DNA from: Rhodospirillales bacterium BBD 1991-14 | GTDB lineage: Bacteria; Pseudomonadota; Alphaproteobacteria; Kiloniellales; Kiloniellaceae | Direction of reading: 5' to 3' | DNA length: 64,000 nt | Assembly (NCBI GenBank): GCA_001657395.1 | Contig: LYSY01000001.1 | Coordinates: 992,001-1,056,000, forward strand | Shown: one piece after another, positions 1-64,000 of the stretch | Numbering within the stretch: position 1 is the first letter of the stretch | Layout: the number at the start of each line of letters is the position of its first letter | Notes under the pieces: generated by a model | What the model saw: only the letters and a program-made list of their open reading frames with translations | Database searches by the model: none | Told to the model about the DNA's origin: nothing | Translations under genes and position numbers: made by a program

Positions 1-1342
1 CCAAAAGCCCGGCCTGGCGCGCTGCGATGACCGCGGCACCCAGATCGACCCCCGGCACCGAGCGGCCGGAGCCCTTGCCGAGCGCGCCGTCCAGGGCGAT
101 CACAAGGGCCGGGCGGTTGTAGCGCTCCTTCAGGCGGCTGGCGACAATGCCGATCACGCCGGCATGCCAACCCTCCGCTGCGGCCACGACCAGCCCGTTG
201 CCCGGTCCGGTCTCCTCCACCTGCAGAATGGCCTGATCGAGGACCTGGGCCTCGATCTCCCGGCGCTCGCTGTTGTAGCCGTCCAGCTCGGCGGCCATGG
301 GCACTGCAGCCGCAGGCTCGTCACAGCACAGCAGCCTGGCGCCCAGCGGTGCGGCACCGACCCGTCCGCCGGCGTTCACCCGCGGGCCGAGCAGATAGCC
401 CGCGTGATAGGTGCCCGGCGCCTCGCTGATGCGGGCGACATCACAGAGCGCGGCGAGCCCTGCATTGCCCCGCCGGGCCATGACCTTCAGACCCTGGGCC
501 ACCAGCGCCCGGTTGACGCCGGTCAAAGGCACAACATCGCAGACGGTGCCGAGGGCGACGAGATCGAGCCACTGGCGCAGATCCGGTTCGCGCCGGCCGG
601 CCTGTGCATACCAACCCTCGTCGCGGAGAGTCCGGTTTACGGCAACCACCAACATGAAGGCGACGCCCACGGCGGCCAGTTGCCCCTGCCCGCTGGTATC
701 GTCCAGGCGATTGGGGTTCACCACGGCCGCCACGGCGGGCAGACGCGGTTCGGCGGCGTGGTGATCGACCACCAGGATGTCGAGCCCCTCGGCGGCAGCG
801 GGCTCCAGCACGTCGAAGGCGGTGATGCCGCAGTCGACCGTGACCACCAGGGTGACCCCGCTGTCCGCCAGGCGCTTCAGCGCCGGACCGTTGGGGCCAT
901 AGCCTTCGGCGAGGCGGTCGGGGATGTAGATCTCCAACGCCACCCCAAGGGCTGCAAAGAAGCGGTAAAGCAGCGCCGAAGACGTCGCACCGTCGACATC
1001 GTAGTCGCCGAAGACCGCAACCTTCTCGCCGTTGCGCACCGCCGCGGCCAGGCGCGCCGCCGCCCGGTCCATATCCTGGAAGTCCGAGGGATCGGGAAGA
1101 TAGTCGCGCAGCGTCGGCGCAAGAAAGCGCTCGGCCTCTTCGGGGCCTATGCCGCGGGCCGCGAGCACCCGGCCGACCACCTCCGGCAGGCCCAATTGCT
1201 GGGCCAGGGCCAGGGCGAGGCGACCATCGCTCAGGCGTTCTTCCCAGCGCTTGCCGGCAAGCGACCGCTCCACGCCGAGAAAGCAGTCGCGCCGGGCCTC
1301 CCCCGTCGGTGCCGCTGCGGCATTCGATGGCCCGGTCGCCAT
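1..1342 (-). CDS. recJ: Single-stranded-DNA-specific exonuclease RecJ (C-terminus outside window)
   Basis: RecJ degrades single-stranded DNA 5' to 3' in recombination and mismatch repair. The translation of about 447 residues carries the DHH-phosphoesterase signatures GDYDVDGATS (about residues 112-121) and VVDHH, and near the window edge the SGRSVPGVDLG segment typical of RecJ. The gene runs off at base 1, so the C-terminal part and stop are missing. The ATG at 1342 lies 5 bases after the glpX stop, so it is very likely translated with glpX in the same minus-strand operon (aminotransferase, hom, glpX, recJ). The family assignment is secure. The long plus-strand reading frame over the same bases is a shadow. 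Confidence 0.95.
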   Translation of the reverse strand, partial: MATGPSNAAAAPTGEARRDCFLGVERSLAGKRWEERLSDGRLALALAQQLGLPEVVGRVLAARGIGPEEAERFLAPTLRDYLPDPSDFQDMDRAAARLAAAVRNGEKVAVFGDYDVDGATSSALLYRFFAALGVALEIYIPDRLAEGYGPNGPALKRLADSGVTLVVTVDCGITAFDVLEPAAAEGLDILVVDHHAAEPRLPAVAAVVNPNRLDDTSGQGQLAAVGVAFMLVVAVNRTLRDEGWYAQAGRREPDLRQWLDLVALGTVCDVVPLTGVNRALVAQGLKVMARRGNAGLAALCDVARISEAPGTYHAGYLLGPRVNAGGRVGAAPLGARLLCCDEPAAAVPMAAELDGYNSERREIEAQVLDQAILQVEETGPGNGLVVAAAEGWHAGVIGIVASRLKERYNRPALVIALDGALGKGSGRSVPGVDLGAAVIAARQAGLL

Positions 1343-1347
1343 GGCCG

Positions 1348-2334
1348 CTAGACGCCGAGCTCGTCGTACCAGGTCTTGCGCTGGAAGTTGTGATGAGCCT
1401 CGACGTAGCGCACGGTGCCGGACTTCGACCGCATAACCACCGAGTGGGTCATGGCGCCGCCGTGGTATCGGCGCACGCCTTTCAGCATCGAGCCATCGGT
1501 GACGCCACTGGCGGCAAACATGACGTCCCCGCTGGCCAGATCGTCCAGGCTGTACTTCCGGTCATAGTCGGTGATGCCCCAGCGGTCGGCACGGCGGCGC
1601 TCCTCGTCATTGCGAAAGACGAGTCGCCCCTGGAACTGGCCGCCGATGCAACGCAGCGCCGCGGCGGCCAGAACCCCCTCCGGCGCACCGCCGACCCCGA
1701 TATAGATGTCGACGCCGCTTTCCGGGCTGCTCGTGGCCATGACCCCGGAAACATCGCCGTCGCCGATCAGCATGATCCGCGCTCCCGCCTCGCGGACCTT
1801 GACGATCAACTCGCTGTGGCGTGGCCGGTCCAGGATGCAGGCCACCAAGTCCGAAACCTCGACCTGCTTGGCCTTGGCAAGGTTTGCCAGGTTGGTGGAC
1901 GGCTCCTCGTCGAGGTCGACCAGATCGCCCGGCAGCCCGCCGCCGACGGCGATCTTCGACATGTAGGTATCCGGCGCGTTGAGGAAGTTGCCGGACTCGG
2001 CCATCGCGATCACGGCCATGGCGTTCTGCCCGCCCTTGGCCGTGATGGTGGTGCCCTCAAGGGGATCGAGCGCAATGTCGATGGAGGGCCCGCCGCTGCC
2101 GACCTTCTCACCGATGTAGAGCATCGGTGCCTCGTCGCGCTCGCCCTCGCCAATCACCACGGTGCCGTCGATGCCCAGGCTGTTCAACGACTGACGCATG
2201 GCATTGACAGCAGCCTGGTCGGCGGCTTTTTCGTCGCCCCGGCCCATCAGCCGTGACGCCGCCAGGGCGGCCGCCTCCGTCACGCGGACGGTCTCCAGGG
2301 CCAGGTTTCGATCCATCGCACTGTTGGTTGCCAT
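1348..2334 (-). CDS. glpX: Class II fructose-1,6-bisphosphatase GlpX
   Basis: Hydrolyses fructose-1,6-bisphosphate to fructose-6-phosphate in gluconeogenesis. The 328-residue product shows the GlpX features GRGDEKAADQAAVNAMR, VVIGEGERDEAPMLYIGE and DPLEGTT, which form the metal and substrate site of this family. The ATG at 2334 follows a good ribosome-binding site (AAGGAAGAG, about 6 bases upstream). An earlier in-frame start at 2391 has no comparable site and would add an unconserved tail. It lies between hom and recJ on the same strand. Linkage of glpX with hom is common in alphaproteobacteria (family knowledge). Confidence 0.95.
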   Translation of the reverse strand: MATNSAMDRNLALETVRVTEAAALAASRLMGRGDEKAADQAAVNAMRQSLNSLGIDGTVVIGEGERDEAPMLYIGEKVGSGGPSIDIALDPLEGTTITAKGGQNAMAVIAMAESGNFLNAPDTYMSKIAVGGGLPGDLVDLDEEPSTNLANLAKAKQVEVSDLVACILDRPRHSELIVKVREAGARIMLIGDGDVSGVMATSSPESGVDIYIGVGGAPEGVLAAAALRCIGGQFQGRLVFRNDEERRRADRWGITDYDRKYSLDDLASGDVMFAASGVTDGSMLKGVRRYHGGAMTHSVVMRSKSGTVRYVEAHHNFQRKTWYDELGV

Positions 2335-2398
2335 CGCTGCCTCTTCCTTTCGGACCGCGCCCCGCACCACGCCTTGGTCAGCGCCGGTCATGAAGTGC

Positions 2399-3721
2399 CT
2401 AAAAATCCACGATACGAATCAGTTGCGGCGGTTCCAGGGTGGCGTCCAGCGCCGCGATTCGCGCCAGCGCAGCTTGCATCGACGCCTCGCTGGTCTCATG
2501 TGTCATGATGATGACCGGAACCGGCTCCCCTTCGCCTTCCGCGCGCCCGCGCTGGAGCATCGACTCCATGGAGATGTCGGCATCCCGCAACACCGCCGAG
2601 ACATCGGCGATCACGCCAGGTTTGTCGAGCACCAGCAAGCGCAGATAGTAGGCGCAGGCGTGCCGCTCCATCGGCAGCGTGGGCAACTGGCGGAGTTGCG
2701 TGGACGCAATGCCGAAGACCGGCGGGGCCATGCCGCGCGCCAGATCGATAAGATCGGCGACGACCGCAGAGGCGGTCGGCCCGGCCCCTGCCCCACGGCC
2801 TTCGTACATGGTGGTGTCGACGAAGTCGCCGTCGGCCACGACGGCATTGAAGACGCCGTCGACCGAGGCGATGGGCCGCCCCTTGCGCACCATGCAGGGG
2901 TGGACCCGCTGCTCCACCGCACCGTTCACCTGCTGGGCCACGCCCAGCAGCTTGATACAGTAGCCGAGCTCCTCTGCGTAGGCCACGTCGAGGGCCGAGA
3001 CGTTGCGGATGCCTTCCACGTAGACGGAATCGAAGTCGACTTCGCAGCCGAAAGCCAGCGCCGTCAGGATCGCCAGCTTGTGCGCGGTGTCGACGCCATC
3101 GACATCGAAGCTGGGGTCGGCCTCCGCATAGCCCAGGCGCTGGGCATCGGCCAGGACGTCTGCGAAGTCCTGTGCCGGGCCCGCGTTTGCCCCGCCGCCG
3201 GCAGCCGACATTTGCGTGAGGATGTAGTTGCAGGTGCCGTTCAAGATGCCGTAGACGCGGCTGATCCGGTTGCCCGCCAGGCCCTCGCGCAGGCCCTTGA
3301 TGATCGGGATGCCGCCGGCGACGGCGGCTTCGTAGGCGATGGTGCAGCCCCGGTCTTCGGCAAGCCGCGCAAGGGCCGTTCCGTGATGAGCCAGCAGGGC
3401 CTTGTTGGCCGTCACCACCGACCGCCCCTCCGAAAGCGCCGCTTCCACCGTTTCCAGCGCGGTTCCCTCGGCCCCGCCGATCAACTCGACCACGACGTCC
3501 GCGTCTGCCTCCCGGGCCATCGCGACCGGATCGTCGAACCACCGATAGGACGACAGATCGACCCCTCTGTCCCGGGTCTTGTCGCGCGCGCAGACCGCCG
3601 AGACGCTGACGCCGCGCCCGGACCGGGCGGCAATGGCGACGGCGTTCTGGTCCAGCAGCCGAAGCGTTCCCGCACCGACCGTGCCAAGGCCGGCGACCGC
3701 TATGCGCAGAGGTTTTGTCAA
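2399..3721 (-). CDS. hom: Homoserine dehydrogenase
   Basis: Reduces aspartate semialdehyde to homoserine, the branch point to threonine and methionine. The protein is 440 residues. An N-terminal Rossmann motif GLGTVGAG lies near residues 11-18, followed by VTANKALLAHHG and the homoserine-dehydrogenase signature GILNGTCNYIL. A C-terminal ACT domain (about 355-440, starting around LDKPGVIADVSAVLRDADIS) points to allosteric feedback by an amino acid, usually threonine. The start overlaps the end of the aminotransferase gene by 4 bases (ATGA), a sign of translational coupling. Confidence 0.97.
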   Translation of the reverse strand: MTKPLRIAVAGLGTVGAGTLRLLDQNAVAIAARSGRGVSVSAVCARDKTRDRGVDLSSYRWFDDPVAMAREADADVVVELIGGAEGTALETVEAALSEGRSVVTANKALLAHHGTALARLAEDRGCTIAYEAAVAGGIPIIKGLREGLAGNRISRVYGILNGTCNYILTQMSAAGGGANAGPAQDFADVLADAQRLGYAEADPSFDVDGVDTAHKLAILTALAFGCEVDFDSVYVEGIRNVSALDVAYAEELGYCIKLLGVAQQVNGAVEQRVHPCMVRKGRPIASVDGVFNAVVADGDFVDTTMYEGRGAGAGPTASAVVADLIDLARGMAPPVFGIASTQLRQLPTLPMERHACAYYLRLLVLDKPGVIADVSAVLRDADISMESMLQRGRAEGEGEPVPVIIMTHETSEASMQAALARIAALDATLEPPQLIRIVDF

Positions 3722-4938
3722 GACGCGATGTTCCGGACCTTGGGATCAGCGGGCCCGATTCCGGACGACCGCAGGAAAGACCTGATGTTGCGCACGGCCT
3801 GCCGGGTGCGTTGCTCGTTCTCCACGAGGCCCAGGCGCACGAAGCCTTCGCCGTACTCGCCGAAGCCAATGCCCGGCGCCACGGCCACCTGCGCCTCCTC
3901 CAGCAGCAGTTTGGAGAACTCCAGGGAGCCCATCTCTTTCAGGGCGTCCGGCAGCGGCGCCCAGCAGAACATGGTCGCCGGCGGGCTCGGGATCGGCCAG
4001 CCCGCGGCGGCAAGACCGGAGACCAGCACGTCACGGCGCGAGCGGTAGCGCTGGCGCATTTCGTCGATGCAGTCCTGGGGTCCGTTGAGGGCCGCCGTGG
4101 CCGCCACCTGGATCGGCGTAAAGGCCCCATAGTCGAGGTAGGACTTCACACGGCTGAGGGCCGCGACCAGATCGGCGTTGCCGGCGCAGAAGCCGATGCG
4201 CCAGCCGGGCATCGAGTAGGTCTTGCTGAGCGAGGTAAACTCGACCGCGATCTCCCGTGCTCCCGGCACCTGGAGGATCGACGGCGGCGGCGTGCCCTCG
4301 AAATAGACCTCGGCATAGGCCAGGTCGGAAATCACGTAGATATCGTGCTCGCGGCAGAAGTCCACCACCGCAGCATAGAAATCCAGGTCCACGACCTCCG
4401 CCGTCGGATTGGCGGGATAGTTCAACACCAGCGCCGAGGGCTTGGGCACGGAGTGGCGCACCGCGCGCTCCAACTGCTCCATGAAGTCGAATTCGGGTCC
4501 GACGGGAATGCTGCGGATGGCAGCCCCGGCAATGATGAAGCCGAAGGCATGGATCGGATAGCTGGGGTTCGGCGCCAGGATGATGTCGCCCGGACTGGTG
4601 ATCGCCTGGGCCAGGTTGGCCAGCCCCTCCTTGGATCCCAGGGTTACGATCACCTCGCGTTCGGGGTCGAGTTCCACGCCGAAGCGCTCGCTGTAATAGC
4701 GGCAGAGGGCCCGGCGCAGCCCGGGGATGCCGCGCGAGGTGGAATAGCGGTGGACCCGCGGATCGTTCAGGGTTTCGACAAGCTTGTCGATGACGTGCTT
4801 GGGCGGCGGCTGGTCCGGATTGCCCATGCCGAAATCGATGATGTCCTTTCCGTCGGCGCGCGCCTTGGACTTCAAGGCATTCACCTCGGCAAAGACATAA
4901 GGCGGCAAGCGCTTTATACGGTGGAAGTCCTGGGACAT
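3718..4938 (-). CDS. PLP-dependent aminotransferase, AlaC/LL-DAP-aminotransferase-like
   Basis: A 406-residue fold-type I aminotransferase. It has YPANPTAE (substrate carboxylate region), the PLP-lysine segment SLSKTYSMPGWRIGF and the N-terminal RIKRLPPYVF found in AlaC-type glutamate-pyruvate transaminases. The position directly before hom suggests a role in amino-acid biosynthesis; alanine synthesis is the closest match, but the exact substrate cannot be fixed from sequence. The ATG at 4938 is chosen because homology begins there. The 66 extra residues of the open frame are low-complexity and overlap the neighbouring lipoprotein gene region. Its last 4 bases overlap hom. Confidence 0.9.
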   Translation of the reverse strand: MSQDFHRIKRLPPYVFAEVNALKSKARADGKDIIDFGMGNPDQPPPKHVIDKLVETLNDPRVHRYSTSRGIPGLRRALCRYYSERFGVELDPEREVIVTLGSKEGLANLAQAITSPGDIILAPNPSYPIHAFGFIIAGAAIRSIPVGPEFDFMEQLERAVRHSVPKPSALVLNYPANPTAEVVDLDFYAAVVDFCREHDIYVISDLAYAEVYFEGTPPPSILQVPGAREIAVEFTSLSKTYSMPGWRIGFCAGNADLVAALSRVKSYLDYGAFTPIQVAATAALNGPQDCIDEMRQRYRSRRDVLVSGLAAAGWPIPSPPATMFCWAPLPDALKEMGSLEFSKLLLEEAQVAVAPGIGFGEYGEGFVRLGLVENEQRTRQAVRNIRSFLRSSGIGPADPKVRNIAS

Positions 4939-5056
4939 GGGATCTTGGTCTGTGGTGCCGGATCGTTGCCTGGACCGCTTGCTGGGGCTCCCCGGCGGGC
5001 CGCGAAGCCGGGATCTCTGTGGGGCCTCGTCCGCCCCCCTTGTACCGGTGGGGCCG

Positions 5057-5842
5057 CTACTTTTCCAGGAAGATTTCGACCCTTCTGTTGCCGGCTTCGC
5101 CCGACGGCATGAACTCGTGATAGACGGGCTCGGCATCCGACCTTGCTTCGGTCTTCAGGGCCGCAGCAGACACACCCAGGCGCTGCAACTCTTCCGAGAC
5201 CGCGTCGGCCCGCTTCAGCGACATCTCGAAATTGGCCACCTGATGTTCGTCCGGCGTCGTATTGCGGGTCCGGCTGCTGGCGTGGCCCACCACCCGCAAG
5301 CTCCCGCCGCGCTGCTGATGCAGGGTCACGAGATCGCGCAGAACGTCGCGGTCGTTGCCGTCCAGATCGACCGACCCGTGGCTGAAGAAGATGATCGCCG
5401 CGAGCTGTCCGGCATCGCTTGCCGATGACTGCGGCTCAAGAGCGGCAACCTGGCTGCCACGGGTGACCGAGCCGGAGGAGATGATCAGGCTGTTGGCGAA
5501 AGGATCGGCCGAAGCTGCTGTTTCCAGCGGCAGGACCTCGGTGAAGGTCGCGCTGTCGCGGTCTGCGGAGAGCTCGGCCACCCTCTGCTGGCGGTCTTCA
5601 GGCGAGCTGTAAGGCTGCGGTTCCCGCGGAACCTCGGAAAGACTAGGAAATTCCTCCTCTCCGTCGGACGGGGTGACCCTCTGCGGCTGTTCGGCCGCCA
5701 GCGCCTCCGGGGACTTGGTGACATCGTCCAGGGCGGCACAACCGGCCAGCGCCAGGGCCGCGGCAAAGCCGGCAAAACCCCTCGCCCAACGCAGCGGGCC
5801 GGGCCTCACAGGCATGCCGCCGGTTTTCTGCAACCTTGCCAT
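5057..5842 (-). CDS. OmpA-domain lipoprotein
   Basis: A predicted 261-residue outer-membrane lipoprotein. The N-terminus has a short basic stretch, a hydrophobic segment and the lipobox LAGC, so the mature protein would begin at that Cys. The C-terminal 110 residues resemble an OmpA/Pal peptidoglycan-binding domain, with LRVVGHASSRTR, LKRADAVSEELQRLGV and a final NRRVEIFLEK. The middle is proline- and acid-rich linker. The ATG at 5842 has a GAGGAA site 8 bases upstream and is preferred over upstream in-frame TTG/ATG codons. It probably tethers the envelope to peptidoglycan. The gene stands alone, with phaC divergent beyond a roughly 200-base gap in which I see no clear motif. Confidence 0.85.
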   Translation of the reverse strand: MARLQKTGGMPVRPGPLRWARGFAGFAAALALAGCAALDDVTKSPEALAAEQPQRVTPSDGEEEFPSLSEVPREPQPYSSPEDRQQRVAELSADRDSATFTEVLPLETAASADPFANSLIISSGSVTRGSQVAALEPQSSASDAGQLAAIIFFSHGSVDLDGNDRDVLRDLVTLHQQRGGSLRVVGHASSRTRNTTPDEHQVANFEMSLKRADAVSEELQRLGVSAAALKTEARSDAEPVYHEFMPSGEAGNRRVEIFLEK

Positions 5843-6045
5843 CGCTTCGCTTCCTCGCATCGCCAAGGGCCCGGATTCTGTGACGTTCAGGGCCCGACCG
5901 CCGTCCCAGAGGCGGGATTCTCTGCTATTGAATCGGCGCTACCCCCCTATTACTTTGCGGGGCGTTTCTGCGGCGCCGACAGCCTGAATCCGGATTCCTA
6001 CCCCGGGCTCAGGCCCACAGTTCCCGGTAGGATAAGGAAGCCGTC

Positions 6046-7851
6046 ATGGCGGAGCAACAGCCCCCCGACATCAAACTGCCCGACCCGGTGGAAATCTCCA
6101 AATCGGTGGCCGGAATCGCCGAGCGCAGCCAGAAGCTGGTGAACGAGTTCCTTGAGCGGCAATACAAGGACGGCAACGGAGGCTCCTCTGCCCTCGATCC
6201 CATGAACATCGGCGCCGCCTTCATGGAGATGACCAGCCGCATGATGGCAGACCCGGCCAAGCTGGTGCAGGCCCAGATGTCCCTCTGGCAGGACTACATG
6301 CGTCTCTGGCAGACCACCGCCCAGCGGATGATGGGCCAGGAGGCCTCGCCGGTGGCCGAGCCGGAGCGCGGCGACCGGCGCTTCAAGCATCCGGAATGGG
6401 ACGAGAACGAGCTCTTCGACTTCGTCAAGCAGTCCTACCTGCTGACGGCGCGCTGGATGCAGACGACCGTCAAGGACGTCGAGGGCCTGGACGACAAGAC
6501 GTCCCAGAAAGTCGATTTCTATACCCGGCAGTTCGTCGATGCGATGGCGCCCTCCAACTTTCTGATGACCAATCCGGAGGTCCTGCGCGAGACCCTGGAG
6601 TCCGGCGGAGAGAACCTGGTCAAGGGCCTGGAGAACCTGCTCGACGACCTCGAACGCGGCAAGGGCCGGCTCAAGATCAGGATGACCGACACGGAGGCCT
6701 TCGAGCTGGGCGAAAACATTGCCGTCACGCCCGGCAAGGTGGTCTACCAGAACGACCTGATGCAGCTGCTGCAGTACGAGCCGACGACCGAACAGGTAAA
6801 CAAGCGGCCGCTGCTGATCATTCCGCCGTGGATCAACAAGTTCTACATCCTGGACCTGCGGCCCAAGAACTCCTTCATTCGCTGGGCCGTCGCCCAGGGC
6901 CACACGGTCTTCGTCATCTCCTGGGTCAACCCGGACGAGAAGCTGGCCGCCAAGACCTTCGAGGACTACATGCTCGAGGGCCCGCTCGACGCCCTCAGCG
7001 CCGTCGAAAAGGCGACCGGCGAGAAAGACGCCAACGTCATCGGCTACTGCCTGGGCGGCACGCTTCTGGCCTGCACCCTCTCCTACATGCAGGCGAAGAA
7101 GGATGAGCGCATCAAGTCGGCGACCTTCTTCACCACGATGATGGATTTTGACGACGCCGGAGAGCTGGGCGTCTTCATCGACGAGGTGCAACTGGCCGCG
7201 CTCGAAGAGAAGATGAGCGAGAAGGGCTATCTCGAAGGCGGCGACATGGCCACCACCTTCAACATGCTGCGCGCCAACGACCTGATCTGGTCCTTCGTCG
7301 TCAACAACTACCTGATGGGCAAGGACCCCTTCCCCTTCGACCTGCTGTACTGGAATTCCGATTCGACGCGCATGCCGGCGGCCATGCACAGCTTCTACCT
7401 GCGCAACATGTACCAGGAGAACCGCCTGGTCGAACCCGGCGGCATCACGCTCAAAGGGGTCGACGTCGACCTGTCGAAGATCAAAGTGCCGGGCTGCATG
7501 ATCTCCACGCGGGAAGATCACATCGCCCCCTGGAAGGCGACCTACTCCGCTACCCAGCTCCTGGGCGGGCCCATGAAGTTCATCCTCGCCGGTTCCGGCC
7601 ACATCGCCGGGGTTGTGAACCCGCCGGAGGCCAACAAGTACGGCTATTGGACGAACGCCAAGAACCCGAAGTCTCCGGAGAGCTGGATCAACGGGGCCGC
7701 CGAGCATGCCGGGTCGTGGTGGCCCGAATGGAACAAGTGGATCGGCCGCTTCAGCGAAGGCCAGGTGCCGGCCCGCAAGCCCGGAGACGGCAAGCTGAAG
7801 GTCCTCGAAGACGGGCCGGGCAGCTACGTGAAGGTCAAGGCGCACGACTAG
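6046..7851 (+). CDS. phaC: Class I poly(3-hydroxyalkanoate) synthase
   Basis: Polymerises (R)-3-hydroxyacyl-CoA into storage polyester at the surface of PHA granules. The 601-residue length fits class I PhaC. The lipase-like box GYCLGG places the catalytic Cys at residue 335; downstream WNSDSTRMP holds the catalytic Asp region, and AGSGHIAGVVNPP the catalytic His. A ribosome-binding site AAGGA precedes the ATG. No phaA, phaB, phaR or phasin gene is near, so precursor supply must come from elsewhere. The 938-codon antisense frame over this gene is an artefact of codon bias. Confidence 0.97.
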   Translation: MAEQQPPDIKLPDPVEISKSVAGIAERSQKLVNEFLERQYKDGNGGSSALDPMNIGAAFMEMTSRMMADPAKLVQAQMSLWQDYMRLWQTTAQRMMGQEASPVAEPERGDRRFKHPEWDENELFDFVKQSYLLTARWMQTTVKDVEGLDDKTSQKVDFYTRQFVDAMAPSNFLMTNPEVLRETLESGGENLVKGLENLLDDLERGKGRLKIRMTDTEAFELGENIAVTPGKVVYQNDLMQLLQYEPTTEQVNKRPLLIIPPWINKFYILDLRPKNSFIRWAVAQGHTVFVISWVNPDEKLAAKTFEDYMLEGPLDALSAVEKATGEKDANVIGYCLGGTLLACTLSYMQAKKDERIKSATFFTTMMDFDDAGELGVFIDEVQLAALEEKMSEKGYLEGGDMATTFNMLRANDLIWSFVVNNYLMGKDPFPFDLLYWNSDSTRMPAAMHSFYLRNMYQENRLVEPGGITLKGVDVDLSKIKVPGCMISTREDHIAPWKATYSATQLLGGPMKFILAGSGHIAGVVNPPEANKYGYWTNAKNPKSPESWINGAAEHAGSWWPEWNKWIGRFSEGQVPARKPGDGKLKVLEDGPGSYVKVKAHD

Positions 7852-7884
7852 CGGCTGCCAAGGCTTGGTCCTGCAGAAACCGTC

Positions 7885-8766
7885 ATGACGGAACCGGTCG
7901 ACCGGGACCTGCTGATTGCCTCGGCGCCGCTGGCACGCGCTTGGGCAGCCGAAGGCTGCTGGCGCGATGGCAACAGCGGCGCAAGCTGCGAGGCCTATCA
8001 TGCGATCTGGCAGTACCTGCGCATCATCGGGGTGGTGACCACCCTCGACCATCATGCCCACCTCTACACAGAGGCTCTGCAGAGGATCGCGGCCGATCCG
8101 TTGCGGCGCCGGGTGCTGCTGTCCGGTTCCGCTGACTACGGGCTGCTGGCCATTGTGGCTGCTGCGTTTCGGCAAACTGGGGCAGAGCCGGCCGTTACCC
8201 TGGTCGACCGCTGCGAGACCCCCCTGAAGCTGGCCCGATGGTATGGCGAAAAGCGCGGCCTGAAGGTCGAGACCCGGCAGGCCGATCTGCTGACTTACGA
8301 GTCCGAGACCCGCTTCGACATGGTCTGCGTGCATTCGCTGCTGGGGCTCGTGCGCGCGGAAGACCGCCCTCTGCTGACCCGGCGATGGCACGACCTGCTG
8401 CGTCCCGGCGGCCGGGTGCTCTGCATCAATGCAATCAGCCCGGCCCACCATCCGGCGCAGGTGCGCTACTCCGCCGAGCGGCGGGCCGAACACCGGCGGC
8501 GGGTGGAGGAGGCCGCGCAGGGCTGCCGGGACTCGCTGGACATCGCGCCGGAGACCCTGGGGGAGATGGCGTTTACCTACTCCGGCACCGTGGTCTCGAA
8601 CGTGATCCGCTCCCGCGCCGAAATCACCGCGCTCTTCGAAGACGCCGGAATGGTCATCGAGGAGCAGCGCTTCGGCCGGCTGGGCGTCGACGACAGCCAC
8701 CACTTCTCCGGACCGACCCCGCCGGAGAAGCGCGAGTACGCCTGGATCGTCGCGCGGAGGCCATAG
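7885..8766 (+). CDS. Class I SAM-dependent methyltransferase-like protein
   Basis: A 293-residue protein with the topology of a Rossmann-fold methyltransferase. Strand 1 is VLLSGSADYGLLAIVAAA, an acidic strand-2 end TLVDRCETPL follows, and then FDMVCVHSLLGLV and LLRPGGRVLCINAI, the usual post-motif II/III segment. The glycine-rich motif I is atypical (SGSADYG), so the cofactor call is less certain than the fold. It starts 33 bases after phaC on the same strand and may be cotranscribed; whether it acts on PHA metabolism is unknown. The substrate is not recognisable. Confidence 0.75.
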   Translation: MTEPVDRDLLIASAPLARAWAAEGCWRDGNSGASCEAYHAIWQYLRIIGVVTTLDHHAHLYTEALQRIAADPLRRRVLLSGSADYGLLAIVAAAFRQTGAEPAVTLVDRCETPLKLARWYGEKRGLKVETRQADLLTYESETRFDMVCVHSLLGLVRAEDRPLLTRRWHDLLRPGGRVLCINAISPAHHPAQVRYSAERRAEHRRRVEEAAQGCRDSLDIAPETLGEMAFTYSGTVVSNVIRSRAEITALFEDAGMVIEEQRFGRLGVDDSHHFSGPTPPEKREYAWIVARRP

Positions 8767-8768
8767 GT

Positions 8769-10175
8769 TTACGGGGCGGGTTGCCTTGGCGCCCCCGGCC
8801 GCTCGATCTCGCAAACGAAGTCCTCGAACTTTCCACCGGCGCTGCGCGGGATGTCCGGGACATACTTCAAGACAACTGTGAAACCTTCGGGAAGACGGGA
8901 GCGGAAGTGCGCCATGACCTCCGCCTCCTTTTCCGGCGCCAGCGGTTCGTCGACCACCATGCGCGCCTCTACCTCGCCGATCCCGGTCTGCGCGAGCTGG
9001 AACTGCCGCACCGGCACGATGGCCAGCAGACCCCGGACGCCGAAGGCGGGCCAGTACTCGCCGCCGGCAGCGTCGATAAGCATGTTGCGCTCTCGGCCAA
9101 GAATGCGTTTCAGAACCGGCAACTGGCGCCCGGTCGGACAGGGCTCCCCGACCTCGGCATAGTCGCCGATGTCGTAGCGCAGAAACGGTTTGGCGAAGTT
9201 GTGCAGGGCGGTGACGATCACCCGACCCACCTGACCGGGTTTGCAGAGCCGCCCGTCCTCGTCGACGACCTCGACCAGGACGCAGTCGGCCTGCACCAGA
9301 TGGTGCTCATGGCCCGGCGCCTGAAGCGAGATGTAGCCGACCTCCTGGGAGCTGTAGGCATCGGCAACCGTCACGCCGAAGGCCTCGCGACAGGCCTCGC
9401 GGACCTCGGGCCGGAGCAGTTCGCTGAACGTCAGGCATTGCTTGAGCCGGGGTAGAGCAATGCCCTTGGCGATGCAGTGATTGGCCAGCGACAGGAGGTT
9501 CGTCGGATAGACGCGCAGATAGGCCGGCTCTTCACGCTGCAGCCACTCCACCTGGTTCGCGATGCTGGTTTCGATCTCAAGCGCAACCAAGGGGCCCGTC
9601 CTGAAGACGCTGCCCACGGCACGGCCCCAGCGTTCCAGATGAAGACCACCCGGATAGGCTGCGCGGCCGCCCGAGATGCGCCGGATCACCGCCATCTTCG
9701 CCGAGAGATCGCGTTGCTGCCAAAGATGCTCGCGCAGGGTCGCGACATCCCAGATCAGCGATGTGACCTGGGTCGAGAGCACGCGCACCGGCTCGCCCGT
9801 GGATCCCGAGGTGGAAGCCTCGCCGATTGCGCCGTGCTCCTTAGGCACCGCGGTGCTGACCAGCGCCTCGCCGGCGCGCTGCACCTCTCCGCGCCGCAGC
9901 GGCTTCAGCTTCAGCCAGGTGTCGTAGTCGAGGGCACGGTCGGGGACGATCCCGGCCTCCTCCAGGCGATCACGGTAGTAGGGCACCGTCGCCCAGACGT
10001 GACGCAGGAGCTGGGAGAGCTGCAGCAATTGGCGGCTCAGAATGGCCTGCCGCGAAAGCCACTGCGTTTCCTCCATCTGGCGCAGGAGCGCCAGCCTGAC
10101 GGCGGCGGCCGTCGACGGAAAACCGGGCCAGGCAATGCCCTCATAAAACGACGTTGGCGGGCGAAAGGCGCTCAT
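8769..10175 (-). CDS. Phenylacetate-CoA ligase-like adenylate-forming enzyme (PaaK family)
   Basis: A 468-residue AMP-forming ligase-like protein. The phosphate-loop motif STSGSTGEPVRV is clear, followed by AYSSQEVGYISLQAPGHEHH, RVIVTALHNFAKPFLRYDIGD (adenylate-binding Tyr-Asp region) and a C-terminal GKFEDFVCE segment, as in PaaK/CapK-type enzymes. It would activate a carboxylic acid to an acyl-AMP and then to a CoA thioester. The start overlaps the tctB stop by 4 bases (ATGA), so it is the last gene of the tctC-tctA-tctB operon. This suggests that it activates the acid imported by that transporter. The in-frame extension upstream overlaps tctB and is not used. Confidence 0.85.
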   Translation of the reverse strand: MSAFRPPTSFYEGIAWPGFPSTAAAVRLALLRQMEETQWLSRQAILSRQLLQLSQLLRHVWATVPYYRDRLEEAGIVPDRALDYDTWLKLKPLRRGEVQRAGEALVSTAVPKEHGAIGEASTSGSTGEPVRVLSTQVTSLIWDVATLREHLWQQRDLSAKMAVIRRISGGRAAYPGGLHLERWGRAVGSVFRTGPLVALEIETSIANQVEWLQREEPAYLRVYPTNLLSLANHCIAKGIALPRLKQCLTFSELLRPEVREACREAFGVTVADAYSSQEVGYISLQAPGHEHHLVQADCVLVEVVDEDGRLCKPGQVGRVIVTALHNFAKPFLRYDIGDYAEVGEPCPTGRQLPVLKRILGRERNMLIDAAGGEYWPAFGVRGLLAIVPVRQFQLAQTGIGEVEARMVVDEPLAPEKEAEVMAHFRSRLPEGFTVVLKYVPDIPRSAGGKFEDFVCEIERPGAPRQPAP

Positions 10176-10633
10176 GGCCCCTCCATCCACAGCGGCATCA
10201 GGGGCAAGGGAACGGAAAGCAGGAGCGCGAAGCCCAGATAGCTCAAGCCGGATATCGCCACGCCGACCGCAACCGCCGTGCGCCAGCCGTGTCCGTGCAG
10301 TCGCACGAACGCCAGGACATAAAGCCCCAGACCGAGGGGATAGCCCAGCAACACGACCGCGGGCAAAACCGCCAGCAGCCACAGCACGGCTTTCACCCAT
10401 CCATCCTTGAATTCAGGCTGGCTGTGCGGTGCCGCGATGGCTTCGACACCGGGCGCCGGGCCGCGCAGCAACGCCACTGCGCGTGCGGCGATCACAACCA
10501 GCATGGCCGCCGTCACCATCACGGGCAGCCGCAGGACCACCGCTGAGTAATCGTAGGTCAGCCAGCCAAGAAGGCAGAGTCCGACCGTGGCGAGAGCGGC
10601 CCCTGCCAGGCACGCCAGTTCCAGCCGCCTCAT
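10172..10633 (-). CDS. tctB: Tripartite tricarboxylate transporter TctB-type small membrane subunit
   Basis: A 153-residue integral membrane protein with four hydrophobic segments: near 7-27, 34-55, about 80-113 (long, containing the paired segment VLWLLAVLPAVVLLGYPLGL), and about 120-145. This matches the size and layout of the TctB/DUF1468 family, the small membrane subunit of TTT secondary carriers. It overlaps tctA by 4 bases and the ligase gene by 4 bases, so the operon is tightly coupled. Sequence conservation in TctB is low; the call rests mainly on topology and position. Confidence 0.85.
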   Translation of the reverse strand: MRRLELACLAGAALATVGLCLLGWLTYDYSAVVLRLPVMVTAAMLVVIAARAVALLRGPAPGVEAIAAPHSQPEFKDGWVKAVLWLLAVLPAVVLLGYPLGLGLYVLAFVRLHGHGWRTAVAVGVAISGLSYLGFALLLSVPLPLMPLWMEGP

Positions 10634-12114
10634 CTCTGCGCCCCCCCGCTTAGCCTTTGACGGATCAGGGGCCAGAGAAGACCCGCGACAATCAAAGCAG
10701 CGATGAAGAGCGCGCCGGGCCTGAGCAGGAAGTCCAGCCCGTAGGCCCTGAGCGAGATGTGCAGGTAGGTCTCCAACAGCGGCGCCAGGACGAAGCCGAG
10801 CAGCAGCGCCGGGCGGCTGTAGTCGAGCGCCCGCATGACGCAGCCGAAAATGGCAAACACAAAGACGAAGACCACGTCCAGGGGATCGTTCTGGTAGCCG
10901 TAGGCGCCCAGGACCACCAGCGAAAGCAGAACCGGGGCAAGGATCGTGCCCGGCACCTCGACAATGCGCACCAGGAACTGCGACAGCAGCAGCATGACGA
11001 TCACCGCCAGCAGGTTGGCGACGGCGAGCACGATGGCCAGACCGACGGCAATATCCAAGTGCTCGGCGAGAAAGTCCGGGCCCGGCTCCAATCCCAGAAT
11101 CAGGAAACCGCCGATCAGCACCGACATGCCGGCACTGCCTGGAATGCCGAGCCCGAGCGTCGTCACGAGCGCGCCGCCCTCTTTGGCGTTGTTGCTGCTC
11201 TCCGGTGCGATGACGCCCTCGACGATGCCGCTGCCGAAGCGCTCCGGACGCGCCGACGCCTGCTTCGCGGAGGCGTAGGCCAGGAAAGGCGCGGTGTCGC
11301 CGCCGATCCCCGGGATTATCCCGACGACGACGCCGATGACGGAGGAGCGCAGAAACAGCAGCTTATGGCGCAGCACGTCGAGCATACCCTGACGGACTTC
11401 GGCCCAGCGCGGACGTTGCGCACTGGCCTGATGCGCAAGTGTCCTGCCCCGCGCGAGGTCGAGTATCTCCGGGATCGCGAACAGCCCCAGGACCAGAGGA
11501 ACGATCTTGATGCCGTCGAGCAGGTAGTCGAACTCCAGCCAGAAGCGGGGCACGGCGGTGATCCGCTGCTCGCCGATCATCGCCAGGAAGATGCCCAAAC
11601 CTCCGGCGATGAGCCCCTTGGTGAGATTGCCCTGGCCCAGGACGGCGATGTAGACGACGCCCATCAAGGCCAGAAAGAAGGTCTCCGGCGAACCGATCGT
11701 CAGCACGATGGGCTGGAGGAAGGGCAGGAGGCCGGCGAGCGCCACCACACCGACGCAGCCGCCCAGTCCGGAGGACGCGAAGGCGGCTCCGAGGGCACGC
11801 CCGGTCTGACCGGTCCGGCTCATGGGATAGCCATCCGCCAGTGTGGCCGCGTTGGGTGGCGAACCCGGAATCCCCAGCAGGATGGTCGTGAGCGCCCCGC
11901 CGGTATAGACCACGGCGTGGGCGGCCAGAAGAAAAGCCAGGCCGGCCATCGGGTCCATGCCGAAAACAAACGGGAGGAGCAATGCCAGTGCCGTCAGCCC
12001 GCTCATGCCGGGAAGCACGCCGAGCAGCAGTCCGACCGGAACGGCCGCTGCGATCAGCAGCAGAACCGCCGGGTCGAGGAAAAGCTGCAGTCCCTGAAGA
12101 TAGTCCGCCAGCAT
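10630..12114 (-). CDS. tctA: Tripartite tricarboxylate transporter TctA-type large membrane subunit
   Basis: A 494-residue, roughly 12-helix membrane protein. The TctA signatures are present: LPGMSGLTALALLLP near the N-terminus, the LLGIPGSPPNAATLADGYP motif, and GIIPGIGGDTAPFLAYASAK followed by KEGGALVTTLGLGIPGSAGM. It forms the transport channel of the TTT system and uses ion-coupled transport with the TctC binding protein. The substrate class for TTT systems is organic acids (citrate, tartrate, aromatic dicarboxylates and others); the exact ligand cannot be read here. Confidence 0.95.
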   Translation of the reverse strand: MLADYLQGLQLFLDPAVLLLIAAAVPVGLLLGVLPGMSGLTALALLLPFVFGMDPMAGLAFLLAAHAVVYTGGALTTILLGIPGSPPNAATLADGYPMSRTGQTGRALGAAFASSGLGGCVGVVALAGLLPFLQPIVLTIGSPETFFLALMGVVYIAVLGQGNLTKGLIAGGLGIFLAMIGEQRITAVPRFWLEFDYLLDGIKIVPLVLGLFAIPEILDLARGRTLAHQASAQRPRWAEVRQGMLDVLRHKLLFLRSSVIGVVVGIIPGIGGDTAPFLAYASAKQASARPERFGSGIVEGVIAPESSNNAKEGGALVTTLGLGIPGSAGMSVLIGGFLILGLEPGPDFLAEHLDIAVGLAIVLAVANLLAVIVMLLLSQFLVRIVEVPGTILAPVLLSLVVLGAYGYQNDPLDVVFVFVFAIFGCVMRALDYSRPALLLGFVLAPLLETYLHISLRAYGLDFLLRPGALFIAALIVAGLLWPLIRQRLSGGAQR

Positions 12115-12157
12115 TCAGCCGTGCCGTTCGGGTAAAGACGCAGTCTCGGACAGCGGC

Positions 12158-13189
12158 CTAGTCCGGGAAATACTCTTCCAGGACCACGCTGCGGACCCGC
12201 GCCAGGGTGGCCTCATCGAGAGCCGCAAGAGAACCGCTGATGTACTGTTCAACCACCTCTGCGGTTTCCGCCCGTATCGGGCGCCTTTGTGCCGCCATGT
12301 CGCTGACGATTTGCGGATCTTCCAGCACTGCCTGTACGGCCTGCCGCAGAAACCGGGTGCGATCCTCGGGAACATCAGGGGTCGAAACGAAGATACGGCC
12401 GATTTTGGTCAGCTGCTCGGTATAGTCCACCCACCAAGCGGCACTGTCTCCGAAGGATGCAACCTCAAAGACGGTCGGCAGATCGGGTAGAATCTCCGAA
12501 CGCTCCCGGCCAAACACCGCAATGGGGATGACCATCCCGCCCTTGGCGTACTTGGCGGCTGAACTTTCCGAGAGGACGAGTGCGTCGACCTCGCCGCGGA
12601 TCGCAGCCAGGCCCGCTTCCTTCGAGCCCTTGTAGCCCATGATGATCTCGGAATTGAGATCCAGCGCCGTCGACGCCATGGCGGCGACACTGGCCAGGGA
12701 ATCGGTCCGGCCCGCAGCTCCCCACTTGATGACCTCGGCAGTGGCCTGGGCATCGGCGAGGCTGCGGTAGGGCGAAGCCGCACTGAAAACGATAACCCTG
12801 GGTTCCGATGTGACGCGGCCCAGCACCGTCAGTCGGGTCAGATCGAAACGAACCCCTTCGGTTCCGACGAGTTGGCTCATCGTCGAGGCACGGCCGTTGA
12901 TCAGCATCAGGGTAAGGCCGTCCGGTTTGGCCGTCATCAGCCGGTTGAGCGCCAGGTTGCCGCCCCCGCCGGGACGGTTCTCGACGATCACAGTCGCGCC
13001 CAGCTGCGCCTCCAGGTGCGACGCCAGGAGCCGCGCATAGGTGTCGTAGCCACCGCCCGCGCCATAGCCGACAACCAGCTTGACCACCTTGCCCTTGTAA
13101 AACTCTGCCGCGGTCTCCGCGGCTGCGTCGCTCATGAACCCCGAAAGCGCAACCAAGGCCCCGAGCAAAACCGCCGGTAAACGAAACAC
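12158..13189 (-). CDS. tctC: TTT-family periplasmic solute-binding protein (TctC/Bug type)
   Basis: A 343-residue secreted binding protein. It has a Sec signal peptide (about residues 1-24, ending SDAAAE) and then the Bug/TctC fold with VVKLVVGYGAGGGYDTYARLL and VENRPGGGGNLALNRL, both conserved in this family. It captures the organic acid in the periplasm for TctA/TctB. It is first in the operon, 43 bases upstream of tctA. The ligand pocket shows an AGGGYDTY variant of the more common PGGxxD loop, and this variant recurs in part of the Bug family. Confidence 0.92.
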   Translation of the reverse strand: MFRLPAVLLGALVALSGFMSDAAAETAAEFYKGKVVKLVVGYGAGGGYDTYARLLASHLEAQLGATVIVENRPGGGGNLALNRLMTAKPDGLTLMLINGRASTMSQLVGTEGVRFDLTRLTVLGRVTSEPRVIVFSAASPYRSLADAQATAEVIKWGAAGRTDSLASVAAMASTALDLNSEIIMGYKGSKEAGLAAIRGEVDALVLSESSAAKYAKGGMVIPIAVFGRERSEILPDLPTVFEVASFGDSAAWWVDYTEQLTKIGRIFVSTPDVPEDRTRFLRQAVQAVLEDPQIVSDMAAQRRPIRAETAEVVEQYISGSLAALDEATLARVRSVVLEEYFPD

Positions 13190-13293
13190 TGCTAGTCCCC
13201 CACTTTGGTCCCCACGGATCCACCGCCCGGCAGCCTAGGGACCGGACGCTAAGGAAGCTTTAACCATACCGCGGCGATGGCTGTCACCGGATC

Positions 13294-13338
13294 AAAAGCG
13301 TCGGCCCCAAAAACGTCGGCCCCAAAAGCGTCGGCTCC
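13294..13338. repeat. Three tandem 15-bp repeats
   Basis: Three near-identical 15-base units (AAAAGCGTCGGCCCC with one or two substitutions in copies 2 and 3) lie in the gap between the tctC start and the gamma carbonic anhydrase stop. In one plus-strand frame the unit reads Ser-Ala-Pro-Lys-Ala/Thr within a 28-codon open frame from 13277. No ribosome-binding site precedes it, so it is treated as a noncoding short repeat. Confidence 0.8.
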
Positions 13339-13374
13339 AGCCGCGAACCAGACCAGATCATAGGCTCACCCGAC

Positions 13375-13932
13375 TCAGCCTTTGCGTTCGCGCAGATAGT
13401 CGGCTGCGTTCTCCTGGTAGTGGCTGGCCAGATAGGGCAGATCCGCCAGTTCGGCCTCGCTCAAGGCGCGCATCGGCTTGGCCGGGCGGCCGCCCCAAAG
13501 CTCCCCCCGGGCGACGCGCTTGCCCGGCGTGACCAGGGCCCCGGCTGCCACCATGGCCTGCCCCTCCACCACCGCGCCGTCCATGACCACCGCGGCCATG
13601 CCGATGAAAGCACCGCTTTCGACTGTGCAGGCGTGGATCAGCGCCTGATGGCCAATGGTCACGTTGTCGCCGATCACGGTCGGCATCCCGCCGCCGGTCT
13701 CGCGGTAGTCGCCGGCCCGGTCATGATTGACGTGGACGATCGTGCCGTCCTGCAGGTTCGTTCCGGCGCCGATGCGGATCATGTTCACGTCGCCGCGCAG
13801 CACGCAGCCGTACCAGACCGACGACCCCGGCCCGATCTCGACATCACCGATCACGGCCGCGGTTTCGGCCACAAAGGCGTCGGGATGGATTTTCGGGAGG
13901 ATGCCACGGTAGGCGATGATGTTGCCGGCCAT
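13375..13932 (-). CDS. Gamma-class carbonic anhydrase family protein
   Basis: A 185-residue left-handed beta-helix protein of the gamma carbonic anhydrase / YrdA / PaaY group. Hexapeptide repeats run from about residue 20 to 145. The three zinc-ligand histidines are visible in TIVHVNHD and VTIGHQALIHAC, so a metal site is intact. The ATG at 13932 (MAGNIIAYRGILPKI) matches the usual family start; the longer frame upstream is unconserved. The activity (CO2 hydration or other) cannot be told from sequence. It is monocistronic, with the transporter operon upstream of it on the same strand. Confidence 0.9.
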   Translation of the reverse strand: MAGNIIAYRGILPKIHPDAFVAETAAVIGDVEIGPGSSVWYGCVLRGDVNMIRIGAGTNLQDGTIVHVNHDRAGDYRETGGGMPTVIGDNVTIGHQALIHACTVESGAFIGMAAVVMDGAVVEGQAMVAAGALVTPGKRVARGELWGGRPAKPMRALSEAELADLPYLASHYQENAADYLRERKG

Positions 13933-14229
13933 TTGTGTGGTCCATCGAGCTTGCGGTGCCGCGTGGAAGGTGGAGGCCCGCCATCCGGCCCCGGTGAAAG
14001 GGAAAGCGCTGACGCCCCGGAAATAGCCGGAGCGGCCCGGCAGGTCAAACCTGCCGCCGGACATTGCCACACGGTTCGAGAAGCAGCCTGACGCGTCGGG
14101 GCGGCGCAAGCGATACAGCCGGGCGTTGAAAAAAGCAGCGGGCAGTTTCCAGACGTGGTACCTTGCCCGCATGCTGGCGGCCGGCGACAACGGCGGCTTT
14201 TTGGAGACGTTCACTCTTGGGGGAGGCTC

Positions 14230-14622
14230 ATGGGGAGAGTTCGAGTGAAGACCTTGGCCGCTCTAGGCTGCCTTGCCATTGGAATTGCCTGCGGCGGCCC
14301 CAAGGCGGCGCAGGCCGCGGATCTCGGCCCGCCGTCGCAGTGGGACGAGATGCAGAAGTTCGAGTACTACATCGGCAACATCGCCGGCGCCATGAACATC
14401 TGCCGGATGTACAGCCTCCACGCCAGCATGCGCGAACTCTCCGTGCTGACCCCCTATGGCCAGAAGGGATTGAGAGACTGGGGGTCCTATGACGGGATCC
14501 GCGGAGCGGCCTGCGGCGGGCTTGCCAACGACGCGAAAGCCATCCTGGGTGACCGCGACAAGCTGATCGACTATCTGAAGGCCCGCTACGATTGCGCCGG
14601 GGGCGACTGCGTCGAACGCTGA
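14230..14622 (+). CDS. Small exported protein of unknown function
   Basis: A 130-residue protein with a clear signal peptide (basic start, hydrophobic core LAALGCLAIGIACG, probable cleavage after AQAA). The mature part has five cysteines (one in the start NICRMY, others in ACGG, YDCAGGDC), which suggests disulphides in the periplasm. The ATG at 14230 has GGGGGAGG just upstream. I do not recognise the family. It points toward the zinc-linked genes at 15 kb but is separated from them by about 450 bases, so a link is not supported. Confidence 0.65.
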   Translation: MGRVRVKTLAALGCLAIGIACGGPKAAQAADLGPPSQWDEMQKFEYYIGNIAGAMNICRMYSLHASMRELSVLTPYGQKGLRDWGSYDGIRGAACGGLANDAKAILGDRDKLIDYLKARYDCAGGDCVER

Positions 14623-14905
14623 GCACCGGCTGGTAAGCCGCCGCAGAACGCGGCACCTGCTGTTTGCCGATACCCAAAAGGCAGGCGCAAAGAGAAAACG
14701 GCCCCCTGTGACAGCGGCCGGCGTCCCGTGCGAAAGATCAGCCCGGCGCGGCTCAGCGTTCCGCTCAGCCAGGTTCTGGTATCCTGCTGGTATCTATAAG
14801 TAATTTTTCTCGGAAAAGCCGTTCCGATACTTCTGCTCTGCCCCATTCGCTTCGGTCTCTACCGTGAGCGCGCGCCGCGAACCCAAAGTACCATACTCTA
14901 TTGAA

Positions 14906-14926
14906 ATACGTTATAACATAACGTAT
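14906..14926. promoter_or_regulatory. Probable Zur operator (perfect 21-bp palindrome)
   Basis: The sequence ATACGTTAT-AAC-ATAACGTAT is a perfect 9-3-9 inverted repeat in an AT-rich patch of an otherwise GC-rich 447-base gap (14623-15069). The core GTTATAaCATAAC closely matches the alphaproteobacterial Zur box (GTTATANTATAAC) as I know it. It lies about 145 bases before a COG0523 GTPase gene, the classic Zur target. Zinc-loaded Zur would repress transcription there. No zur gene is in the window. The rest of the gap shows no other recognised element. Confidence 0.8.
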
Positions 14927-15069
14927 CAACGACAGATGAACGGGCCGATGTAGACGCCGCACGATGGATTGAAGGTCGAAATCTCATTTGCACCCTCCTC
15001 GACACCGCGCGCCGCGGCGCGACGACACGCGCTCATGCAATCGAGCCCAAAACGAACAAGGCATGAATC

Positions 15070-16287
15070 ATGAATGCTGAAGCCAGCCGCCTTCCCGTCA
15101 CTGTACTCTCCGGTTTTCTCGGCGCCGGTAAGACGACACTCCTGAACCGCGTGCTGAACAACCGCGACGGCCGGCGCGTTGCCGTCATCGTCAATGACAT
15201 GTCGGAAGTGAACATCGACGCCGACCTGGTGCGCGCGGACACAGAGCTGAGCCGCACCGACGAAACACTAGTGGAGATGTCGAACGGCTGTATCTGCTGC
15301 ACGCTGCGCGATGACCTGCTCGCCGAAGTCCGACGCCTCGCCAGCGAGGGACGCTTCGATTACCTGCTGATCGAGTCAACCGGCATCTCGGAGCCCTTAC
15401 CCGTCGCAGCCACCTTCGATTTCCGCGACGCCGAGGGCGAAAGCCTGTCGGACGTCGCCCGTCTCGATACCATGGTGACTGTCGTCGACGCGGTGAACCT
15501 GCTGCGCGACTACTCCAGCCACGACTTCCTGCGTGACCGGGGCGAAACCGTAGGCGAGGAAGACGAGCGCACGCTTGTGCATCTTCTGACCGACCAGATC
15601 GAGTTCGCCGATGTGATCATCCTCAACAAGGTCGCCGATGCAGAGCCTCATCAGGTTGACGCCGCGCGCAAGATCATCCGCAGCCTCAACGCGGATGCGC
15701 AGATTATCGAGACCAACCATTCCGACGTTCCCGCGGAAAAGATCCTCGATACCGGACTCTTCGACTACGAGAAGGCGCACGAGCATCCAATGTGGGCGAA
15801 GGAACTCTACGGCTACGAGGATCATGTGCCAGAGACCGAGGAGTACGGTGTCACGAGCTTCGTATACCGTGCCCGTCGTCCGTTCGACCCGGAACGCATC
15901 CACGCCGTGCTAAACGGAGACCTGCCCGGCGTTATTCGCGCCAAAGGGCATTTCTGGATCGCCACGCGGCCCGACTGGGTGGCCGAGTTCTCCCTCGCGG
16001 GCGCCCTGTCCTCGGTCAATCCGCTGGGCATCTGGTGGGCTGCCGTCCCGAAGGAACGCTGGCCGGATCATGAAAGCGCGCGCGCCTACATGCAGGCGCA
16101 GTGGCAGGAGCCCTGGGGCGACCGGCGGCAGGAAATCGTGTTCATCGGCAGCGGAATCGACTGGCCGGCACTGACGGCCCGGCTAGACGCCTGCCTCCTG
16201 CCCGAGGACATCGCAGATGGACCCGATGCGCTCCCCGACTTGCCGGATCCTTTTCCGGCGTGGCGGCGCGCGCAAGCAGCGGAGTGA
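15070..16287 (+). CDS. COG0523/CobW-family GTPase, putative zinc metallochaperone
   Basis: A 405-residue G3E-family GTPase. The Walker A motif GAGKTT lies at residues 18-23, the metal-binding CxCC motif in [12 protein letters not shown] at 72-83, the guanine motif NKVAD further on, and a C-terminal CobW domain follows. Family members of this ZigA/YeiR type deliver zinc to client enzymes under zinc starvation. The Zur-like palindrome upstream supports a zinc role rather than cobalt or nitrile hydratase. The ATG at 15070 lies just after a short AACAAGG segment. It is probably cotranscribed with the DUF1826 gene 32 bases downstream. Confidence 0.92.
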
Positions 16288-16319
16288 GACCTGTTCGGAA
16301 AGGTCCAGTGGAATTCAGC

Positions 16320-17003
16320 ATGGCTCAAGCATCCCAGGAACTAGGAGTCCCCCGCCAGGCCGCCGCACTGACCGCCGGAGTGAGGGCTGTCGATACACTG
16401 GACGGCCTTGCCGCCATCAATGAGCCCGCCACCGAACTCGTGATCTGGCAGCGTTCGCTTCCTTCGTGTTTCAGGGACTGGATCGATCGCATAGATGCCG
16501 TCACTCTTCCGCAGATACGGATCCTCGTTCGACCTGGCGATCTGCTGTGTGCTCTCGTGCCCCTGCTGGACGACTGCGGGCTCGTTCAGAGCGACATGCG
16601 TGATCTCCTCGTCGAAGACATCGGCAACCTTGTGAGCGCGTTCGCCGACATCACCGGCAGCGACAGGGTTGATGTCCGGCTGGAACGTGTCGATCACGAT
16701 GCCTGCTGGAAGTTTCATCGCGACACCGTGGAGGCGCGCCTCGTCACAACCTATCGCGGACCAACGACGGAGTGGGTCCAAATGGTGCATGCCGAGAGCG
16801 CCATAGCCGAACAAAGGGGTTTTGACGGTCCGCTGGAGCGCCTCGGGGATCACGATGTCGCACTGTTCAAGGGCAACCGTGCCGGTCCGAACAGTGGGAT
16901 CGTCCACCGTTCACCGCCGGTCGCAGGAACTGGGCTTACCCGGCTGTTTCTCTGCCTCAACAGGCAAACGGTTGTGTCGCCGGAGCCGTGGGTCAAGGCC
17001 TGA
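16320..17003 (+). CDS. DUF1826 family protein, candidate zinc-regulon member
   Basis: A 227-residue protein resembling DUF1826. It has the segment VDVRLERVDHDACWKFHRD, then VEARLVTTYRGPTTEWV and SGIVHRSPPV. The HxD pair in KFHRD, followed by an Arg-rich strand and a later His, recalls a metal-binding cupin or 2-oxoglutarate oxygenase layout; that is an inference, not a demonstrated activity. It follows the COG0523 gene by 32 bases, an arrangement I know from other alphaproteobacteria, and is presumably under the same Zur control. The ATG at 16320 is chosen because the upstream frame overlaps COG0523. Confidence 0.8.
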   Translation: MAQASQELGVPRQAAALTAGVRAVDTLDGLAAINEPATELVIWQRSLPSCFRDWIDRIDAVTLPQIRILVRPGDLLCALVPLLDDCGLVQSDMRDLLVEDIGNLVSAFADITGSDRVDVRLERVDHDACWKFHRDTVEARLVTTYRGPTTEWVQMVHAESAIAEQRGFDGPLERLGDHDVALFKGNRAGPNSGIVHRSPPVAGTGLTRLFLCLNRQTVVSPEPWVKA

Positions 17004-17061
17004 AAACCTGCGCCTTCCAATCACTCAGTTCGCCTGACCCAGGAGAAGGCGAGAAAAAATG

Positions 17062-17084
17062 CGGGCTGCAGATACTGCAGCCCG
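17062..17084. terminator. Intrinsic terminator between convergent genes
   Basis: A perfect 10-bp stem CGGGCTGCAG / CTGCAGCCCG with a 3-base loop. Read on the minus strand it is followed by CATTTTTTC, so it should end transcription of the multicopper oxidase gene. It may also act on the DUF1826 transcript from the other side. Confidence 0.8.
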
Positions 17085-17154
17085 TCTTCGCTCGTCGATA
17101 CCACACTGAAAGCAATCGAGACTTAAGTCGTCCGGATATGCGAAAGCTCCCCCA

Positions 17155-18663
17155 TCACGTGACCGTAAACTGTCCCATCATGCCTCGGTCTTCGTGTTCC
17201 AAGATATGGCAGTGATACATGTAGGGGAACTGGTCTGTGGCAACGTGGTCAAAACGCACGACAATCTCAGACCAATCGTCGTCGTCCAGTACAACGGTGT
17301 CCTTCCATCCCCGCTGGTCTTCCGGCGCAGTTGCACCTTCCATTTGATCAATGAGAAAAGAGCAACCATGAGCATGAAAGGGATGAGCGCCCATATCCGA
17401 GCGGATACGCCATCGCTCCCACTCGCCCAGATTGACCCTTTCATTGATCACGTTCATATCCATTGATGCACCGTTGATCGCCATGTCCATTGCGGCGTGG
17501 CCGTGATGACCTGAGACCCCGCCATCGTGCTCCATGGTTAACTCAAACGCACGGACACGCACGATATCATTCGCCTTGGGACGGATTATGTTGACAAGCT
17601 TTTCAGGCAACGGGACACGGTTTGGCACAATTGAGGCATCGACTTCCAAGGTCAGCGACGGCATAGCAGCCGCGACCTCTGATGAGCCCAGCACCCCCAG
17701 CATGCCGCTGATGATGCCCTCCTCAGCCTCGTCAACTTCATCTTCGAACAGTGTGAACAGATCCGCGGATTTGCCATCTGACAGATCAACAATGATCTCG
17801 CAACGTTCCCCAGGGGACATTTCCATTGTTGTCATGGGAACAGGTGCTTCGAGCAAACCGCCATCCGTTGCGATTTTATGGAACACCCGATTATCTGCAA
17901 AGGCTACGACGTAAAACCTGGCATTTGCGCCATTGAGCAGACGTAGACGCACCATACCAGCAGGGACTTTGGCAACTGGAGCAATGGCGCCATTTATCAC
18001 CACGGTGTCGCCATACCAACCGTCTTCATCTGCTTCCATCAAGGAATAGACGAGACGCCCTTGTTCGTCGAAAGTCCGGTCTTGAATAACAACTGGTATA
18101 TCATCCACGCCATAGCGCCGAGGAAGATCCATTGCATCGGTTTCGTCATCGTCGATCAGGATCAGTCCTGCAAGGCCACGATATGTTTGCTCGCCTGATT
18201 TGCCGTGAGTATGGGAGTGATACCAGCAAGTGGCAGAGGGCTGAGCAATTGACAGCTTGGGGGACCAGCGATCACCCGGCGCAATTTCCAGCTGCGGTCC
18301 TCCATCAACTTCACCCGGTACATGGAGCCCGTGCCCATGTACAGCCACCCCCTCATTCAGCGTGTTGTGATAACTCAGGTTGAGTTCTCTGTTCTTTCGC
18401 GCCCGGATCGTCGGTCCAAGATAGTCTTGGTTGATTCCGAAGGTAGGCGTCATGATTCCGGGCTTGAACGACCAGAGCCCCTCGCCAAGTTGCAGATCAA
18501 CAGGTGCCTCGTTGGTACCATCAATCAAGGTGGGAATTGGCAACTTGGGCCGGTGGGAATTCGACCATGCATTGCTGGTGAATGTAATACCCGTAAAGGC
18601 AGCACTGCCTGCAAGAAAGCTTCGACGCGATAGAGTCACAGGCACCAACCTCTCGTTTCGCAA
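17155..18663 (-). CDS. Tat-exported multicopper oxidase
   Basis: A 502-residue three-domain laccase-like oxidase (CueO/FtsP group). The N-terminus SRRSFLAGSA is a twin-arginine signal. All copper motifs are present: HGHGLHVPGE, WYHSHTHGKSGEQTYRG, HPFHAHGC and YHCHILEHEDRGMM (HCHxxxHxxxxM, type 1 and trinuclear ligands). It would oxidise metal ions or phenolics with reduction of O2 to water in the periplasm. A His/Met segment (HDGGVSGHHGHAAMDM, about 390-405) is CueO-like and hints at Cu(I) handling. Base composition is clearly more AT-rich than the flanks, which suggests acquisition with the adjacent regulator. Confidence 0.93.
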   Translation of the reverse strand: MRNERLVPVTLSRRSFLAGSAAFTGITFTSNAWSNSHRPKLPIPTLIDGTNEAPVDLQLGEGLWSFKPGIMTPTFGINQDYLGPTIRARKNRELNLSYHNTLNEGVAVHGHGLHVPGEVDGGPQLEIAPGDRWSPKLSIAQPSATCWYHSHTHGKSGEQTYRGLAGLILIDDDETDAMDLPRRYGVDDIPVVIQDRTFDEQGRLVYSLMEADEDGWYGDTVVINGAIAPVAKVPAGMVRLRLLNGANARFYVVAFADNRVFHKIATDGGLLEAPVPMTTMEMSPGERCEIIVDLSDGKSADLFTLFEDEVDEAEEGIISGMLGVLGSSEVAAAMPSLTLEVDASIVPNRVPLPEKLVNIIRPKANDIVRVRAFELTMEHDGGVSGHHGHAAMDMAINGASMDMNVINERVNLGEWERWRIRSDMGAHPFHAHGCSFLIDQMEGATAPEDQRGWKDTVVLDDDDWSEIVVRFDHVATDQFPYMYHCHILEHEDRGMMGQFTVT

Positions 18664-18731
18664 TGGTTTCGAAGCAGGCTGACTCCCTGCTCGTTTCCCC
18701 TGTTCAGTAAGACAAGTTCGGCCATCCCGCT

Positions 18732-18749
18732 ATCGGGCAAATGCCCGAT
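18732..18749. promoter_or_regulatory. Inverted repeat in divergent promoter region
   Basis: ATCGGGCA-AA-TGCCCGAT is a perfect 8-2-8 palindrome, flanked by an outer CCCGC / GCGGG pair, in the 153-base region between the divergent oxidase and LuxR-type genes. It is a candidate operator for the regulator or part of a promoter hairpin. No known consensus is matched with confidence. Confidence 0.5.
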
Positions 18750-18816
18750 TGCGCGGGAGGTTTCATAGTGCTTATGTCCGATCTCAACGCGTTGGGGGAC
18801 GGTGGGGAGATAAGAA

Positions 18817-19380
18817 TTGGGAAGAAGTGACGTGTTCGATGAGTTTGGGCAGCTTTCGATCGGCCAAAAGTCACTGGCTGTCTTTGTCCTGATGGTTTTC
18901 GCCACAAGTGCCATCGAAATAGGATCGGAGTTCTTCGCTGGTGGCACACTCATCTCAATGTGGGATGACGTCCTCTGGTTCGCCCTCAGCACAGGCCTTG
19001 TATTGTTCTATCTGCATCAGCGCAGACTGAGTTTGCGGGAGATTCGTCAGCTTCGCGCAGAACTCGAAAATGCGCGTGGAAAACTGGTGAGACTCGACAG
19101 CAGTTCGAGCGAGATCACAAACCAGTACCGAGCCGTCATGCAAAAGCAGTTTGATCACTGGAAGCTCTCTGCCAGCGAGCAAGACGTCGTCATCGGGATG
19201 CTCAAGGGGCTCTCGTTTAGAGAGATTGCCGGATTGCGGGACACTCGTGAAAAGACTGTCCGGCAACAGGCCTCCTCAGTTTACCGTAAAGCAGGTGTTT
19301 CAAGCCGAAACGAACTCACCGCATGGTTCTTTGAGGACCTGCTTGCGCCCCCGTCGGCCAATTCGGAAACCATCGAGTGA
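18817..19380 (+). CDS. Membrane-anchored LuxR-type transcriptional regulator
   Basis: A 187-residue protein. Two hydrophobic segments (about 20-37 and 47-65) are followed by a coiled-coil stretch (about 68-110) and a C-terminal LuxR/GerE helix-turn-helix, with WKLSASEQDVVIGMLKGLSF then REIAGLRDTREKTVRQQASS and VYRKAGVSSRNEL. The N-terminus thus senses or docks at the membrane and the C-terminus binds DNA. The start is uncertain: TTG at 18817 (GGGGAG upstream) or GTG at 18832 (GGGAAG upstream). It is divergent from the multicopper oxidase and shares its lower GC, so it probably controls that gene. Confidence 0.85.
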   Translation: MGRSDVFDEFGQLSIGQKSLAVFVLMVFATSAIEIGSEFFAGGTLISMWDDVLWFALSTGLVLFYLHQRRLSLREIRQLRAELENARGKLVRLDSSSSEITNQYRAVMQKQFDHWKLSASEQDVVIGMLKGLSFREIAGLRDTREKTVRQQASSVYRKAGVSSRNELTAWFFEDLLAPPSANSETIE

Positions 19381-19436
19381 GATGGAGACAGAGTCCTGAC
19401 CTGACCAAGCACCAACCGCTGCTTGGCAAAGAAATA

Positions 19437-19463
19437 CGGCGTCCCCAGAACCTGGGGACGCCG
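19437..19463 (-). terminator. Intrinsic terminator of the rplM-rpsI operon
   Basis: A 12-bp perfect stem (CGGCGTCCCCAG / CTGGGGACGCCG) with a 3-base loop lies 34 bases past the rpsI stop. On the minus strand it is followed by TATTTCTTT, a modest U-tract. Confidence 0.8.
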
Positions 19464-19496
19464 CTTAGGTCGTTACTTCTATAGCGTGACGCGCGG

Positions 19497-19988
19497 TTAC
19501 CGCTTGGAGAACTGGAAGCTCCGGCGGGCCTTGGCGCGGCCGTACTTCTTGCGCTCCACAACGCGGGAGTCGCGGGTCAGGAAGCCACCGCGCTTCAGCA
19601 CCGGGCGCAGACCCGGCTCGTAAAGCGTCAGCGCCTTGGAGATGCCGTGGCGCACGGCCCCGGCCTGACCGGAGAGGCCGCCGCCCTTGACCGTGCAGAC
19701 CACATCGAACTGGCCGGCCCGGTCCACCACCACAAAGGGCTGGTCGAGGATCATACGCAGCACCGGACGGGCGAAATAGACCGCCTGATCCTTGCCGTTG
19801 ACCGTGACCTTGCCGCTGCCCGGCTTGATCCACACCCGGGCCACCGCATCCTTGCGCTTGCCCGTGGCATAGGAACGGCCGAGAGCGTCGCGCTGGGGCT
19901 CGGCAACCTCAGGCGCCGCCTCCGCGGCCACGCCCGTCGCCTCAGCAAGGTCGCTCAGGTCGCTCAGGGTCTGGGTTTCGTCCGCCAT
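19497..19988 (-). CDS. rpsI: 30S ribosomal protein S9
   Basis: A 163-residue S9. The conserved body starts at [18 protein letters not shown] and ends with the invariant basic tail [17 protein letters not shown], which reaches toward the P-site tRNA. An acidic/alanine-rich N-terminal extension of about 35 residues precedes it, as is usual in alphaproteobacterial S9. The start follows the rplM stop by 2 bases, the standard rplM-rpsI operon. Confidence 0.98.
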
Positions 19989-19990
19989 GG

Positions 19991-20455
19991 TCACTGGCTC
20001 CTCTTGTTCTTCGCATTCATCGCCGCGAGATCCAGGGTCTCGGGCTGCTGGGCCTCGTGGGGATGCTCGCTGCCGGCATAGACCCGCAGGTTCTTCATCT
20101 GCTGACGGCCCAGGCGGTTGCGGGTGATCATACGCTCCACCGCCTTGATGACGACCCGCTCCGGGTGGTCTCCATCGAGGATCTGCCCGGCGGTCCGCTG
20201 CTTGATCCCGCCCGGGTAGCCGGTGTGCCAGTAGTAGACCTTGTCGCTGGTCTTCTTGCCCGTGAGCTTCACCTTGCCGGCGTTGATCACGATCACGTTG
20301 TCGCCGCAATCCATATGCGGCGTGAAACTCGGCTTGTGCTTGCCACGCAGAATCTTCGCGACCTGCGAGGCCAGACGCCCGAGCACGACGCCATCGGCAT
20401 CGACCAAGATCCACTTCTTGTCGATATCCGACGCAGTGGCGGAATAGGTTTTCAT
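19991..20455 (-). CDS. rplM: 50S ribosomal protein L13
   Basis: A 154-residue L13 of standard length. It begins [20 protein letters not shown] and includes [34 protein letters not shown] and [20 protein letters not shown], all typical. It is first of the rplM-rpsI pair. The ATG at 20455 is the family start; the upstream 31 codons in frame are leader sequence, because the promoter lies inside them. Confidence 0.98.
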
Positions 20456-20519
20456 CGTGCCAACCACTTCTTCAATGATGATGGAGAAGGCGCGGACGGT
20501 TCCGCCCTTCGGCGCGCTG

Positions 20520-20548
20520 TTTCTATGGAGCACAGGGCCGACTGTCAA
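20520..20548 (-). promoter_or_regulatory. Sigma-70 promoter of rplM-rpsI
   Basis: On the minus strand TTGACA (perfect -35) is followed after 17 bases by TAGAAA (-10), about 65 bases before the rplM start codon. Strength and spacing suit a ribosomal-protein operon. Confidence 0.7.
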
Positions 20549-20586
20549 TCAGAAAAAATGTTGAAGAGAGAATATGTTAGCAATGC

Positions 20587-20600
20587 GGTATTATAATACC
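20587..20600. repeat. 14-bp AT-rich palindrome
   Basis: GGTATTATAATACC is a perfect self-complementary 14-mer between the thioesterase stop (20649) and the rplM promoter. It could be a regulator site upstream of the promoter. No consensus is recognised. Confidence 0.45.
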
Positions 20601-20648
20601 AAATCTCAAGATATTGCTTTGCAAGGCAGCTTCGGCGCTATCTGACGC

Positions 20649-21095
20649 TCAGGCCTCCGGATCGCGCGGCGGGATCGAATAGGTTGCCGTTGCATGCGAG
20701 ATAGGCCCTTCAACACCTTGAGAAGTCACAAAAACCTCCCCAACCGCCAGACGCTTGCCCAGCTTGATCAGGCGGCATTCGGCGTGGATATCCCCCGGCC
20801 TGGGCTTGTGGAGGAAGTTGATCGAGAGGTTGGTGGTGACCGCCAGGGGCACATTGCCGATGGCCCCCAGCACCGCGGCATAGACGGTGAAGTCGGCAAG
20901 CGCCATCTGGGCCGGCCCCGAGATCGTTCCGCCCGGGCGGATGTGATCGTCCGTGGCCGGCATGCGCGCCCGCGCCCGCCCGAAGCCGATTTCTTCGGTG
21001 ATGAAGCCATAAATCCGCTGAAAAGGCGCCGTCTCCTCGAGCAGCCGGTTGAAGGCGTCGAGCGTGATCTGGGGGGCCTGCCTGTCGTGGTCCAT
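20649..21095 (-). CDS. PaaI-family hotdog-fold thioesterase
   Basis: A 148-residue hotdog protein. It has RMPATDDHIRPGGTISGPAQ (the N-terminal helix region of the PaaI/YigI group) and LAVTTNLSINFLHKPRPGDI on the central strand, typical of acyl-CoA thioesterases of the 4-hydroxybenzoyl/PaaI group. The ATG at 21095 follows GGGAAGG; an alternative ATG lies 10 codons upstream. It is divergent from an enoyl-CoA hydratase gene 137 bases away, which fits a shared role in acyl-CoA turnover (inference). Confidence 0.85.
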   Translation of the reverse strand: MDHDRQAPQITLDAFNRLLEETAPFQRIYGFITEEIGFGRARARMPATDDHIRPGGTISGPAQMALADFTVYAAVLGAIGNVPLAVTTNLSINFLHKPRPGDIHAECRLIKLGKRLAVGEVFVTSQGVEGPISHATATYSIPPRDPEA

Positions 21096-21232
21096 CTGGA
21101 TGGCACCTTCCCTCTTGGATATCATGGGATTAGAAGACTGTAATAGCGCTTGATATCGGCTTGGCGAAAGCGCCAAAGTCGGCCTGCTCACAAGAGCGCG
21201 TCCATGCAAATCAAAAGGGACCACGATCAGCG

Positions 21233-22039
21233 ATGTCAGCCGAAGCCGCGCGTGCGAGCGATCCTGCCCTCCTCCTCCGTTCCGACAGCGACGGGATAGC
21301 CCGCCTGACCCTGAACCGCCCGCAGGCCTACAACGCCCTCTCCGTCGCCCTGATGACGGAGTTGCTGGCCAGCCTTGACGACATCGCCGAGGCCCCCGGA
21401 ATCCGGGCGGTGATTTTGGAGGGCGCAGGCAAGGGCTTCTGCGCCGGCCACGACCTGAAGGAACTGCGCGCCCGGGGCGGCGACCGGGCGTTCTTCCAGG
21501 CCGTGTTCCAGCAATGCAGCAAGCTGATGGTCCGCCTGACGACGCTGCCGCAGCCGGTGATCGCCCAGGTTCACGGCATCGCCACTGCGGCCGGCTGCCA
21601 GTTGGTCGCGAGCTGCGACCTGGCGGTCGCCGCCGAGACCGCACGCTTCGGCACCCCCGGTGTCAACATCGGCCTGTTCTGCTCCACACCGATGGTCGCC
21701 CTCTCCCGCGCCGTACCGCGCAAGCAGGCCATGGAGATGCTGCTGACCGGCGACATGATCGACGCGGCGACCGCCGCCACCTATGGGCTCATCAACCGCG
21801 CCGTCGCGGAAAGCGAACTGACGGAGGCCGCCGCGGCCATGGCGCAGAAGGTCGCCGCGAAATCGCCCCTGACGCTGAAGACCGGCAAGGAAGCCTTTTA
21901 CCGGCAGATCGAGTACGGCCTGGTGGAGGCCTATGCCTACACCAGCCAGGTCATGACCACCAACATGCTGGCCCGCGATGCCGAGGAAGGCATCGACGCC
22001 TTTATCGAGAAGCGCAAGCCCGACTGGCAGGGCCGCTAA
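21233..22039 (+). CDS. Enoyl-CoA hydratase/isomerase family protein
   Basis: A 268-residue crotonase. The oxyanion-hole segments are GAGKGFCAGHDLKEL and VHGIATAAGCQLVASCDLAV, and the family SKxx-type loop appears as TPMVALSRAVPRKQAMEMLL. The residue after the second oxyanion loop is not the standard catalytic Glu pair of classical hydratases (ETARFGTPGVNIGLFC), so the precise reaction is open. The ATG at 21233 begins the conserved part. It starts a plus-strand run with mscS, a CoA-binding protein and metY. Confidence 0.88.
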   Translation: MSAEAARASDPALLLRSDSDGIARLTLNRPQAYNALSVALMTELLASLDDIAEAPGIRAVILEGAGKGFCAGHDLKELRARGGDRAFFQAVFQQCSKLMVRLTTLPQPVIAQVHGIATAAGCQLVASCDLAVAAETARFGTPGVNIGLFCSTPMVALSRAVPRKQAMEMLLTGDMIDAATAATYGLINRAVAESELTEAAAAMAQKVAAKSPLTLKTGKEAFYRQIEYGLVEAYAYTSQVMTTNMLARDAEEGIDAFIEKRKPDWQGR

Positions 22040-22092
22040 CCGGCGCAGGCCACCCGCCGACAGCCACCCGCCGACAGAAAGCCTTTTCCTTT

Positions 22093-23265
22093 ATGCGACA
22101 ACTGCAAGAGTTTTGGGCCCTGGTCCTGGATGTCTGGAACCAGGGCTTCCTTGGAATTGAGATCGGACGGCTGCTGATCGCCCTCGGCATCTTCCTGCTG
22201 TTCCTGGTCTTCCGGCGTCTGTTCACGACGATCGTCCTGGCCCGCTTCAAGCGCTTCGTCGAAAAGACCGAGGGGCGCTTTGACGACGAACTGATCGCCG
22301 CATTGGAACAGCCGGTACGCTTCATCCCTGTCGTGATGGGTGCCTTCTTCGCGATCGAGTACCTGAACCCCCAGGGTACCTTCGAGCTGATCGCCGATAA
22401 CTTCCTGCGCTCCCTGGTCGTCCTCACCATCTTCTGGGGCTTCTTCAACGCCGTCGGCCCCCTCTCCTTCCTCTTCAAGCGGCTGGAGCGCATCTTCACG
22501 CGGCCGATGATCGAATGGCTGGTGAAGGCAACCAAGATCGGTATCGTCTTCATCGGCGTTGCGACGGTTCTGGAGATCTGGGGGATCGAGGTCGGCCCGA
22601 TCATCGCCGGTCTCGGTCTCTTCGGCGTCGCGGTGGCCCTGGGCGCCCAGGACCTCTTCAAGAATCTCATTGCCGGGATCCTGGTGCTGGCGGAAAAGCG
22701 CTTTCACCCCGGCGACTGGATCCGCGTCGACGGCGTGGTCGAGGGCACGGTGGAGACCATCGGCTTCCGTTCGACACGCGTGCGCCGTTTCGACAAGGCG
22801 CCTGTTTTCGTTCCCAATGCCAAGCTGTCGGACAACGCGGTCACGAACTTCAGCGCCATGACGCACCGGCGGATCTACTGGAAGATCGGCGTCGAGTACC
22901 GCACGACGGTGGAGCAGTTGCGCCAGATCCGCGACGGCATCGAGTCCTACGTCATCGGCAACGAGGCCTTCGCCCAGCCGCCCGAGGTCTCGACCTTCGT
23001 GCGCATCGACAGCTTCAACGACTCCTCGATCGATATCATGCTCTACTGCTTCACGAAGACCACGAACTGGGGCGAATGGCTGGAGATCAAGGAGCAGTTG
23101 GCCTATCACATCAAAGAGGTGGTCGAAGGCGCCGGCAGCGGCTTTGCCTTCCCGAGCCAGTCGCTCTATGTCGAGAGCCTGCCGGACGACCGCCCGGAAC
23201 CCTTTGTGCCGCCGCAGGAAGACAGCAAGGCAGCAGCAGCCGGCGCTGCGCCGGCAGCGGACTAG
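22093..23265 (+). CDS. MscS-family mechanosensitive channel
   Basis: A 390-residue channel. Hydrophobic segments lie near residues 18-42, 75-93, 100-125 and 140-165, followed by the pore-lining TM3 (GLGLFGVAVALGAQDLFKNL), the beta domain (HPGDWIRVDGVVEGTVE) and the alpha-beta cytoplasmic domain (about 250-370). It releases solutes on hypo-osmotic shock. The C-terminal tail is Ala/Glu-rich. It starts 53 bases after the hydratase stop and ends 18 bases before the next gene, so it is likely in one transcript. Confidence 0.93.
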   Translation: MRQLQEFWALVLDVWNQGFLGIEIGRLLIALGIFLLFLVFRRLFTTIVLARFKRFVEKTEGRFDDELIAALEQPVRFIPVVMGAFFAIEYLNPQGTFELIADNFLRSLVVLTIFWGFFNAVGPLSFLFKRLERIFTRPMIEWLVKATKIGIVFIGVATVLEIWGIEVGPIIAGLGLFGVAVALGAQDLFKNLIAGILVLAEKRFHPGDWIRVDGVVEGTVETIGFRSTRVRRFDKAPVFVPNAKLSDNAVTNFSAMTHRRIYWKIGVEYRTTVEQLRQIRDGIESYVIGNEAFAQPPEVSTFVRIDSFNDSSIDIMLYCFTKTTNWGEWLEIKEQLAYHIKEVVEGAGSGFAFPSQSLYVESLPDDRPEPFVPPQEDSKAAAAGAAPAAD

Positions 23266-23283
23266 AGCGGCGGACCAGGCCTC

Positions 23284-23787
23284 ATGACCACACTTCCCAG
23301 CTACAGCAACAAAGATCTTCTGGCGATCCTGCAGAACACCCGTACCATTGCCATGGTCGGCGCCTCGCCCAAATGGAACCGGCCCAGCTTCTTTGCGATG
23401 AAGTACCTGCAGGAGAAAGGATACCGGGTGATCCCGGTCAACCCGGGGGCCGCCGGTAAGGAGATCCTCGGCGAGACCGTCTATGCCTCGCTGGCCGAGA
23501 TCCCCGCGAAGTTCGAGATGGTCGACATCTTCCGGAACTCCGCCGCCGCCGGCCCGATCACCGAGGAAGCCATCGCCGTCGCCGGGGAGAAAGGCATCAG
23601 GGTGGTCTGGATGCAGCTCGGCGTGGTCAACGCCGGGGCGGCGGCCAAGGCGGAGGCAGCCGGGCTGACCGTCGTCATGGACCGCTGCCCGAAGATCGAG
23701 TTCGGGCGCCTGCACTCGGAGCTGTCCTGGGGCGGCTTCAACTCCGGCATCATCTCCGCCAAGCGCCGGCGCGTGCGTCTGTCATGA
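23284..23787 (+). CDS. CoA-binding domain protein (YccU type)
   Basis: A 167-residue single-domain Rossmann protein. It has TIAMVGASPKWNRPSFFAMK, then GYRVIPVNPG, DIFRNSAAAGPITEEAIA and a final MDRCPKIEFGRL. The family binds CoA; its cellular job is unclear. It lies 14 bases before the O-acetylhomoserine sulfhydrylase gene. This CoA-binding/sulfhydrylase pair is common in alphaproteobacteria (family knowledge) and suggests a role near methionine or cysteine metabolism. Confidence 0.92.
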   Translation: MTTLPSYSNKDLLAILQNTRTIAMVGASPKWNRPSFFAMKYLQEKGYRVIPVNPGAAGKEILGETVYASLAEIPAKFEMVDIFRNSAAAGPITEEAIAVAGEKGIRVVWMQLGVVNAGAAAKAEAAGLTVVMDRCPKIEFGRLHSELSWGGFNSGIISAKRRRVRLS

Positions 23788-23801
23788 AGAAGACCTGACC
23801 C

Positions 23802-25088
23802 ATGAAATCCAGCAAGACCCCGGGCTTCGAGACCCGCATGATTCATGCCGGCGCGCAGCCGGAGCCGGTGACGGGAGCGCGGCAGACGCCGATCTTCCAG
23901 AACACCTCCTACGTCTTTCACGATGCCGATCACGCGGCCTCGCTGTTCAATCTGCAGACCTTCGGCTTCATCTATTCGCGCCTCACCAACCCGACGGTCG
24001 CCGCCCTGGAGGAGCGTCTGGCCAGCCTGGAGGGCGGGCGCGGCACCACCTGCTGCGCCTCCGGCCATGCGGCCCAGATGCTGGTGTTCTTCGCACTGAT
24101 GGGACCCGGCGACCGCTTCATCGCCTCCAACCGCCTCTACGGCGGCTCCATCACCCAGTTCGGCAAGACCTTTCAGAAGTTCGACTGGCAGGTCGACTTC
24201 GTCGACGTCGACGACCCAGAGAACGTGCGCCAGGCACTCACCCCGAAGACCAAGGCCATCTTCGTCGAGAGCCTGGCCAACCCGGGCGGTGTGGTCAGCA
24301 ACCTGGAAGCCCTGGCGGAAGTCGCCGGGGAGGCCGGCGTTCCGCTGGTGGTGGACAACACCATGGCCACCCCCTACCTCTGCCAGCCCTTCGACTGGGG
24401 CGCCGACCTGGTGGTGCACTCGACCACCAAGTTTCTCTCCGGCAACGGAACATCGATGGGCGGCGCGGTGGTCGATTCCGGTCGCTTCGACTGGTCGGCG
24501 AGCGACAGGTTTCCTGGCCTGGCGGCGCCTGAGCCCGCCTATCACGGCCTCAGTTTCTACGAGACCTTCGGCGACATGGCCTTCACCATGCAGGCCCATG
24601 CCGTCGGCCTGCGCGACCTCGGCGCGACCATGGCGCCGATGAATGCCTTCCAGACCCTGCTCGGCTGCGAGACGCTGAGCCTGCGCATGGAGCGGCACTG
24701 CGCCAACGCCAAGCAGGTCGCCGCGTTCCTGGAGAGCCATAACGCCGTCGACTGGGTCTCCTGCGCTGCGCTCCCGTCCAGCCCCTATCACGGGCTCGCA
24801 GAGAAGTATCTTCCGCGCGGTGCCGGCTCGGTTTTCACCTTCGGTGTCAAAGGCGGCTACGAGGCCGGCGTGAAGGTCGTGGAGGCCTGCGAGCTGTTCT
24901 CCCACCTCGCCAACATCGGCGATACCCGCTCGCTGATCCTGCATCCGGCCTCCACCACCCACCGCCAGCTGACCGAGGAGCAGCGCCAGGCGGCCGGTGC
25001 CGGGCCCGAGGTCGTCCGGCTGTCGATCGGCCTGGAGACCGTCGATGATCTGCTTGCCGATCTCGATCAGGCCCTTACCGCAGACTAA
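23802..25088 (+). CDS. metY: O-acetylhomoserine aminocarboxypropyltransferase (sulfhydrylase), copy 1
   Basis: A 428-residue Cys/Met-metabolism PLP enzyme. It has TRMIHAGAQPEPVTGARQTP at the start, YSRLTNPTVAALEERLASLE, and the PLP-lysine site in VVHSTTKFLSGNGTSMGG. The product resembles O-acetylhomoserine sulfhydrylase, which makes homocysteine from sulphide, or an O-succinylhomoserine variant. A second, diverged enzyme of the same family lies at 54915-56240. No riboswitch precedes this copy. It is last in the plus-strand run that starts with the enoyl-CoA hydratase. Confidence 0.9.
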   Translation: MKSSKTPGFETRMIHAGAQPEPVTGARQTPIFQNTSYVFHDADHAASLFNLQTFGFIYSRLTNPTVAALEERLASLEGGRGTTCCASGHAAQMLVFFALMGPGDRFIASNRLYGGSITQFGKTFQKFDWQVDFVDVDDPENVRQALTPKTKAIFVESLANPGGVVSNLEALAEVAGEAGVPLVVDNTMATPYLCQPFDWGADLVVHSTTKFLSGNGTSMGGAVVDSGRFDWSASDRFPGLAAPEPAYHGLSFYETFGDMAFTMQAHAVGLRDLGATMAPMNAFQTLLGCETLSLRMERHCANAKQVAAFLESHNAVDWVSCAALPSSPYHGLAEKYLPRGAGSVFTFGVKGGYEAGVKVVEACELFSHLANIGDTRSLILHPASTTHRQLTEEQRQAAGAGPEVVRLSIGLETVDDLLADLDQALTAD

Positions 25089-25150
25089 GCCCGGCCAACG
25101 CAGCGTAAACCACCCTCACAGCGAGGAGTGGGAGGCCGGGACGGCGGGGG

Positions 25151-25552
25151 TCAGCCCGTCTCGTAGCAGGCGACTTCCACCAGATTGCCGTCGGGATCGC
25201 GGAAATAGACCGAACTCATCTCGCCCAGGGCGCCGGTGGTCGCGACCGGCCCCTCCTCGATCCCCACGCTGCAGGCATGCAGCCGTTTGAGGACCTCACG
25301 CGGCGGAACCTCGGTCACCACACAGAAATCCGCAGAACCGGGAACCGGCACGGCGGCTTTCGGAAGGATCGGCGAGGGGTTGGGGTGCAAGTTGATCTTC
25401 TGGCGTCCGAAGTGAAGCGCGACCCGCCCCTCGCCACAATCGACACGGCGCATGCCGAACACCTTCTCATAGAAGGCACAGGTTTCTTCAACATTGCGAA
25501 CCGTCAGGACGAAGTGGTCGAAACGGTCAAGCTCCACAGGCACAGAAGTCAT
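25151..25552 (-). CDS. VOC-superfamily (glyoxalase/dioxygenase fold) protein
   Basis: A 133-residue single VOC domain. It has DRFDHFVLTVRNVEETCAFY, then VFGMRRVDCGEGRVALHFG, and near the end SSVYFRDPDGNLVEVACYE. The His, His and Glu positions match metal ligands of the superfamily. Substrate unknown; 'virulence protein'-type VOC proteins look alike. It is convergent with metY and followed downstream on the same strand by no close gene. Confidence 0.85.
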   Translation of the reverse strand: MTSVPVELDRFDHFVLTVRNVEETCAFYEKVFGMRRVDCGEGRVALHFGRQKINLHPNPSPILPKAAVPVPGSADFCVVTEVPPREVLKRLHACSVGIEEGPVATTGALGEMSSVYFRDPDGNLVEVACYETG

Positions 25553-25595
25553 AGGGGTACAAACTCGCTCTTGAAACGTCTACTTGGCGATTCCT

Positions 25596-26798
25596 CTACT
25601 CCGCCGGCACAGCCATGCTTGGCTGCGGTCTCTTGTTCGGCAGGAACAGTGTCACGAGAGCCGCCGCTGCAGCAGCGGCGGCCATGAGGGCATAGAGCCA
25701 GCCAAACTCGCCGGTGCGTCCCTCAACCCACGACGCCAGCAAGATTGCCGGATTGGCGATGGCAAAGGCCAGAACAAACTTGACCCCGTAGGCGAGGCTG
25801 CGGTGGCGCTGCGGCGTGTAGCGCGCCAGCAGCATGTTTTCCGCCGGAAGAGCGGCCGAGCTCAGAAGGACCGTGAGAATGGCCAGCGCAATGAGAGGAG
25901 TCGAGCCGGCGCCGGCCAGCAGCGCCATTACCGGGATCTGAAAGGCAAAGGCGCTCAGGTAGATCAGCTTCAAGGAATAGCGGTCGGCCAGCCAGCCGCC
26001 GGCGAGCTGCATCAGACCGCCCGCGGTATAGACGACCGCCACCAGCAGACCGATCCCTAAGGCGCCCTCCCCCGCCAGGTCGCGCAGCCGCAGGTCGAAG
26101 ACCTTCGGCAGGGAGGCCTGGGTTGCGTGGAACATCAGGCCCATCACTGCCATGGTGAGCAAAAGGATCGCATAGACCCGCACCATGTCGTTGCGGCTGG
26201 GCGGCGGATCGCTGTCCTGCTCCCCGTCCCCATCGACAATCCAGCCAAGGCGCAGAGCCGCAAAGAGAGCCAATCCGGTGACCAGGCAGATGACCCCGGG
26301 GACGATGAAGGCAGCGCGCCAGCTGATCGCATCAATCAGAAGGCCGGCCACAAGGCCGGCGGAAGCGACGCCCAGAGACCCGAAGATCCCGTTCACCGCC
26401 AGCGCCATGCCGCGCTTCGTTTTGACGCTGCGTACCAGCCAAGCGATGCCGACCGGGTGGTAAATGGCGCTGAACAAGCCGATGGACGTCAAGCCGAGCA
26501 GCAGCGCGCTGGTGGTGCTGACGAGGCCGCAGAGAATGCCGGAGAGGCCGAGACCGACGAAATAGACCGTCATCATGCCGGGGGTGGACCAGCGGTCTCC
26601 CAGCCAACCGGCCGGAAGCGCCGCGAGACCTACAAGCAGAGACCCCAAAGCCCAGAGTTTTATCAACTCATGGTTGGGTATGCTCCACTGAGCCTCCAGG
26701 GTCAGGGCGATCACAAAGTAAAACGCCGTGAAGAGGTGCATGTAGGCGTGGCCCAAGCACGAAAACAGCAGCGTCAGTTGTGCCGGCCCGGCCCTCAC
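25596..26798 (-). CDS. Major facilitator superfamily transporter
   Basis: A 400-residue carrier with about 12 hydrophobic segments and the MFS loop 2-3 motif in GWLGDRWSTPGMM. A central hydrophilic loop (about 190-205, DGDGEQDSDPPPSRND) separates two six-helix halves. The GTG at 26798 is preferred because AAGGGGAG lies 5 bases upstream on the minus strand. The much longer open frame upstream is not membrane-like. Substrate unknown. Confidence 0.88.
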   Translation of the reverse strand: MRAGPAQLTLLFSCLGHAYMHLFTAFYFVIALTLEAQWSIPNHELIKLWALGSLLVGLAALPAGWLGDRWSTPGMMTVYFVGLGLSGILCGLVSTTSALLLGLTSIGLFSAIYHPVGIAWLVRSVKTKRGMALAVNGIFGSLGVASAGLVAGLLIDAISWRAAFIVPGVICLVTGLALFAALRLGWIVDGDGEQDSDPPPSRNDMVRVYAILLLTMAVMGLMFHATQASLPKVFDLRLRDLAGEGALGIGLLVAVVYTAGGLMQLAGGWLADRYSLKLIYLSAFAFQIPVMALLAGAGSTPLIALAILTVLLSSAALPAENMLLARYTPQRHRSLAYGVKFVLAFAIANPAILLASWVEGRTGEFGWLYALMAAAAAAAALVTLFLPNKRPQPSMAVPAE

Positions 26799-27070
26799 GG
26801 CGGCTCCCCTTATCCATCCAAGGTACCGGTGTATACATCGATCCCGGTGACGACAAGTCGTGGCCCTGCAAACCTGCCATGCATCGACAGCCTCAACAGT
26901 CCGATTACAGCCGCCACCATTGCGCCCCAATCCGCCACGGCCGGGCCATGATCCGGACCTTCTACGGCCCAGATCAGGCGCCAGACTGGCAAGCGATGGC
27001 ACAGACATTTCCACGCACAGCGAAGGGCCCGGAGCAGCCGCCGGGCCGTAACAGAGATATGAGGACAGGG

Positions 27071-27241
27071 ATGACGGGCCCAGAGATGAGCGGTGCAGAA
27101 CGGCACCGCTGCAGCACTGCACTTCCCGATCGGGAACACGACACAACCAAAGATGCGGACAAATCCATCGACCTGGACCGGGTAGTCTGGGATCCGGAGT
27201 ACAGGATAGCGGTGCGCCACCTGTTCAGGCCGGCAAAGTAA
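27071..27241 (+). CDS. Possible small protein (56 aa), unknown
   Basis: A 56-codon frame in the 485-base gap 26799-27283. The ATG at 27071 has GAGG about 6 bases upstream. The C-terminal half (DLDRVVWDPEYRIAVRHLF) looks protein-like rather than random and recalls short DPEYR-containing hypothetical proteins of alphaproteobacteria, from memory only. The N-terminal half is low in conserved character. The rest of the gap shows no RNA gene or hairpin I can support. Confidence 0.4.
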   Translation: MTGPEMSGAERHRCSTALPDREHDTTKDADKSIDLDRVVWDPEYRIAVRHLFRPAK

Positions 27242-27283
27242 AGTCCTAGCCAACGACGGAAAGCCCGCAATCACCCCTCGGGG

Positions 27284-27607
27284 TTAGCCGCCGCCGGCGG
27301 TCTCTGCCTCGATCCAGCCCAGGAAATCCGCATTGCCGCCGGTGATCGGCAGGACGGTGACGCACGGGCAGTCATAGCTGTGCCGTGCCTTCACCGCCTC
27401 GACCAGCGCAGGCACCTGACGGTCCGTCGTCTTGAGCAGGAGGAGGCTTTCCTCGCCTTCCTGCACCTCCCCTTCCCACCAGAAGATCGGCACGATCCTC
27501 GGGACAATGTTGGCGCAGGCGGCCAGGCGCTCCTTAACCATGGCGCGTCCGATCGCCTGGGCTTCAGCGAAGGTGCCGGTCGTCACATACACCAGGCAGG
27601 CTGCCAC
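27284..27607 (-). CDS. cutA: Divalent-cation tolerance protein CutA
   Basis: A 107-residue trimeric ferredoxin-like protein of full family length. It has VYVTTGTFAEAQAIGRAMVK, LAACANIVP (conserved Cys), IFWWEGEVQ, LLLKT and HSYDCPCVTVLPI, all typical of CutA1. The family was named for copper tolerance; its molecular role is still debated. It is divergent from the next small gene. Confidence 0.95.
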   Translation of the reverse strand: MAACLVYVTTGTFAEAQAIGRAMVKERLAACANIVPRIVPIFWWEGEVQEGEESLLLLKTTDRQVPALVEAVKARHSYDCPCVTVLPITGGNADFLGWIEAETAGGG

Positions 27608-27675
27608 TGCTGGCTCTCCCGATTCGCAATTTTTCTGCTCCTACGCTAGCATAGCGCGACCATAGGAGAGAGAGC

Positions 27676-28002
27676 ATGGCCGACTTGTCCCCCACGGCCC
27701 AGGCGCTCGAACGCAGGCGGCGGCGCGTCCGTCCGACGGTAACGCAGCGCGCTTGGTTGCGGCGCGGCCTCGATCAGGCCGGCGGCAAACTGCCTCTGTT
27801 CGATCACTACGGGCAGCGATACGACAGCCGCACCATCCGCAGCTGCATCGAGCAAGGCTGGGCCGAGCCCTGGTTCGATAATCCCACCAAGCCGGACTGG
27901 CTCGTCTGCAAGCTGACAGAGGCAGGCCGCAAGGCGGCCGGGTCCAGCGACACCGCCGGTGATGCAGCAGCGCGGGATCTGGTGGAAGACCTCTTTTCCT
28001 GA
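27676..28002 (+). CDS. Small conserved-looking hypothetical protein
   Basis: A 108-residue soluble protein with a very basic N-terminus (ERRRRRVRP), LPLFDHYGQRYDSRTIRSC and a winged-helix-like end (KPDWLVCKLTEAGRKA). The LTEAGR ending recalls DNA-binding winged helices, but the call is weak. The ribosome-binding site GGAGAG precedes the ATG. It is convergent with the HerA-like ATPase gene, with 45 bases between stops. Confidence 0.7.
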   Translation: MADLSPTAQALERRRRRVRPTVTQRAWLRRGLDQAGGKLPLFDHYGQRYDSRTIRSCIEQGWAEPWFDNPTKPDWLVCKLTEAGRKAAGSSDTAGDAAARDLVEDLFS

Positions 28003-28047
28003 GGTTTCCGTGAATGGTGCAGTGAAGCCCGCCCGGGCGCTGAAGCG

Positions 28048-29715
28048 CTAGCGGATCTGCTTGCGCCAGCGTTCGATGGTGTTGGCAACGAAACCGTCGA
28101 GGCCGCGCTCGGCCTGCCAGGTGTCTGAGAAGCTGGCGGTATCGCTCTGTGGACGCTTGCCTTCGGGCAAGTCGTCGAAACGGATGCGCATCGGCAGGAC
28201 CGCACCCTCACCCACCACCACCGCCTGCTGGTTGCGCAGGGCCGGCAGGCTGGCGAGCATGCCTTCCGCGCTTTCCGGCAGGGCACGGCGCACGAAGTCC
28301 TGGTCCTTCTGATTACCCATACGCAGCGCGAAAAGCGTGCTGCACTGGGAGACGATGGTCTCTGACAGCTCGGAGGGCCGCTGCGAGACAAGCCCGAGGG
28401 AAAGGCCGTATTTCCGCCCCTCCTTGGCGATGCGGGAGATCATGCGGCGGGTCGGCTCAAAGCCGTTGTTTTCGTCCTCGGGAATGTAGCGGTGTGCCTC
28501 TTCGCAGACCAGAAGGACCGGCACCGCGGCCTCGCGCTCACTCCAGACCGCGAAATCGAAAAGCGTGCGGCAGAGCAGCGAGACGACGACGTCGACGATT
28601 TCCGAAGGCACGCCGGAGAGATCGAAGGTGGTCAGCGGCTTGCCGTCGACCGGCACCCGGATGATCCGCGCCAGAACCTCCGGCAGGGTATCCTTCACCG
28701 AAAGCCCCGAGAACATAAAAGCGTAGCGGCGGTCGGCCCGCAGATTCTCGATCCGCGAACGCAGCCGAAGATAGGGCTTCGCCTGCTCCGCCTTTTGGAG
28801 CTGGCCCATGGCTGCCTCGATGTTCTGCAGCAGCGCGCTCAGCGGATAGGGCGCCGGTGTGTCGACGGTCAGATGACGGCCCTCGTCCTCGCTGCCCGCG
28901 GTCGCCCGCTTCGCCATAAGGATCGCGTCCTTGAGAATGAAGGACTCGGCCGAGCGGTTGATCTCGTCCCGGCTGCACATCACTTCGACCATTTCCTCGA
29001 AGTTCAGCAGCCAGTACGGAAGTTGCAGATTCTCCGGCGTCACCACCTCGGTCAGGCCCTGGAAGGCGCTGGAGTACTCGTTGTGCGGATCCAGCAGCAC
29101 CACATGGCCGAAGGGATGCTCGGCGAGAATGGCATGCAGCACGGTCGCCAGAGCGCAAGACTTGCCGGAGCCGGTTGTGCCGAGGATCGCAAAGTGCTTG
29201 CCGAGGAGATCGTCGGTCACCAGGTAGGCCGGCATGCTCTGATCCTGATGCAGGGATCCAACGCGCACGTTGGACGCCTTGGGGCGCTTGTAGATCTGCT
29301 TCAGTTCGGCAGAGGTCGCGGCCATGATCGGGTCGCCCAGTCCGGGGTAGATGGACACGCCGCGCAGCAGGTCGAAGCCGTCTGCACCGGCTCCGTCCTG
29401 CCGGACGTACTCGCCGAAGAGATCGATCTCCACGACCCACTGCTCGCCGAAGGACGGCGACGGCGATGGGTTGCCGGTGGAGAGCGACGAGACGATGCCG
29501 AACGCGACCGAGCGGGCGGTCGGCATTTTCACCAGGGCGCCGATCTGGACCGCCTCGTTCAGGCGCGCCGAGGCATCCGGATCCGGCCCGACGGAAACCA
29601 GGCTGCCCATGATCTTGGAGCCCGTCACAGAGACGATATGGCCGACTTTCAGCCCGTCCGCCGCCTCACTCTGTGCCCCCTCCGGGGCGGGCACAATGTT
29701 CTCAGCCGTTTGCAT
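28048..29715 (-). CDS. HerA-like/DUF87 ATPase
   Basis: A 555-residue AAA-class DNA-translocase-like ATPase. It has an N-terminal HAS-barrel-like beta domain, then Walker A LGTTGSGKSCALATVL, Walker B with PVLLVCEEAHRYIPE, and SLGLVSQRPSELSETIVSQC, which is the HerA arginine-finger region. HerA proteins pump DNA with the NurA nuclease in archaea; bacterial orphan copies such as this lack a neighbouring nuclease, and none is seen here. The ATG at 29715 has AGGTGG upstream. An earlier in-frame start would add 18 residues. Confidence 0.88.
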   Translation of the reverse strand: MQTAENIVPAPEGAQSEAADGLKVGHIVSVTGSKIMGSLVSVGPDPDASARLNEAVQIGALVKMPTARSVAFGIVSSLSTGNPSPSPSFGEQWVVEIDLFGEYVRQDGAGADGFDLLRGVSIYPGLGDPIMAATSAELKQIYKRPKASNVRVGSLHQDQSMPAYLVTDDLLGKHFAILGTTGSGKSCALATVLHAILAEHPFGHVVLLDPHNEYSSAFQGLTEVVTPENLQLPYWLLNFEEMVEVMCSRDEINRSAESFILKDAILMAKRATAGSEDEGRHLTVDTPAPYPLSALLQNIEAAMGQLQKAEQAKPYLRLRSRIENLRADRRYAFMFSGLSVKDTLPEVLARIIRVPVDGKPLTTFDLSGVPSEIVDVVVSLLCRTLFDFAVWSEREAAVPVLLVCEEAHRYIPEDENNGFEPTRRMISRIAKEGRKYGLSLGLVSQRPSELSETIVSQCSTLFALRMGNQKDQDFVRRALPESAEGMLASLPALRNQQAVVVGEGAVLPMRIRFDDLPEGKRPQSDTASFSDTWQAERGLDGFVANTIERWRKQIR

Positions 29716-29945
29716 GCCACCTGCTTTCCCGCATAAGCCCTGGCCGAGGGCCAGATCGCGCAGAATCATTGCAGCCAGACGTTAAGCAATGGCGAAGACC
29801 GGATTTTTAGGAAGAGCCCCTAACCCATCGGCATTTAAGGATTTTAAACCACAGCAGCCCTAGCATGGCTCCGATCCGGCCTGCTTGGTTAACGCCGCCT
29901 ATGCTGAGCGGCCGGGCGGGTTCCAGAAGCGTGGAGTGCGCGGTC

Positions 29946-30860
29946 ATGCGCCAGAAAAGCAGCCGCCTTGGCGGTTTCGTCATCGTCCTCACGGGCCTCG
30001 TCAGCCTCTCGGGCTGCCAGGCGATCTATGACGATACCAAGGGCTGGGCCAACCGGTTGGAAGCCTCGGTTCTGAAGGCCGCGGAGGACCTGTCGAAGGG
30101 AGAGGCCCCGCCAAGCACCCAGGACAGCAGTCTGGAGTGGGTGGCCGAGGACAGCGAGCGCCGCGGCACCGTCGACAGCGGTGTGATCGATCAGGCCGCC
30201 GCCGGCATGGTCGCCGGGGCGGAACCGGGGGCCGGGCCCGGGGCCGGCGACGGCACGGCCGCAGCCAACCCGGGAGCACACCAGAAGGAACCGCCGGCCG
30301 CGCCTGCGGGCGCCGCAATGGGCGACCCCACCGGTCCAGCAGGCACCGGCGACACCAAACCCGCAGCGAACCCGGCTCCGGTCTCCGCGGCGGCAATCGA
30401 TCCCACGGGCCCGACCGGTCCAACTTCCGCCAAGGGGCCGGCCCGGAAGACTGCGCCGGCAGTCCCCCTGCGAAAGCCGGACCGTGCCGCCGCAGACGGG
30501 CCCGCGGCTGCAACGACCAAGCCAAACCACAGGGACGAGAAAGCCGGTGATCTCGTTGCCCATCTCTCCTCCCTGCGCTCGAAGGAAGCCGCCAACAAAG
30601 AATGGCAGTCTCTGAAGAAGGCCTTCCCCGCGGAACTCGGCCGTTTCGGTCCAGCCATCGCCAAGACGGAGATCGCCAAGCGCGGCACTTTCTACCGGGT
30701 ACTGGCAGGCCCACTCACGTCAAAGAAAGCGGCGCAGGACCTCTGCGCGGCACTGAAGGCCAAGAAGCAGTATTGCCAGGTTATGAAGGCGCCGAAGTCG
30801 ACCGCCGGTCAGCCGCCCGAAGGTGACGGCAAGAGCTCTGCCGTACGACCGGTGACGTAG
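29946..30860 (+). CDS. SPOR-domain lipoprotein with Pro/Gly/Ala-rich linker
   Basis: A 304-residue envelope protein. The signal peptide ends in the lipobox LSGC. The middle (about 90-210) is low-complexity with repeated PTGP and PAANP units. The last 85 residues form a SPOR domain, with AHLSSLRSKEAANKEWQSLK and FYRVLAGPLTSKKAAQDLC. SPOR domains bind denuded septal peptidoglycan, so a cell-division or cell-wall role is likely. The ATG at 29946 starts the signal peptide. Its 3' end overlaps the convergent YdcF-like gene by 52 bases. Confidence 0.85.
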   Translation: MRQKSSRLGGFVIVLTGLVSLSGCQAIYDDTKGWANRLEASVLKAAEDLSKGEAPPSTQDSSLEWVAEDSERRGTVDSGVIDQAAAGMVAGAEPGAGPGAGDGTAAANPGAHQKEPPAAPAGAAMGDPTGPAGTGDTKPAANPAPVSAAAIDPTGPTGPTSAKGPARKTAPAVPLRKPDRAAADGPAAATTKPNHRDEKAGDLVAHLSSLRSKEAANKEWQSLKKAFPAELGRFGPAIAKTEIAKRGTFYRVLAGPLTSKKAAQDLCAALKAKKQYCQVMKAPKSTAGQPPEGDGKSSAVRPVT

Positions 30861-31606
30861 TAGGCCAGCAGCCCCACCCATTCACGCAAAGCCAGCGACG
30901 CCATAGTCAGTGAACTGCCGGGTCCGCGCGGCCAAACCAGCCTGTCCGGATGGGTTCTGAAGTCCACCGGATGCGGGATCACCGAAAGACCGGCGGCGCG
31001 GAAGCTCGCAACGGCCCGCGGCATGTGCCAGGCCGAGGTGATCAGCAGCCAGGGCCTTGCGTCATCGCCGGCAAGCCTGGCGCTGAGGCGCGCGTTCTCG
31101 GCCGTATTGCGGGATTCGGCTTCGAAACGGACCTGTGCCATGGGAAGCCCCTGCTGCTCGAACAACAGCCGGGTGATCTGCGCTTCGTTGAGCCCACGCG
31201 GTCTGAGGCGTCCACTGAACCCGGAGACTATGAGCGGGCGATCGCTCATGGCGCGGTGCAGCGCCATGGCAGCGGTCAGCCGTTCGGCGTTGCTATTGAG
31301 GGCCACTTGTCCGCGCGCAGCGGCGATTTCCCCATCGTCGGTGGCTCCGCCAAGAACAATGATGCCTGCCACCGCGGGCCCCGACACTGGTTCCGCGAAG
31401 CGGTTCTCGAGGGTCCGGAGCAGGAGTTCGGGCAGCGGCGTTGCCAGGATCAGAACGGCGTAGAGCGCAAGCAGCAGACCGGCACCGAGGCTGAAGCGGC
31501 GCCATCCGATCGCGCGAAAGCCCAGCCAGGCAAACAGCAGGATAAGCAGCGCATTCAGCGGCTTGAGCACGAACCACGCTATCTTGGAAAGGAAGAAAAA
31601 GCTCAT
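30809..31606 (-). CDS. YdcF/ElyC-family (DUF218) membrane protein
   Basis: A 265-residue protein with two N-terminal hydrophobic segments (about 7-27, 38-58) and a DUF218 domain: IIVLGGATDDGEIAAARG, NSNAERLTAAMALHRAMSDR, LIVSGFSGRL, ESRNTAENARL and LLITSAWHMPRAVASFRAAG. ElyC/SanA members affect envelope and lipid-carrier homeostasis. The 3' end overlaps the SPOR gene on the other strand. Confidence 0.9.
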   Translation of the reverse strand: MSFFFLSKIAWFVLKPLNALLILLFAWLGFRAIGWRRFSLGAGLLLALYAVLILATPLPELLLRTLENRFAEPVSGPAVAGIIVLGGATDDGEIAAARGQVALNSNAERLTAAMALHRAMSDRPLIVSGFSGRLRPRGLNEAQITRLLFEQQGLPMAQVRFEAESRNTAENARLSARLAGDDARPWLLITSAWHMPRAVASFRAAGLSVIPHPVDFRTHPDRLVWPRGPGSSLTMASLALREWVGLLAYYVTGRTAELLPSPSGG

Positions 31607-31668
31607 ATCTCTCTGATTAAAAAGATTCTTTTCTCCCGTTCGGGTGCCAGCTCACACCCTGAGGCAAC

Positions 31669-31699
31669 AAAAAAGCCGCGCCCGGCGGCGCGGCCTTTT
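31669..31699 (-). terminator. Intrinsic terminator after tRNA-Pro
   Basis: A GC stem GCCGCGCC / GGCGCGGC with a 4-base loop; on the minus strand it is followed by a run of six T. It lies 9 bases past the tRNA 3' end and fits a factor-independent terminator. Confidence 0.85.
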
Positions 31700-31707
31700 C
31701 GAAGTGA

Positions 31708-31784
31708 TGGTCGGAGCGGCAGGATTTGAACCTACGACCCCCACACCCCCAGTGTGGTGCGCTACCAGGCTGCGCTACGCTCCG
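31708..31784 (-). tRNA. tRNA-Pro (anticodon GGG)
   Basis: A 77-base cloverleaf with encoded CCA. The acceptor stem is CGGAGCG / CGCTCCG; the D-arm GCGC-AGCCTGGTA-GCGC; the anticodon stem CCACA / TGTGG with loop CTGGGGG, giving anticodon GGG at loop positions 34-36; and the T-arm GTAGG-TTCAAAT-CCTGC. The discriminator is A. All stems pair fully, so it is a functional tRNA reading CCC and CCU. It lies downstream of merR on the same strand. Confidence 0.97.
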
Positions 31785-31862
31785 ACAGGTCTTCTTCGCG
31801 CCCGAAAGCGCGGGCTTTGTATAGCGAGCGGCAGGGCCGAAGGCAATGCTTGCCTGCCGGCC

Positions 31863-32270
31863 TCAGCCAGCGCGCTTGTTGGCGCTCTTCAACAGATCCC
31901 GAAGCTCGCTCAACTCGGCGATGATCTCGTTGATTTCCTGCGCCTTTTGGCCATCGAGCCCGCCGGACGCGGGAGCGGCTGCCGGTTCGGCCGCAGCGCC
32001 GTCGTCTTTCGCCCGTCCCTCGCGCAGGAGCTTCTGCACACCCTTGATGGTGTAGCCCTCGCTGTACAGCAGATCGCGGATCCGCTTGAGCAGCGCAATG
32101 TCTTCGGGCCTGTAGTAGCGCCGCCCGCCACCGCGCTTGAGAGGGCGGACCTGACTGAACTTGCCCTCCCAAAAGCGCAGGACGTGCTGGGGCACATCCA
32201 GCTCTTCACTGACCTCGCTTATGGTCCGAAAGGCTGACGCTGACTTACCGGCGGGGCGACTGGCTTGCAT
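31863..32270 (-). CDS. MerR-family transcriptional regulator
   Basis: A 135-residue regulator. It has an N-terminal MerR winged helix with [40 protein letters not shown] and [20 protein letters not shown], then a Pro/Ala linker and a C-terminal helix. No metal-binding cysteines are present, so the effector is unknown. It follows ihfA on the same strand, the standard alphaproteobacterial position. The ATG at 32270 is used; the upstream codons lie in the repeat next to ihfA. Confidence 0.93.
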
Positions 32271-32301
32271 TCTGACCTGGGAAAATCCTGCTGGTGACTG
32301 C

Positions 32302-32341
32302 GTTAATGGGAAACCTCGTGGGTTAATGAGAAACCTCGTGG
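32302..32341. repeat. Tandem 20-bp duplication at the ihfA 3' end
   Basis: Two adjacent 20-base copies (GTTAATGGGAAACCTCGTGG and the same with one G to A change). The copy nearer the gene encodes the last ihfA codons and stop; the second repeats them just downstream. It is a recent slipped-strand or unequal duplication that leaves the protein intact. Confidence 0.85.
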
Positions 32342-32646
32342 CCGGCACGGCTGAGGGTATCGTTGATCCGATTCTTCAGGACATGAGAGGCGCGGAACAC
32401 CAGGACCCGTCGCGGCAGAATCGGCACCTCTTCCCCGGTTTTGGGATTACGGCCGATCCGCTCCCCCTTCTCGCGAACCGAGAAGCTGCCGAAGGACGAG
32501 AGCTTCACCATCTCTCCGCGGACAAGGGCGTCCGAGATCTCGTTCAGCACCGATTCAACCAAATCCGCCGACTCGTTTCGGGACAAGCCGACCTCCTGAT
32601 AGACCGCCTCGCTGAGATCAGCCCTCGTAATCGTCCCTCCTGCCAT
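32323..32646 (-). CDS. ihfA: Integration host factor subunit alpha
   Basis: A 107-residue DNA-bending protein. It has [40 protein letters not shown] (beta arms) and [18 protein letters not shown], characteristic of IhfA. With IhfB it makes sharp DNA bends for recombination, replication and transcription. It is downstream of fabH in the plsX-fabH-ihfA-merR order. The last codons are duplicated just beyond the stop. Confidence 0.97.
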
Positions 32647-32791
32647 TCCCCCCTCCGTCGAAATGCTAGGTTCGAAAAACCTTAGCGCAACGTCATTAGG
32701 CGGTCAATTATGCAGGGAATACCGTGGGATGCGACTAATTTTTGACGCAGCTTGAGAAGCAGGCTCCAGATCGGCGCAGAGCCGGCGCGAA

Positions 32792-33769
32792 TCACCAGCG
32801 CAGCAGGGCGGAACCCCAGGTAAAACCGCCGCCCATGGCCTCCATCAGCAGCAGGTCACCGCTTTGGATGCGCCCGTCGCCCACTGCCTCTGTGAGCGCC
32901 AGGGGAATCGATGCCGCAGAGGTGTTGGCGTGGCGGTCGACGGTCACCACCACACGGTCGCTCGGCAGATTCAGCCGCCGCCCCATGGATTCGATGATGC
33001 GGATATTGGCCTGGTGCGGCACCAGCCAGTCGACATCGCCGGGCGTCAGGCCGTTGGCTTCCAGCGCTGCATCCACGGCCTCGGCCATCCGGACAACGGC
33101 ATGGCGGAAGACTTCCCGACCCTCCATCCGCAGATGGCCGACAGACTGGGTGGACGAAGGGCCGCCGTCGACATAGAGCGCGTCGTGGTGGCTGCCGTCG
33201 GAGTAGATGTGGGTGGAGAGAACGCCCCGGCCGCTGCCATTGGCGCTGGCGGCAACCTGGTCCGCCTCCAGCACCACAGCACCGGCACCGTCGCCGAAGA
33301 GCACGCAGGTCGAGCGGTCCGTCCAGTCGAGAATGCGCGAGAAGGTCTCGGCCCCGATCACCAGAGCCTTTTTCGCCTGCCCGACACGCAGGAAGCTGTC
33401 AGCCACGGACAGGCCGTAGACAAAGCCGCTGCAGACCGCCTGGACATCGAAGGCCGCCCCCTGGAAAACGCCGAGCCTGTGCTGTATGCGGGTTGCCGTG
33501 GCCGGGAAGGTTTCGTCCGGCGTCGAGGTGGCGCAGACAATGAGGTCGATCTCCCCGGCCGCCACGCCGGCCGCATCCAGGGCGTCACGCGCCGCGGCGA
33601 CTCCGAGGTCGGAGGTCATCTCGCCCTCTGCAGCGATGTGGCGCTGACAGATGCCCGTGCGCTGGCGGATCCATTCATCGTTGGTATCGACGCGCTCGGC
33701 GAGCTGGGCGTTGGTGACGATTTGCGCGGGCAGATAGGCCCCACAGCCGGTGACAAGGGATCGGTACAT
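32792..33769 (-). CDS. fabH: 3-oxoacyl-[ACP] synthase III (KAS III)
   Basis: A 325-residue thiolase-fold enzyme starting fatty-acid synthesis by condensing acetyl-CoA with malonyl-ACP. The catalytic Cys is in [14 protein letters not shown], His in [12 protein letters not shown] and Asn in [13 protein letters not shown], so the triad is complete. The ATG at 33769 is used; a GTG at 33772 directly before it overlaps the plsX stop by one base and is equally possible. It is coupled to plsX. Confidence 0.97.
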
Positions 33770-33771
33770 CA

Positions 33772-34818
33772 CTAGACCGCGGCCACCTGCGCTTTGTCCG
33801 GCCCGCGATCCAGGAGTGCGAGATCTGAACGAATTTTTTCGATGATGCCGTGACGGTGCATGTCCACGGCAACGCCGATGGCGTTGGCGAAGCCGAGTGC
33901 GTCGGTGCCGCCGTGACTTTTCACCGCAATGCCGTTGAGGCCCAGGAACATCGCGCCGTTGTAGCCGCGGGGATCGACGCGCTTGCGCAGCTTACGCATC
34001 GCCGGCCGGGCAAGCAGGTAGCCAAGACTGGCCAGGACCGAGGAACGGAAGGTGTGGCGCATGTACTCGTTGATCAGCTTTGCAGTTCCCTCTGCCGTCT
34101 TCAGGGCCACGTTCCCGGTAAACCCGTCGGTAACGATCACGTCGGCCGAACCCTTTGCGATGTCGTCCCCCTCAACGAAGCCCAGAAACTCCCCAGGCAG
34201 CCCGCTCGTCTTCAGGATTCCGCTGGCTTCATGCAGCGACTCGTGCCCTTTGGTGTCCTCCGAGCCGACATTCAACAGCGCGTAGCTGGGCTGCAACAGC
34301 CCCAGCACAGAGCGGGCAAAGGCATTCCCCATGACAGCGAAGTCCACCAGGTTTTCGGCATCGCAGCTGACGTTGGCGCCGAGATCCAGCATTACGGATT
34401 CGCCGCGCATCGTGGGAAAGAAAGAGGCGATCGCCGGACGGTTGATGCCTGGCAGGGTCTTCAGGACGAACTTGGCCATCGCCATAAGGGCGCCCGTGTT
34501 GCCGGCAGAGACGACACAATCCGCCTCGCCTTCCTGGACCGCATTGATCGCCAGACGCATGCTCGACTGACGCCCCGACCGCAGCGCCACCGAGGGCTTT
34601 TCCTCGCTGCTCACCACATCATCGGTGTGATGCAGCGTCGTGACCTCCTTCAAACGCCGCTTGCGCTCAAGCAGAGGCGCGATATCCGCCTTGCGCCCGA
34701 ACATGGCGAAGCGGACCTCGGGAAAACGCTCCCGCGCGATATCGGCGCCGCGCACCACCATGCCGGGGGCAGCATCCCCCCCCATGGCGTCAAGCGCGAT
34801 GGTTAGAGCCTTGCCCAT
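33772..34818 (-). CDS. plsX: Phosphate acyltransferase PlsX
   Basis: A 348-residue enzyme converting acyl-ACP to acyl-phosphate for phospholipid synthesis. It has [58 protein letters not shown] and [20 protein letters not shown], all signatures of PlsX. Spacing to rpmF is 55 bases. It is coupled with fabH, where stop and start overlap. Confidence 0.97.
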
Positions 34819-34873
34819 CGGTCAGCCTGCGACCGTCAGGCCACAACGGCCCGGGCGCAGCGTCTGAGGAGCC

Positions 34874-35056
34874 TCAGAGGCTCTCCGCGTCCGCAACTTC
34901 GCGTCCATCGTAAAAGCCGCAGGCGGCGCAGACGTGATGGGGCCGCTTCAGCTCGCCGCAGTTGGGGCACTCGTGATAGCTGCCAGCAGCCAGGGCATCG
35001 TGCGCCCGGCGGTTGTTCCGCCTCGATCGGGTCACCTTACTCTTAGGAACAGCCAT
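34874..35056 (-). CDS. rpmF: 50S ribosomal protein L32
   Basis: A 60-residue L32. It begins [20 protein letters not shown] and carries the zinc ribbon [18 protein letters not shown] (two CxxC pairs), so this is the zinc-binding C+ form. Its usual partners DUF177 (upstream) and plsX (downstream) flank it. Confidence 0.97.
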
Positions 35057-35165
35057 TTCTCTCTTCTTTCTTCGTAACGCAAAGCCGCCGAATTCAGCGA
35101 CTACTTAGCCAATCCGCGCCTCATCAGCAAGCAATGCTGAGACAGCATCTCAGATAGAACTTAAC

Positions 35166-35723
35166 CTATTCTTTACCCTTCAGCACCTTCAGAGCGGCGA
35201 AGGGATGGTCCACAGGCCCCTCGTCCTCCGCCTCAAAACCGGGGGGCAGGACCGCGCCCTCGGATCTTGGATAGGGATCAAGCGATACAGCCAATTCCTG
35301 GACCACCAATTCCCCAAGATCGATTCCCTCCGGCGGCAGCGGCTCCGGCGGGTCCTCGCCCTCCGGCTCCACCACGATCTCCTGAACCGCCTCCAACCGC
35401 TGGCCCGCCTCATGGTTTGAGGTCAGGAAAGAGGCCTGAAGCCGTCCTTCGACGGCCTGGCACACCGGATCCAGCGTCACCACGCAAGCCTGCGTGATCT
35501 CCGCGCGCCAGTCGCAGCTTACCAGCACCAAACCACCCAGCCCGCTGCGAATCCGGCAGCGTGCGGACAAGCAATCGAGGCCGAGGAGCCCGAGCCGATC
35601 CTGCAGCAGGACCCTCTCCTGCGCGGTCGCTTCGATCCGCTCCTCGATTGCCCGGGCGCCAAGGCGCTCCGGACCTACGATCCTTGAAAATTCGCTTCCC
35701 GCTTCTGCGGATGGTCCGCCCAT
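35166..35723 (-). CDS. YceD/DUF177 family protein
   Basis: A 185-residue protein of the YceD group, the near-universal partner of rpmF, implicated in 23S rRNA or L32 handling. It has LVLVSCDWRAEITQACVVTL, the conserved Cys pair of the family, and an acidic C-terminal part with GIDLGELVVQELAVSLDPYP. Its 109-base gap to rpmF shows no motif I can name. Confidence 0.93.
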   Translation of the reverse strand: MGGPSAEAGSEFSRIVGPERLGARAIEERIEATAQERVLLQDRLGLLGLDCLSARCRIRSGLGGLVLVSCDWRAEITQACVVTLDPVCQAVEGRLQASFLTSNHEAGQRLEAVQEIVVEPEGEDPPEPLPPEGIDLGELVVQELAVSLDPYPRSEGAVLPPGFEAEDEGPVDHPFAALKVLKGKE

Positions 35724-35829
35724 GGCAGTTGTCCGCCTCCAGCCTCGAAAAGCGGCGCACCATAGGGGCTGGACCGCGCCGGGTCAATCCCTTAGAGAGT
35801 CCCTGAAACCCTAGGCTTTTCGCCCTTCT

Positions 35830-36378
35830 TCAGGTCTCAAGGGGCACGAATCCCACCGTACCGCCGCGCAGTTCGGCACCGGGCTGGCTATCCAGCGCTT
35901 CGACCTGGATCCGCACGTAGCCGAGCAGTTCCTGCGGATCGACGGCGGCCTCGGGCAGGGTGCCGTAGGCATTGCGGATCAGTGCGGCCTTAAGAGCCTC
36001 TTCCCCCTCGGGAAAGCCCTCCGCCAAGGCCGCCTCGTAGCTGGCCAGACGCCCTACGAAGCCTTCGGCCATGCGCTGCACCCGCTTGCCGACACCCAGG
36101 TCGCCGGCGCCCATTTCCCGCAGGGAACGGTCCATGTCCGCATAGAAGACCTCTTGCAGGGACCCTGCGAGCCCCTCGCCTTCCGGGAAATCCCGCTTCA
36201 GGCGCCGGAGGACCAGCACAAGGTGCAGAACGATCGATTCAAAGCGTCCGTCGACGCTGTCCGGAACACCGTAGTCGCGGAACAGGGCCGGCTGTCGCGC
36301 CGTCTCAACCACCTGACGATAGAGCGTCCAAGCCGTATCCTCCGCGGGATCGGGCTTCAGAAGTCGCTTAAAAAACAT
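35830..36378 (-). CDS. Ubiquinol-cytochrome c chaperone (Cbp3/UQCC1 family)
   Basis: A 182-residue protein. It has LYRQVVETARQPALFRDYGV, DGRFESIVLHLVLVLRRLK, EVFYADMDRSLREMGAGDLG and VGKRVQRMAEGFVGRLASYE, matching the Cbp3 domain, which assists assembly of the cytochrome bc1 complex in mitochondria and alphaproteobacteria. It is divergent from bamE by 125 bases, a standard arrangement. Confidence 0.93.
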   Translation of the reverse strand: MFFKRLLKPDPAEDTAWTLYRQVVETARQPALFRDYGVPDSVDGRFESIVLHLVLVLRRLKRDFPEGEGLAGSLQEVFYADMDRSLREMGAGDLGVGKRVQRMAEGFVGRLASYEAALAEGFPEGEEALKAALIRNAYGTLPEAAVDPQELLGYVRIQVEALDSQPGAELRGGTVGFVPLET

Positions 36379-36503
36379 GATTTTGCCGTCCCGCTGCGCC
36401 CCGATAGCGGTTGCGCTCTTGCCCGGTCCTTGCCATTAAGGTCTTGAAATGGCACCAGCGCCGGGTTTAATCAAGTCATTCGGGGACTAATGAGGGGTTT
36501 ACC

Positions 36504-36980
36504 GTGACAGTCACCAAGGAGCAGAATCTGCGCCGTTGGCGCTTTGCGCTGCCCGCCGCCACAGTCTGCGCCGCCTGCCTGGCCCTGACCGCCTGCAGCA
36601 ATGCCGTACAGGTACGCGGCAACATGCCTGATATGGAGGAAGTCTCGGAGATCGAGCCCGGCGTACACAGCCGCCAGGACATTGTCGACATGCTGGGCTC
36701 TCCGTCGACCGTATCCACCTTTCAGGACCGCAAGTGGTACTACATCGGACAGAAAACGACGGAATTCGCCTTCATGAAGCCGGAAGTCGTCGACCGCAGC
36801 GTGCTGGTCGTCACCTTTGACGAATCGGGCTACGTCGACCAGACAGCGCACTACACCCTGGACGACTCAAATGAAGTCGAACCGGTGGCCAGAACGACGC
36901 CCACCGAGGGACGTGACCTGACGCTGCTGCAGCAACTCTTCGGAAACCTCGGGCGCTTCAGCGGTACCGGCTCAAACTAG
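36504..36980 (+). CDS. bamE: Outer-membrane assembly lipoprotein BamE
   Basis: A 158-residue lipoprotein of the SmpA/OmlA family. The signal ends in the lipobox LTAC; then EIEPGVHSRQDIVDMLGSPS, the conserved BamE loop, and TFQDRKWYYIGQKT. It stabilises the BAM complex that inserts outer-membrane beta-barrels. A strong terminator follows. Confidence 0.95.
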   Translation: MTVTKEQNLRRWRFALPAATVCAACLALTACSNAVQVRGNMPDMEEVSEIEPGVHSRQDIVDMLGSPSTVSTFQDRKWYYIGQKTTEFAFMKPEVVDRSVLVVTFDESGYVDQTAHYTLDDSNEVEPVARTTPTEGRDLTLLQQLFGNLGRFSGTGSN

Positions 36981-37041
36981 CCGTTCCGCGGCGCGGCTCA
37001 CCTTTGCGGGCTCTGGTACGGGCTCTGGGGGCCAGCAAAAG

Positions 37042-37074
37042 AAAAGGCCCCGGAACGACGTTCCGGGGCCTTTT
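37042..37074. terminator. Bidirectional terminator between bamE and hppA
   Basis: A 14-bp perfect stem AAAAGGCCCCGGAA / TTCCGGGGCCTTTT with a 5-base loop. U-tracts form on both strands, so it ends bamE (+) and hppA (-) transcripts. Confidence 0.92.
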
Positions 37075-37094
37075 GCTTAAAAGATCTCTGCCGG

Positions 37095-39194
37095 CTAGTG
37101 GGCCAGGAAGGCCAAGAGCAGCAGAGCGACGATGTTGGTGATCTTGATCATCGGGTTCACAGCCGGACCGGCCGTGTCCTTGTAGGGATCGCCAACGGTG
37201 TCGCCGGTAACCGCGGCCTTGTGGGCTTCAGAGCCCTTGCCGCCATGGTTACCGTCCTCGATGTACTTCTTGGCATTGTCCCAGGCGCCGCCGCCGGCGG
37301 TCATGGAGATCGCCACGAAGATGCCGGTGACGATAACGCCCAGCAGCATGGCGCCCACTGCACCAAGCGCCGCGGCCTGGCCGCCGATCGCCAGGACGAC
37401 GAAATAGACCACCACAGGTGACAGCACCGGCAGCATCGAGGGGATGATCATCTCCTTGATCGCCGCCTTGGTCAGCAGGTCGACACAGGTGCCGTACTCG
37501 GGCTTGCCGGTGCCTTCCATGATGCCGGGGATCTCCTTGAACTGTCGACGTACCTCGATCACCACCGACCCCGCGGCACGACCCACCGCGGTCATGCCCA
37601 ACGCCCCGAAGAGGTAAGGCAGCAGACCGCCGATGATGAGGCCCACGACCACGTAGGGATTGGAAAGCGAGAAGTCGACCGCGCCATCGAGCTGGATCGA
37701 CCCCTCGGCGACGAAGAGCTCGAGGTCGGACGTATACGCGGCGAACAGCACCAGCGCGCCGAGGCCGGCGGAAGCAATGGCGTAACCCTTGGTCACCGCC
37801 TTGGTGGTGTTGCCCACGGCGTCCAGAGCGTCGGTGGTCTTGCGGACTTCGTCGTCCAGTTCCGCCATCTCGGCGATGCCGCCGGCGTTATCGGTCACCG
37901 GACCATAGGCGTCGAGGGCAACCACCATGCCGGCCAGCGCAAGCATGGTCGTCACCGCAATGGCGATGCCGAGCAGACCCGCGAGCAGGTATGTGGTGAT
38001 GATGCCGGCGCAGATGATGAGCGCCGGGATCGCCGTGGCCTCCATCGAAATCGCCAGCCCCTGGATCACGTTGGTGCCGTGGCCGGTCACCGAGGACGCG
38101 GCCACCGACCGCACCGGGCGGTATTCGGTGCCGGTGTAGTACTCGGTGATCCAGATGATGGCGCCGGTGACGACCAGGCCGACGATGCCGCAGATGTAGA
38201 GGTCGAGGCCGTCGAAGGTGACCCCGGCGGCGGTCATGGTCGTGTCCATGCCGACGATGTAGTCGGTCACGGGCCAGAGACCGATGGCCGACAGGACGGC
38301 CGATGCGATGAAGCCCTTGTAGAGCGCGCCCATGATGTTCTGCGAGGCGCCCAGCTTCACGAAGAAGGTGCCGATGATCGAGGTGACGATGCAGACGGCA
38401 CCCACGGTCAGCGGGTAGACGACAAGCGAGGAGATGTTGGGGTCGCCGACAGCGAAGATGGTCGCGAGCACCATCGTGGCAACCACGGTCACCACGTAGG
38501 TCTCGAACAGATCCGCCGCCATGCCCGCGCAGTCGCCGACGTTATCGCCGACATTGTCAGCGATGACGGCGGGGTTGCGGGGGTCGTCTTCGGGGATGCC
38601 CGCTTCGACCTTGCCGACCAGGTCGGCGCCGACGTCGGCGCCCTTGGTGAAGATGCCGCCGCCCAGGCGCGCGAAGATCGAGATCAGGGAAGCGCCGAAG
38701 CCAAGGGCCACCAGAGCGACCGAGATATCGCGCTCGCCGACGCCCATCTCAAGCAGAACCACGTAGTAGCCGGCGACCGACAGCAGCGCGAGTCCGGCCA
38801 CCAGCATGCCGGTGATCGCACCGGCGCGGAAGGCGATGGAGAGACCCTCTGCCAATCCCTTGCGCGCGGCTTCCGCCGTGCGGACGTTGGCGCGGACCGA
38901 GACGAGCATGCCGACGTATCCCGCGACACCGGAGAGAACGGCGCCGATCAGAAACCCGATCCCGTCCGCCCAGCCCAAAGAGACGCCGAGCAGGACGAAG
39001 ATGACGATACCGACCAGGGCAATCGTCCGGTACTGGCGATTGAGGTAGGCCTGCGCCCCCTCCTGCACCGCACCGGCAATCTCCTGCATCCGTGCATTTC
39101 CGGCAGAGGCCGAGAGAACCGACCGGGTGGCCCAAACGCCATAAACAATGGCCAGCCCACCGCAGACGAGCACCAAGATCAACTCGATTGACAT
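37095..39194 (-). CDS. hppA: Proton-translocating membrane pyrophosphatase, K+-insensitive type
   Basis: A 699-residue, about 16-helix H+-PPase. It couples PPi hydrolysis to proton export across the membrane. The substrate loop [20 protein letters not shown] and [19 protein letters not shown] are intact, as is the C-terminal [20 protein letters not shown]. The segment [10 protein letters not shown] carries Lys and Thr at the two positions that distinguish K+-independent from K+-dependent (Ala/Gly) enzymes. The ATG at 39194 has GAGGGA upstream. Confidence 0.97.
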
Positions 39195-39397
39195 ATGGAA
39201 TCCCTCAAGATGGAAAGCCCGGTTCGACGACGGGAACCGGGCGCAAAGACTCTGCTGCGAAGCAGCAGCACCCCGAAATCGCGCGGAAAATGCCAGAATC
39301 CCCAGGGTATGGCAACCGCTACTCAACCGCTTTCTTGGGGCAAATTTCGCCCGCTGGAGGTCGCCGAATCCGGTTCAGCGGGGTGAAGCGGGGGGAT

Positions 39398-40594
39398 TCA
39401 CGCGCTGGCGCGCTGGCGGACCAACCAGAGCGCAGCGGTCGCCGCCGCAATGATCGGCAGGATGATGCTGATGTTGAGGATCTGCCAGCCCAAAGCGTTG
39501 AAAACCGCGCCTGACGCCAGGGCTGTGAAGGCCGTGGTGCCGAAAACCATGAACTCGTTGAAGGCCTGCACCCTGGACTGTTCCTCCGGCCGGTAGGTCT
39601 CCGTCAGAAGGGTCGTTGCGCCCACGTACATGAAGTTCCAGCCGACCCCCAACAGCACCAGCCCGCCCCAGAACTGGAGCACCTCCACGCCGGTCAGGTT
39701 GACGGCCACGCAGGCCAGGATCAGCAGCGCACCGATCGAAATCACCTGCAACACCCCGATTCGCTCGATGATATGGCCGGTGACGAAGGACGGCGCATAC
39801 ATGCCGACAACGTGCCACTGAATGACGAAAGCCGCCGTTTCGAAGGGGTGCAGACAGGCCACCATGGCCAAGGGCGTCGAAACCATGATCAGGTTCATCG
39901 AGCCGTAGGCCACCATGGCACAGAGGACAGCGACGATCAGCGACGGCTGGGCGAGGATCTCACGCAGCGGCCGCCCTCCGCCGCCTGTCCGGCGGCCCGG
40001 CGCCGGCGGCAGGTCGATAAACTGGACCAGTGCCAAGCCGATAAATGCGAGAACAGCGATAGCCGCATAGCCGCCGGCGAAGAGGATCGGCGCAAAGAGG
40101 TCCTGGCTCCACTTTGCCAGCTCGGGCCCGAGGATGGCCGAGGCGACGCCGCCGACCATGACCAGGGATATGGCGCGGCTGCGCAGTTCCGGGCCGGCCA
40201 CTTCCGCTGCGGCAAAACGGTAAAGCGCTACGTGGGCAGAGAAGGCCCCGAGCAGTGCCGCACCGACACAGAACATCGGGAAACTGCCGAGAATGACGGC
40301 CTGGCAGGCGACCACCCCACCGGCCACGCCGAGCAGTCCCCCCAAGGTGAAACCGACGCGGCGCCCGAAACGCCCCATCAAGAGGGAGGCGGGGATCGTG
40401 GAGGCTGCCGTCGCCACGAACTGCAGCGCGAGCGGAAAGGTCGCCAGGGAGGGGTCCGGCGCGAGGCCGTTGCCCACCAGCGCGGTAATGGTGATCGACA
40501 GCGCAAGGCAGCTCATGCCCAGGGCCTGGCAGACGGCCAGCAGGGCTACGTTGCGCATAACGGGTCCGCGCTGGGTGATCGAGGCGTCATCCAT
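39398..40594 (-). CDS. Major facilitator superfamily transporter
   Basis: A 398-residue carrier with 12 predicted helices and the loop 2-3 motif LLMGRFGRRVGFTLGG. The central hydrophilic segment is about residues 195-210 (PPAPGRRTGGGGRP). The substrate cannot be read from sequence. No neighbouring gene gives a hint; hppA lies 203 bases downstream. Confidence 0.9.
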   Translation of the reverse strand: MDDASITQRGPVMRNVALLAVCQALGMSCLALSITITALVGNGLAPDPSLATFPLALQFVATAASTIPASLLMGRFGRRVGFTLGGLLGVAGGVVACQAVILGSFPMFCVGAALLGAFSAHVALYRFAAAEVAGPELRSRAISLVMVGGVASAILGPELAKWSQDLFAPILFAGGYAAIAVLAFIGLALVQFIDLPPAPGRRTGGGGRPLREILAQPSLIVAVLCAMVAYGSMNLIMVSTPLAMVACLHPFETAAFVIQWHVVGMYAPSFVTGHIIERIGVLQVISIGALLILACVAVNLTGVEVLQFWGGLVLLGVGWNFMYVGATTLLTETYRPEEQSRVQAFNEFMVFGTTAFTALASGAVFNALGWQILNISIILPIIAAATAALWLVRQRASA

Positions 40595-40721
40595 GGCGAC
40601 AGTCTAGCCGCAGACGGGAGAATGACGAGCCCCCATAGTCGGCGAGTCCTGCGCGCTATCGCCGCATCCGGCTGTCTCGGGTCAGGCGGCCGGTCAGGCA
40701 GCCCACTGGTCAGACCGACGT

Positions 40722-41177
40722 TCAGGCCCGGTTCGGCTGCCGCCTTTCAAGCTCCCGCAGCAGGATATCGGCCACCACACCCTCCCCCAGAAGCCGGTCG
40801 CAGAGGGCGAGCAGCCGCTTGCGGACCAGGGGCGATTCGAAACCGGTCTGGCGCACGATCCGCATGGCGAAAAGCGCATGCATCTCGTGCAGGAAGGCAT
40901 CGCGCAGCCGCGCCATGTTGCGATCCGTGATCTCCTGGTCCCAAGTGTCGTAGAGCTGAAGCGTCAGCTGCATGGACACGTGGTGCGTGACCTCGCCTTC
41001 CTGGATCAGGGAGATGACCAGCGGCCGCAGGGGAACGTAGGCAGGTTCGGGCTTGCTGATCTGGGAGATCAGCTCCTCCGTCTTGGCGGCACCGGGACCC
41101 ATGAGAAACCACCAGGCCCCTCCGCCCGCGCCGAGCAGAAGCACCACCGCCACCACTATGAGAATGACAATTCGCAC
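40722..41177 (-). CDS. FliL-like membrane protein
   Basis: A 151-residue protein with one N-terminal hydrophobic helix (about 3-26) and a periplasmic domain: YVPLRPLVISLIQEGEVTHH, VSMQLTLQLYDTWDQEITDR, NMARLRDAFLHEMHALFAMR. This matches the FliL fold, related to stomatin domains. FliL normally sits at the flagellar motor, but no flagellar gene is in the window, so this copy may serve another membrane role. It is in the minus-strand run after thiL with a 94-base gap. Confidence 0.8.
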   Translation of the reverse strand: MRIVILIVVAVVLLLGAGGGAWWFLMGPGAAKTEELISQISKPEPAYVPLRPLVISLIQEGEVTHHVSMQLTLQLYDTWDQEITDRNMARLRDAFLHEMHALFAMRIVRQTGFESPLVRKRLLALCDRLLGEGVVADILLRELERRQPNRA

Positions 41178-41271
41178 CAGACCCGTTCCAGCCCGCAGTC
41201 GACAAGCTCAGCTCACTGTCATAGGGCCGGCGGGTAAAGATGGTGTTAAGCATTAAGATACTGATAAGACT

Positions 41272-42261
41272 TCAGAAATGGGTCCACCCGGCAGACTCCA
41301 GCCGGACCTCCCGACCCGCCGCATCCTGGACCGAAAGGCCTGGCTCCCTGCGGGCCTCGCCAAGGCGCGTCAGAGGCACAGAAAGTTCCTCTGCCAGCGC
41401 CGTCAGCGCATCGCGCCGGTCTGCCGCGGCGCCGAAGAGTAGCTCGTAGTCGCCGCCCCCGGAGAGCAATCCGGCCCGTGTCTCGCCCGTCTTCCGCAGT
41501 GCCTCTTCCGCGGCATCGCTGACCGGGAGGTCCGCCATGCGGACGACCGCGCCGAGACCCGAGCCGTTCAACAGATGCCCAAGGTCCTGGGCCAGACCGT
41601 CGGAAACATCGATTGCCGCCGTGGCCAGACCGCGTTCCAGCAGTGCCCGGCCAAGATCGACGCGCGGGTCCGGGCAGCGATAGCGCCGGACCAGTTCATC
41701 GCGCGCGCCGGTCGACAAGCCATCGATCTCACCCCGGAGCACCCGCAGGCCGAGGTGGGCATCGCCCAGGGCTCCCGAGAGATAGAGATCATCGCCCGGC
41801 TTCAGCGAGCTGCGGTCGAGCACGCCGGAGCCGTCGAGCGAACCGAAGGCGGTCAGGCTGAGGGTCAAGGGCCCCGGCGTCGCCGTCGTGTCGCCGCCCA
41901 TCAGCGTAACGCCGTAGCGCGCCTGGTCGGCGGCCAGGCCCTCGCAGAACGCCGCCAGCCAGGTCTCCTCCGTATCCGCCGGCCAGGATGCGGAGAGCAG
42001 GTAGGCCGAGGGCCTTGCCCCCATCGCCGCCAGATCTGAAAGGCTTACGCGGAGCAGCTTCCTGGCGACCGTGTCCGCCGGATCATCGGGCAGGAAGTGG
42101 CGGCCTGCGATCATGCAGTCCACGGTGGTGACCAGCCGCGCACCGGGTTCCAGCGACAGCACGGCCGCATCGTTCTTCAGCGAAAAGGCGCCGGCAGCGT
42201 CCCCGGCCAAGGGCGCCAGATAGCGCTCGATGACCGCAAACTCCCCTGAGATCCGAGACAC
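41272..42261 (-). CDS. thiL: Thiamine-monophosphate kinase
   Basis: A 329-residue PurM-fold kinase making thiamine diphosphate. It has GAFSLKNDAAVLSLEPGARL, VTTVDCMIAGRHFLPDDPAD, YGVTLMGGDTTATPGPLTLS, AAIDVSDGLAQDLGHLLNGS and GGGDYELLFGA, all ThiL signatures. It lies directly downstream of nusB (20-base gap), the usual order. Confidence 0.96.
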   Translation of the reverse strand: MSRISGEFAVIERYLAPLAGDAAGAFSLKNDAAVLSLEPGARLVTTVDCMIAGRHFLPDDPADTVARKLLRVSLSDLAAMGARPSAYLLSASWPADTEETWLAAFCEGLAADQARYGVTLMGGDTTATPGPLTLSLTAFGSLDGSGVLDRSSLKPGDDLYLSGALGDAHLGLRVLRGEIDGLSTGARDELVRRYRCPDPRVDLGRALLERGLATAAIDVSDGLAQDLGHLLNGSGLGAVVRMADLPVSDAAEEALRKTGETRAGLLSGGGDYELLFGAAADRRDALTALAEELSVPLTRLGEARREPGLSVQDAAGREVRLESAGWTHF

Positions 42262-42280
42262 CGGCGCCGTCCCCGGCGCT

Positions 42281-42805
42281 TCAGGTTATGTCCGGCAGAG
42301 CCGCTGCCTCGCCGAACTCCTCCGCGCGCAGCACATGCGCCAGACGGTCGAGCATGCCATTCACGAAGGCCGTCTCCTGACCGTCGAAGAAAGCGTTCGC
42401 CAGGTCAACGTACTCCGAGATGACCACCCGCGCCGGCACCTCCAACCGCTCTGAAAGCTCGAAAGCCGCTGTCCGCAGCAGCGACAGCAGCAGGATCTCC
42501 ACACGCTCGATGGTCCAGTCTTCATCGAGGACCGCCGCCAGCATGTCGTCGAGATCGTCGGTCTGGGCCGAAACGCCCTCCACCAACTCGGACAGGAGCG
42601 GCCTGTTGACGCTGGCGTGCTTCAGCCCCTCCAGATCCTCCTCGACCCGATGCTCGAGAAACTCCGCAATCACCTCTGCGGGGGGCTTCCTGTTGAGACT
42701 GATCTGATAGAGCGCCTGGACCGCGAGCAGCCGCGCAGCACTGAGCCCGGAAGGACGACGCCGGCCCGCCTTGCCGGCGGAGGGGTTTTGCGAGCTTTTG
42801 GCCAA
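42281..42805 (-). CDS. nusB: Transcription antitermination protein NusB
   Basis: A 174-residue helical protein that binds rRNA boxA with NusE. It has ARLLAVQALYQISLNRKPPA, LAAVLDEDWTIERVEILLLS, LLRTAAFELSERLEVPARVV and ISEYVDLANAFFDGQETAFV, ending NGMLDRLAH. A basic N-terminal tail of about 20 residues is present. It lies between ribH and thiL. Confidence 0.96.
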   Translation of the reverse strand: MAKSSQNPSAGKAGRRRPSGLSAARLLAVQALYQISLNRKPPAEVIAEFLEHRVEEDLEGLKHASVNRPLLSELVEGVSAQTDDLDDMLAAVLDEDWTIERVEILLLSLLRTAAFELSERLEVPARVVISEYVDLANAFFDGQETAFVNGMLDRLAHVLRAEEFGEAAALPDIT

Positions 42806-42837
42806 CTGGAAACGATCCTGGAGTAGAGGCGAAACGT

Positions 42838-43314
42838 TCAGCGAGGATAAAGGTGGAAGTGCCGCTTCACGTCAAGCATTGCAAGGCAGGCAGCGGCCGC
42901 ATCCCCGCCCTTGTTCTTCTGGCCGACGTCCGCACGCACCCAGGCCTGCTCCATGGTTTCGCAGGTCAGGATTCCGTAGCCAAGAGCCAGGGTATGGCGG
43001 CAGGCCAGATCCTGAAGCGCGCGGGCGCTCTCGGTACAGACGTAGTCGTAGTGCGTGGTTTCGCCGCGAATGACGCAGCCCAAGGTCACGTACCCGTCGA
43101 AACGGCGGCGGCCAGCAAAGAAGTCCATGGATTTCACGGCCATCTGGACGACGGCGGGGATCTCAAAGGCGCCCGGCACCTCGACCCGTTCGTGGGTGAC
43201 GCCGGCCGCATCCAAGGCCGCGCTGGCGCCTGCGTAGAGGGCATCGGCAATGTCGCTGTAGAAGCGTGCCTCGACCACCAGGATGTGGGGCCTGTCGTCC
43301 ATCGGACCGCTCAT
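42838..43314 (-). CDS. ribH: 6,7-dimethyl-8-ribityllumazine synthase
   Basis: A 158-residue lumazine synthase making the penultimate riboflavin precursor. It has HILVVEARFYSDIADALYAG, RVEVPGAFEIPAVVQMAV, DGYVTLGCVIRGETTHYDYV and TLALGYGILTCETMEQAWVR. The catalytic His is in ETTHYDY. Its start overlaps the ribBX stop by 4 bases. Confidence 0.97.
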   Translation of the reverse strand: MSGPMDDRPHILVVEARFYSDIADALYAGASAALDAAGVTHERVEVPGAFEIPAVVQMAVKSMDFFAGRRRFDGYVTLGCVIRGETTHYDYVCTESARALQDLACRHTLALGYGILTCETMEQAWVRADVGQKNKGGDAAAACLAMLDVKRHFHLYPR

Positions 43315-44465
43315 TTCGCCCCTTCCCCCTCAGGCTCGATCCGCCGCTGGCCGACCACTCTGAGACCGTAGCCTTCCAGGCCGACGATGGTGCGCTTCGT
43401 GTTGGACAGCAAGACCATGTCGCGCACCCCGAGGTCCAGGAGGATCTGGGCGCCGACGCCGTAGTCGCGCAGCTCGCCGCCCGCCTTGCGCCTGCCCTCC
43501 AGCCGCGACTGAAGGGAGGCCGAAAGCGCGTCGGCCGAGGGTTCGCGAATGAGCACGACGGCACCGCGCCCTTCCTCGCCGATGATCCGCATGGCCTGTT
43601 GCAGGTCACCTGCCTTGCCGCTGGCGCTGTCGCCCAGGATGTCGTCCAGCACATTGATGGCATGGACACGCACCGGGACGGGATCGGGACCGGAGAGATC
43701 TCCTTTCCAGATGGCGACATGCTCGGCGTAGTTCACGGTGTTGACGTAGACGGCCAGCTTGAACTCGCCGCCGAAACGGCTCTCGAAGCGGCTTTCCAGC
43801 CGCCGTTCGATCAGGGAGTCGTGCTGGCGCCGGTAAGAGATCAGATCGGCGATGGTCGCGATCTTCAGGCCGTGGCGCTGGGCGAAGGCGATCAAATCGT
43901 CACGCCGCGCCATGGTGCCGTCGTCGTTCATGATTTCGCAGATCACGCCGGAGGGGTTGAGCCCCGCCAGACGCGCTAGGTCGACCGCCGCTTCCGTATG
44001 CCCGGCCCGCACCAGCACGCCGCCATCGCGGGCCATCAGCGGGAAGATGTGACCGGGCGTGGCGATATCGTCGGCGCCCTTGCTGGGATCGATGGCCGTC
44101 GCCACCGTGTGGGCACGATCCGGTGCCGAGATCCCCGTCGTCACGCCCTCCGCCGCTTCGATGGAGGCGGTGAAGGCGGTCTGGTGGCGGGACTCGTTCT
44201 TGCGCGCCATCAGCGGCAGGCCCAGTTCCTCGATCCGCTCGCGCGTCATCGAAAGGCAGATCAGCCCCCGGCCATAGCGGGCCATGAAGTTGATCGCGTC
44301 CGGGGTGGCCATCTGCGCAGGGATGACTAGGTCGCCCTCGTTCTCCCGCGACTCGTCATCGACCAGGATGAACATCCGGCCGTTGCGCGCCTCCTCGATG
44401 ATTTCCTCAACCGGCGAGACCATCTCGCCGAAGGTGAGCCGCCAGGGCTCCTGCGACTGTTCCAT
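43311..44465 (-). CDS. ribB: 3,4-dihydroxy-2-butanone-4-phosphate synthase with degenerate GTP cyclohydrolase II domain (RibBX type)
   Basis: A 384-residue fusion. The N-terminal DHBP synthase (about 10-215) is intact, with [56 protein letters not shown] and [25 protein letters not shown] in its usual order. The C-terminal half (about 220-384) is GTP-cyclohydrolase-II-like but lacks the three zinc cysteines (normally CLTGD-xFGS-xRCDCG); here it reads [17 protein letters not shown]. So it should make DHBP but not open GTP. Such proteins are called RibBX in some alphaproteobacteria. A separate ribA must lie outside the window. Confidence 0.93.
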
Positions 44466-45056
44466 CTAAAGCCTTCCGTCCAGCAGGCGGTGAACGTAGC
44501 GCGCGAGCTGGTCGATTTCCAGGTTAACGCGGTCGCCGGCCTGCTTGCCGCCGAGTGTCGTGGCGGCCGCCGTGTGAGGGATCAGGTTGACCCCGAAGCG
44601 GCGCCCGTCCACCTCGTTGACCGTCAGGGAGACGCCGTCCAGGGCTACCGAGCCCTTCGGCGCAATGAACTTGGCGAGGTCCGCCGGCACCTCGAAGGTC
44701 AGGCGCAGCGACCCCTCTTCGGGCAGGCTTGAGACAACATCCGCGACGCCGTCGACATGGCCGGAGACCAGATGCCCGCCAAGCTCGTCACCCATGCGTA
44801 GGGAACGCTCGAAGTTGACCGGCGTTCCCGGCTGCCACTCGCCCAGCGTCGTCTTGGACAGGGTTTCGCCGGAGACGTCCGCCGCGAACCAGCCCGGCCC
44901 CTTGTCGACCACCGTCAGGCAGGCACCGGAGCAGGCAATGGAAGCGCCAAGATCGATGCCGGCGGTGTCATAAGCCGTATCGAAGGTGAAGCGGGCATCG
45001 GCCCGCCGCTCAACCGCGCGGAGAGAGCCAAGGTCGGTAACAATTCCGGTAAACAT
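44466..45056 (-). CDS. ribE: Riboflavin synthase alpha chain
   Basis: A 196-residue, two-lumazine-domain enzyme that dismutates lumazine to riboflavin. It begins [16 protein letters not shown] and shows [17 protein letters not shown] in the first domain, [14 protein letters not shown] at the boundary and [20 protein letters not shown] in the second. The stop directly abuts the ribBX start. The upstream frame overlaps ribD and is not used. Confidence 0.97.
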
Positions 45057-45120
45057 AACGCCGATCTTCTTTGCCTTGCGCCAGGATTTCGCGCCGCCAG
45101 CCTTTGGGTGCGCTCCCGGA

Positions 45121-46278
45121 TCAGCCGTCCGAGCGCAGCGTCTCCAGAACGTCACCGTCCAGCGCGATCCGTGATGACTGGATGAACTGGGGCGCTTCGT
45201 CAACCCTGTCAACACCGAAGCTTGCCAGGGCCGGCACCCCGTCCCCGCCGACGACCAGGGGGGCGCGGAACCAAGCCAGCCGGTCGACCAGACCCTGGCG
45301 CAGCAGCGCGGCCCCCAGGTGGCCGCCACCTTCGACAAGAAGGCTGTTCACGCCCTTTTCGGCCAGGCCTTTCAGGACATCGTCCAGCGCGCAGTGTCCG
45401 AAGGCATCCTTGCCGACCTGCAGCACCTCGACGCTGGCATCGGCGTAGGCCCGCAGACGTTCGGGAGGGTTGCCGTCGTGGGTGATGAGAAGGGTCGGCG
45501 CCTGGGCCGCGCGGGCCACCAGGTCGTGGGTCAGCGGCAGCCGGAGCCGGCCGTCGACCACCACCCGCAGCGGCGAGGCGTGCTCCAGCCCGGGCAAACG
45601 CACGTCCAGGCGCGGGTTGTCCAGGACAGCCGTGCCGCTGCCGACCAGAACCGCATCGGCCTGGGCGCGCAGCAGATGGGCACGGCGGCGCGACAACGGC
45701 CCGGTGATCCACTGGCTGTGGCCCTTGTGGGTGGCGATGCGGCCGTCCTGGGAGGTCGCCAGCTTCAGCGTGACGTCTGGCCGCCCCCGCAGCAGGCGGG
45801 AGAAGAAGCCCGCGTTGAGGTCCCGTGCGGCATCCGCGCAAAGGCCGAGGTCGACCGCCACACCGGCCTGGCGCAGCCGGTCCAGACCGCGCCCGCTGAC
45901 CCGAGGATCCGGATCCTCAACGGCAACCACCGCTCTGGCGATCCCGGCCTCGACCAGGGCATCGGCGCAGGGCGGTGTGCGGCCATGATGGGAACAGGGC
46001 TCAAGCGTGACATAGGCCGTCGCGCCGACGGCCTGACCCTGCGCACGGCGCAAGGCTTCGGTTTCCGCATGGGGGCGGCCGCCGGGCTGGGTCCAGCCGC
46101 GGCCGACGATACGGCCCTCCCTGACCAGGACACAGCCGACGGCAGGATTGGGAGCGACCGATCCGAGACCGCGGGCGGCCAAGCCCAAGGCGGCCTCCAT
46201 GAAGGCCCGATCCTGGTCCTGGCCCTGGTTTTGGCCCTGGTTTTGGCCCGGGTCTTGGCGGTCAGTCGTCTCCGTCAC
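45121..46278 (-). CDS. ribD: Bifunctional riboflavin deaminase/reductase RibD
   Basis: A 385-residue enzyme with an N-terminal pyrimidine deaminase (zinc motif [10 protein letters not shown] and [16 protein letters not shown]) and a C-terminal reductase (about 165-385, [32 protein letters not shown]). It performs steps two and three after GTP opening. The family's DxxFM start needs a codon upstream of the ATG at 46200, so the GTG at 46278, overlapping nrdR by 17 bases, is chosen. The N-terminus then contains a Gln-Gly repeat ([13 protein letters not shown]) not typical of RibD. Confidence 0.93.
46212..46256. repeat. 12-bp tandem repeat within the ribD 5' end
   Basis: Nearly four copies of a 12-base unit (GGCCCTGGTTTT, read on the plus strand) encode the Gly-Gln-Asn/Asp-Gln run at the start of RibD. 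The length is likely to vary by slippage in whole-codon steps. Confidence 0.8.
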
Positions 46279-46720
46279 CGAGCTTGCCAACGAACTCCTC
46301 GAAGTCGCGTGCCTCGCGGAAGTTCCTGTAGACCGAGGCAAAGCGCACATAGGCCACCTGATCGAGGTTGGCCAGCGCATCCATCACCAACTCACCGATC
46401 AGCTTGGTCGGAATCTCCGACTCGCCGGAGGATTCCAGACGCCGCACCATGCCGTTGACCACCCGATCGAGACGGTCCGGGTCGACCGGGCGCTTCTGCA
46501 ACGCCAGCGCCATGGAGCGCATCAGCTTGTCCCGGTCGAAGGGCTCGCGCTTGCCCGTCGACTTGACAACGGTCAGCTCGCGCAGTTGCACGCGCTCGAA
46601 AGTGGTGAAACGGGCGCCGCAATTGGGACACTGACGCCGCCGCCGGATCGCCGAGTTGTCTTCTGTAGGTCTTGAGTCCTTGACCTGCGTGTCCTCGTTA
46701 CCGCAAAACGGACAGCGCAT
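46262..46720 (-). CDS. nrdR: Transcriptional repressor NrdR
   Basis: A 152-residue regulator of ribonucleotide reductase genes. An N-terminal zinc ribbon ([17 protein letters not shown], then [14 protein letters not shown]) is followed by an ATP-cone domain ([20 protein letters not shown]). It senses ATP/dATP. The start has AGGGGGAGG just upstream. It precedes ribD, the standard position. Confidence 0.97.
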
Positions 46721-46822
46721 ACCTCCCCCTCTCTCTGGCCCTTCTCTGTGGTCTTCTTTCCCGGGCAGCGCGCTGCTGCCAGGCAGGCGTTCCGCCGCCG
46801 ACCATGTCTCCCGCCGCTACAC

Positions 46823-48139
46823 TCAGATGCTCATGTCGGGGTAGATGGGAAAGCGCGCGCAGAGCGCCCGGACATCGTCACGGACCGCCTGCTCCACCTG
46901 GCCGTTGTCCTCCCCGTTGGCCGAGAGCCCGTCGAGCACGCGCCCGATGAGTGCGCCCACCGTCCGGAACTCCTCGGCCCCGAACCCCCGGGTGGTCGCC
47001 GCCGGCGTCCCCAGGCGGATGCCGGAGGTGACGGTCGGCTTTTCAGGGTCGAAGGGAATGCCGTTCTTGTTGCAGGTTATGCCCGCGCGATCGAGGCTTT
47101 CCTCCGCGACATTCCCGGTCAGTCCCTTCGGGCGCAGGTCGACCAGCATCAGGTGCGTGTCCGTTCCGCCGGTCACGATGTCAAAGCCTTCCGACATCAT
47201 GGCTTCAGCGAGCACTTTCGCATTGTCGGCGACCCGCTGGGAGTAGGCCTTGAACTCCGGCCGCAGCGCCTCACCGAAGGCCGCGGCCTTGGAGGCAATC
47301 GCGTGCATCAGCGGCCCGCCCTGGAGACCGGGAAAAGCGGCCGAGTTGATCTTCTTGCCGAGGTCCGGATCGTTGGAGAGGATCATGCCGCCGCGCCCCG
47401 CCCGCAGCGTCTTGTGGGTCGTTGTCGTGACCACATGGGCATGGAGCAAGGGGCTGGGATGGACGCCGCCGGCCACTAGGCCGGCGAAGTGCGCCATGTC
47501 GACCATGAAGTAGGCGCCGACCTTGTCGGCGATCTCGCGGAAGCGCGCGAAGTCAATGAAACGCGGATAGGCAGAGCCGCCCGCGATGATGAGCTTGGGC
47601 TTGTGCTCCCGGGCCAGACGCTCCACCTCGTCGAAATCGATCAGGCCGTCCTGCCGGCGCACGCCATATTGGACGGCATCGAACCATTTGCCGGAGAGGT
47701 TGGGCTTGGCACCATGGGTCAGGTGGCCGCCGGCGGAGAGCGCCATGCCCATAATGGTATCGCCCGGCTGCAGCAGCGCCAGAGCCACGCACTGGTTGGC
47801 CTGGGCCCCCGAGTGGGGCTGGACATTGGCAAACGCGCAGCCGAAGAGCTGCTTGGCCCGCTTGATCGCGAGTTCCTCGGCCACATCGACATACTCGCAG
47901 CCGCCGTAGTAGCGCCGTCCGGGATAGCCCTCGGCGTACTTGTTGGTGAGAACGGAGCCCTGAGCCTCCAGCACCGCCAGGGAAACGATGTTCTCTGACG
48001 CGATCAGCTCGATCTGCTCCTGCTGCCGGCGCAGCTCTCCGCGAATGGCCTCGGCAAGCTCCGGGTCCGTTTCGCTCAAGCGGGCGGAGAAGAAGGTGTC
48101 CTGCTGCGGCAGGGTTTCAGCGGCATTGGCAGCGGTCAT
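46823..48139 (-). CDS. glyA: Serine hydroxymethyltransferase
   Basis: A 438-residue PLP enzyme converting serine plus THF to glycine and methylene-THF. It has [40 protein letters not shown] and the PLP-lysine motif [16 protein letters not shown]. It lies 31 bases downstream of rpiB and 102 bases upstream of nrdR, the usual order. No glycine riboswitch is visible in the short leader. Confidence 0.98.
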
Positions 48140-48170
48140 TGGCGCTCGCGTCTCCTGGCGGAAGGGGAAT

Positions 48171-48608
48171 TCAACCCAGTTTGGTGACCCGCCGGGCGTG
48201 GCGGTCGCCGGCGAACTCGGTGTTGAGAAAGGTGTGCAGGCAATCCTTGGCCACGACCTCGCCGATCAGGCGCGCGCCCAGGGCAAGGACGTTGGCGTCG
48301 TTGTGCTCCCGGCAGAGCCGGGCCGAGGTTTCGTCGTGACAGAGCGCCGCGCGGACCCCGGGATGCCGGTTGGCGGCGATCGAGATCCCGATCCCGGTGC
48401 CGCAGACCACAACGCCGCAATCGGCCTTGCCGGAGGTCACGGCCTCCGCGACCGCCTTGCCGAAGTCGGGATAGTCGACCGACGTAGAGGCGTCGTCGGT
48501 GCCCAGGTCCGACACGTCGTAGCCGGTACTCCGCAGTTCGTCCACCAGCTTCGCCTTGAGGTCAAAACCGGCGTGATCGGCCGCAATTGCGATCGATTTC
48601 GGCACCAT
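48171..48608 (-). CDS. rpiB: Ribose-5-phosphate isomerase B
   Basis: A 145-residue RpiB/LacAB isomerase. It begins with [20 protein letters not shown] and has [53 protein letters not shown] and [10 protein letters not shown]. The catalytic Cys is in VVCGTGIG. The ATG at 48608 starts the conserved fold. Confidence 0.96.
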
Positions 48609-48792
48609 GGTCCTCGATTGCCCATCCAGTCCGGAAAACCGGCGGACCCTACCATATGTCGCCGTCGCGTGAAAAGCCGCCACAAGGTCTCGCGGCGGCG
48701 TAATCTGTGGATTCGGTGTCGCCTGGGCGCCAAAGGCGCCGAAGGGTCGCCTGAACGACAAAGGCGCCGGCGCAAAGCGCCGACGGGACCGA

Positions 48793-49002
48793 CTAGGCGA
48801 TCAAACCGCCGCGCTGACCGTCGGCCCGTTTCTTGAGAACGTATTCGAGCTTCCGCGCCGCCAGGCGTTCCAGTTGGACCTGCCCGGCCGAAGGCGGCCC
48901 GACAATGGACACCTCAGCCGAGGTCATGGTGTCGACGGCGGAGACCTTCACGTAGCCTCCCACCCTCTGGAACTCGAAGATAATTTCGCGGGTCTGCTGC
49001 AT
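48793..49002 (-). CDS. Small DUF6898-like protein
   Basis: A 69-residue protein. It has [20 protein letters not shown], then [20 protein letters not shown] and [11 protein letters not shown], which matches the small alphaproteobacterial DUF6898 family as I recall it. The ATG at 49002 is chosen to fit that family; an upstream ATG at 49020 adds six residues. Function unknown. It is divergent from the glutaryl-CoA dehydrogenase gene. Confidence 0.8.
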
Positions 49003-49208
49003 CTTTCTATTCTCAATCATTCTTGGCAAACAAACCCTTAACACCGCTTCATGTCTTCCTGATGACAGCGGACCAGGGTCCATCCATCCCTGCATATAAC
49101 CGCATGCCAATCTTCCAGGAACCCTCCGCAGGCGGCTTTCTGGCCCCCGGGATCTGCGCTATATCTGAACTCATAAGTCTTCCCCCGATGGAAAAGGACC
49201 GATATCCC

Positions 49209-50432
<1,224 letters not shown>

Positions 50433-50462
50433 GGTCTCTTTCGGGGGGCCAAAAAGCAAAGC

Positions 50463-50490
50463 AGCCCCGGCCGCGATGGCGGCCGGGGCT
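50463..50490. terminator. Terminator between convergent genes
   Basis: A 12-bp perfect stem AGCCCCGGCCGC / GCGGCCGGGGCT with a 4-base loop. On the minus strand it is followed by GCTTTGCTTTTTGG, so it ends the MarR-type gene and may also end the dehydrogenase transcript. Confidence 0.85.
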
Positions 50491-50546
50491 TAGCTTTATG
50501 CGAAGGGCAATACCGTTCGGCCCAGCGGGCCGGGGGTACGAAGCAG

Positions 50547-51014
50547 CTAGGCGGCGCTCAGATTGCGCGCCATGCTGGCCGGGGTCGACCAGAACTGCTG
50601 CACGCGCCGCAGGGCGTGATTGGCGGCGTCCAGCCCTTCCTCCGACAGCTGGCCTTCGGTCAACTGCGTGGCGTGCTGATCGAACAGCGTCGAGATGCTG
50701 CGATAGACCGCAATACCCTTTTCGGAGGCCCTTACGTGGAAGGACCGGCGGTCATGGGGCGAGCGCTCCTGAATCAGGTAGCCGTGCTCGACCATCTTCT
50801 TCACGTTGTAGGAGACGTTTGAGCCCAGGTAGTAGCCGCGCTGGGTCAGTTCGCCGATCGACAGCTCTTCGTCGCCGATGTTGAAAAGAATGAGAGCCTG
50901 AACGTTGTTCAGGTCGCGGACGCCCTGGCGGTCGAGGTCAGCCTTGATGACTTCAAGACACTGACGGTGCAGCCTCTCCACCAGGCTGATCAGGTCAAGA
51001 TACTTCGACTTCAC
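50547..51014 (-). CDS. MarR-family regulator, LdtR/PetP-like
   Basis: A 155-residue winged-helix protein. It has LISLVERLHRQCLEVIKADL, DLNNVQALILFNIGDEELSI, GELTQRGYYLGSNVSYNVKK, MVEHGYLIQERSPHDRRSFH. The segment RGYYLGSNVSYN is nearly identical to LdtR/PetP-type alphaproteobacterial regulators, which control envelope or electron-transport genes. It stands alone with a 200-base AT-richer region upstream that should hold its promoter. Confidence 0.9.
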   Translation of the reverse strand: MKSKYLDLISLVERLHRQCLEVIKADLDRQGVRDLNNVQALILFNIGDEELSIGELTQRGYYLGSNVSYNVKKMVEHGYLIQERSPHDRRSFHVRASEKGIAVYRSISTLFDQHATQLTEGQLSEEGLDAANHALRRVQQFWSTPASMARNLSAA

Positions 51015-51214
51015 GATTCCCTCGCATAGCTCTTTGATTGGAAGCCTCTTGGCATTCCTACAAGGCTAACGGGAAGCCTGTTAAACTTTACTTAACAGAT
51101 GAGGGATTTATCTTATTGATTAATATGGATTTTTAGTCGCGCGCCGCTGATTGCCACAGGCCTCAGAGGCTCAGGAGCCGGGGGTTTCCTGCCATTCCGG
51201 AACGGCCATCCGGA

Positions 51215-52111
51215 TCAAACCTCGGGTTTACCTTCGATCAGCTTGATGATCGCCGAATAGTCGAGTCCGCCGTGACCGGCATTGACGAAAAGCGTGTAAA
51301 GGGCCGCCGCTTCGGCGCCCAGGGGCGTTGCCGCCCCGGCGTGATTGGCAGCGCTCTGCGCCAGCTTCAGGTCCTTGTGCATCATCGCAGCAGCAAAGCC
51401 GGGCTGGTAATCCCGATTGGCCGCCGCGGTCTCGACGAGCCCGGGAACCGGGTTGTGATTGAGCATCGCCCAACAGGATCCTGAGGCCGCGGAACTGATG
51501 TCGAAGAGGTCCTTCGGATCGAGCCCCAACTTCCTCCCCAGAGCAAAGGCCTCGGAAATGGCGATCATGGAGATGCCGAGGATCATGTTGTTGCAGATCT
51601 TGGCGGCCTGACCGTTGCCGGCCCCGCCGGCATGGACGATGTTGCGTCCCATGATTTCGAGACAGCCCTTGGCTCTGTCGAAGGCTGCCGTCTCTCCGCC
51701 GACCATGAATGTCAGCGTACCGGCCTCCGCCCCGGCAACGCCGCCGGAGACGGGCGCATCGATCATCGCATGCCCCTTCGCAGAGGCTTCGCCATGCACC
51801 TCCCGCGCTGTCGCCACATCGATGGTGGAGCAATCGATGAAAAGGCTGTCGGCACCGGCGCGGGCCAGAAGGCCGTCCGGCCCTGTGTAGACGGAGCGCA
51901 CGTGCTCACCGGCGGGCAGCATGGTGACGATCGTGTCGGCCCCTTCCAGAAGTCCGCTCTGCTCCGCCACCACCGAAAGCCCGGCCGCTGCCGCGGCGTC
52001 CCGCGCGGCTGCAACGACGTCGAAGCCGACAACCTCGTGCCCGGCCGCCAAGAGGTTCTTCGCCATCGGCAATCCCATGTTGCCCAGGCCAAGAAATCCG
52101 ATCCGCGCCAT
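51215..52111 (-). CDS. mmsB: 3-hydroxyisobutyrate dehydrogenase
   Basis: A 298-residue beta-hydroxyacid dehydrogenase. It has the NAD motif GFLGLGNMGLPMAKNLLAAG, the substrate loop DAPVSGGVAGAEAGTL and the catalytic Lys in NGQAAKICNNMI. It converts 3-hydroxyisobutyrate to methylmalonate semialdehyde in valine breakdown. It is third in a run with the hydrolase and dehydrogenase upstream, which supports that role. Confidence 0.95.
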   Translation of the reverse strand: MARIGFLGLGNMGLPMAKNLLAAGHEVVGFDVVAAARDAAAAAGLSVVAEQSGLLEGADTIVTMLPAGEHVRSVYTGPDGLLARAGADSLFIDCSTIDVATAREVHGEASAKGHAMIDAPVSGGVAGAEAGTLTFMVGGETAAFDRAKGCLEIMGRNIVHAGGAGNGQAAKICNNMILGISMIAISEAFALGRKLGLDPKDLFDISSAASGSCWAMLNHNPVPGLVETAAANRDYQPGFAAAMMHKDLKLAQSAANHAGAATPLGAEAAALYTLFVNAGHGGLDYSAIIKLIEGKPEV

Positions 52112-52163
52112 CTCTTCCTCCCCTTTGATTGCTTTGTCTTATGCCGGCTTTGTGTGCCGCCCC

Positions 52164-53228
52164 CTACGGGAACGTCAGGTCGCGATCGCCCAGCGGCCGG
52201 AAATGGGCCTCCACCGCTTCGGCGGTCACGTCGGGCAGGGTTGCCGGTTTCCACTTCGGCTGATTGTCCTTATCGACCAGCACCGCGCGAATACCTTCGT
52301 AGAAGTCGGCCCCGGCCATGAATGCCTGGCTCAGTCGGTACTCGTCGACCATGGCGCTATCAAAGTCCATGCCCTCCCCGCGCGTCACCTGCGCAAAGGT
52401 CACCTTCAGACTGGTCGGAGACTGGCGGCGGATGATCTTCGCGACCTTGGCCGGCCAGTCGCCGGCTTCCGCATCCAGAGCCTCCAGGATCTCTTCGACC
52501 GAGGGGGCTGCGAAGCAGCGATCGATCAGCGCGCGATGATCGGACAGCGCGGCGGCGGCGGGTTCTGCCTTGAAACCCTCGATGACGGCGTCGACGACGG
52601 CCTCGGGCTCGGCGCCCTCCCAGTCCGCCGCAGCGAAGGCCTCGCGCAGGGCCGGAATCCTGTCGCCGTCGACGAAGTCGGTGGCAAGGCCGCAGTAGAG
52701 CGCGTCCGCGGCATCCAGCCGCCAGCCGGTCAGCGCCAGAAAGAGGCCAAGCTTGCCGGGAAGCCGGGGCAGGAAGTAGGTGCCCCCGACGTCGGGGAAG
52801 AGCCCGATCCCGGTTTCCGGCATCGCCAGCATGGTCCGCTCCGTCGCCACGCGGTGGCTGCCGTGGACCGAGAGGCCGACCCCGCCCCCCATGGTGATGC
52901 CGTCGATCAGCGCCACATAGGGTTTTGGAAAAACATGGATCATCCGGTTGAGCCGATACTCCTCCCGGAAGAACGCGCGCGTCAGGTCGCCGCCGTTCCG
53001 CCCGGCCTCATAGACCGCCCGGACATCCCCGCCGGCGCAGAAGGCCCGCTCGCCCGCACCGCTGATCACCACGGCCTTGATGTCCGAAGCGGTCCGCCAG
53101 GCCTCCAGGCGCGGCATCATCGCGTGAATCATTTCCAGGGTGAGCGCGTTCAGCGCCTTCGGCCGGTTCAGCGTTATGAACCCGGTCCCGCCCTTCTCCT
53201 CGAACTCGATCTCGCTGCCCTCAGTCAT
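52164..53228 (-). CDS. 3-hydroxyisobutyryl-CoA hydrolase (enoyl-CoA hydratase family)
   Basis: A 354-residue crotonase. It has FITLNRPKALNALTLEMIHA, SGAGERAFCAGGDVRAVYEA, DGITMGGGVGLSVHGSHRVA and MPETGIGLFPDVGGTYFLPR, the hydrolase-type signature (E-T-G-I-G-LFPDVG). It frees 3-hydroxyisobutyrate from its CoA ester. It lies between the dehydrogenase genes of the valine pathway. Confidence 0.94.
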   Translation of the reverse strand: MTEGSEIEFEEKGGTGFITLNRPKALNALTLEMIHAMMPRLEAWRTASDIKAVVISGAGERAFCAGGDVRAVYEAGRNGGDLTRAFFREEYRLNRMIHVFPKPYVALIDGITMGGGVGLSVHGSHRVATERTMLAMPETGIGLFPDVGGTYFLPRLPGKLGLFLALTGWRLDAADALYCGLATDFVDGDRIPALREAFAAADWEGAEPEAVVDAVIEGFKAEPAAAALSDHRALIDRCFAAPSVEEILEALDAEAGDWPAKVAKIIRRQSPTSLKVTFAQVTRGEGMDFDSAMVDEYRLSQAFMAGADFYEGIRAVLVDKDNQPKWKPATLPDVTAEAVEAHFRPLGDRDLTFP

Positions 53229-53260
53229 ACAGTCCCGTCACCTATCCTGATCCCGTTGCA

Positions 53261-54400
53261 TCACTCACCAAGCAGCCTGCGCGCGATGATGACCCGCATG
53301 ATCTCGTTGGTGCCCTCCAGGATCTGGTGGACACGCACGTCGCGCAGAAAGCGCTCGACCGGGTACTCGCGGATGTAGCCATAGCCGCCATGCAGCTGCA
53401 GGGCGTCGTTGCAGATATCGAAGGCCGCATCCGTTGCATAGCGCTTGGCCATGGCGCAGTGCAGGGTCTTGTCGGGGGCGCCTTCGTCCAACATGGCCGC
53501 CGCCCGCCAGACCATCAGCCGGGCCGCCTCCAGCCGGGTCGCCATGTCGGCGTACTTGAACTGGAGGGCCTGGAACCGGTCGAGGGTCTTTCCGAACTGA
53601 CGGCGCATCGTCATGTGCTCGTGGGCGGCCTCCAGACAGGCCCTGGCACCGCCCAGCGAACAGGCGCCGATGTTCACGCGCCCGCCGTCGAGGCCCATCA
53701 TCGCGAACTTGAAGCCCTCGCCCTCGCTGCCCAGCAGGTTGGCGGCGGGCACCCGGGCATCTTCGAAGACCACGGCAGCGGTCGGCTGGCTGTTCCAGCC
53801 GAGCTTCTTTTCCTGCTTGCCGAACGAGAGCCCTTCCGTTTCCTTCGGAACGACAAGAGCCGAGATCCCTGCCGGCCCGTCGCCGCCGGTGCGGCACATG
53901 ACGACGTAGACATCGCTGGCGCCGCCGCCGGAGATAAAGGCCTTCGAGCCGTTGAGGACATAGTGATCGCCGTCTTTGCGCGCGGCGGTCTTCAGCGAAG
54001 CCGCGTCGGAACCCGAGCCGGGTTCGGTGAGGCAGTAGCTGCCGAAGTGCTCCATGGTCAGCAGCTTCGGCAGAAAGCGCTCCCGCAGGGCGTCGCCGGC
54101 AAAGCTGTCGATCATCCAGGCGACCATGTTGTGGATCGACATGTAGGCAGCGGTCGACACGCAGGCCGCGGCCAGTTCCTCGAAGATCAACGCCGCATCA
54201 AAACGGGTCAGCCCCGAGCCGCCCGACCCCTCACGCACGTAGATGCCGGCCAGCCCCAGGGCGGCCGCCTTGCGCAGGGTCTCGACCGGAAACTCGCAGT
54301 CCTCATCCCAGCGCGCCGCGTGGGGCGCCATCTCCTCGGCCGCGAACTGGCGGGCCATGTCCTGAAAGGCGCGCTGTTCATCGTTGAGATTGAAGGACAT
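53261..54400 (-). CDS. Acyl-CoA dehydrogenase, isobutyryl-CoA dehydrogenase type
   Basis: A 379-residue flavoenzyme. It has [40 protein letters not shown], the FAD segment [20 protein letters not shown] and [14 protein letters not shown]. It oxidises isobutyryl-CoA (or a similar branched acyl-CoA) to the enoyl-CoA. First gene of the three-gene valine operon; the spacing to the hydrolase is 32 bases. Confidence 0.93.
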
Positions 54401-54633
54401 GGGAACCCCGCAGGAGGACGCAGAGAGGCAGAGGACGGAACGGCGGCGATGATAGGGCCGGTCCGCGTTCTGTCAATCGGCCTCGGGGCTGGGCCGGACG
54501 GGCGCCACGGCTCGGGCAAATCCACCCCGGGGATCGCTGCCCGGCCGGGACCGGGTTCCCTCAAGGGTTGAAGGGTGTGAGGGCGGATTACGGTCCTTGC
54601 AGAAGAGGCTCCCGGCCTGGCAGGACAAGGCGC

Positions 54634-54662
54634 TTGACATTGGGCCGGCTTCGTCGTTCTTT
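54634..54662 (+). promoter_or_regulatory. Promoter of the riboswitch-led metY-type gene
   Basis: A perfect -35 TTGACA is followed after 17 bases by a weaker -10 TTCTTT. Transcription would start near 54669-54671, exactly at the base of the first SAM-II-like stem, which fits the short leaders of SAM-II transcripts. The preceding part of this 514-base gap (54401-54633) shows no other element I can support. Confidence 0.6.
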
Positions 54663-54670
54663 GCTGGTCC

Positions 54671-54726
54671 AGCGCCGATTTGGTCTCAGCTTGCGGGCGC
54701 TCAAGAAATGCGGCTAAACGAGTGGT
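54671..54726 (+). promoter_or_regulatory. SAM-II-like riboswitch aptamer 1
   Basis: P1 pairs AGCGCC (54671-54676) with GGCGCT (54696-54701). The loop and tail hold the SAM-II core in order: GATTTG, then CTTGC, then AAGAAATGCGGCTAAA. The arrangement aligns closely with the metX SAM-II aptamer (same GATTT...TTGC...GCGC...AAATG.GCTAAA order). A short pseudoknot CTC (54685-54687) with GAG (54720-54722) is possible. It sits just before an intrinsic terminator, so it would stop transcription when S-adenosylmethionine is high. Confidence 0.72.
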
Positions 54727-54727
54727 G

Positions 54728-54759
54728 AAAACCGCCCGGGTCAGCCGCGGCGGTTTTTT
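54728..54759 (+). terminator. Attenuator terminator between the two aptamers
   Basis: A stem AAAACCGCC / GGCGGTTTT with a 12-base loop and a run of six T. The bases CGCCCG (54733-54738) in the left arm could instead pair with CGGGCG (54694-54699) in the 3' half of aptamer 1, an antiterminator. SAM-bound aptamer 1 would therefore favour termination (inference). Confidence 0.8.
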
Positions 54760-54796
54760 GCTGAGATCGGTACGTGGCCTGACCCTCCCAAGGGGT

Positions 54797-54868
54797 TCGC
54801 GGTGATTTGAGGGGTAGCTTGCTCCGCGTCAACAAAGGCTAAAAATCCACTCCTGGGTGGGCCCCTCT
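54797..54868 (+). promoter_or_regulatory. SAM-II/SAM-V-like riboswitch aptamer 2 with extra hairpin
   Basis: P1 pairs CGCGG (54798-54802) with CCGCG (54824-54828). The core GATTTG, GCTTGC and CAACAAAGGCTAAAA is present in SAM-II order. The pseudoknot pairs GAGGGG (54809-54814) with CCCCTC (54862-54867), six base pairs. A small hairpin CCAC/GTGG (54847-54860) is inserted between GCTAAA and the pseudoknot strand. No terminator follows; it ends about 46 bases before the start codon, so control of translation is more likely. Confidence 0.75.
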
Positions 54869-54914
54869 GGGAGATAACATCTTAAGACGACCGAAAGACC
54901 ACGAGGGCCCAGAC

Positions 54915-56240
54915 ATGACCGATTCCCCGAAGAAGACGCTGAACCCGGAAACCCTGGCGCTGCACGCCGGTTACCGCAGCGACCCGCACACCGGCTCCGT
55001 CGCCGTCCCCATCTATCAGACCACGTCCTACGAGTTCCAGGACACGGATCACGCGGCCAACCTCTTCGCGCTGAAGGAGCTTGGCAACATCTACACGCGG
55101 ATCATGAACCCGACCTGCGACGTGCTGGAGCAGCGGGTTACGGCGATCGAGGGTGGCGCCGCCGCGCTGGCGGTCTCCTCGGGCCAGGCCGCCTCCGCCA
55201 TCGCCATCCAGAACATTGCCCGCTCCGGCGACAATATCGTCAGCTCGACCGACCTCTATGGCGGCACCTGGAACCTCTTCGCCAACACCCTGAACACCTT
55301 TGGCATCGAGGTGCGCTTCGTCGACCCGAGCGATCCGGAGAATTTCCGCCGCGCCACCGACGAACGGACGCGCGCCTACTACGCCGAGACCCTGCCCAAC
55401 CCGAAGCTGGTCGTCTTTCCGATCGGCGAGGTGGCCGCCATCGGCAACGAGCTGGGCGTGCCGTTGATCGTCGATAACACGGCCGCCCCCGTCATCTGCC
55501 AGCCCTTCAAGCACGGTGCCCACATCGTCGTTTACTCGACGACCAAGTACATCGGTGGACACGGAACCTCCATCGGCGGCCTCCTGGTCGACGGCGGCAC
55601 CTTCGATTGGGAAAAGCATGGGGAGCGCTTTCCGCTGCTGACCCAGCCGGACCCCAGCTACCACGGCGCCGTCTGGACCGAAGCCGCCAAGCCGCTGGGG
55701 CCCATCGCCTACATCCTGAAGGCAAGGGTCACGCTGCAACGCGATCTCGGCTATGCCATGAGCCCCTTCAACGCCTTCCAGTTCATTCAGGGCCTGGAGA
55801 CCCTGCCGCTGCGCATCCGCGAGCACAGCCGCAACGGCGCACGTGTGGCGGAGTTCCTGCAAAGCCACGCGGACGTGACGAACGTCATCCATCCCTCGCT
55901 GCAGGACGGCGAGAACCGACGCCGGGCCGATGCCTATCTGAGCGGCGGCTACGGCGGCCTCGTCGGCTTCGAACTGGCCGGCGGCAAGGAGGCCGGGCGC
56001 CGCTTCATCGACTCCCTGAACCTCTTCTACCATGTCGCCAACATCGGCGACGCGCGCAGCCTGGCGATCCACCCGGCGACGACGACCCATTCGCAGCTTG
56101 CCCCGGAAGAGCAGCTTGCGACGGGTGTGACGGACGGCTACGTGCGCCTCTCCATCGGGATCGAACACATCGACGACATTCTCGCCGACCTCGACCAGGC
56201 GCTGACGGCCGTACGCGGTTCCGCCGCTGCGGCAGAGTAG
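54915..56240 (+). CDS. metY: O-acetylhomoserine aminocarboxypropyltransferase (sulfhydrylase), copy 2
   Basis: A 441-residue PLP enzyme. It begins with [20 protein letters not shown] and has [20 protein letters not shown], then [20 protein letters not shown] (PLP lysine) and [20 protein letters not shown]. It makes homocysteine directly from O-acetylhomoserine and sulphide. The leader with two SAM aptamers shows that it is repressed by the end-product SAM. It is clearly diverged from the copy at 23802, which has no such leader. Confidence 0.95.
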
Positions 56241-56347
56241 TGCCGGGGTAGCGTTCGGGCACCATCATCGAGGCGGGTTTTCCGGACCGCATTGGTCCGG
56301 AAATCCGTCCGGTGATCAGATTCCAGACGAAGGAAAGCGACGCGACC

Positions 56348-56941
56348 GTGTCCTACAGGATCGCAGAGAACGCCGCGCTCATGATCATCGACTTCCAAAA
56401 GGCGATCGATGATCCCAAATGGGGCCGCCGCAACAACCCGGATGCCGAGGACAAGTCAGCCCGGCTGCTTGCGATCTGGCGGCAAGCCGGCCGGCCCATC
56501 GTGCATGTCCAACACCTCTCCAACCAGCCGGATTCCCCCTACCGTCCCGCGCAGGCGGGCTGTGACTTCAAAGACCTGCTGGCCCCGGGTCCGGGGGAGA
56601 TCGTGATCCAGAAACGCACCAACAATGCCTTCATCGACACGGGCCTGGAGGCCACGTTGCGGGGCTTCGGCATCGGGGAGCTGGTCATTGCCGGTGTCCT
56701 GCTGCACAACTCCGTCGATGCCACGGTCCGCATGGCCGGCAATCTGGGCTTTAAAACCTGGCTGGTCGAGGACGCGACAGCCAGCATCGACCTCACCGAC
56801 CTCCAAGGACGCCTCTGGGCAGCGGAGGACGTCCACGCGGTCAGCCTGGCCCAGTTGAATGGCGAGTACGCCCGCGTCGTCCGCAGCGAGGCCTTTCTGG
56901 CCGGGCTGCAGACGCTTGTTGCCGATGGCACACCGGCCTAG
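56348..56941 (+). CDS. Isochorismatase-fold hydrolase with Ser at the nucleophile position
   Basis: A 197-residue protein of the isochorismatase-like (cysteine hydrolase) superfamily. The catalytic Asp is in LMIIDFQKAI and Lys in VIQKRTNNAFIDTGLEATLR, but the usual nucleophile motif (HCV) reads HNSV in VLLHNSVDATVRMAGNLGF. The fold is intact, so the activity may be altered or lost; related NSVEATVRMAGNLGF proteins exist. The GTG at 56348 has GAAGGAA upstream; another GTG at 56312 is possible. Substrate unknown. Confidence 0.85.
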   Translation: MSYRIAENAALMIIDFQKAIDDPKWGRRNNPDAEDKSARLLAIWRQAGRPIVHVQHLSNQPDSPYRPAQAGCDFKDLLAPGPGEIVIQKRTNNAFIDTGLEATLRGFGIGELVIAGVLLHNSVDATVRMAGNLGFKTWLVEDATASIDLTDLQGRLWAAEDVHAVSLAQLNGEYARVVRSEAFLAGLQTLVADGTPA

Positions 56942-56951
56942 ACTGGAGTGA

Positions 56952-58073
<1,122 letters not shown>

Positions 58074-58204
58074 TCCCTCCCCCAGTCCGCGCCTTACTGT
58101 CGCCGCTGTTCTTTTTTCTTCAGGAAGTCTCCGCGTTTCGCTGGCGCTTCGGGAATTCCTGATTACCTAACCGATAGACAATCCCTCAAATGGAGGAAAC
58201 GATC

Positions 58205-58870
58205 ATGGCGTTACAATTGGGCGATACCGCACCGGACTTCACGGCTGACACCACCGAGGGCCAGGTCAGCTTTCACGACTGGATCGGCGAAAGCTGGGCT
58301 GTTCTGTTCTCTCATCCGAAGGACTTCACGCCGGTCTGCACGACCGAGCTCGGCTATGTCGCGAAGCTGAAGCCGGAGTTCGAAAAGCGCAACGTGAAGA
58401 TCATCGGCCTCAGCGTCGACACCGTTGAGGACCACAAACGCTGGGCCGAGGACATCGCGGAGACGCAGGGCACGGCCCCGAACTACCCGATGATCGGCGA
58501 CCCGGATCTTGCCGTCTCGAAGCTCTACGGCATGCTGCCGGCGGGTGTCGGCGACAGCGCTGCCGGCCGCACCGCCGTCGACAACGCCACGGTCCGCAAC
58601 GTCTACGTGATCGGCCCGGACAAGAAGGTGAAGCTGATGATCACCTATCCGATGAGCACCGGCCGCAACTTCGACGAGGTGCTGCGGGTCATCGACTCCC
58701 TGCAGCTCACGGCAGACTACAAGGTGGCGACCCCGGTCAATTGGAAGCAGGGCGAAGACGTGATCATCGTGCCCGCCGTGAAGAACGAAGAAGCCAAGGA
58801 GCTGTTCCCGGACGGCTGGCAGGAAGTAAAGCCCTACCTGCGTGTGGTGAAGCAGCCGGACGCCTCATAG
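58205..58870 (+). CDS. 1-Cys peroxiredoxin (Prx6 family)
   Basis: A 221-residue thioredoxin-fold peroxidase. The peroxidatic Cys is residue 45 in HPKDFTPVCTTELG; no resolving Cys follows in the C-terminal part, so it is 1-Cys and needs an external thiol. It has the Prx6-type C-terminal extension (about 165-221). It reduces H2O2 and organic hydroperoxides. The ATG at 58205 has GGAGGAAA just upstream. Confidence 0.96.
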   Translation: MALQLGDTAPDFTADTTEGQVSFHDWIGESWAVLFSHPKDFTPVCTTELGYVAKLKPEFEKRNVKIIGLSVDTVEDHKRWAEDIAETQGTAPNYPMIGDPDLAVSKLYGMLPAGVGDSAAGRTAVDNATVRNVYVIGPDKKVKLMITYPMSTGRNFDEVLRVIDSLQLTADYKVATPVNWKQGEDVIIVPAVKNEEAKELFPDGWQEVKPYLRVVKQPDAS

Positions 58871-58903
58871 AAGGCCCGGGACCAAGAGCCCGAAAACACG
58901 AAA

Positions 58904-58932
58904 AACGGCCGGCGCCTTTGGCGCCGGCCGTT
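58904..58932. terminator. Bidirectional terminator
   Basis: A 13-bp perfect stem AACGGCCGGCGCC / GGCGCCGGCCGTT with a 3-base loop. On the minus strand it runs into TTTTT, so it should end the alpha/beta hydrolase transcript from the right, and may also stop the peroxiredoxin transcript. Confidence 0.85.
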
Positions 58933-58941
58933 GCATTCGAC

Positions 58942-59997
58942 CTAAGCGGTCACGAAGGAAAAGAAGCGCGCGATCTCGCTGTCATGCCAGGGGGTGTCGC
59001 GCTCGCCTCCGTGAAACCCGACATGTCCGCCCTTGGCCGGCATGGCCAGCGCCAGCGCCGGATTGGCAGACCAGTCGAACCGGCGATAGGCCCCGTTGGG
59101 TATCCAGGGGTCGTCTTCCGCGTGGATCACCAGGGTCGGCACCGCGATCCCGGGCAGAAAGCGAAGGGCGGAGCAGCGGGCATAGTAGTCGTCGGCGCCG
59201 GCAAAGCCGTTGGCCGGCGCCACGACGCGATCATCGAAGTCGTAGACGCTGGTGGCACCCGCAATCGCCGCTTCCTCCGCTTGGCTGCGGATTACCGGCG
59301 CCGCCCGGGCTTCATCGCGCATACGCGACAGGAGATAGCGGTGATAGACCCAGTTGCGCGGCTCCATTATCCGTCGCTGAGCGGCCTTCAGATCGATCGG
59401 GGCGGAGACGCTGGCGCCAGCGATGACCGGAAAGACGCCGGCCTCCTCCGCCAGGAAGCGCAGCAGCAGGTTGCCCCCGAGCGAGTATCCCACTAGGTAG
59501 AGACCGCGATCAAACAGCTTGCTGTCCGATGCCGCGAGCGCCTGCAGGGCATCGCGCAGGTCCGCGCTGCGCCCGGCGTGGTATTGCTCCCGGCAGAGCG
59601 GCCGTGAAGGACCGGCACCGCGCAGGTTGAGGCGCAGCACCGCATAGCCGCTGCGCAGCCAGTGGCGGGCGGAGAGGCGCAGGTAGAAACTGTCCTCGCA
59701 ACCGGTCAGCCCGTGCACCAGGACGACAAGGCCGCGGGCGTTGTCCGGGCCCGCGTTCAGGCAGGCAAGCAGCCGGTCGCCGCTGCCGTCACGCATCGGC
59801 AGTTCCAGGCGCCTGCCGGCCCAGGGCGTGAGATCGACTTGCGGGCGGCGCAGAAAGCTGCGCAGCGTTTGAAGATCGCCGCCAAGCCACGGCAGGCGTG
59901 GCCGAAACCCGGAAGGCGCAAAGGCCCGCGCCCCCTCCTCCCGCAAAGAGGACTCGGCACCTCCGACGCTGTCGTTCAGGACCCGTTCGTCAACCAT
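58942..59997 (-). CDS. YheT-type alpha/beta hydrolase
   Basis: A 351-residue hydrolase of the YheT/EMB8 group. It has RPRLPWLGGDLQTLRSFLRR, LVVLVHGLTGCEDSFYLRLS, the nucleophile elbow LVGYSLGGNLLLRFLAEE and AKGGHVGFHGG with the catalytic His. The substrate is unknown; it may act on lipid or PHA-type esters. It overlaps the upstream hydrolase gene by 22 bases. Confidence 0.9.
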   Translation of the reverse strand: MVDERVLNDSVGGAESSLREEGARAFAPSGFRPRLPWLGGDLQTLRSFLRRPQVDLTPWAGRRLELPMRDGSGDRLLACLNAGPDNARGLVVLVHGLTGCEDSFYLRLSARHWLRSGYAVLRLNLRGAGPSRPLCREQYHAGRSADLRDALQALAASDSKLFDRGLYLVGYSLGGNLLLRFLAEEAGVFPVIAGASVSAPIDLKAAQRRIMEPRNWVYHRYLLSRMRDEARAAPVIRSQAEEAAIAGATSVYDFDDRVVAPANGFAGADDYYARCSALRFLPGIAVPTLVIHAEDDPWIPNGAYRRFDWSANPALALAMPAKGGHVGFHGGERDTPWHDSEIARFFSFVTA

Positions 59998-60830
59998 CGG
60001 CACAGCGGATCGGTCTGGCTGTCGTCCAGCAAGGCGGGCGCATGACCACAGCCCGGGAACTCGATCAAGGTTGTCGCGGCCCGGTCCTTCACCATGGTCT
60101 CGGCCGTCTCCCGCAGCAGCAGGTCCGAGTCCGCGCCCCGCAGCAGCAGGACTGGCGCGGTGACCGCGTTCCAGACGGACCAGAGATCGATGTCCTCGAT
60201 CTCGGCGGCCTGCAGGGGCTCGGCGATCCGCGGGTCGTAGTGCAGTCGCCAGGCGGCCCCGTCCTGCCGCAGCGAGGTTTCGGTAAGGTGGCGCCACTGC
60301 GGGTCGCTGAGGGCGCCGAAGCCGCTGTAGACCTCACGATGATAGGCCTCGGCGGCGGCAAGGTCTGAAAACACCGGGTCCTTCCCGAAGTAGTCGAGGA
60401 TCCGCAGCAAAGCCGCCTTGGGAATGAAGGCGCCGACATCGTTCATAACCAGCCGTTGGATCGGATTGTCCGGCAGGGTGGCAACCATCATGCCGATCAG
60501 CCCGCCCATGGAGGTTCCGACCCAGTCGACCGCTTCGCAGTCGAGACGCGCGATCAGGGCAGCTATATCGGAAACGTATTGCGGATAGCCGTAGTCGGCA
60601 GGATCGCTCAGCCAGGCACTCTGCCCACGCCCGACAACGTCCGGGCAGACAACCCGCCGCCCCGCCGCCGCCAGCTTCGCCGCCAGGCTGTCGAAATCCC
60701 GCGCATTGCGGCCCAGACCATGGACGCAGATGACGGGCCGCGGATGCTCCGGTCCATAGACGCGATAGGCAAGCCGATGGAAGCCCGATTTCGACAGGCA
60801 GCGCAGCGATTCTTCCCGGGGTTCGTCCAT
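59976..60830 (-). CDS. Alpha/beta hydrolase
   Basis: A 284-residue canonical hydrolase. It has RPVICVHGLGRNARDFDSLA, CPDVVGRGQSAWLSDPADYG and the elbow WVGTSMGGLIGMMVATLPDN, ending FPGCGHAPALLDDSQTDPLC with the catalytic His. Substrate unknown. Its start is at ATG 60830, and the 22-base overlap with the next gene suggests cotranslation. Confidence 0.9.
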   Translation of the reverse strand: MDEPREESLRCLSKSGFHRLAYRVYGPEHPRPVICVHGLGRNARDFDSLAAKLAAAGRRVVCPDVVGRGQSAWLSDPADYGYPQYVSDIAALIARLDCEAVDWVGTSMGGLIGMMVATLPDNPIQRLVMNDVGAFIPKAALLRILDYFGKDPVFSDLAAAEAYHREVYSGFGALSDPQWRHLTETSLRQDGAAWRLHYDPRIAEPLQAAEIEDIDLWSVWNAVTAPVLLLRGADSDLLLRETAETMVKDRAATTLIEFPGCGHAPALLDDSQTDPLCRWLTNGS

Positions 60831-60922
60831 CTCCCTGCCATCTATAGGAAGCACGGGGACCCGCCGCAAGGATCATTGCGCAGCCGCTGTGCGACTGCGG
60901 CGAGGCGGCCGGATAGCGCGCG

Positions 60923-62839
60923 CTAGGCTGCGGACCCCTGGTTGACGGCGGCGCCGAGGCAGGCCTCGATCTCCTGGGCGTCCAGGCTCTCCCGCTCCTC
61001 CAGGCGGCGGATCAGGTTGTCCATGCCCTGGCGGTTGACGCGGATAACCTCGGCAGCACGCCCGGCCGCCTCCTGCAGCAGCCTGGAGACCGAGGTGTCC
61101 ACGTCGTGGGCGGTGGTCTCGCTGAAGCGTCTCGGCTGCGCGATCTCGCGGCCCAGGAAAGGGTGTTCGTCGCTCTGGCGCAGGTCCACCGGACCGATTT
61201 CCTCCGACATGCCCCAGCGGGCCACCATCGCCCGCGCCATCTGGGTGGCCTTCTGGATGTCGTCGTCGGCGCCGGAGCTGACGCTGCCCAGAAGTTCCTG
61301 CTCCGCGGTGCGCCCGGCCAGCAAAACGGCGAGCCGGTCTTTCAGGTAGTCGACCGGCAACGTGTGACGCTCTTCCTCCGGCAGCATGTGGGTGCCGCCG
61401 AGGGAGCGCCCCCGCGGGATGATGGTCACCTTGTACAGCGGGTCCGCCTGGGGCAGGAAATGCGCGACCACGGTGTGCCCGGCCTCGTGGACGGCCAGGC
61501 GGTGCCGCTCGTCCGGCCGGATCGCCAGGCTGCGCACCGTACCCATCATCACCTTGTCCCGCATGTCATCGAAGTGGCGCATGTGGATGGCACTGTCGTT
61601 CGCCCGGGCTGCCGCCATCGCTGCCTCGTTCACGAGGTTCTTCAGGTCGGCGCCCGAGAACCCCGGCGTGGCCGCCGCGACGGTGCCGAGGTCCACATCC
61701 TGTGCCAAGGGCACGTTGCGGGTGTGAACGCGCAAGATCGCTTCGCGGGCGTCGCGGTCCGGCAGTTCCAGAGTGACATGACGGTCAAAGCGGCCCGGCC
61801 TCAGCAGGGCCGGATCCAGGACATCCGGCCGGTTCGTAGCGGCCAGGACGATCACTGCCTCATGTCCCGAGAAGCCGTCCATCTCCGCGAGGATCTGGTT
61901 CAAGGTCTGCTCGCGTTCGTCGTTGCCGCCACCCAGCCCCGTGCCGCGCACACGGCCCACGGCATCCAGTTCGTCGATAAAGATGATGCTCGGCGCCCGC
62001 TGCTTTGCCTCGTCGAACATCTTGCGCACTCGCGACGCGCCCACGCCGACGAACATCTCGATGAACTCGGAGGCCGAGGTGTGATAGAAGGCCACCCCCG
62101 CTTCGCCGGCCAGGGCCCTCGCCAGCAGGGTCTTCCCGGTGCCCGGCGGCCCCATCAGCAGGACCCCGCGCGGGGGCTCGGCGCCAAGGCGCCGGTAACG
62201 CTCCGGATCTCTCAGAAAGTCGACAAGCTCCCCGACTTCGCGCTTGGCCGCGTCCTGTCCGGCGACATCTTCGAAGGTAATGCGCCGGCTGGTCTTCGTT
62301 TCCCGCTTGGCGGAACCGGTCAGGAAGTCCGAGGGGTCGCGCCCGCCGAAGCGGCCCACGATGTTGCTCTGCATGCGCTGCCAGAACCAGAAGTACAGGC
62401 CCAGAAAGACGAGCCAGGGCAGCAAGCCAATGATCCAGTTGCTCTCCCGCTCCGCTTCCGGGCGGATCATCAGGCTAGCACCGCTCTCGTCGATCAGCTC
62501 AAAGAGTTCCGGATCCTGAAGCGCCGGGAGGGCGGTAACCACCCGTTCCGCCGCGGAGGGCTCACCTGCGGCCTCACCGTCAGCCGCGGTCCCCCTCAGG
62601 CTGGCTTTGAGCTGCTGTCCCTCCATCACGATGTCGCTGACGCGACGCTCCTTCAGCAGGGTCTTGAACTCGCTATAGGCGATCTCGGTGCTGCGCTCCG
62701 GCTGCCGGGAGGGCTGCTGCAGGCTGATGAAGTACCCGAGCAGCAGCAGGCCGACGAGAAGGAACGGGAGCCACTTCGTAATCTTCTTCAGCTCGACCTC
62801 CCACGCTCCTGAAATCGCTAACTCATTAGAATTTAGCAA
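60923..62839 (-). CDS. ftsH: FtsH-family AAA protease (possibly a second FtsH)
   Basis: A 638-residue membrane protease. It has two N-terminal helices (about 24-40 and 136-156) with a periplasmic part between, AAA Walker A in [20 protein letters not shown], Walker [21 protein letters not shown], and the zinc motif in [20 protein letters not shown]. It degrades membrane and soluble proteins. The open frame starts at TTG 62839, but the ribosome-binding site GGGAGG lies before an in-frame CTG at 62791, so the true start may be there. The upstream TATAAT is very close, as if leaderless. Confidence 0.92.
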
Positions 62840-62881
62840 TTATACGCAGATCGCTGAATGATCCAGGTCAAGCCGCAAACA

Positions 62882-63168
62882 CTAAGTTCGGGCGTTGCGA
62901 CCGCTCAGACAATCTCTTCGCTGGGCCTCCCGGAATTGGGCTTCGATGGAGACCCGGCGCACCGCGCTGGCCGCCGCTTTCATGCGCCTGTCCATGTCGC
63001 CGATGAGGTCTTCGAGATCTTCTGAGCGCAATCCGTCGCGAAAATCGAGGCTGACCGTCACCAGGATATCTCGCGGGCCCTGGGGAAACGTCGGCAGTTC
63101 TCGGCCAGCACCGCAGCGGTCCCCATCAACGCCGCGATGATGACCTTTTTGGAACCCCGCGCAGCCAT
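62882..63168 (-). pseudogene. Remnant of a cation-diffusion-facilitator (CDF) transporter gene
   Basis: The minus strand from 63168 reads MAARGSKKVIIAALMGTAAVL, the start of a CDF efflux protein. After about 35 residues it runs to a stop. In the next frame, from about 63078, PRDILVTVSLDFRDGLRSED then DRRMKAAASAVRRVSIEAQF is the C-terminal cytoplasmic domain of the same family. So an internal deletion has removed nearly all transmembrane segments and shifted the frame. The remaining pieces cannot form a transporter. The longer frame 62882-63295 mixes this with unrelated sequence. Confidence 0.85.
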
Positions 63169-63309
63169 GGCCTTGCCCCCCTTGCGCGAATACCTTACCC
63201 GTTGAGCCCAGCGACCCGAGCGCAAGCGACTTGCAAGACGTTAGCGCAGGGATATTTGCTTTGGGAGCGAACAAGGGAACGTCATGGATCTGCAATCATT
63301 GGCGGTGAG

Positions 63310-64000
63310 ATGCGGAAGTCTTTGAAGTACTTTGGTATTTTCGTTAGCGGTCTGCTTGGTGTTGTCTTGCTCGCCGCAGTTCTGGCCACCCTTTGGATGT
63401 TCCGCTCTCTGCCGCAAACAGAGGGCGAGATCCTGGTTTCGGGGCTCGCCGCGGAAGTCTCCGTGGAGCGCGACCGCGACGGCTTGGTGCGCATCCGCGC
63501 AGAGAACGAGCCGGATCTCTATCGCGCCCTCGGCTTCGTTCACGCCCAGGAACGCCTCTGGCAGATGGACTTCATGCGCCGCACGGCCAGCGGCCGGCTT
63601 TCGGAGGTGGTCGGCGAAGCGACGATACGCCACGACCGGTTTTTCCGGACGCTGGGGTTCCGGCGTGTTGCCGAAGCGAACCTGGAACACCTCGATCCGG
63701 AGACGCGGGCCGCTCTGGACGCCTATGCCGAGGGCGTAAATGCCTTCCTGGAAAACAGGACCGGCCCCCTGCCCGTGGAATTCCAGGTGCTGCGCTACGA
63801 GCCCGAACCGTGGAGCGCGGTCGACTCCCTGCTCTGGGGCCGGGTGATGGCGCTGCGCCTTTCAGGCAACTGGCGGTCCGAACTCAGCCGTGCGCGGCTC
63901 GCCGGCCGCTTCAGCCCGGACAAGATCGCGGCGCTCTGGCCAAGCTACCCGGAGGACGGCCCCCTGACCCTGCAAGGCAGGGCCAGCCTGGTGGATCAGT
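63310..64000 (+). CDS. Penicillin-acylase-family N-terminal nucleophile hydrolase (C-terminus outside window)
   Basis: About 230 residues of the N-terminal part. A hydrophobic signal or membrane segment (about 6-30, YFGIFVSGLLGVVLLAAVLA) is followed by LPQTEGEILVSGLAAEVSVE, RDRDGLVRIRAENEPDLYRA, LGFVHAQERLWQMDFMRRTA and SGRLSEVVGEATIRHDRFFR, which match the alpha chain of periplasmic penicillin acylases. The autocatalytic Ser is beyond the window edge. The ATG at 63310 has GGTGAG upstream. Substrate unknown; may be an N-acyl-homoserine lactone or peptide amide. Confidence 0.9.
   Translation, partial: MRKSLKYFGIFVSGLLGVVLLAAVLATLWMFRSLPQTEGEILVSGLAAEVSVERDRDGLVRIRAENEPDLYRALGFVHAQERLWQMDFMRRTASGRLSEVVGEATIRHDRFFRTLGFRRVAEANLEHLDPETRAALDAYAEGVNAFLENRTGPLPVEFQVLRYEPEPWSAVDSLLWGRVMALRLSGNWRSELSRARLAGRFSPDKIAALWPSYPEDGPLTLQGRASLVDQ

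Follow-up and report, generated by a model that had tools for sequence, protein, structure and literature searches.

Two SAM-II riboswitch cores lie in tandem 5' of metY in a leader (54634-54914) within a 64,000-nucleotide stretch of a genome of the alphaproteobacterial genus Pelagibius, hereafter the window. Here, comparison with relatives identifies the second core (aptamer 2) as belonging to a distinct SAM-II subtype, widespread and mostly unannotated, which has one additional hairpin abutting P1 (P0) and another inserted after GCUAAA (P3). Aptamer 2 probably acts on translation, by way of a strand that matches the ribosome binding site (RBS) of its own gene, while aptamer 1 reads as an ordinary transcriptional SAM-II. 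Tandem SAM-II leaders of the terminator-plus-RBS kind have been described before; what is new is the subtype, together with its RBS-matching strand. The leader extends from the first base of TTGACA to the base preceding the metY ATG, and the following features were assigned:

54634-54639, + strand: TTGACA, -35 box of the likely promoter
54671-54722, + strand: aptamer 1, SAM-II core
54722-54735, + strand: candidate antiterminator hairpin GUGGU/ACCGC (54722-54726/54731-54735)
54728-54759, + strand: intrinsic terminator, 9-bp stem (arms 54728-54736/54749-54757) and T run
54781-54797, + strand: P0 hairpin, abutting P1 of aptamer 2
54798-54843, + strand: aptamer 2 core (P1, GAUUUG, P2 5' strand, CUUGC, GCUAAA)
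54845-54848, + strand: AUCC, proximal partner of the P2 5' strand GGGU (54812-54815), in the classical SAM-II place
54847-54860, + strand: P3 hairpin CCAC/GUGG (54847-54850/54857-54860)
54858-54864, + strand: anti-RBS strand UGGGCCC, complementary to 54905-54911
54862-54867, + strand: CCCCUC, distal P2 3' strand, partner of GAGGGG (54809-54814)
54903-54911, + strand: RBS of metY, GAGGGCCCA
54915-56240, + strand: metY, O-acetylhomoserine aminocarboxypropyltransferase, 441 aa

An earlier note on this DNA had proposed a metY-type gene behind the leader, and its product indeed matches TIGR01326 with 607.1 bits against a cut-off of 495.1. A MetY-family paralogue with 47% identity to this product is encoded inside the window (23811-25085, + strand; contig 1015811-1017085), and the same genome encodes another with 72% identity (G000:C19:406900-408207), in whose upstream stretch, as far as it was read, no SAM-II core was found.

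Aptamer 1 has the anatomy of Rfam family RF00521: GATTTG (54677-54682), CTTGC (54690-54694), GCTAAA (54713-54718), P1 AGCGCC/GGCGCT (54671-54676/54696-54701) and, after GCUAAA, a pseudoknot P2 that is merely 3 bp in the window (CUC/GAG, 54685-54687/54720-54722). Its predicted role as a transcriptional SAM sensor matches the type predicted for metZ of S. meliloti (PMC9373788, seen in part), and SAM-II members are mostly transcriptional according to the available part of PMC6061858. The strong terminator that the earlier note placed on aptamer 1 is present (-17.7 kcal/mol), and its equivalents in 45 aptamer-1-type leaders range from about -15 to -22 kcal/mol except in L047 and L050 (0.0) and L085 (-4.8). 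The candidate antiterminator overlaps both P2 of aptamer 1 and the terminator 5' arm, AAAACCGCC, and covaries with that arm in relatives (GUGGU/ACCGC, GCGGAU/AUCCGC, GCGGUU/GACCGC, CGGGG/CCCCG). Sub-threshold Rfam matches in this stretch, RcsR1 and Bp2_287 among them, were dismissed as following the GC-rich terminator hairpin. A distal partner of 7 bp for the P2 strand of aptamer 1, lying 3' of the terminator (54684-54690/54760-54766), was likewise rejected; it occurs in the window and L008 and is absent from L009-L013.

The likely promoter box lies about 30 nt upstream of aptamer 1, and 42 of the 45 aptamer-1-type leaders have CTTGAC no more than 48 nt before GATTTG, the exceptions being L047, L050 and L111, the last of which is a stray aptamer 2. 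A strict sigma-70 promoter scan found none. Judged from the box, transcription likely starts near 54668-54671, in agreement with the start near 54670 that had been expected.

Both elements score with the SAM-II covariance model, as predicted, but remain under its gathering score of 36: in a search of 421 bases RF00521 (SAM_alpha) gives aptamer 1 30.1 bits (E 4.8e-5) and aptamer 2 18.0 bits (E 0.096), and these are the two best matches of the whole genome. Aptamer-1 equivalents in L013, L024, L034 and L035 pass the cut-off. For aptamer 2, the Rfam cut-off marks only one of 39 loci, namely none of the aptamers 2 of 19 relatives and one (L261) of 20 loci from the class survey, the latter being 20 of 40 fetched regions. 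The SAM-II long loop model (RF01726), a family listed from Bacteroidetes and marine samples in the table of PMC2864571, shares its core with aptamer 2, yet scores it at 16.0 bits (E 2.1), below the cut-off of 44. The earlier note had also compared the second aptamer with SAM-V; that kinship is not supported, as the SAM-V model (RF01826) has no match in the leader up to E 10 and, in the accessible text of PMC6061858, the P3 of SAM-V sits elsewhere. Membership of SAM-V was rejected.

Aptamer 2 retains P1 (54798-54802/54824-54828) and the ligand-contacting motifs of SAM-II, GATTTG (54804-54809), CTTGC (54818-54822) and GCTAAA (54838-54843). The hairpin insertion described in the earlier note is real: P3 lies between GCTAAA and the 3' strand of a six-bp pseudoknot (54809-54814/54862-54867). 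The pseudoknot itself is present too, with a 3' strand that is C-rich, is not a Shine-Dalgarno (SD) sequence and belongs to the RBS-complementary strand. Furthermore, the G-rich P2 5' strand has a second, short partner directly 3' of GCUAAA. A covariance model (R1) was built from 20 metY leaders, 19 of which show both cores and one (L042) a single core; it scores aptamer 2 at 88.5 bits, the window itself being in the training set.

In these 20 leaders, read from anchored motifs, the helices of aptamer 2 vary with pairing maintained: P1 as CGCGG/CCGCG, CCCGG/CCGGG or UCCGG/CCGGG, P3 in forms that include CCAC/GUGG, CCAG/CUGG, CCGCA/UGCGG, CCACG/CGUGG and CGUC/GACG, and distal P2 as GAGGGGC/GCCCCUC, GAGGGGU/GCCCCUC, UUGGGGC/GCCCCAG, UGGGGC/GCCCCG or GAGGG/CCCUC. 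Both partners of the P2 5' strand are present in all 20 and compete for it, the longer distal one pairing over 5-7 bp and the proximal one over 2-4 bp (GGC/GCC in 12, GGGU/AUCC, GGU/ACC and GGC/GUC in two each, GGGU/GUCC and GC/GC in one each). P0 ends at the start of P1 in 19 of the 20, with the best-scoring hairpin of L043 lying elsewhere. Across aptamer-2-type leaders, a P0 of at least five Watson-Crick pairs beside P1 occurs in 68 of 118, against a mean of 7.4 and a maximum of 13 in 50 shuffles; a similar hairpin precedes aptamer 1 in 5 of 50.

A class-wide survey gave 59 unique elements (67 matches, less 2 unparsed and the duplicates), all 59 of which pair proximally at position 1 and 56 at position 2. 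The distal helix scores at least 4 in 37 and at least 3 in 52; proximal pairing is thus the more general of the two. The three elements that fail at position 2 (L270, L272, L292) each have a distal partner (GAC/GUC, GGAUUC/GAAUUC). A proximal P2 of at least 3 bp was in part rejected as a universal feature, given these failures and the pairing of position 3 in only 75 of 84 rows of a pattern-limited set, from which rows lacking G followed by C or A just 3' of GCUAAA were dropped, Pelagibius rows included, and into which at least five aptamer-1 rows slipped. Seven rows of the pattern set have A at position 3; none pairs proximally and four keep a distal A-U pair in strict register, so a single fold with P3 inserted into P2 would also fit.

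The tandem arrangement reported by the earlier note is borne out by both cores being present in the window and by their recurrence as a pair 5' of metY across four families of the order. All 58 genomes searched, that of the window included, gave a MetY match. Among the first 30 metY loci, with 600 nt of upstream sequence read for each, two cores are present in 16 (again including the window), 7 have one aptamer-1-type core, 6 have none and one is cut by a contig end that leaves part of the second aptamer; four of the six coreless loci (L014, L021, L025, L031) have an aptamer-2-type element before an osmC-like gene upstream of metY. The next 20 metY places, which include fragments and a paralogue from the window's genome, gave 5 with two cores, 6 with one and 9 with none. 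Within the order, R1 has matches in 38 of 61 genomes (E up to 1e-3), and within the class Alphaproteobacteria in 68 of 385 sampled genomes (E up to 1e-4); by a permissive rule, GCUAAA is followed by a P3 of 4 bp or more in 62 of the 67 class matches examined. The insertion, which the earlier note thought worth comparing, is the mark of a widespread subtype and no local peculiarity. Many class matches carry a variant of GAUUUG, and 48 of the 67 have all core motifs as patterned. By pattern, 119 unique aptamer-2-type elements were counted among the loci collected, the scan of named genomes requiring GGG[CT]AGC and covering only the matches listed. At least 250 nt of upstream sequence was available for 110, of which 44 form a tandem with another core and the other 66 stand without one, and TTGAC lies 40-100 nt upstream in 37 of those 66. 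Counts are inflated by relatedness between leaders.

Several groups stand apart. Seven class elements (L260, L263, L271, L275, L282, L284, L285) have P3 and no clear distal P2 partner, and perhaps form a further subtype. An AT-rich group (L083, L090, L092, L146, L153), one member of which is titled Micavibrio, has in common P3 UAUGG/CCAUA and distal GGGGU/ACCCC, and its elements precede MetA-like or other genes. A contig titled Anaerolineae bacterium (L130) carries a Pelagibius-like metY with a tandem leader and is possibly mis-binned.

The 3' side of P3 offers a probable link between aptamer 2 and the gene. GGGCCCA (54905-54911) adjoins the SD sequence, and its partner UGGGCCC overlaps P3 and the distal P2 strand. 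From 103 leaders with a plausible start, some of which are wrong (e.g. L057, L077, L086), 80 were used for folding and 77 for RBS swaps, the latter reduced to 59 by removal of near-duplicates. In these 59, the stretch from the P3 loop to the distal strand pairs better with its own RBS than with swapped ones (-13.88 versus -11.77 kcal/mol, z -6.4, 0/5000), and the same control is flat for P0 (z 0.0) and the core (z -0.9). Swapping leaves relatedness between leaders in place, but the flat P0 result makes it unlikely that relatedness is the whole cause. The effect is broad and moderate, with the own RBS in the best tenth in just 8 of 59 leaders. In the 45 non-metY leaders the signal covers the whole stretch (z -6.0, 0/3000) and resides in the P3 loop together with the upper part of the 3' arm (z -5.8, 0/3000); the distal strand has none (z 1.5), and the P3 5' arm and the core gave 90/3000 and 175/3000. 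The 14 metY leaders have a modest signal in the whole stretch (63/3000) and in the foot of P3 with the distal strand (45/3000), and no RBS match in P0 or the core by the swap control. The complementarity of the P3 3' side to the own RBS is what suggests that the second switch probably acts on translation; the earlier note had placed aptamer 2 close to the start codon, and its distal P2 3' strand ends about 48 nt 5' of it. In L131, two aptamer-2-type elements lie 1.2 kb apart on one contig (near 3848 and 5087), each with an RBS-complementary P3.

Genes behind aptamer-2-type elements, assigned by clustering and an NCBIfam match for one member of each cluster, serve for the most part in methionine synthesis or uptake and in sulfur assimilation. 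MetY, MetZ (O-succinylhomoserine sulfhydrylase), siroheme synthase CysG and CysH exceed their NCBIfam cut-offs; OsmC-like, NirA/sulfite-reductase-like, MetX (a fragment), MetA-like, MetN-like and DMSP-demethylase-like products fall below theirs. Starts of the reductase and MetN genes lie at least 168 nt 3' of GCUAAA. The element before the DMSP demethylase-like gene is in L101 (PRK12486, 388.6 of 410 bits), with which L076 clusters. Of L105, L061 and L078, the first has its element before a short reading frame, and the gene further downstream is presumably porphobilinogen-synthase-like. With sulfur genes as the context, repression by SAM is to be expected, as the SAM-riboswitch genes osmC, bhmT and metY of Pelagibacter rise on sulfur limitation (PMC5069961, seen in part).

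These features allow a model to be proposed in which the leader is a two-stage, SAM-repressed device, with a terminator under aptamer 1 followed by an anti-RBS strand under aptamer 2; we would give it an even chance. The tandem anatomy, with the terminator on the first aptamer and the RBS-matching strand on the second, fits such a bi-mechanism leader. Transcription would begin at P1 of aptamer 1. Without SAM, bases 3' of GCUAAA would pair with the terminator 5' arm as an antiterminator, and with SAM the bases after GCUAAA would join P2 and the terminator would form. At the second stage the G-rich P2 strand of aptamer 2 would choose between its two partners: without SAM, distal GAGGGG/CCCCUC and P3 would hold the anti-RBS strand and metY would be translated, while with SAM the short classical P2 GGGU/AUCC would take the G-rich strand and the foot of P3, and the freed anti-RBS strand would cover GAGGGCCCA and stop translation. 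Sequence comparison establishes the cores, the terminator, P0, P3, the two complementarities and the agreement between anti-RBS strand and RBS; from these we infer the transcription start, that SAM binds both aptamers and that it favours the proximal form of the second. A proximal P2 this short has a precedent in the solved metX SAM-II, whose P2a is of 2 bp in the available part of PMC6061858.

The direction of the second switch is where the readings divide. Gene function and aptamer 1 favour SAM as the off signal, and the SAM-off fold uses the proximal P2, a partner present in all the metY leaders and nearly constant at the first two positions in the class. An unlikely, though by no means far-fetched, alternative is that P3 is simply inserted into a bound SAM-II whose form comprises P3 and distal P2, so that SAM would sequester the anti-RBS strand and expose the RBS, giving SAM-activated translation behind a SAM-repressed terminator. 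One fold would then satisfy most of the covariation, L270, L272 and L292 have a position 2 that goes with the distal partner, and the RBS helix of the window leader shares bases with P3 as well as with distal P2. Folding without pseudoknots agrees: over 80 leaders, RBS/anti-RBS pairing averages 0.61 in the free leader and 0.30 with the core, GCUAAA and distal strands blocked, and the SD is unpaired at 0.30 and 0.43 respectively, so that blocking frees the RBS and points opposite to the SAM-off model, if the distal form is the bound one. However, the downstream genes are ones that SAM should repress, the second stage would oppose aptamer 1, the RBS signal of non-metY genes avoids the distal strand and several lineages have no clear distal helix. 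The wider proximal support and the three failures at position 2 roughly cancel, and SAM-off is considered about twice as likely as SAM-on for aptamer 2.

In a reading closer to that of the earlier note, the distal pseudoknot, once bound, would itself obstruct ribosomes from its place close to the start codon, with no part for RBS complementarity. Translational SAM-V and metX SAM-II do place the SD in P2a (PMC6061858, in part), but the C-rich 3' P2 strand of this leader stops about 36 nt short of the RBS, and complementarity to the RBS is strongly above swaps over all leaders, making this reading rather improbable. It is a little more doubtful still that the ligand of aptamer 2 is another one, or that the aptamer no longer binds any and persists as a fixed leader structure; low Rfam scores would suit this, and the case for SAM binding is one of sequence likeness, yet a large set of elements, with helices that covary and sulfur genes behind them, retains GAUUUG (or a close form), CUUGC and GCUAAA. 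Both cores being under the Rfam cut-off might even suggest chance motif matches or remnants, a notion with almost no probability left, in effect refuted by conservation and covariation in four families of the order.

The leader shares core motifs, P1, pseudoknot and the association with metY, metX, metA and metZ genes with RF00521 SAM-II, from which aptamer 2 differs in P0, P3 after GCUAAA, often a distal P2 strand, and the anti-RBS strand. The accessible text of PMC9481103 describes 44 tandem SAM-II leaders, with a terminator on the first and the second near the RBS in some; it makes no mention there of an inserted hairpin or RBS-complementary strand, and the present loci may be among them. 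The same text counts 149 SAM-II/SAM-V tandems in Candidatus Pelagibacter and marine sequences (see also PMC11508383, in part), which share with the window leader a terminator first, translation second and sulfur genes, although the window's second aptamer has no SAM-V match and its extra hairpin is placed elsewhere. No SAM-II with such an inserted hairpin was found in the available parts of PMC9481103, PMC2258182, PMC2704228, PMC6061858, PMC4239095 and PMC9373788, and a literature search returned nothing on riboswitches of Pelagibius or on SAM_alpha in Rhodospirillaceae. A 2014 survey with Rfam profiles placed SAM_alpha in Rhizobiales and Rhodobacterales only (PMC4239095, in part).

In its boldest form, the claim would be of a SAM-II subtype not yet described and common among those Alphaproteobacteria that lie outside the catalogued groups, whose inserted hairpin carries a strand that co-evolves with the RBS of each gene and which, placed behind a SAM-repressed terminator, switches translation on with SAM, giving a band-pass leader made from two relatives of one aptamer; this we regard as unlikely. 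Aptamer 2 offers a testable translational strategy for SAM-II, and its model could serve as an annotation profile. If the assignment is true, the subtype would place sulfate reduction (cysH), siroheme synthesis (cysG) and a sulfite/nitrite reductase-like gene of other alphaproteobacteria under the control of SAM, along with methionine uptake and a DMSP demethylase-like gene, and a SAM-II-type element before a DmdA-like gene would tie the breakdown of DMSP to the level of SAM.
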